A stretch of 20,830 bases of DNA from a virus, in the IMG/VR virus record IMGVR_UViG_3300017743_000181, positions 1 through 20,830 of that record. One strand, written 5' to 3'. The notes beneath the pieces are model-generated. The model was not told where the DNA came from and made no database searches. It saw only the letters and a list, made by a program, of their open reading frames with translations. This document shows, piece after piece, positions 1 through 20,830 of this stretch (the stretch's first letter is position 1; each line of letters begins with the position of its first letter). The position numbers were made by a program, and so were the translations under genes.

Positions 1-1
1 G

Positions 2-316
2 ATTGCTTTAAAAAAGCTTTTATTAGACGCAGAGCGTGAAGCTTTTGCTAAAGAAGTTGAAGATCGTAAAGATGCACGTGATCTTTATAAAGACGACGCT
101 ATTATTCAAAAGGTTTTAGCAACGCTATTTACTATAGCTTATTTTGGCATAACATTTATAATGTTCAATTATTTTGTAACTAAGAGTATAGATCTTGGTG
201 AATTTGAAATAAGCTTTATATCAAGTATCTTTGGCGCAATGAGTGCTAAGGTAAACACAATAATAGACTTCTTCTTCGGTGGAAGCTCAAAGAAAAACGA
301 ACAAACTAATAAATAA
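2..316 (+). CDS. Putative holin (partial, 5' end outside window)
   Basis: The last 104 codons of a gene that enters from the left; no start codon is visible. A charged, probably cytoplasmic helix rich in Glu, Lys, Asp and Arg (about residues 5-35 of the visible part) is followed by a hydrophobic segment (QKVLATLFTIAYFGITFI, about 37-62). A short polar stretch leads to a second, weaker membrane helix (about 72-95) ending in DFFFGGSSKKNEQ. A charged N-terminus, two membrane segments, an FFFG(G/S)SS ending and a polar tail recur in phage holins, which permeabilise the inner membrane and time lysis. An endolysin would be expected upstream, but that lies outside the window. All three arginines visible here are CGT, unlike most neighbours. 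The gene ends 5 bases before the next ATG, so it probably shares its transcript. It could instead be a small membrane protein of unknown role. Confidence 0.55.
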   Translation: MALKKLLLDAEREAFAKEVEDRKDARDLYKDDAIIQKVLATLFTIAYFGITFIMFNYFVTKSIDLGEFEISFISSIFGAMSAKVNTIIDFFFGGSSKKNEQTNK

Positions 317-321
317 ATAAA

Positions 322-654
322 ATGGCTTACAAAGATAACTCCGTAAACTACGGATTTGGACAAATGGGATCAATACACGCTGCTGGAACAGAAACTATCA
401 CTTGTGGAGTTGCTGACGGAGTGTTTGTTGCTATAACATTTTTAGAAGACACTAAATTTGATAGTGCTGTAGCTGGATTAGTTCCACAATCTAGTGAACT
501 ATTCCCTAGCTCTGATGGGACAAGTAATGATATTGATGCGGATGGCGGTGATGTTGTTGACTCTGAAGTATTTCCAAAAGGCGTTACTATATACGGTAGA
601 TGGACAGGCTTTAAATTATCTGAAGGTAGAGTAATCGCTTACGTAGGGTACTAA
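322..654 (+). CDS. Small conserved phage protein, possible virion or decoration protein
   Basis: A 110-residue soluble protein with no signal peptide or membrane segment. It starts MAYKDNSVNYGFGQMGS, has an acidic Ser/Asp-rich middle (about residues 55-82), and ends in a beta-rich segment of the type GVTIYGRWTGFKLSEGRVIAY. Proteins of this layout are common beside structural genes of marine phages, but I know of no established function. The ending (a predicted strand, then a Gly-Arg-Trp turn, then another strand) would fit a small beta-sandwich. Its stop overlaps the start of the lectin-like gene in a TAATG, so the two are probably translationally coupled and may act together, for example on the capsid surface. 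That role is inference from position. The ATG follows an AT-rich leader without a clear Shine-Dalgarno sequence. Confidence 0.6.
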   Translation: MAYKDNSVNYGFGQMGSIHAAGTETITCGVADGVFVAITFLEDTKFDSAVAGLVPQSSELFPSSDGTSNDIDADGGDVVDSEVFPKGVTIYGRWTGFKLSEGRVIAYVGY

Positions 655-1367
655 TGCTAGGATTAGGTAATAGCATATCGCACGCTGGCTCTATATCTTT
701 TGCACCTACAGATATATCTGGACTTCAATTTTGGCTACAAAACGGAGTTGGTATAACATCTTCAGGTGATCCAGCGGTTATTGACGCTTGGGCTGATTCT
801 TCTGGTAATGGGCTTAATGCTACAGCAAGCGTTGGTAGAAAACCTTACCTAGTAGATGGTGGGGGTGAATGGGAAGGCGACAGTGATGCTGACGCTTTAC
901 AGTTATCAGCAGCGCAAACGATAAATCAGTTTCACATATTTTTCGCTATAGCTGCCGATGAACACGCCACAAACAACTTGCTAGCTAACGCAAACACTGA
1001 CTTCTTGAGAATAGGTCAGGGAGGTAGTAGCACTCAGCATAGGATTAGGGCTAACGGGCAAACAGTAACTTTGAACGCAACTACAGCTATAGCAACTGAT
1101 GGTACTAGGCAACTATTAGAGTATGAAGGTGGTGATGGATCTTCTAGCAACGTATTTTTAAGAATTAACGGAACTTTAGAAAGCACTAGCAGCCTTGATA
1201 CTGACTCTAATCCTTTTGATTATGGCTTTGTAGGTGCAGTAACAGCAGAAGGTACTAGTAGTTTTGATGGTAAAATATACGAAGTATTAGTTTATAATAA
1301 AGCGCTTAGCTCTGCCGAAGCTACAGACGTTAGAAATTATTTAAACGGCAAATTGAACATATATTAA
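654..1367 (+). CDS. LamG/ConA-like lectin-domain protein (possible head fibre or adhesin)
   Basis: A 237-residue protein that is almost entirely one concanavalin A-like (laminin G type) beta-sandwich. The family signature appears at the N-terminus as GLQFWLQNGVGI and then VIDAWADSSGNGLNATAS, the usual W-x-D-x-SG-x-G-x-x-A pattern. The end of the fold is DGKIYEVLVYNKALSSAEATD, the usual last strand followed by the LS-x-AE helix. These domains usually bind glycans. With no catalytic motif visible, binding rather than cleavage is the likely role. No coiled coil or collagen-like shaft is present. It overlaps the upstream 110-aa gene (TAATG) and lies before the terminase genes rather than with tail genes, so a capsid-surface protein that holds host or particle polysaccharide is a reasonable guess. 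A tail-associated adhesin is the alternative. The fold is well supported; the location in the virion is not. Confidence 0.75.
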   Translation: MLGLGNSISHAGSISFAPTDISGLQFWLQNGVGITSSGDPAVIDAWADSSGNGLNATASVGRKPYLVDGGGEWEGDSDADALQLSAAQTINQFHIFFAIAADEHATNNLLANANTDFLRIGQGGSSTQHRIRANGQTVTLNATTAIATDGTRQLLEYEGGDGSSSNVFLRINGTLESTSSLDTDSNPFDYGFVGAVTAEGTSSFDGKIYEVLVYNKALSSAEATDVRNYLNGKLNIY

Positions 1368-1387
1368 CAATTAAATTAAATTAAATT
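1368..1387 (+). promoter_or_regulatory. AT-only leader with ATTAA tandem repeat
   Basis: Twenty intergenic bases almost wholly A and T, holding just over three copies of a 5-base unit (TTAAA) directly before ATGG. No Shine-Dalgarno sequence is present. The leader probably gives an unstructured, A/U-rich start region of the kind Bacteroidetes ribosomes use. I see no promoter consensus. Confidence 0.4.
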
Positions 1388-1669
1388 ATGGCAAAAAAAG
1401 AAGAAGTAATTGACCTTAAACCTAAGGCAGAAAAAATTACAGACGAACAGCTAAAAGAAGTGCAGCAAGTTATATCTGTCTCTAATCAAATCAAACTAGA
1501 AATAGGTAACATTGCAGCTAGAAAGCATATGCTACTTCACGAGCTAAATACCGTAAACGAAAAGATGAGCGAAATAAACAAGAATCTTGAAGAAGAGTAC
1601 GGCAAGATGGACATTGACATCAACACTGGAGCAATAAACTACCCAGAAGATGAGCAAGCTGATTCGTAA
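1388..1669 (+). CDS. Small coiled-coil protein of unknown function
   Basis: A 93-residue hydrophilic protein. Residues about 18-70 form a long amphipathic helix with heptad spacing of Val, Ile, Leu and Met (EVQQVISVSNQIKLEIGNIA, then HMLLHELNTVNEKMSEINKN), so a coiled-coil dimer is likely. The last 20 residues (DIDINTGAINYPEDEQ) look like a beta-turn and an acidic tail. Similar short Lys-rich coiled-coil proteins are common in late regions of marine phages, but I cannot assign a function. The next gene starts inside its last codons (20-base overlap, different frame), so expression is probably linked. An assembly chaperone is possible but unsupported. Confidence 0.6.
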   Translation: MAKKEEVIDLKPKAEKITDEQLKEVQQVISVSNQIKLEIGNIAARKHMLLHELNTVNEKMSEINKNLEEEYGKMDIDINTGAINYPEDEQADS

Positions 1670-1871
1670 AATTACAATAGGTAAAGATTATAAAATAGAT
1701 GCTATGCATTACTCCGTAGGCCAAGAGGTCTATGGAGGGCATACTATCTGTGATATATTTGAAGAAAAAGACAAGTATTCTATTTATATTAGAAAAGGTA
1801 AAAACGTTTTGCCTTGGAAAGACTTTAATAAGAATATGGCTGTATCTGTTGAGTATAACTTAGAATATTAA
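1650..1871 (+). CDS. Small protein of unknown function
   Basis: A 73-residue protein, rich in Lys, Tyr and Ile, with no membrane segment or signal peptide. The alternation of hydrophobic and charged residues (KITIGKDYKIDAMHY, and later DKYSIYIRKG) suggests a small all-beta fold. It overlaps the coiled-coil gene by 20 bases. Its TAA stop shares an A with the ATG of the following co-chaperonin-like gene (TAATG), which supports it as a real, coupled gene despite its size. I do not recognise the family. Confidence 0.55.
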   Translation: MSKLIRKITIGKDYKIDAMHYSVGQEVYGGHTICDIFEEKDKYSIYIRKGKNVLPWKDFNKNMAVSVEYNLEY

Positions 1872-2452
1872 TGCAAGCATTATACGATTACGTTATACAA
1901 CCGCTTGGCCAAAGGTATAACAACGAAAAAACCATTGGCGACAAAAGCTTAATATTAAACTCAGAAATACATAACCACGAGTTTGTTAATAGAAAAGCTG
2001 TAATAATATCTACACCTAAGAATATAAAAACAGAACTAAAGGCTGGCGATATTGTAATAGTGCATCACAACGTTTTTAGAAGATGGTACAACGTTAAAGG
2101 TATAGAAAAGAATAGTAGAAGCTATTTTAAAGAAAACAGATACTTTGTCAAGCACGATCAGATATTTGCTTACCAATTAGCGAGAAAATGGAGAGCTTTA
2201 AAAGGGTATTGTTTTGTAAAACCTATTAAAAACAGAGATAAGTTTAGCATAGAAAAAGAACAACCTTTAGTTGGTATTGTTAAGTATACTGACGGTAGCT
2301 TTCAAGTTGGTGACTTAGTTGGCTTTAGGCCTAATAGTGAGTACGAGTTTGTTATCGACGGTCAAAGGTTATATAGAGTTATGTCAAAATTTATTACTAT
2401 TAAATATGAATATCAAGGAGACGAAGAAGAGTATAATCCAAGCTGGGCATAA
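1871..2452 (+). CDS. Tandem GroES-like protein (possible phage co-chaperonin)
   Basis: A 193-residue protein that reads as two GroES-type folds in a row. The first half has a V-x-x-PL-x-x-R opening (VIQPLGQR, residues 8-15). A variable loop ending in SLILNSE follows, then a KAVII strand, a KAGDIVIVHHNV segment (57-68) and an ENRYFVKHDQIFAY ending (88-101). The second half repeats the order: FVKPIKNRD (115-123), VGIVKY (134-139), FQVGDLVGF (144-152), EFVIDGQRLYRV (159-170). This matches the GroES order (PL-x-x-R, loop, GxV strand, xGDxV, then a strand pair and final I). The two Gly-Asp pairs are 88 residues apart, close to one GroES length (97). Phage co-chaperonins such as T4 gp31 replace GroES to fold the capsid protein; this gene lies directly before the packaging and capsid genes. 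The GroES link is my reading of the sequence, not a database result. If wrong, it is a two-domain beta-barrel protein of unknown role. Confidence 0.55.
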   Translation: MQALYDYVIQPLGQRYNNEKTIGDKSLILNSEIHNHEFVNRKAVIISTPKNIKTELKAGDIVIVHHNVFRRWYNVKGIEKNSRSYFKENRYFVKHDQIFAYQLARKWRALKGYCFVKPIKNRDKFSIEKEQPLVGIVKYTDGSFQVGDLVGFRPNSEYEFVIDGQRLYRVMSKFITIKYEYQGDEEEYNPSWA

Positions 2453-2684
2453 AGCTGTTGAAGAGCTAATCAAAGTAGCTCAAGAACAGATTATCACTCA
2501 TAGCGAAGATGATGTATCTGCAGATAGATTAAAAAATGCTGCGGCTACAAAAAAGCTAGCTATATTCGATGCTTTTGAAATATTAAATAGAATACAAGAA
2601 GAAGAAAACTTACTAGACGGTAAAGAGCCTGAAAAGAAAGAAGAACGAGTATTTAAAGGATTTGCAGAAGGAAGATCTAAATGA
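2406..2684 (+). CDS. Putative terminase small subunit
   Basis: About 92 residues, mostly helical: HKAVEELIKVAQEQII, then a short acidic DDVSADRLKNAAATKKLAIF and DAFEILNRIQEEEN. The small terminase recognises phage DNA and hands it to the large subunit. The assignment rests on position (its ATGA overlaps the large-subunit start), size and helical character. The SADRLKNAAATKKLAIFDA stretch looks like that of marine phage small terminases. I chose the ATG at 2406 (MNIKETKKSI). An in-frame ATG at 2319 adds 29 hydrophobic residues that lie wholly within the co-chaperonin-like gene and have no relation to the family. Even the shorter form overlaps that gene by 47 bases. No clear DNA-binding helix-turn-helix can be read by eye, so the call is moderate. 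Confidence 0.6.
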   Translation: MNIKETKKSIIQAGHKAVEELIKVAQEQIITHSEDDVSADRLKNAAATKKLAIFDAFEILNRIQEEENLLDGKEPEKKEERVFKGFAEGRSK

Positions 2685-4900
2685 GCTACAAGCAAAGTCT
2701 ATACAAAATAGTTGAGCCTGTAAAGATCAACACGATTAAAAGATTGAATAAATCTAAAAAGTGGAAGTACGGCTACAACAAAGAAAACGATATTATAGTA
2801 ATATCAAAGACTGGCCGTATAGGTGAGATATATGAAATACAAGGCTTAAAAATAGCCTTACCAGCTGCACCTAGCAGTGTGTATAGCAACAGCGAAGATA
2901 AGTGGCGACGTATCGACCAGCCCAAAGTTCTGAGCAAGCTAAAGAATATATTCGACTGGAGAGCGTATCCAGAAGAGCAGAAAGAGCAATGGTACGATTA
3001 TATAGATGATGAATTTAAAAGAAGAGACGAAGGTTTCTGGTTTCAAAATGCTAGTGTTCCAACTTATATTACAGGAGCTCACTACATGTACCTCCAGTGG
3101 AGTAAAATAGATGTGGGTGCGCCAGACTTTAGAGAAGCTAATAGATTATTCTTTATATTTTGGGAGGCTTGTAAAGCTGACAGTAGATGCTATGGTATGT
3201 GCTACCTTAAGAACAGACGTAGTGGTTTTTCGTTTATGAGTTCGGCTGAAACAGTAAATCTAGCTACAATATCATCAGACGCTAGGTATGGAATATTATC
3301 AAAATCAGGAGCAGATGCTAAAAAAATGTTTACCGACAAAGTTGTACCAATATCTATCAACTACCCTTTCTTTTTTAAACCGATACAAGACGGTATGGAC
3401 AGGCCTAAAAGTGAACTTGCTTATCGTGTTCCTGCAAGTAAGTTTACGCGTAGAAAAATTACGGCAAACGAAAAGCAGGAAGAGCTGGCTGGACTTGACA
3501 CTACTATTGATTGGAAAAATACAGGTGACAACAGCTATGATGGTGAAAAACTTAATCTACTAGTACACGATGAAAGTGGTAAGTGGGAAAAGCCAGACAA
3601 TATACTAAACAACTGGCGAGTAACAAAAACTTGTCTACGTCTTGGTAGTAGAATTATAGGTAAGTGTATGATGGGAAGTACGTCAAACGCTTTAGACAAG
3701 GGTGGTGAAAATTTTAAAAAGCTTTATAATGATTCAGATGTTGCAAAACGGAACCGTAACGGACAGACAAAGTCTGGTCTATATTCTTTGTTTATCCCAA
3801 TGGAATGGAACTTTGAAGGATTTATTGACAGATACGGACAGCCTGTATTTAATACGCCAAGTAATGATGTATACGGACCCGACGGTGAATTAATAGATAT
3901 AGGTGTAATTGATCATTGGGACAATGAGGTTGATGGGCTAAAAGACGATCAAGATGCTTTAAACGAATTTTATCGTCAGTTTCCTAGAACAACAGAGCAT
4001 GCTTTTAGAGATGAAACTAAAAACAGCTTGTTTAATCTTGTAAAAATATACGAGCAAATAGACTACAACGAAGGTAATAGAAACTCTTCAGTGGTTACTA
4101 AAGGTAGCTTTCAGTGGGCTAACGGTGTAAAAGATACTCAAGTAATATTTATGCCTGACGTTAACGGTAGGTTTAAAGTAAGCTGGGTTCCAGATAGAAA
4201 TTTACAAAACCGAGTAATACTTAAAAATGGAATAAAATACCCTGGCAATGATCACATGGGAGCTTTTGGCTGCGATAGCTATGATATTAGCGGTACTGTT
4301 GATGGTAGAGGATCCAACGGATCTCTTCATGGACTAACTAAGTTCTCTATGGAGTCAGCTCCAGCTAACACTTTTTTCCTAGAGTATGTAGCTAGACCAC
4401 AAACCGCAGAAATATTCTTCGAAGATATACTTATGGCATGTGTATTTTACGGCATGCCTATACTAGCGGAGAACAACAAGCCGAGACTTTTATACCACTT
4501 CAAAAGAAGAGGATATAGAGGTTTTAGCATGAATAGACCAGATAGAGTGTGGAATAAACTGTCTGTTACAGAAAAAGAAATAGGTGGTATACCTAACTCT
4601 AGTGAAGATATAAAGCAAGCTCATGCCGCTGCTATTGAAATGTACATAAATGATCATGTTGGTCATTTGCAAGATGGGGCTTACGGCACGATGTATTTTA
4701 ACGAAACGTTGAATGATTGGGCTAAGTTTGATATAAACAAAAGAACAAAGCATGATGCTTCTATAAGTAGCGGTTTAGCTATTATGGCTTGCAACAGACA
4801 CTTATACAAGCCTGTAGCATCAAGGAATATTAGGACTGTTAATATAAATATGGCTAGATACGAAAATGACGGTTATGCGTCTAAAATAATAAAACAATAA
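2681..4900 (+). CDS. terL: Terminase large subunit (packaging ATPase and nuclease)
   Basis: A 739-residue motor protein that pumps DNA into the procapsid and cuts concatemers. The ATPase domain has a Walker A-like loop at residues 176-184 (LKNRRSGFS), a Walker B with catalytic Glu at 291-298 (LNLLVHDE) and a coupling motif at 330-336 (MMGSTSN). The C-terminal RNase H-like nuclease shows Asp532 in FGCDSYD, a Glu around 581 or 597, and Asp692 in KHDASISSGLA, matching the three-acid plan. The P-loop lacks the standard GK(S/T): it reads SGFS, with Lys177, Arg179 and Arg180 upstream, a variant known in other phage terminases. The length is at the long end for the family, with about 120 extra N-terminal residues including an FWFQN-x-x-x-x-TYITGAHY motif. 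An AAGGAAG sequence 7-13 bases upstream may act as a Shine-Dalgarno site, and ATGA couples it to the small subunit. Confidence 0.93.
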   Translation: MSYKQSLYKIVEPVKINTIKRLNKSKKWKYGYNKENDIIVISKTGRIGEIYEIQGLKIALPAAPSSVYSNSEDKWRRIDQPKVLSKLKNIFDWRAYPEEQKEQWYDYIDDEFKRRDEGFWFQNASVPTYITGAHYMYLQWSKIDVGAPDFREANRLFFIFWEACKADSRCYGMCYLKNRRSGFSFMSSAETVNLATISSDARYGILSKSGADAKKMFTDKVVPISINYPFFFKPIQDGMDRPKSELAYRVPASKFTRRKITANEKQEELAGLDTTIDWKNTGDNSYDGEKLNLLVHDESGKWEKPDNILNNWRVTKTCLRLGSRIIGKCMMGSTSNALDKGGENFKKLYNDSDVAKRNRNGQTKSGLYSLFIPMEWNFEGFIDRYGQPVFNTPSNDVYGPDGELIDIGVIDHWDNEVDGLKDDQDALNEFYRQFPRTTEHAFRDETKNSLFNLVKIYEQIDYNEGNRNSSVVTKGSFQWANGVKDTQVIFMPDVNGRFKVSWVPDRNLQNRVILKNGIKYPGNDHMGAFGCDSYDISGTVDGRGSNGSLHGLTKFSMESAPANTFFLEYVARPQTAEIFFEDILMACVFYGMPILAENNKPRLLYHFKRRGYRGFSMNRPDRVWNKLSVTEKEIGGIPNSSEDIKQAHAAAIEMYINDHVGHLQDGAYGTMYFNETLNDWAKFDINKRTKHDASISSGLAIMACNRHLYKPVASRNIRTVNINMARYENDGYASKIIKQ

Positions 4901-4901
4901 T

Positions 4902-7325
4902 ATGGCTGAATCAAATTTAAAGAGTTATTTTCCAAGTCAAGTTGTTAGTGACATAGAAAAAGTGAGCTACGACTATGGCTTAGAGGTTGCTAAAGCTATA
5001 GAGTCAGAGTGGTTTAACAAAAGAGTAGGCGCTAATAGATATTTAAATAATAGAAATAATTTTCATAAGTTAAGGCTGTATGCTAGAGGAGAGCAGTCTA
5101 TACAGAAATATAAAGATGAGCTATCTATAAACGGTGACTTAAGTTACTTAAACCTAGACTGGAAGCCAGTTCCTATTATACCTAAATTTGTTGATATTGT
5201 TGTCAACGGTATGTCTGAACGAGTTTACGATATAAAAGCGTATTCTCAAGATCCATTTGGTGTTGAGCAAAGAACTGAATATATGCAAGACATATTAGAC
5301 GATATGGACGCAAAGCAGTTCAATGACTCAATTATGCAAAATATAGGTATAGACTTATATAAGACAGATAAAGACAAATTGCCAGAGTCGGAAGAAGAGC
5401 TTGCGCTGCACATGCAGCTAACGTACAAGCAAGCTGTAGAGCTAGCTGAAGAACAAGCACTGAACGTTTTGCTTGATGGTAACAAGTATGACTTAATAAA
5501 GAAAAGATTTTACTACGATTTAACTGTATTAGGCATAGCTGCGGTAAAAACAGACTTCACTAACTCTGAAGGCGTTACTGTTAATTATGTTGATCCAGCA
5601 AACTTAGTGTACTCTTACACTGACTCACCTTACTTTGATGATATATATTATGTTGGTGAAGTGAAAACCGTACCTATAAACGAGCTAGCTAAACAGTTTC
5701 CTCATCTAACTCAAGAAGATTTAGAAGAAATAGCTAAGTCGTCGTCTAGTTTTCAAAAAGGCTACGTTAACAACGGTAGCCACATAGAAGATAATCTTGA
5801 TAATAACCAGGTTTCAGTTTTGTACTTTAACTATAAAACTTATATGAACGAAGTTTACAAGGTTAAAGAGACTGCCACTGGAGCTGAAAAAGCTATAAAA
5901 AAAGACGATTCGTTTAATCCTCCTTCTGACATGGAGGCTAATTTTTCTAAAGTACAAAAGCAAATAGAAGTACTTTATGAAGGAGCTAAAATAATAGGTT
6001 CTGACAAGCTGCTAAACTGGCAGATGTGTAAGAATATGATTAGACCTAAGAGCGATTATACTAAAGTTAAAATGAACTATAGTATTGTTGCTCCTAGAAT
6101 TTACGAAGGTAGAATAGAGTCTTTAGTAGGTCGAATCACAGGTTTTGCTGATATGATACAGCTAACTCACTTAAAGCTACAACAAGTAATGTCACGTATG
6201 ATACCTGATGGTATTTATCTTGACGCTGATGGTTTAGCTGAAATAGATTTAGGCAACGGCACAAATTATAATCCTCAAGAAGCTTTAAACATGTTCTTCC
6301 AAACAGGTTCTGTTATTGGTAGATCAATGACTTCTGAAGGAGATATGAATCCTGGTAAAGTTCCAATACAAGAAATATCTAGCGGAAATGGTGGAGCTAA
6401 GATGCAGAGCTTAATCGGAACATATAACTATTATCTACAAATGATAAGAGACACTACCGGATTAAACGAAGCTAGAGACGGTAGCACACCCTCAAAAGAT
6501 GCTTTAGTTGGTGTTCAAAAAATAGCTGCGGCTAACTCTAATACAGCTACAAGGCACATACTTCAAGCAGGTTTATTTATAACTGCAGATGTATGTGAAT
6601 CTCTTTCATTAAGAATATCTGATATTATAGAGTACTCGCCTACCAAAGACGCGTTCATACAGGCTATAGGCGCTCACAACGTAGCTACTTTAGAAGAAGT
6701 GAGTAATTTACATTTATACGATTTTGGTATATTTATAGAGCTAGCGCCGGACGATGAAGAAAGGCAAATGTTAGAAAACAATATACAACAGGCCTTGCAG
6801 CAACAGAATATTGATTTAGAAGATGCTATAGATCTTAGAGAAATAAGAAATATTACTTTAGCTAATCAGCTGTTAAAAATAAGAAGGAAAAAAAAGCAAG
6901 CTAAAGATCAAGCTCTACAAGAAAGAAACATACAGCTACAAACACAGTCTAATACTCAAGCGGCTCAAAACGCAGCACAAATAGAAATTCAAAAAGAGCA
7001 GATGATAACGCAGTCAAAAGTTCAATTAGAGCAAGCTAAATCTCAACTTGAAGTTAGTAAACTGATGCAGGAAGCTGAAGTAAAAAAACAGCTTATGCAG
7101 CTAGAGTTTCAAATGAACATGCAGCTCAAGCAGGTTGAAGTTGACGGCATGAAAGGTAGAGAGAAAGAAAAAGAAGACAGAAAAGACGAAAGAACTAAGA
7201 TACAAGCTTCGCAGCAAAGCGAGCTTATAGACCAAAGAAAGACAGGTGGAGCGCCTAAAAAGTTTGAGTCTGCAGGTAATGATATACTTGGTGGATTTAA
7301 TTTAGGAGCGTTTGAACCTAAATAA
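4902..7325 (+). CDS. Portal protein
   Basis: An 807-residue protein that should form the dodecameric DNA gate at one capsid vertex and dock the terminase. Portal-like features: an N-terminal helical region with VPIIPKFVDIVVNGM (about residues 89-103), the wing strand VNYVDPANLVYSYTDSPYF (about 227-245), and the RDTTGLNEARDG and QKIAAANSNTATRHI helices (about 514-550) typical of the stem and crown. From about 660 to 765 the protein becomes a long Gln/Lys/Glu-rich coiled coil (LQTQSNTQAAQNAAQIEIQ, and so on), likely a crown or barrel extension reaching into the capsid. The start is one base after the large terminase stop, and the neighbours are terminase and scaffold, which fits. No frame break is seen. 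The family call is firm; the coiled-coil role is inference. Confidence 0.88.
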   Translation: MAESNLKSYFPSQVVSDIEKVSYDYGLEVAKAIESEWFNKRVGANRYLNNRNNFHKLRLYARGEQSIQKYKDELSINGDLSYLNLDWKPVPIIPKFVDIVVNGMSERVYDIKAYSQDPFGVEQRTEYMQDILDDMDAKQFNDSIMQNIGIDLYKTDKDKLPESEEELALHMQLTYKQAVELAEEQALNVLLDGNKYDLIKKRFYYDLTVLGIAAVKTDFTNSEGVTVNYVDPANLVYSYTDSPYFDDIYYVGEVKTVPINELAKQFPHLTQEDLEEIAKSSSSFQKGYVNNGSHIEDNLDNNQVSVLYFNYKTYMNEVYKVKETATGAEKAIKKDDSFNPPSDMEANFSKVQKQIEVLYEGAKIIGSDKLLNWQMCKNMIRPKSDYTKVKMNYSIVAPRIYEGRIESLVGRITGFADMIQLTHLKLQQVMSRMIPDGIYLDADGLAEIDLGNGTNYNPQEALNMFFQTGSVIGRSMTSEGDMNPGKVPIQEISSGNGGAKMQSLIGTYNYYLQMIRDTTGLNEARDGSTPSKDALVGVQKIAAANSNTATRHILQAGLFITADVCESLSLRISDIIEYSPTKDAFIQAIGAHNVATLEEVSNLHLYDFGIFIELAPDDEERQMLENNIQQALQQQNIDLEDAIDLREIRNITLANQLLKIRRKKKQAKDQALQERNIQLQTQSNTQAAQNAAQIEIQKEQMITQSKVQLEQAKSQLEVSKLMQEAEVKKQLMQLEFQMNMQLKQVEVDGMKGREKEKEDRKDERTKIQASQQSELIDQRKTGGAPKKFESAGNDILGGFNLGAFEPK

Positions 7326-7350
7326 ATACTAATTTTTTATATTTTATATT
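7326..7350 (+). promoter_or_regulatory. AT-only leader before scaffold gene
   Basis: Twenty-five bases with a single C and no G, ending TTTTATATTATGG at the start codon. It closely resembles the leader at 10090-10109. No Shine-Dalgarno or TAnnTTTG promoter motif is seen, so it more likely aids translation start than transcription. Confidence 0.4.
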
Positions 7351-8529
7351 ATGGAACAAAACGAAGAAAAAGATGACAACGTCATCAAGGTTGATATGTC
7401 TAGTGGTAAAACACAAGAAGATGACTCGGTAACTAAGGTTGATGTTGACGCGGTAGATAAAGTAGAAGACAATGAAGACGAGCAAGGACAGCAAACTGAA
7501 GATGACACAGTTGACGAGAGAGGAGTGGATGATGGCAATGAAAGTGCCGCTACCGATAAAGAACAAGAAGAAGTACAACCGGAAGCAGAAGCACAAGAGC
7601 AGCCAGCTTTAGAAGAAATAACTGAAGAGCAGGTTGAAGAAGAAGTAGAGGCTTTAGCTGAAGAAGCGGCTGAAGCTATAGAAGAAGCTGAAGCTACTGG
7701 AGAGCCACTACCAGAAAACATTCAAAAGTTGGTTGATTTCATGAATGAGACTGGTGGTAACATAGAAGACTACGTTGAGCTAAACAAAGATTATTCTAGC
7801 TTAGACAATCTTTCCGCTCTTCACGAGTACTACAAAAGAACAAAACCGCATTTATCTGCGGAAGAAATAGACTTCATGATGGAAGATAAATTCAACTTTG
7901 ACGAAGAGGTTGATGATGAAAGAGAGGTCAAAAGAAAGAAATTAGCCTTAAAAGAGCAAGTTGCTGAGGCTAAAGCCTATTTAGACGGGCAAAAGTCTAA
8001 GTATTACGATGAGATTAAAGCAGGTTCAAAGCTAACTGCAGAACAGCAAAAAGCAATGGATTTCTTTAATCGATATAACAAGGAGTCAGAGGAAGCTGAT
8101 AAAATTAACAAAAAAGCTAAATCTGTATTTTTACAAAAAACTAACCAAGTTTTTAACGACAAGTTCAAAGGTTTTGAATATAGCGTCGGAGATAAAAAAT
8201 ATAGATTTAACGTTAAAGATGCTGAAAAGGTTAAAGCAACACAAAGCGACATTAACAACTTCGTCAAAAAGTTTTTGAATGAAAGTAATGAAATGTCAGA
8301 TGCTAAAGGTTATCATAAATCTTTATTCACAGCTATGAACGCTGATGCTATAGCTAAGCACTTTTACGAACAAGGCCGATCAGATGCTGTCAAGGACAGT
8401 GTCGCTAAAAGTAAAAACGTGAGTATGGACCCTAGAAAATCTCAGGGCGAATTTCAAACCGGTGGAGTTAAAGTAAAAGTATTAGGTGATAGCGTTTCTG
8501 ATTTTAAATTTAAAATTAAAAAGAAATAA
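7351..8529 (+). CDS. Putative capsid scaffolding protein
   Basis: A 392-residue protein between portal and major capsid genes, where tailed phages keep the scaffold that shapes the procapsid and then leaves. The N-terminal 120 residues are extremely acidic (EDNEDEQGQQTEDDTVDERG, later EEQVEEEVEALAEEAAEAIE). The middle is helical with charged heptads (about 185-260). A conserved-looking KGYHKSLFTAMNADAIAKHF segment lies near 325-344, and the tail is basic (DFKFKIKKK). An acidic start, helical centre and basic end is the charge layout of P22-type scaffolds, whose basic end binds the coat protein. No serine protease motif is obvious, so it is not clearly a fused scaffold-protease. Similarity is by position and composition only. 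The acidic repeats create a long antisense Ser-rich open frame, which I treat as an artefact. Confidence 0.72.
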   Translation: MEQNEEKDDNVIKVDMSSGKTQEDDSVTKVDVDAVDKVEDNEDEQGQQTEDDTVDERGVDDGNESAATDKEQEEVQPEAEAQEQPALEEITEEQVEEEVEALAEEAAEAIEEAEATGEPLPENIQKLVDFMNETGGNIEDYVELNKDYSSLDNLSALHEYYKRTKPHLSAEEIDFMMEDKFNFDEEVDDEREVKRKKLALKEQVAEAKAYLDGQKSKYYDEIKAGSKLTAEQQKAMDFFNRYNKESEEADKINKKAKSVFLQKTNQVFNDKFKGFEYSVGDKKYRFNVKDAEKVKATQSDINNFVKKFLNESNEMSDAKGYHKSLFTAMNADAIAKHFYEQGRSDAVKDSVAKSKNVSMDPRKSQGEFQTGGVKVKVLGDSVSDFKFKIKKK

Positions 8530-8552
8530 TTAACATTTAAAAACTATTTATT
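8530..8552 (+). promoter_or_regulatory. AT-rich leader before capsid gene
   Basis: Twenty-three bases with only two C and no G, ending TTTATTATGG at the start codon. No Shine-Dalgarno sequence is present, although this precedes what should be the most highly translated gene. That supports an initiation mode based on an unstructured A/U leader. Confidence 0.4.
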
Positions 8553-10043
8553 ATGGCGATTACAAATCCCGGTGGTAATTTGAATAGTGTGCCTTCGATT
8601 CAGAAGCAAACACTAGCTACAAATTACTTAGACCTATCATCAGCATCAAATGCTGGTTGGGGTCAACAATACGTGCCAGACTTGATGGAAAAAGAAGCTG
8701 AGGTTTTCGGACCACGTACAATTTCTGGTTTCCTTGCTCAAGTTGGTGCTGAAGAGGCTATGACGGCTGATCAAGTTGTATGGTCTGAACAATCAAGACT
8801 ACACCTTTCTTACAAAGGTTATATTTCTGGAACAGGTATTTTTACTGTTGTTAGTGATATTGACGGTAACAAAGCCACGCAAGGCTTTACAGCTGCTAAC
8901 CACGGTATTAGAGTTAATGACACTGTTATCGTAGCTAACGCTAACGGAGTATTTAAAGGTATAGTTGTTTACGTTAACGGCGCTGCTGCTACGATTAAAG
9001 TTTACGATGGTAGTACTTCTATAGCTGCTTTAGGATCTGCTGGTGATACATCTTCAACTATATTAGTTTATGGTTCTGAGTATGGTAAAGCTACTGGGTA
9101 CTACGCTGATAGCGACGGTTCTACGCTTACTAGAAACAATAACTCTCACACAGCTAACGAGCCACATTTCAAGACTTTCACTAACAAGCCTATCATTATG
9201 AAGGACTACTACGAAGTATCTGGATCAGATGCATCTCGTATCGGTTGGGTGGAGATTTCTACTGAAAGTGGACAAGGTGGTTACTTATGGTACTTAAAAG
9301 CTGAGTCTGATACTCGTGCTCGTTTTAACGACTACGTTGAAATGTCTATGCTAGAGTCTGTTAAAGGTTCTGGGTCTAACGACGCTGATCTTCACTTAAG
9401 AGCTGACGGTGATAACGTTGGTACTCAAGGTTTATTTGACGCTATTGAAGACAGAGGTAATGTTACTACTGGTATTACTGGTGTTAATGCTGCTACTGAT
9501 TTAGCTGAATTTGACGCTATCTTAGCTGAGTTTGATAAGCAAGGCGCTATTGAAGAATACATGATGTTTGTAGACAGATCTACATCTTTAGCTATCGATG
9601 ATATGCTAGCTTCTATGAATTCTTACGGTGCTGGTGGTACATCTTACGGTGTATTCAACAACTCTGAAGATATGGCTTTAAACTTAGGTTTCTCTGGATT
9701 CCGTAGAGGTTCTTATGATTTCTACAAATCAGATATGAGATACTTAAACGACAAAGCTACTCGTGGTGGTATTAACGATGCTGCAGGAGCTTCTGCTATC
9801 CGTGGTATTTTAATGCCAGCTGGTACTTCTTCTGTTTATGATCAAACTGTTGGAGCTTCAATTAAACGTCCGTTTTTACACGTTCGTTATAGAGCTTCTC
9901 AAACTGATGATCGTAGAATGAAGACTTGGACTACTGGTTCAGTTGGAGCTGCTACATCTGCTTTAGATGCAATGCAACTACACTTCTTAACTGAAAGATG
10001 TTTGATCACTCAAGGTGCAAACAACTTCATGTTGATGAAGTAA
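8553..10043 (+). CDS. Major capsid protein
   Basis: A 496-residue protein expected to form the HK97-fold shell. Evidence is its place after portal and scaffold, size, composition (Ala, Gly, Ser, Thr and Asp rich), and an N-terminus of capsid type: GWGQQYVPDLMEKEAEVFG at about 30-48, then ISGFLAQVGAEEAMTADQVV and WSEQSRLHLSYKG. The end (MKTWTTGSVGAATSALDAMQ, LITQGANNFMLMK) looks like the last strands and helix of the fold. Residues about 92-165 form a beta-rich stretch (GIRVNDTVIVANANGVFKGI) that looks like an inserted small barrel, perhaps replacing the E-loop region or acting as a built-in decoration. By hand count 10 of 21 arginines are CGT, more than in most neighbours, which favour AGA; this suggests selection for high expression. 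A strong terminator follows 10 bases after the stop. Confidence 0.85.
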   Translation: MAITNPGGNLNSVPSIQKQTLATNYLDLSSASNAGWGQQYVPDLMEKEAEVFGPRTISGFLAQVGAEEAMTADQVVWSEQSRLHLSYKGYISGTGIFTVVSDIDGNKATQGFTAANHGIRVNDTVIVANANGVFKGIVVYVNGAAATIKVYDGSTSIAALGSAGDTSSTILVYGSEYGKATGYYADSDGSTLTRNNNSHTANEPHFKTFTNKPIIMKDYYEVSGSDASRIGWVEISTESGQGGYLWYLKAESDTRARFNDYVEMSMLESVKGSGSNDADLHLRADGDNVGTQGLFDAIEDRGNVTTGITGVNAATDLAEFDAILAEFDKQGAIEEYMMFVDRSTSLAIDDMLASMNSYGAGGTSYGVFNNSEDMALNLGFSGFRRGSYDFYKSDMRYLNDKATRGGINDAAGASAIRGILMPAGTSSVYDQTVGASIKRPFLHVRYRASQTDDRRMKTWTTGSVGAATSALDAMQLHFLTERCLITQGANNFMLMK

Positions 10044-10053
10044 TCATATTACT

Positions 10054-10089
10054 AGGTCGGGGGCTTAGGCTCCCGATCTTTTTTTTTTT
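10054..10089 (+). terminator. Intrinsic terminator after major capsid gene
   Basis: A stem of 10 pairs (10055-10064 with 10069-10078; GGTCGGGGGC against GCTCCCGATC, two of the pairs G-U) closes a TTAG loop and is followed by 11 T. An extra A-T pair at 10054/10079 is possible. The GC-rich stem stands out sharply from the AT-rich surroundings. It should end or attenuate + strand transcription directly after the capsid gene, keeping capsid mRNA in excess over downstream connector genes. Confidence 0.93.
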
Positions 10090-10109
10090 AATTTTTATTT
10101 TATATTATT
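10090..10109 (+). promoter_or_regulatory. AT-only leader after the terminator
   Basis: Twenty bases made only of A and T, ending TTTATATTATTATGG at the start codon. The leader before the scaffold gene is almost the same. No Shine-Dalgarno site and no recognised promoter are present, so downstream transcription may depend on read-through of the terminator. Confidence 0.35.
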
Positions 10110-10946
10110 ATGGCAAAGAAAACAACTAAAAAGGTTGATGTAGAACAACCTGAAATTAAAGCTACAAATGAAATGCAACAAGTTGAAATTAAAAAACCTG
10201 TTGCTAAGTCTGAAACAAAACCTAAGTGGGAAATAAAAGATAGAGTGTATAACTTAAAAGGAAGTAAAAAACCTTTATCTTATATGCTTAGAAGCTCTAA
10301 CATTTATTTTTTTGATGAGAAGCAAGGTTACGAAAGAGAACTTAAGTATTGCGAAAACCAAATAACTCCATTTGTTGATGAAATGAAAGGTGATCAAAGA
10401 CTTGCTCACATTATTTTTAGAAACGGAAGTTTATTTGTTGAAAAGTCAAAAACAACTTTACAAAAACTTTTATCGTTATACCACCCTCACAAAGATCAAG
10501 TGTATACAGAGTACGAGCCTGTAAAAGAAGCTGCTAGTGAAATAGAAGTACTAGAAATGGAAGCTGATGCAATATTAATGGCTAGACAGTTAGATATTGA
10601 TATGGCAGAAGCTATCATGAGAGTAGAGAAAGGATCTGAGGTAGCTAACATGAGTTCTAAGGAGCTTAAAAGAGATTTATTGCTGTTTGCAAGAAACAAT
10701 CCTTCTTTGTTCTTAGAGCTAGCCGCTGACGACAATGTACAGTTAAGAAACTTTGGTATCAAAGCTGTTGAGTCAGGTATTATTAAATTATCAAGCGATC
10801 AAAGACACTTTACGTGGGGGTCTAATGATAGAAAAATAATGACTGTTTCTTTTGATGAGCACCCATATACCGCGCTTGCTCACTGGTTCAAAACAGACGA
10901 AGGTATGGAGATATACTCCAACATAGAAAAGCGTCTTGACGCGTAA
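10110..10946 (+). CDS. Conserved phage protein of unknown function in the head region
   Basis: A 278-residue soluble protein. The first 40 residues are a Lys-rich, low-complexity arm. Residues about 45-130 look globular and beta-rich (RVYNLKGSKKPLSYMLRS, IYFFDEKQGYERELKYCEN, then HIIFRNGSLFVEKSKTTLQK). The second half is helical (EIEVLEMEADAILMARQLDI, then SSKELKRDLLLFARNNPSLF). There is no membrane segment or enzyme motif. Its slot, after the capsid gene and before the connector proteins, suggests a minor capsid, cement or head-completion protein. The basic arm could touch DNA or the acidic scaffold. It is isolated by an upstream terminator and a downstream hairpin, so its dose may be set separately from the capsid and connectors. 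I cannot name the family. Confidence 0.65.
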   Translation: MAKKTTKKVDVEQPEIKATNEMQQVEIKKPVAKSETKPKWEIKDRVYNLKGSKKPLSYMLRSSNIYFFDEKQGYERELKYCENQITPFVDEMKGDQRLAHIIFRNGSLFVEKSKTTLQKLLSLYHPHKDQVYTEYEPVKEAASEIEVLEMEADAILMARQLDIDMAEAIMRVEKGSEVANMSSKELKRDLLLFARNNPSLFLELAADDNVQLRNFGIKAVESGIIKLSSDQRHFTWGSNDRKIMTVSFDEHPYTALAHWFKTDEGMEIYSNIEKRLDA

Positions 10947-10952
10947 CTATCC

Positions 10953-10994
10953 TATAGTAGAGCAGCCACTCTTCGGGGTGGTTGCTTAACTATA
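10953..10994 (+). ncRNA. Long RNA hairpin with UUCG tetraloop
   Basis: An 11-pair stem (10961-10971 with 10976-10986, two G-U pairs) is capped by a C(TTCG)G tetraloop. The pairing extends outward after one A-A mismatch (10959/10988) with TATAGT (10953-10958) against ACTATA (10989-10994), giving about 18 pairs in total. No T run follows; the next bases are A-rich. It is therefore not a standard intrinsic terminator and may act as an mRNA 3' stabiliser, a processing site or a weak terminator. It begins 6 bases after the stop of the upstream gene and ends 12 bases before the next start. Confidence 0.8.
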
Positions 10995-11006
10995 AAAAAT
11001 ACATAA

Positions 11007-11954
11007 ATGGCGGTAAATATAAACACAGTATATCAAAGAGTTTTAACTCTTGCTAACAAAGAGCAAAGAGGGTACATTACGCCTCAAGAATTTAATCTAC
11101 TCGCCAACCAAGCGCAGATGGAGATATTTGAAAAGTATTTCTATGATATAAGTCAAGTATCTAAAGTTAAAGGTAATGATACACGTCACTCTGACTTACT
11201 AACATTACTAGAAGAAAAGCTAACGCCTTTTACTAAAAGACAAGCTAGTGTATCTTTGATAGACGCAGAAGGTAGCATGACGCTTCCTTCTGATTTGTAT
11301 AGAATTAATAGCTTAGTTTTTAATCACGCTACTCTTGGGTATACAGAAGTAAATTTAGTAAGTGAAGAAGAGGCTACGTTATTGAATAAATCTCCTTTAG
11401 CAAAACCTAACCTAACTAGACCTATATACGTAAGAAACTCTAGTGGCATAAAAGTTTTTCCAAAAAGTTTGTTTGGATATTTTACTCAAAACTGCGACAC
11501 AACAGCTAGTAGCGCAAGCGCGTTTGCTGATGCTGGTGGTAGTGTAGCTAGTATACTAGCAGATCAGCTTATTTTTGGTTCTGGTATAACTGCTTCTAAT
11601 ACTAGGGTTCAAGCTATAGCGAATCCTGTTGACCCAGAAACTAGACACGTACTTACTTTGACTCAAGCGGCTGGGTCTACACAAAGCGACACAACGCTTA
11701 CCTTTGCTACAAATAGTGATATTGTAAAATGTAATTACATAGCAAAGCCTACTACAGCGTCTTGGGGATACAATATAGTTGGTGAATACCCACTTTACAA
11801 TTCATCTACGTCTGTAGATTTTGAACTGCATCCTTCTGAGGAAACAATGCTAGTTAATACTATATTGAGAATGGCTGGAATAATATTAAAAGCAGCTGAG
11901 CTACAACCAAAGAAAAAAAATCAAAGCACATCAACAGATAAAAAAACTAAATAA
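11007..11954 (+). CDS. Putative head-tail connector (ring) protein with inserted beta domain
   Basis: A 315-residue protein. The N-terminal region is helical with NKEQRGYITPQEFNLLANQA (about residues 17-36) and EIFEKYFYDIS, a pattern seen in connector or ring proteins of marine podoviruses and crAss-like phages. It is followed by SMTLPSDLYRINSLVFN and a strand-rich part, and it ends with a helix (EETMLVNTILRMAGIILKAA, about 276-295). Residues about 160-233 look like an insertion of Ser/Thr/Ala-rich beta structure (LIFGSGITASNTRVQAI, HVLTLTQAAGSTQSDTTLTF). A similar pattern occurs in the giant protein downstream. The likely role is an adaptor ring between portal and tail. Its TAA overlaps the next ATG (TAATG), so it is coupled to the second connector candidate. 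The precise position in the stack is unknown. Confidence 0.62.
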   Translation: MAVNINTVYQRVLTLANKEQRGYITPQEFNLLANQAQMEIFEKYFYDISQVSKVKGNDTRHSDLLTLLEEKLTPFTKRQASVSLIDAEGSMTLPSDLYRINSLVFNHATLGYTEVNLVSEEEATLLNKSPLAKPNLTRPIYVRNSSGIKVFPKSLFGYFTQNCDTTASSASAFADAGGSVASILADQLIFGSGITASNTRVQAIANPVDPETRHVLTLTQAAGSTQSDTTLTFATNSDIVKCNYIAKPTTASWGYNIVGEYPLYNSSTSVDFELHPSEETMLVNTILRMAGIILKAAELQPKKKNQSTSTDKKTK

Positions 11955-12856
11955 TGGGATTAATAGACGAAACATCAAAACAATATTACGAGGGTCCTGA
12001 TAATAGTTTCAACACTGGAGATGAAAGCTACGGCAACTATCAGTTCACATCTTTAGAAGATATTATAACCAACTTTACTATAGCTTACGTAGGTGAAGAT
12101 AAAATAATACCTAAAATTAGTAGATCTGATATTCAGTTTTTTGCTTCAAGAATTTTGCAAGAGTTTAGTTTTGACACGTTTAAATCTACAAAATCTTTAG
12201 AGTTAAAAGTTCCTAACACTTTAGTTGTTCCGTTGCCTCAAGATTATGTTAGCTACGTTAAAATGGCTTGGGTAGATAACAGTGGAGTTGAGCACGTTGT
12301 TTATCCTATGTCTAAGACTAGCAACCCTACCTCTTTAAATCAAGATGGAACAACATATCAATATAATACTGATGGTAGTTTAAAGTTGAATACTGACTCA
12401 GAGTCTTGGTCTAGATATAAAACTCATAATCCTTCTGAAAACGACAACCACGACTACGATTATGATGATGAAATATATGAATCTAACCAAGGTGGTAGAT
12501 ATGGTATAGATCCAGCTTTTGCTCAAACTAACGGCGGGTTTTACATAGACGATTTAAAAGGTAGAATACACTTTAGTTCTAATATATCTGGAGAGTTTGT
12601 TGTCATAAAATACATAAGCGATAGCTTAGGAACTGACGCTGAAATGCAGGTTCACAAGCTGGCTGAAGAGGCTATGTACAAAAATATAGCTTATTCTATA
12701 GTTTCAACTAGAGCAAACATGCCTATAAACCTTGTTATGAGGTTAAAGAAAGAAGCGTTTGCGTCAAAAAGAACTGCTAAGCTAAGACTATCTAATATAA
12801 AGGTAGAAGAATTAACACAAATACTTAGAGGTAAATCTAAGCAAATCAAACACTAG
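11954..12856 (+). CDS. Putative tail tubular/P22 gp4-like connector protein
   Basis: A 300-residue protein. After a flexible start comes a helical domain (LEDIITNFTIAYVGEDKIIP, SRSDIQFFASRILQEFSFDT; about residues 34-75). Then come beta strands with VPNTLVVPLPQDYVSYVKMA (about 86-105), the common adaptor motif in which a stretch of strands ends in LPxDYxxxVKM. An acidic loop follows (DNHDYDYDDEIYE, about 165-177). The C-terminus is helical and basic (AEEAMYKNIAYSIVSTRANM, LVMRLKKEAFASKRTAKLRL). Gatekeeper proteins such as T7 gp11 and P22 gp4 share this helical-plus-strand plan, extend the portal channel and bind the tail hub. It sits between a first connector and the giant tail protein, as in P22. 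The stop is doubled (TAGTAG) directly before the next ATG. Confidence 0.65.
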   Translation: MGLIDETSKQYYEGPDNSFNTGDESYGNYQFTSLEDIITNFTIAYVGEDKIIPKISRSDIQFFASRILQEFSFDTFKSTKSLELKVPNTLVVPLPQDYVSYVKMAWVDNSGVEHVVYPMSKTSNPTSLNQDGTTYQYNTDGSLKLNTDSESWSRYKTHNPSENDNHDYDYDDEIYESNQGGRYGIDPAFAQTNGGFYIDDLKGRIHFSSNISGEFVVIKYISDSLGTDAEMQVHKLAEEAMYKNIAYSIVSTRANMPINLVMRLKKEAFASKRTAKLRLSNIKVEELTQILRGKSKQIKH

Positions 12857-12859
12857 TAG

Positions 12860-15800
12860 ATGGCTGAGTTAAAGAAAATTTTTATCAAAGGCAAAATGAA
12901 CAAAGACCTTGATGAAAGGTTAGTTCCTAACGGCGAGTATAGAGACGCTAATAATATACAAGTCTCTACGTCTGATGCAGATGATGCTGGAACAGTTCAA
13001 TCTGTTCTTGGTAACAAAAAATCTTCTAGTGATCAAGATTATAAAGCTTCACTTTTCAACCACATAAGCGAGTCAAACGTTGTTGGTAGCGTCGTTGATG
13101 AAGCTAACAATTATATATACTACTTTGTTAGAGATTATGCTGAGCCAATACCAGGCAAGCATAAAGATGATACTAACTATCCAGACGCTTTTCAAACTCA
13201 GCTCATAGGTACTCAAGTTGATGCTATAATTAGATACGATCAGAACTTAAATACAACAACAGAAGTTTTATTAGACGCTTGGAGAGTTTTTGCTAAACTT
13301 GATGATCCAAACGGTACTGGCGTTAGCGCTTCTGACGAGGAAATATATGTTAGAAGAGGCTTGACTAACGGTTCAGATCCTTACAATGTGCATGGGCTAG
13401 ATATTGCAGAGGGTATGATTGTTTCTTTAATGGATTCTTCTGGAGCAAATATACTTGCTACTCCTTACGCCGTTGTTCAAGATGTTATTACTGACTCTAC
13501 TGACGCAACAACTGGCGAAGGTATATCAAAAATAAAGTTGTCTAGGCCTATAGATCACTCAGACAGTATTAGCTACACTCAAGAACAAATAAACGAGCAA
13601 GGCATAACAGTTGTTTTTACCTCTCCTCAAAGAATATTAAATTTTCAAAAAAGAAACAAAGAGAAAAGTTTTATTACTTCTATAAATATAATAGATGATT
13701 TTTTACTTTGGACCGATGATATAGGTGAGCCTAAAAAAATAAACGTTAAAGCATCTTTATTTGGCACTAATAACAAGAGGCATACATTTAGAGTAAAATT
13801 AACTAACACCGGTAGCTACACGCAAAGTGGAGGTAGATTAGAGCACGACGACGTCACTGTAATAAGAAAAAATCCTACAATAGCACCAATAGTAGTAGCT
13901 AGTAGCACAGCAGACGACACGCAAGATGCTTACCACTTATTAGCCGAAAGCGTAGACACAGACGCCGGTTTGGTTACTGGTATAAATATTTCGAATACAA
14001 CTGCAGTAGGAGATATTATAGCTTTTCAAATAGTTGGTGGTACCACCTTAAACGCTGACACTGTGATATCGTTTCAAGGCACTATTAGTCAATATAAGTT
14101 TTATGGTAAGGTAGAATCTTCAAACGTTGGAACTGGCGCTATATCTGTAAAAATATCAAGTCTACCTAGTGCGGTAGGCGGTGTAGCGTACGCAGATTAC
14201 ACCACACTACAAGAAACATACAACGCTTTTATATTTGAAGAAAGTAGTATGTATCAAGATAAGTTTATTAGGTTTGCTTACAGATATAGGTATATGGATG
14301 GAGAGTATTCTGGAATATCGCCTTTTAGCGAGACGTTATTCTTCCCTAACACCTACAGTTATACGTCAGACTCTGGTAAAAATCTAGCCATGCAAAATAT
14401 CACTAGATCTGTTAAAATACAAGGGTTTGTTCCTCCTAGCATGCCTAAGTCAGTTGATTCTGTTGACGTATTGATGAAGGATTCTACTTCACCTTCTATA
14501 TATAAAATTAGAAACTTTAAGAAAGGTGGCACAGAGTTTTCTTCAGCGGCGTATGGAGACGTTAAAGGTTCTTTTACCTTAAAATCTGAAGTGTATGGCT
14601 CAACTATACCTAGTGATCAAATACTAAGATCTTGGGATGCAGTTCCAAAAAGAGCTAGGTCTCAAGAAATATCTTCAAACAGACTTATATATGCTAATTA
14701 TTTACAGAACTATAATTTAACAGATGCTGAAGGCAAAAAGGTTTCTTTGGAAATGCAGCCTAAAATCTCTCTCTCTCCGCAGGGTTTTGACTCTATTTTA
14801 CAGATTACTGACAACTTGTTTTCTAATTATCTTTATCAAAAATCAGAGTTTGTTATCGATCCGATTAACTTTATATTAAAGACTCCCGGAGAAACCGGTG
14901 GCTTTGACAGGTTTGACAACGGAAATAATATGCAAAGCCTTCCTATGTTTACTATGGCTCAAACTCAGGGCTATAGTATAGACGGTAGGGTTTACGATGG
15001 AAGTGCTGATGAGGAAGCTATAGAAGCTACAATTTACAAAGTTAAATCTCATTATTTTACAGATACAAACACAACAAGAATACTTACTGGAGAATATAGA
15101 TTCAGTTCAAGAGTAGTTTGTAACACTTTTATACATCTTGGCACAGGTTTATCTAACAGCGCTAGCAGCTTTTCAGGAGCTATACCCAACAATAACAACA
15201 ATATAGACGCTGACGATCCTAGGCAATTTGGTATACCTGAAGCAAGAATTGAGTTAGTTTATTTATCAATAAACGTAGCACAACAAAAAATAGGTATCGC
15301 AGTTGGTAAAGGAAACAACGGGGTTGTTGTAGACGACAATGGTAACGAGGTTGCTTCTGCTTGGGGTGCAGCGGGTAAATACTGGAATAGAGCGTCTATA
15401 TTTGTTAGCGGAACTGATAATAGTGCAGGCGATGGTTACCTTCCAGGAAGTCTTGGATTTACTCACGGTAATCAAGATGCAGAGCTAGGAATTTTTGATC
15501 TTCCTGACGTGCCGGTAACTGTAACCCACGACGATCCTGTTGGCAGTAAGAATGTTGACCCTTCAGCTAGCGCCATGTACGGTTTTGGGGTTAGGCTTGT
15601 TTTTAGTGGTAAAATGTTTTATGTTGACGAATCTAACTACGAGGTCACAAACGACAATGGTGGTAAAAGATACGAGATTACTAGCGACTACATAACTAGT
15701 AGACGTAATTACGGTGGTGGTATTGGTGTAAGAGAAGGAGTTTTAATTTTTACAGACAACACTTCTTCTGCTGTTGAATTTAAACTTGAAAACGGAGAAG

Positions 15801-18800
15801 ATGTATTTGGCTACAACACAAGAGAGCACAAAGACACTGTGATTACTAACGCCAGTCTTCCTAGTGCGACGTTTTTTAGATCTTTTAATCGAAACGTACA
15901 CCAATATGACTCAAGCACCAATAGCATTGGCACTGGTTTTAAGTTTGTTAATGAAACATCTCCTCCGAGCGACTCTAATAACAACAACAATTTTACTTTT
16001 GCAAGAATACAAGACTCAAAAAATTCAAATTTATCCACTTATTTTAAAGTTACTAAAGCACCGTCTTTGTCTTTGGGCACTACAACCGGATTTGGTAAAC
16101 CATCAATAAAGTCTGACAGAAAGTACGAGCTAGGCGTAGTATATAGGGATGTTCAAGGAAGAGAGTCTACCGTGCTTTTAGGCGACGCTTCTGAGTTTTC
16201 TGTAGAAAAAAGCTATAGCACTAGTGTTATAAATATAATGCCTATAATAAACAGCAAGGCGCCATACTGGGCTGATTCGTATAAGTTTTTTGTAAAAGAA
16301 AACAGCTTAGACTACTACAACTTAGTTGCAGACAACACTTTTTTAGCAGATGAAGCAGGTGCTAATATATGGATTTCTTTTAACTCTATAGATAGAAACA
16401 AAATTTCTGATGAAACTGTATTAGTTTTAAAGAAAAGACATAATGTAGTTAATGACTCTTCTGCAGCTTTATTAGGCACAGCCGACAATATATCGTGCGA
16501 GTATCAAGTTCTTGATGTAAGCAATGAAGCTCCACAATACGTTAAAGACTCTGTAACCATTGCTAACGAAAATTGGTCTAACGGAAGGTTTTTTGTTAAA
16601 GTAAAAAACGACAGCCTGCTAAGGTTAGCTTTTGCTAGCGCTACTTTTACCTTAGGCCAAACTATACAAGACGACACTCAAGCTTCTTATGTTCACAATC
16701 ACCCCGCTGTCTTTGAAACTAAAGCAAGTAAAGAATCTTCTGCTGATACATTTTTTGAAGCTAGCCAGGCTTTTCCCGTAAGACTAACTAACAAAAATGT
16801 CCACGAATACATAAAGCAAGGCTCTACTATAACTGGCTTTAGCGTAGATAAATCTGGCAATGCTTACGAAATGTCTGATTTAGCTATAGATAGACCTAGC
16901 GGGTATTCCTCTGACAACCCTAGTAGTATTTTAGATGGAGCTGTAAAAGTAACAAACGTAGAGCTTGAAAGCCATAGTACTCAAAGATTTTCTCAAAGTG
17001 AGTTGAAGTCTCAAACTAAAGAAATGATTAAGATTACTGTTGACACGCCGCTTACTTTGCAAGCTATAGATCCTGCGACGTCTGCTGATGCTTTTGAGCA
17101 ATCTTGTGTGCACTTAGTATTTAAGCACCCAAATGTTTTTGGTTCTACTAGCGCAAGGGTAGTGAAATACTTAACGCACGAAAACACGTCAACAATATAT
17201 CTAAACCCTCTAACACACCCTGTGCCTCAAGATAAAAACGCGATATCTTTTATAACCATACCTTTTTATAATTGTTATTCATTTGGCAACGGTGTTGAGT
17301 CAGATAGAATAATAGACGGATTTAATAATCCAACTTTGTTCGTTGAAACGCAGTCTGGTGATAAAGCTTCTTTAGTATTAGAAGACTATAGAGAAGAATA
17401 TAGAAACCACGGTTTAATACACTCTGAAATTTACAACTCAACAACTAGTATAAACAAGCTAAATCAATTTATAGCTGCTAAAAGTATAACTAAAGATCTT
17501 AGCCCAGAGTATGGTAGTATACAAAAAATATACTCTAGAGATACAAACATAATTGTTTTTTGCGAAGACAAAGTGCTAAACGTTCTTGGTAAAAAAGTGG
17601 CATTACTAAGTGCTGATGGAAATACTAACCTAGGCTTAACAGAGTCTATATTTGGAACAGAAATACCTTATCAAGGAGAGTTTGGAATATCTAAAAACCC
17701 TGAGTCTTTTGCTATATCTGACTTTAGAATATATTTTACAGACAAAGCTAGAAAAGCGGTTCTTAGACTTTCTAAAGATGGCATTACGAGAATATCTGGC
17801 GCTGGTATGAGCGATTGGTTTAACGATAACATGGGTAGTGCCAAAAATATAATAGGAAGCTTTGATAAAAGAAAAAACGAGTATAACTTAACTTTACTTG
17901 GCCCTTTAGAATCTTTATCAGATTCATACACGTTAAGTTTCAATGAAACAAGTGACGGTTGGGTTAGCTTCAAGTCTTTTTTACAGAAAAACGGACAAAC
18001 ACTAAACAGTGAATACTACACTTTTTCTAACGGTGAAATATGGAAGCATCACTCTACAGCGTCTGCCGCTAATAATTTTTATGGTACACAGTATTATTCT
18101 GACATAACAGTTCTTTTTAACGAGCAGCCAAGTTTAGTAAAAAGTTTTAAAACTATGAACTACGAAGGCTCTGACTCTAGAGTAAAGCTACAAGCATCTG
18201 ATGGTCAGTACTACAATAACAATAGTAAAAAAGGTTGGTACGTAGAAAGTTTTAAAACAGATCAACAAGAAGGATCTGTGCCAGAGTTTATAAATAAAGA
18301 AGGCAAATGGTTTAATTATATTCAAGGTGATGCAACAACGTTAGACAATATAGATTTTAAAGAAGCTAACATACAGGGCTTAGGATCTTTGTCTATAAAC
18401 TCTAGTGTAACAGGTGCTGGAGGTAGTCAAGATATAACATACTATCAAGGCTTTACGTTAACAGGAGAAACTTTAGGGGTTGATTCAACTAGTCAACCTT
18501 TAGACGCTGTTAGTAGTTCAAACTTTACTGTTCAAAACGTAACTCCTGCTATAGTTCAAACATGCGCTACGACTAACGCTAGCAACGAAATAACTTTAGC
18601 AGAAGCTTCGCCGCAAATATTTATAGGAACTAGTGTTGAAGGAACAAACATACCGCTTAATACAGTTGTAGAAACTATAAGCGGGACAACAGTTACTTTA
18701 AGTAATAACGCAACTGGAACTGGCAATGTAGAGCTGTCGTTTATACAAAATCCAGCTGACTCTACTTTCACTATAACACCTTTACCTAACTATGCTATTC

Positions 18801-19744
18801 AAGCTAGTGATTTTTATTTTGGAACCGGCACAAGCTCTGCTAGCTCAGGAACAACTTTTACTAGTAACGTTAATGGTGTTCAAATAGAAGAAGAGTTGAA
18901 CGAAGAGTTGTGGGAGCAAGAGTCTGGTGGATTTTCTATAAACATACCTGGCTCTGAGTCTAAGTGGACAGCGTACTCTACAAATCAAGTAGCTATAGTA
19001 GCTGATCTTGAAGGCGGTGAACCTTTTGTTAGGCTTTTAGAGACGAGCGCTTCTGGCAACTCTGCTTATACCCTGCTTAGAGCTTCAAGCTTAGCCAGCG
19101 GAAGTTTAACATCAAACTTGGTTTCAGGACAAAACTACATTTTAACGTTTGACGCTAAGGTCGGTGAGTATACACATACAGATGGTCAGACATATCAACC
19201 GAATGTGGTTGGAGTTTTAAATCCTAATATCACTAACGTTAGTAATCTTATTGTAACAGGCAACATAAGCTCTACGCTTAGCAACTTTTCAATAAGTTTT
19301 ACAGCTGGCTCAAGCGCTCCGTTACTACAGTGGCAGCAAATGAATAAATTTGATACGGGTGAAGTTGTCTATATGAGAAATTTTAGTTTAAAGACAACTA
19401 AAAATAGAATAAAATCAATAACATTTACAGACACAGCTACCCCGCTAGAATTAAACAACACTGTATTAGCAACTATAGATTTTAACTCTGTTTCTCTAGA
19501 CGCTAACGAAACTATACAAATAAAGCCTAAAGGCTTAGTATACACAGAAACTGTAGAAATAAACTTTTCTTTAGATTTAGAGTTTAGTGGAACAGCTGGA
19601 GCAGGTCAAACTATAAATATACTTTCTGGATCTGGATCTACAGGTGGTCAATTAACGCCAGGCTTGGCTAATCCTGGAATAAGCTTAACAGTTCAAGCGG
19701 TAGACGAACAAGTTAGGCATGTAATAGGCACTTTTATAAACTAG
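12860..19744 (+). CDS. Giant tail stabilisation/muzzle-like protein with glycan-binding-like C-terminus
   Basis: A 2,294-residue protein taking a third of the window. Residues 10-52 hold a motif common in tail stabilisation proteins of marine and crAss-like podoviruses (KMNKDLDERLVPNGEYRDA, then NIQVSTSDA and VLGN). The core has propeller-like strand repeats, with conserved-looking parts near 1130-1195 (YKFFVKENSLDYYNLVAD, ISFNSIDRNKI) and 1545-1665 (IYSRDTNIIVFCEDKVLNVL, GISKNPESFAISDFRIYFTD). Several inserted beta modules lie at about 340-440 and 1899-1960. Residues about 2013-2180 look like a galactose-binding/CBM4-9-type jelly roll (NYILTFDAKVGEY, LSNFSISFTAG, VVYMRNFSLKT). A final Ig-like stretch spans 2180-2294. 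P22 gp10 (about 470 residues) plugs the tail tube, so this is several times longer. The likely role is tail nozzle plus receptor binding. The reading frame is intact. A pure fibre or spike protein is the alternative. Confidence 0.68.
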   Translation: MAELKKIFIKGKMNKDLDERLVPNGEYRDANNIQVSTSDADDAGTVQSVLGNKKSSSDQDYKASLFNHISESNVVGSVVDEANNYIYYFVRDYAEPIPGKHKDDTNYPDAFQTQLIGTQVDAIIRYDQNLNTTTEVLLDAWRVFAKLDDPNGTGVSASDEEIYVRRGLTNGSDPYNVHGLDIAEGMIVSLMDSSGANILATPYAVVQDVITDSTDATTGEGISKIKLSRPIDHSDSISYTQEQINEQGITVVFTSPQRILNFQKRNKEKSFITSINIIDDFLLWTDDIGEPKKINVKASLFGTNNKRHTFRVKLTNTGSYTQSGGRLEHDDVTVIRKNPTIAPIVVASSTADDTQDAYHLLAESVDTDAGLVTGINISNTTAVGDIIAFQIVGGTTLNADTVISFQGTISQYKFYGKVESSNVGTGAISVKISSLPSAVGGVAYADYTTLQETYNAFIFEESSMYQDKFIRFAYRYRYMDGEYSGISPFSETLFFPNTYSYTSDSGKNLAMQNITRSVKIQGFVPPSMPKSVDSVDVLMKDSTSPSIYKIRNFKKGGTEFSSAAYGDVKGSFTLKSEVYGSTIPSDQILRSWDAVPKRARSQEISSNRLIYANYLQNYNLTDAEGKKVSLEMQPKISLSPQGFDSILQITDNLFSNYLYQKSEFVIDPINFILKTPGETGGFDRFDNGNNMQSLPMFTMAQTQGYSIDGRVYDGSADEEAIEATIYKVKSHYFTDTNTTRILTGEYRFSSRVVCNTFIHLGTGLSNSASSFSGAIPNNNNNIDADDPRQFGIPEARIELVYLSINVAQQKIGIAVGKGNNGVVVDDNGNEVASAWGAAGKYWNRASIFVSGTDNSAGDGYLPGSLGFTHGNQDAELGIFDLPDVPVTVTHDDPVGSKNVDPSASAMYGFGVRLVFSGKMFYVDESNYEVTNDNGGKRYEITSDYITSRRNYGGGIGVREGVLIFTDNTSSAVEFKLENGEDVFGYNTREHKDTVITNASLPSATFFRSFNRNVHQYDSSTNSIGTGFKFVNETSPPSDSNNNNNFTFARIQDSKNSNLSTYFKVTKAPSLSLGTTTGFGKPSIKSDRKYELGVVYRDVQGRESTVLLGDASEFSVEKSYSTSVINIMPIINSKAPYWADSYKFFVKENSLDYYNLVADNTFLADEAGANIWISFNSIDRNKISDETVLVLKKRHNVVNDSSAALLGTADNISCEYQVLDVSNEAPQYVKDSVTIANENWSNGRFFVKVKNDSLLRLAFASATFTLGQTIQDDTQASYVHNHPAVFETKASKESSADTFFEASQAFPVRLTNKNVHEYIKQGSTITGFSVDKSGNAYEMSDLAIDRPSGYSSDNPSSILDGAVKVTNVELESHSTQRFSQSELKSQTKEMIKITVDTPLTLQAIDPATSADAFEQSCVHLVFKHPNVFGSTSARVVKYLTHENTSTIYLNPLTHPVPQDKNAISFITIPFYNCYSFGNGVESDRIIDGFNNPTLFVETQSGDKASLVLEDYREEYRNHGLIHSEIYNSTTSINKLNQFIAAKSITKDLSPEYGSIQKIYSRDTNIIVFCEDKVLNVLGKKVALLSADGNTNLGLTESIFGTEIPYQGEFGISKNPESFAISDFRIYFTDKARKAVLRLSKDGITRISGAGMSDWFNDNMGSAKNIIGSFDKRKNEYNLTLLGPLESLSDSYTLSFNETSDGWVSFKSFLQKNGQTLNSEYYTFSNGEIWKHHSTASAANNFYGTQYYSDITVLFNEQPSLVKSFKTMNYEGSDSRVKLQASDGQYYNNNSKKGWYVESFKTDQQEGSVPEFINKEGKWFNYIQGDATTLDNIDFKEANIQGLGSLSINSSVTGAGGSQDITYYQGFTLTGETLGVDSTSQPLDAVSSSNFTVQNVTPAIVQTCATTNASNEITLAEASPQIFIGTSVEGTNIPLNTVVETISGTTVTLSNNATGTGNVELSFIQNPADSTFTITPLPNYAIQASDFYFGTGTSSASSGTTFTSNVNGVQIEEELNEELWEQESGGFSINIPGSESKWTAYSTNQVAIVADLEGGEPFVRLLETSASGNSAYTLLRASSLASGSLTSNLVSGQNYILTFDAKVGEYTHTDGQTYQPNVVGVLNPNITNVSNLIVTGNISSTLSNFSISFTAGSSAPLLQWQQMNKFDTGEVVYMRNFSLKTTKNRIKSITFTDTATPLELNNTVLATIDFNSVSLDANETIQIKPKGLVYTETVEINFSLDLEFSGTAGAGQTINILSGSGSTGGQLTPGLANPGISLTVQAVDEQVRHVIGTFIN

Positions 19745-19748
19745 CGAT

Positions 19749-20036
19749 ATGGCATTAGCAACATACAACTCAAAAAATAGAATTAAACCCGGAGAGGAGC
19801 AAGAAGCTTTTAAATATGAATTTAAAGCTAACGAAGGCTATTTTTACTCTGTGTTAGAACCTGTTATAACTTCAAACTCAGGCGCTGAATACTCGGTTAC
19901 CGTTGTTGATGAAGTGTTTGGTTTAAAACAAACTCTACAAGAAAGAACGTATTTACTCAAAATAACAACTCCAGGTAGAATAGAACTTATAGATCAGGAC
20001 AGTATAAAATTTAAAACAGAACTGCAACAGTATTAA
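19749..20036 (+). CDS. Small protein of unknown function, probably virion
   Basis: A 95-residue protein with no membrane segment. It is predicted to be all beta: FKYEFKANEGYFYSVLEPVI, AEYSVTVVDEVFGLKQTL, then TYLLKITTPGRIELIDQDSI. The pattern suggests a small beta sandwich, Ig-like or fibre-tip-like. It begins 4 bases after the giant gene's TAG and ends 1 base before the next ATG, so all three are likely co-translated. It may dock onto the giant protein. P22 places its tail needle (gp26) in this slot, but this protein lacks the long coiled coil of a needle, so I do not assign that role. Confidence 0.55.
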   Translation: MALATYNSKNRIKPGEEQEAFKYEFKANEGYFYSVLEPVITSNSGAEYSVTVVDEVFGLKQTLQERTYLLKITTPGRIELIDQDSIKFKTELQQY

Positions 20037-20037
20037 T

Positions 20038-20394
20038 ATGAGCTTAGTAAACATTACATTAACATTTGCAAACGAAGTAAATCAATCTGCGCAAGTTGGA
20101 GACACTGTTTATTTTTGCACTCCATTTACCGACGGTGGATTTAACACAAATATAGGCACTGACGTTAAAAAAAGTGGTACAATAGCCTCTGTGGCTCAAA
20201 AAACAATAACTGTTGATCACGATGTTAACGTTCCGTTTCCTCAAGCTAATGATTTTATATTTTTTAGCAAAGACGCAAAGGCTAATACATCGTCTATGTT
20301 AGGTTACTTTGCTGAGGTTAAATTTAAGAACGACTCAACGTCTAGCGTAGAGCTGTTTTCTACATCGTCTCAAGTAGACGTAAGTAGTAAATAG
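20038..20394 (+). CDS. Small conserved virion-type beta protein
   Basis: A 118-residue protein. The first half looks like a small beta barrel (SLVNITLTFANEVNQSAQVG, DTVYF, then SGTIASVAQKTITVDHDVNV). The second half has NDFIFFSKDAKANTSSMLGY and a last strand pair (FAEVKFKNDSTSSVELFSTS). The GYxAEVKFxNxSxxxxELFS ending is common in small late proteins of marine phages, usually beside tail or internal proteins, without a proven function. A minor tail or tail-tip part is plausible. It stops with TAG, and a 43-base AT-rich gap follows. Confidence 0.6.
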   Translation: MSLVNITLTFANEVNQSAQVGDTVYFCTPFTDGGFNTNIGTDVKKSGTIASVAQKTITVDHDVNVPFPQANDFIFFSKDAKANTSSMLGYFAEVKFKNDSTSSVELFSTSSQVDVSSK

Positions 20395-20437
20395 AGTGCT
20401 AAAAGTGTAATTATTTAATAATTGAAACTATAATATT
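20395..20437 (+). promoter_or_regulatory. AT-rich leader with a perfect inverted repeat
   Basis: Forty-three bases that hold a perfect 7-base dyad at 20409-20423 (AATTATT, T, AATAATT) and end in TATAATATTATGG at the start codon. The dyad centre is one base, so it suits a protein-binding site better than a hairpin, but AT-rich chance is likely. The TTGAAA and TATAAT hexamers are 1 base apart, so they are not a promoter. Confidence 0.3.
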
Positions 20438-20830
20438 ATGGCAAGAATAGTAAGCCCAATGAAACTTTTTGGTATTGGCAAAAGGAAAAAGAGAAAATTA
20501 GCCGCTGCTACAGCTGCTGCAGAAGCTACTTTAGCTCCTGTAATGCAACAATACCAAGACTCTGAATATGTTGATCCGTATGCTAGCATGGAAAATATCT
20601 ATGAAGATTTAACTGTAAATACACAGCAAGCAGAGTTTCAAAAGCAAATGGCGCTTCAACAGCAAGCTGATACTCTTGACGCGCTTAGAAGCACAGCTGG
20701 GGCTAGCGGCGCGGCTGGTTTAGCTCAAGTGTTATCAGGGTCTTTTGCTAGACAACAACAACAAGCTTCAGCCTCTATAGGGGAGCAAGAAAGAAAAAAT
20801 CAATTATTAGCTTTGCAAGGTGCTGAGCAA
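20438..20830 (+). CDS. Putative internal virion/ejection protein (partial, 3' end outside window)
   Basis: The first 131 codons of a gene that runs off the right edge. The N-terminus is strongly basic (KRKKRK at about residues 15-20), then Ala-rich. An ENIYEDLTVNTQQAEFQKQM segment (about 49-68) and a Gln/Ala-rich helix follow, with a small-residue stretch AGASGAAGLAQVLSG (about 87-101) and QQQQASASIGEQERKNQ. An Ala/Gln-rich helical protein with a glycine hinge, just after the tail-stabilisation gene, resembles the internal proteins of T7 (gp14) and P22 (gp7, gp20), which are ejected to form a conduit through the envelope. No signal peptide is visible. The ATG at 20438 follows an AT leader ending ATTATGG. 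A tail or scaffolding protein cannot be ruled out from the visible part. Confidence 0.5.
   Translation, partial: MARIVSPMKLFGIGKRKKRKLAAATAAAEATLAPVMQQYQDSEYVDPYASMENIYEDLTVNTQQAEFQKQMALQQQADTLDALRSTAGASGAAGLAQVLSGSFARQQQQASASIGEQERKNQLLALQGAEQ

Follow-up and report, generated by a model that had tools for sequence, protein, structure and literature searches.

The gene that follows the capsid gene in this phage ends in a long, two-tier hairpin that has no U run, is maintained by compensatory changes among relatives, folds better on the coding strand, occupies a single fixed place and is followed by no recognised promoter-like element. The explanation that we consider best, at a probability of about 0.5, is that this hairpin is a transcription-permissive boundary in the mRNA (a site of processing or of 3' protection) and that the next gene would be fed by read-through.

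Genomic context of the junction

The stretch of DNA analysed (the window) measures 20,830 nt and is a virus record in its own right. It holds the late region of a tailed phage, with the gene order terminase, portal, scaffold-position gene, capsid, G2, G3, G4 and a 2,294-aa structural protein. The name capsid rests on gene position and on the original prediction. The scaffold-position gene codes for an acidic protein of 392 aa with no PHROG match, and G2 matched two PHROGs, both of unknown function, and gave no match in a Pfam search. Relatives of the capsid protein were found in 85 phage records (68 from Flavobacterium phages, 15 from Cellulophaga, one from Maribacter and one unclassified, MW202828), all of them less than 60% identical to the window protein, and a host within the Bacteroidota is therefore likely. 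The spaces after the capsid gene and after G2 are referred to as gap 1 and gap 2, and their hairpins as hairpin 1 and hairpin 2. The features concerned are the following.

7327–7350, + strand: AT-only stretch 5' of the scaffold-position gene, a diverged copy of a promoter-like element
8553–10043, + strand: major capsid (virion structural) protein gene (PHROG 13704, head and packaging, E 2.5e-95)
10054–10089, + strand: hairpin 1 with T11, a classical intrinsic terminator after the capsid gene (stem 10054–10079, T at 10079–10089)
10086–10109, + strand: AT-only, promoter-like element directly 5' of G2, its motif conserved in relatives
10110–10946, + strand: G2, 278 aa (PHROG 34748, E 6.7e-25; PHROG 16922, E 2.2e-12)
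10953–10994, + strand: hairpin 2, U-less and two-tier, with a cUUCGg loop, recognised from its fold and compensatory conservation
10953–10958/10989–10994, + strand: lower stem of hairpin 2, 6 bp, AU-rich
10960–10971/10976–10987, + strand: upper stem of hairpin 2, 12 bp
10972–10975, + strand: loop of hairpin 2, UUCG
10995–11006, + strand: spacer between hairpin 2 and the G3 start, 12 nt, A-rich, no promoter-like element found
11007–11954, + strand: G3, head/packaging structural protein, the first gene 3' of hairpin 2 (PHROG 14543, E 2.2e-34)
20406–20414, + strand: TGTAATTAT, a promoter-like motif 32 nt upstream of the gene at 20438

The two hairpins in the window

Hairpin 1 has the traits of an intrinsic terminator, a GC-rich stem-loop (11 pairs and a loop of 4, CUUAGG in the window) followed at once by a U run (11 T) after a stop codon. 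It tops the terminator-like sites in a scan of the window and is the third most stable + strand fold in a 50-nt scan, and none of 200 shuffles of the region 10040–10095 was equally stable (z -5.5). A classical terminator with 11 T at the end of the capsid gene had been predicted, and both the stem and T11 are in place; termination at this point is supported as far as the letters of the DNA can tell.

The most stable + strand fold of the same 50-nt scan is hairpin 2, in which 18 pairs are arranged over 42 nt with a 1x1 mismatch dividing the lower from the upper stem. No shuffle out of 200 was as stable, either for the region 10930–11010 (z -5.4) or for 10950–11000 (z -8.5). The lower stem begins 6 nt after the G2 stop codon (TAA, 10944–10946) and the hairpin ends 12 nt ahead of the G3 ATG at 11007. 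On its 3' side the stem is followed by the A-rich AAAAAATACATA, without a U run; at the point where a canonical terminator has its U run the window reads AAAAAATA. A C(UUCG)G hairpin lacking a U run had been predicted at the end of the gene after capsid, and its position, loop and missing U run all stand (10953–10994), although that description left out the AU-rich lower stem.

No match to Rfam was found in the whole window at the gathering score, and a search at E up to 5 over 10030–11020 gave four weak matches, none of them over hairpin 2. We rejected hairpin 2 as a terminator of the minus strand, where the T run precedes the stem and the fold is weaker.

Compensatory change, strand and copy number

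The upper stem was compared in 60 aligned sequences (59 distinct) with 500 shuffles, which ignore relatedness. Of 590 cells, 99.8% remain paired; both partners differ in 73 cells, where shuffles average 21.6, and covariation scores 0.487 (0.315 in shuffles). None of the 500 shuffles reached any of these values. The number of pairs with a double change (5 of 10) was matched by 35 of the 500 shuffles and is thus not clearly better, and further pair types, matched by 498 of 500, show no excess. When the stem was slid by 1–3 columns, pairing fell to 31–53%. For the lower stem, the flanks belonging to the same sequence fold at a mean of -4.38 kcal/mol, against -3.45 (sd 0.17) with permuted 3' flanks, and none of 2000 permutations (33 distinct flank pairs, relatedness ignored) was as low. 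Compensatory changes, the lack of which the original prediction had named as evidence against itself, are therefore present in both tiers. The internal loop between them varies: the window has 1x1, many relatives have 2x3 or a similar loop, and in a few the stem is continuous.

The + strand fold beats that of the minus strand in 63 of 64 sequences, and G-U pairs make up 134 of the 1030 pairs in stems of the hairpin 2 type. Taken together with the compensatory changes, this strand bias and these G-U pairs most simply point to an RNA structure of the + strand. A DNA element (a cruciform, a packaging site or a protein-binding palindrome) would agree with one strong copy per genome in a fixed place, but is disfavoured by the strand bias and the G-U pairs, as well as by the cUNCGg loop (56 of 60 distinct sequences), which points to + strand RNA, and by the four loci in which unrelated hairpins replace hairpin 2; we consider it very improbable.

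A covariance model of hairpin 2 was run on 35 records. In 25 of them, the window included, it found a single strong match (E <= 1.3e-5), and every one of these is at the G2 stop; coordinates place 24 of 24 there, and the window is the twenty-fifth. With a single strong match in each of these records, we rejected a repeated genomic element. The same model gave nothing below E 0.2 in six records of the U-run clade described below, nor in four cultured phages, Cellulophaga phage phi38:1 being covered only over 1–40000, outside this junction. Two core patterns run over IMG/VR placed 146 of 160 loci (the best 80 of at least 120 and 80 of 96) at the G2/G3 junction; the other 14, all from the shorter pattern, lie elsewhere, many of them in GC-rich DNA.

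Hairpin classes among relatives

Two scans of IMG/VR, with the best 80 matches to each protein, provided at least 159 loci, and among the matches listed gap 2 could be read in 89 non-redundant loci, including the window. These were classified after hand review. A U-less hairpin of the cUNCGg type occupies gap 2 in 70 of the 89 (L118 was put in this class from its fold), an unrelated U-less hairpin in 4 (L010, L073, L098 and L119) and a U-run terminator (AATAGCCAC..GTGGCTATTTTTATTT type) in 13, a class called from its letters, since RNAfold draws some of the U run into pairs. In the remaining 2, L014 and L029, the hairpin overlaps the G2 stop codon; the fold of L029 has z -3.0, and that of L014 is little above chance (z -1.4, 13 of 200 shuffles as stable). 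Both of these loci have a different gene 3' of G2, the hairpin being shifted upstream onto the stop codon.

What separates hairpin 1 from hairpin 2 is the U run and not the loop, since both favour cUNCGg. Of 87 distinct gap 1 sequences, 86 have a T run of at least 4 close to the base of the stem, whereas in gap 2 the longest T run of the U-less UNCG class is 1–3 in 60 of 60. Two different controls had been proposed for the two hairpins, and this part of the earlier interpretation agrees with the U-run counts. The idea that the UUCG loop marks a different control is not supported, because cUNCGg also caps 62 of the 87 gap 1 terminators and therefore does not make the hairpins unlike; we rejected it as a class mark. 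As a warning, the UUCG loop alone cannot tell a processing hairpin from a terminator.

In gap 2 the 5' arm of the stem measures 16–19 nt in 54 of the 60 UNCG sequences and 17–19 nt in all four unrelated U-less hairpins, which fall at four separate places on the G2 tree (a quick tree that leaves 37 of 89 inner branches open and in which the outgroups sit on very long branches). Their recurrence with arms of similar length suggests that a long stem counts for more than its letters or its loop.

Gap 2 is 51–61 nt long in 65 of the 70 UNCG loci (the other 5 end early at an ATG inside the hairpin), 55–68 nt in the 4 unrelated U-less loci and 105–119 nt in the U-run class, so the U-less gaps have room for little besides the hairpin. 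These narrow lengths, together with the position of the window hairpin close to both the G2 stop and the G3 start, would suit an action on translation, in which the hairpin shields the start of G3 translation from termination on G2 or is melted by ribosomes that finish G2. We regard this as unlikely, given that the U-run clade manages without such a hairpin and that, where a small ORF precedes G3, the hairpin keeps its place by the G2 stop, at a distance from the start of G3. The latter arrangement agrees with an element that forms the 3' end of the G2 message or serves its processing. The small gene in question (about 50–60 aa, KSKGLGDTIEKITKATGIKK type, with a CGC.KRK motif) was seen between G2 and G3 in 21 listed loci, among them L003, L011, L016, L020, L038, L064 and L127, and is missing from the window; a Pfam search gave no match.

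As a separate observation, contig ends cluster at both hairpins. Out of 41 IMG/VR capsid-locus contigs that end less than 4 kb past the capsid gene, 7 stop no more than 90 nt from the last capsid codon, and 5 stop inside 70 nt around gap 2, perhaps because hairpins and AT-rich repeats disturb assembly.

Promoter-like elements

The AT-only element is 24 nt long and is found directly before the ATG of both G2 and the scaffold-position gene. With a threshold set at the 10th percentile of gap 1 sequences, its motif was recovered in 80 capsid loci 64 times in gap 1 and 33 times upstream of the scaffold gene. Two further matches (L032 and L080) precede an ORF of scaffold size, and the remaining sequence and the opposite strand gave none. 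Of the 74 loci that extend to the scaffold side, 33 have an exact copy there, and the others, including the window, have a diverged AT-rich stretch. The element may be a late promoter or an unusual translation start signal. As it touches the ATG, a promoter here would give a leaderless mRNA, and leaderless mRNAs are rare (5.5%) in Flavobacterium psychrophilum according to the accessible part of PMC9723704, so that the element may instead act on translation.

A different promoter-like sequence, TGTAACTAT, lies downstream of the U-run terminator after G2 in 13 of 13 U-run loci, whereas the corresponding motif TGTAAYTAT appears in gap 2 of none of the other 76. The result was the same when each G2 stop was followed for 120 nt (2 of the 89 loci being shorter). 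The U-run label needs only 3 changes on the G2 tree, so the association of U run and promoter motif represents a few events and not 89. The junction after G2 comes in two forms in this phage family, a U-run terminator with a promoter-like sequence or a U-less hairpin.

TGTAAYTAT also stands 28–32 nt upstream of the homologue of the 20438 gene in the window, as it does in each of the four genomes that were read from end to end, and 31–34 nt before another ORF (182–193 aa) in three of those four. Over the five sequences, 10 of 18 matches are near the start of an ORF of at least 50 aa and 8 are not. Sites of the motif about 30 nt ahead of phage genes are as follows, with the minus strand marked.

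Window: 20406
G013:C1:29935, 42016, 52493
G012:C1:62268, 24998 (-)
G005:C1:41219, 6979 (-)
G019:C1:7437 (-), 43878

We read TGTAAYTAT as a putative phage promoter, a candidate second class. Cultured relatives, three of which were read, offer another version of the junction. In the available portion of PMC9723704 the flavobacterial promoter box is given as TAnnTTTG, and in Flavobacterium phage elemo and in MW202828 gap 1 and gap 2 each contain a U-run hairpin and then TATCTTTG, which matches this box; Panino has U-run hairpins in both gaps and the exact box in 0 of 2. Away from the late genes, several gaps of G005, G013 and G019 contain boxes of the GGATAATAT or AGATAATAT-like kind. Ahead of these lie ACAAA-rich stretches in which words similar to TAAATACGA occur, possibly a further promoter family.

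In gap 2 of the window, GTAACTAT at the G2 stop codon (10942–10949) was considered as a promoter and rejected, as it is not kept in most relatives. With no promoter-like element in the U-less gap 2, the downstream genes would have to be reached by read-through, and hairpin 2 should then not terminate completely. A promoter of another sequence inside or upstream of hairpin 2 may exist, which would count against this reasoning.

A boundary in the mRNA or a partial terminator

We propose that hairpin 1 would end the scaffold-capsid transcript and that transcription of G2 would start afresh at a promoter formed by its AT element. At hairpin 2, where G2 ends, transcription would not stop completely, and RNA polymerase would read through into G3 and the connector and tail genes. 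The boundary between the G2 and G3 messages would then be set in the RNA by the two-tier hairpin. Most likely an RNase III-like endonuclease would cut there and/or the hairpin would block 3' exonucleases and so stabilise the G2 mRNA, and G3 would be left with a short A-rich leader. Processing or 3' protection is favoured because no promoter-like element lies downstream and because the whole two-tier stem is conserved.

A serious rival explanation is partial termination: hairpin 2 would be a U-poor internal terminator passed by only a fraction of the polymerases, which would set the expression ratio of G2 to G3. Hairpin 2 stands at the same spot as the U-run terminators of 13 relatives and of the three cultured relatives read, and low-U internal operon terminators with long GC-rich stems are known in Clostridia (PMC9045158, in the part available). 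The accessible text of PMC8355165 likewise says that the U trail is not necessary and cites U-less actinophage terminators; since U-less hairpins can terminate, read-through at hairpin 2 is presumed rather than proved. Against partial termination, a T run longer than 3 nt occurs in 0 of 60 distinct U-less UNCG sequences, and the AU-rich lower stem, which would form after the polymerase has passed, is also kept by covariation, a conservation that termination does not obviously need. We hold this rival to be possible, though less probable than the mRNA boundary.

Of similar probability is a more specific version of the mRNA boundary, in which hairpin 2 has evolutionarily replaced a terminator and promoter and is cut or protected by host RNase III or a phage factor, which would set the ratio of G2 to connector products. 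The hairpin would be constrained in length (5' arms mostly 16–19 nt) and free in sequence and loop.

Known systems and significance

Among known elements, the RNase III signals of T7 (R1.1 and others) are the nearest model, being likewise hairpins between the genes of a phage mRNA with a long helix and an internal loop. The 18 pairs of the window agree with the T7-type description of a stable intercistronic helix of up to about two turns. R1.1 is 60 nt long with an asymmetric 4/5 internal loop (PMC6121014, from the portion available), unlike hairpin 2, which has 42 nt and an internal loop that is 1x1, and so not asymmetric, in the window and about 2x3 in many relatives. Set against the T7-type signals, hairpin 2 is also a single strong site per genome, and its cleavage is putative.

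The low-U internal terminators of Clostridia ABC importers and the U-less phage terminators share with hairpin 2 a long GC-rich stem between operon genes and few or no U. They are reported to terminate (PMC9045158 and PMC8355165, as far as the available parts go), whereas for hairpin 2 termination is putative, and it differs from them in the conservation of its AU-rich lower stem.

Intercistronic mRNA of phage T4 has CUUCGG hairpins, which resemble hairpin 2 in placing the ultra-stable cUUCGg loop between phage genes. In the window family, however, the same loop also caps the U-run terminators of gap 1, and it is a stability device here and not the mark of a class. Among the matches listed, papers about CUUCGG hairpins or about RNA in these phages contained nothing on this element. 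The clearest contrast is with elemo and MW202828, which have the same junction between the same neighbouring genes and fill it with a U-run terminator and a host-type promoter box, where the window has a U-less hairpin and no promoter-like element.

To our knowledge, mRNA processing in the Bacteroidota, the probable hosts, has been little studied. Hairpin 2 adds a covariation-supported RNA element that occurs in many uncultured phages related to those of Flavobacterium and Cellulophaga, and as close relatives solve the same junction in a different way, the family offers a natural comparison of how the transcripts for head proteins and for connector genes are kept apart.

Follow-up and report, generated by a model that had tools for sequence, protein, structure and literature searches.

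What is a protein of 2294 residues, encoded at 12860–19744 of a short viral record, and how does it come to be so large? The window we analysed is the entire IMG/VR record of 20,830 bases, which is probably a fragment as relatives have genomes of 60–80 kb. The open reading frame (ORF) is real, as described earlier (plus strand, ATG start, stop at 19744, 2294 aa), and the original prediction had taken its product for a tail plug or muzzle protein, several times the size of P22 gp10, bearing added carbohydrate-binding-like domains. We find that this is a tail muzzle (nozzle) of the crassvirus type from a marine-type, crAss-related phage, but that the original prediction missed the main point, which is that the muzzle's own C-terminal domain (CTD) is a separate gene at 20038–20394. 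We give our account as a whole, of a hexameric tail-tip muzzle broken after the MUZ_C domain, with the CTD on its own gene and a C-terminal extension and an insert as outer modules, a probability of roughly 80%. The features on which the identification depends are these:

11007..12856, plus strand: pair of virion structural proteins immediately before the muzzle (PHROGs 14543 and 13977; tail barrel/ring position)
12860..19744, plus strand: muzzle (tail-tip) protein, 2294 aa (PHROG 14478, E 2e-122; Pfam crAss_MUZ_C)
17369..18088, plus strand: second part of the beta-propeller, residues 1504–1743 (Foldseek and VIA against the phiCrAss001 muzzle, matching its residues up to 1252)
18068..18328, plus strand: crAss_MUZ_C domain (PF25729), residues 1737–1823 (E 5.5e-11, 43.2 bits, curated cut-off 27)

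The muzzle assignment is borne out by the PF25729 match and by the structural comparisons, in which both Foldseek and VIA gave the phiCrAss001 muzzle as the best match. For residues 1504–1743 the top Foldseek match in the PDB was 7qok_A (E 1e-8), with 7qol_P also best-ranked, and VIA returned Z scores of 12.4–12.6 for 7qok and 7qol (Z 12.4 corresponds to an rmsd of 3.2 with 199 residues aligned); lower Foldseek matches were to the phage nozzles of Pa223, SU10, Pan3, GP4 and VP1, plus P22 gp10. The AlphaFold model of residues 1465–2294 is good only for about 1550–1740, where a half-propeller is predicted. In the model of residues 1–1200 (mean pLDDT 47.7), 7qol_P and 7qok_A rank first with 310–319 residues aligned and Z scores of 9.4–9.7, with unrelated propellers lying within 1 Z over shorter alignments. 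The N-terminal likeness to muzzle proteins that had been suggested is also real, with the first 90 or so residues aligning to most of the relatives we fetched, and residues 24–159 of phiCrAss001 gp44 aligning weakly to the muzzle family profile. The long Pfam model PF25731 (crAss_MUZ) matched neither the window protein nor the phi38:1 homologue, and as this model covers the crassviruses proper, our claim is one of homology and function and not of membership of the order Crassvirales. No muzzle chain was found by a PDB sequence search using a profile of close relatives, and the whole muzzle had no match in bacterial genomes.

Gene order places the protein in the same setting. Ahead of the muzzle the window encodes, in turn, terminase, portal, the capsid-position structural protein of PHROG 13704 and the structural proteins of PHROGs 14543 and 13977. 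Cellulophaga phi38:1 and the Flavobacterium elemo phages have their genes in this order too, and the closest terminase among named phages is that of MW202828 (65.8%). The two proteins directly upstream of the muzzle would be tail barrel or ring proteins, judging from the gene order of phiCrAss001. The ring-position protein at 11007–11954 has 315 aa, compared with 232–256 aa in phi38:1, elemo and MW202828, and its surplus length is apparently an extra beta-type module at residues 160–245 or thereabouts, for which we could establish no tie to the module in the C-terminal extension of the muzzle. A GroES co-chaperonin-like gene (1871–2452, PHROG 13932) adjoins the terminase gene and is conserved in the phi38:1 and elemo phages.

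The closest characterised protein is the phiCrAss001 muzzle gp44 (PDB 7qok/7qol; PF25731 and PF25729; PMC10172136), with which the window protein has in common MUZ_C, the propeller fold, the N-terminal segment and the gene position after the ring protein gene. However, gp44 consists of a single 1371-aa chain which stops 38 residues past MUZ_C. In the window this end is encoded by a gene of its own, its place in the chain is filled by a 444-aa extension, and 442 extra residues lie at a site we refer to as B. Cellulophaga phi38:1 gp097 (Pervagoviridae, 1324 aa, with MUZ_C) and a structural protein of the Flavobacterium elemo phage (1493 aa) belong to the same family as the window muzzle, but unlike it are uninterrupted with the CTD fused. 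The P22 gp10 and T7 gp12 nozzles provide a tail-tip beta-propeller hub as in the window but are single chains without Ig or crass regions, and with gp10 chains of about 471 aa the several-fold difference in size that had been noted holds.

Our homology search for the muzzle recovered 80 homologous loci, and the window protein is the longest of the homologues we fetched, with the complete ones ranging over 1324–2105 aa. Bayfield et al. 2023 have already described muzzles of differing length that arise from insertions into the IG2 and crass regions (PMC10172136), which means that size in itself is no novelty. When segment lengths were aligned with those of 18 homologues, all uninterrupted or near-complete, the core segments were constant (e.g. 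268–295 aa for residues 1465–1742), and with the window included, length varied at five sites: A (4–120 aa), B (12–442 aa), C (204–312 aa), D (30–196 aa) and the C-terminal end (18–444 aa). The size of the muzzle thus stems from insertions at fixed sites, and the window gives the maximum at A, B and the C-terminal end, in agreement with the earlier view that domains had been added to a muzzle (the insert at site B and the C-terminal extension). The internal sites are:

13274..13636, plus strand: variable site A, residues 139–259 (120 aa here, 4–110 aa in relatives)
14777..16105, plus strand: variable site B, residues 640–1082 (442-aa insert; no sequence homologue found)
16562..17251, plus strand: variable site C, residues 1235–1464 (presumed place of the crass-domain insertion)

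Site B has only 12–30 aa in the 18 aligned relatives, and over a larger set of 66 homologues its length is bimodal, with –4 to 29 aa in 40 and 160–319 aa in 26. The window insert has no detectable kinship with the 160–319-aa inserts that other clades have there, and no full-length homologue was found for it in viral contigs and phage records. We rejected it by eye as an intein as intein ends are absent. At site C, the window has 230 aa compared with 452 aa in phiCrAss001 gp44, in a comparison for which the window model is poor over residues 640–1200.

In uninterrupted relatives the muzzle terminates in a conserved domain of 60–95 aa, the CTD. We made an HMM of this domain from the CTDs of other loci, leaving out separate small genes of the window's type, and in the window it found only 20038–20394 and did not match the 2294-aa protein. 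The two open reading frames that follow the muzzle are:

19749..20036, plus strand: ORF of 95 aa separating the muzzle from the CTD gene (homologue searches gave no match)
20038..20394, plus strand: detached muzzle CTD, 118 aa (CTD HMM E 4.4e-19; colinear alignment; C-terminal part of PHROG 18548)

The CTD gene has its own start codon immediately past the stop of the 95-aa ORF, and window residues 1725–1860 followed by the product of this small gene are colinear with uninterrupted relatives. The CTD has been displaced and not duplicated. A Pfam scan of the CTD gene gave no match. The 38 residues by which phiCrAss001 gp44 extends beyond MUZ_C can be aligned with the final strands of the CTD (by MAFFT and by eye; the HMM score was not significant). 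In the nearest relatives (L002, L016 and L018) the CTD gene follows the muzzle directly, starting 0–3 bases from the muzzle stop, and the arrangement with a 95-aa ORF in between was seen in one record only, the window.

The displacement is not peculiar to this lineage. Across 55 records, the CTD HMM found exactly one CTD-bearing ORF each, with the CTD at the end of the muzzle in 20, on a second gene in 33 (the window included) and blurred by a frameshift in two. The breaks recur at three places (P0001 coordinates). Eleven records are broken before the second part of the propeller, with the second gene starting at 1464–1480; 14 are broken inside the propeller at 1680–1689 | 1686–1690; and eight, including the window, are broken after MUZ_C at about 1850|1855. 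The second class includes MW202828, a complete genome of a Manatee Spring phage, where the muzzle is likewise two genes (UOF82506 and UOF82505) with another gene between, though broken at 1680|1690 inside the propeller and not after MUZ_C as in the window. Break types track clades on the core tree, requiring four changes where shuffles required a mean of 30 and none of 500 required as few; support was 0.986 for the clade of the window with L002, L016 and L018, and only 0.736 for the whole after-MUZ_C class. At the joints the genes lie no more than a few bases apart, a spacing like that of translationally coupled genes. Split muzzle genes are not described in the open-access papers we searched.

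Might the break and the separate CTD gene be an artefact of assembly or sequencing, an intron or a frameshift? The two blurred records are of this kind, as the apparent splits in Maribacter phage Panino (L084) and L019 are mere frameshifts in continuous coding sequences, and we rejected both as true splits (the annotated muzzle split in Panino lies at 12150–12500 and is probably a sequencing error). An extra break in L057 was set aside as there are undetermined bases near it. Among the cultured relatives we examined, no muzzle is genuinely divided. In the window and its kin, however, the pieces are separate genes with their own starts, often with unrelated coding stretches between them, the same break occurs in independent contigs, the two-gene muzzle is present in the complete genome MW202828, and an Rfam scan for an intron gave no family match. 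An artefact of any of these kinds is therefore very improbable.

What is found at the breaks bears on the nature of the extension. The first halves bear C-terminal additions and further genes stand between halves, and modules are exchanged between free and fused states: L061 and L063 carry, fused to the first half, a 300-aa module which in five other records (L051, L053, L060, L062 and L071) is a free gene between the halves, and the module in L061 has 47.7% identity to the L051 gene. In four records of the window's break class (L004, L005, L008 and L020) an ORF of 995–1089 aa lies between muzzle and CTD, and in the two of these that were scanned (L008 and L020) cadherin-like domains PF17803/PF16184 were over Pfam cut-offs. 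The window extension is most probably another such module, and would presumably make contact with the host. The features involved in this and in the claim of carbohydrate binding are:

654..1367, plus strand: Laminin-G/concanavalin-like protein, candidate receptor-binding protein (Laminin_G_3, PF13385, E 3.9e-8, over the family cut-off)
18410..19741, plus strand: C-terminal extension, residues 1851–2294, 444 aa (occupies the CTD position of uninterrupted relatives; predicted beta-rich)
18431..18766, plus strand: small module within the extension (resembles parts of virion structural proteins, PHROGs 6005, 5838 and 6002; E 2e-5 to 2e-4)

The small module also has weak tblastn matches to cyanophage structural proteins, and no full-length homologue of the extension was found in viral contigs, phage records and bacterial genomes. 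The original prediction had read the last 280 residues as a CBM4/9-type jelly roll plus an Ig-like domain, and proposed that the phage may bind its receptor through them. These residues are indeed lineage-specific, missing from most relatives, and predicted to be beta-rich, and to the eye their sequence pattern resembles jelly-roll carbohydrate-binding modules, but neither fold could be assigned by any tool. The CBM4/9 profile PF02018 gave no candidate over the whole window even at E 10, yet had matches in seven of 14 control genomes; residues 2009–2195 returned nothing convincing from Pfam (hmmscan), PHROGs or the PDB; and no carbohydrate-binding fold appears in the VIA and Foldseek tables for the extension, a region barely covered in a low-pLDDT model (mostly <50 over the beta-rich residues 2009–2294). 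A carbohydrate-binding module here is possible but unsupported, and we regard the fuller reading, in which it is the receptor-binding part, as unlikely. It had also been argued that receptor binding may be built into the nozzle because the window lacks a separate long tail-fibre gene, but this absence is a weak argument as the record is a 20.8-kb fragment and contains the lectin-type gene at 654–1367. That gene immediately precedes the GroES-like and terminase genes, in a slot which in phi38:1 is taken by an annotated tail protein. That the muzzle should contact a receptor is plausible on other grounds and not new, as the crass domain of the phiCrAss001 muzzle is thought to touch the cell surface (PMC10172136). 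A receptor role for the extension and the site B insert is only our inference, as sequence searches gave a full-length homologue of neither and the model pLDDT there is about 25–50.

The added parts might instead be structural, bracing the muzzle on the tail barrel or replacing the contacts of the displaced CTD without touching the host. The extension begins at the entry point of the CTD, which would be beside the barrel-docking part according to the domain description of phiCrAss001 (PMC10172136), and the module at its start is similar to virion structural proteins. Against this, the length and sequence of the added parts vary between clades while the core is constant, and relatives carry cadherin-like adhesin domains at the same break, both of which fit exposed, fast-changing parts, and we consider a purely structural role doubtful.

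In our preferred reading of a broken muzzle with outer modules, the protein, presumably as a hexamer, forms the tail-tip muzzle of a relative of Cellulophaga phi38:1, the Flavobacterium elemo phages and the crassviruses, and its conserved core (propeller, Ig-type region and MUZ_C) would shut the tail and gate ejection. The chain would have been broken after MUZ_C in this lineage, with the last domain made from 20038–20394 and its product expected to rejoin the muzzle in trans at assembly. The freed C-terminus of the main chain would then bear the 444-aa beta-rich extension, with the second large insert at site B, and these, together with the ORFs at the breaks of relatives, are probably best seen as exchangeable outer modules, either in contact with the cell surface or as decoration of the tail tip. 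As the muzzle closes the tail and sets the time of genome release, a chain that still works when cut in or beside the propeller would offer a general route to attach and swap receptor-contacting parts on the gate, apart from the tail fibres. We suggest more tentatively, and at slightly less than even odds, that in a large group of phi38:1- and crassvirus-related environmental phages the tail-tip gate is a split protein reassembled from two products, with three recurrent cuts and free ends that have swappable host-recognition modules fused or next door. For annotation, the two-gene muzzle in 33 of 55 records is a warning, as the small second gene goes unrecognised. Several relatives also have structural proteins of >3000 aa four to six genes downstream of the muzzle (L082 24334–35475; L085 18917–28185), one of which is annotated, improbably, as a rhoptry protein.
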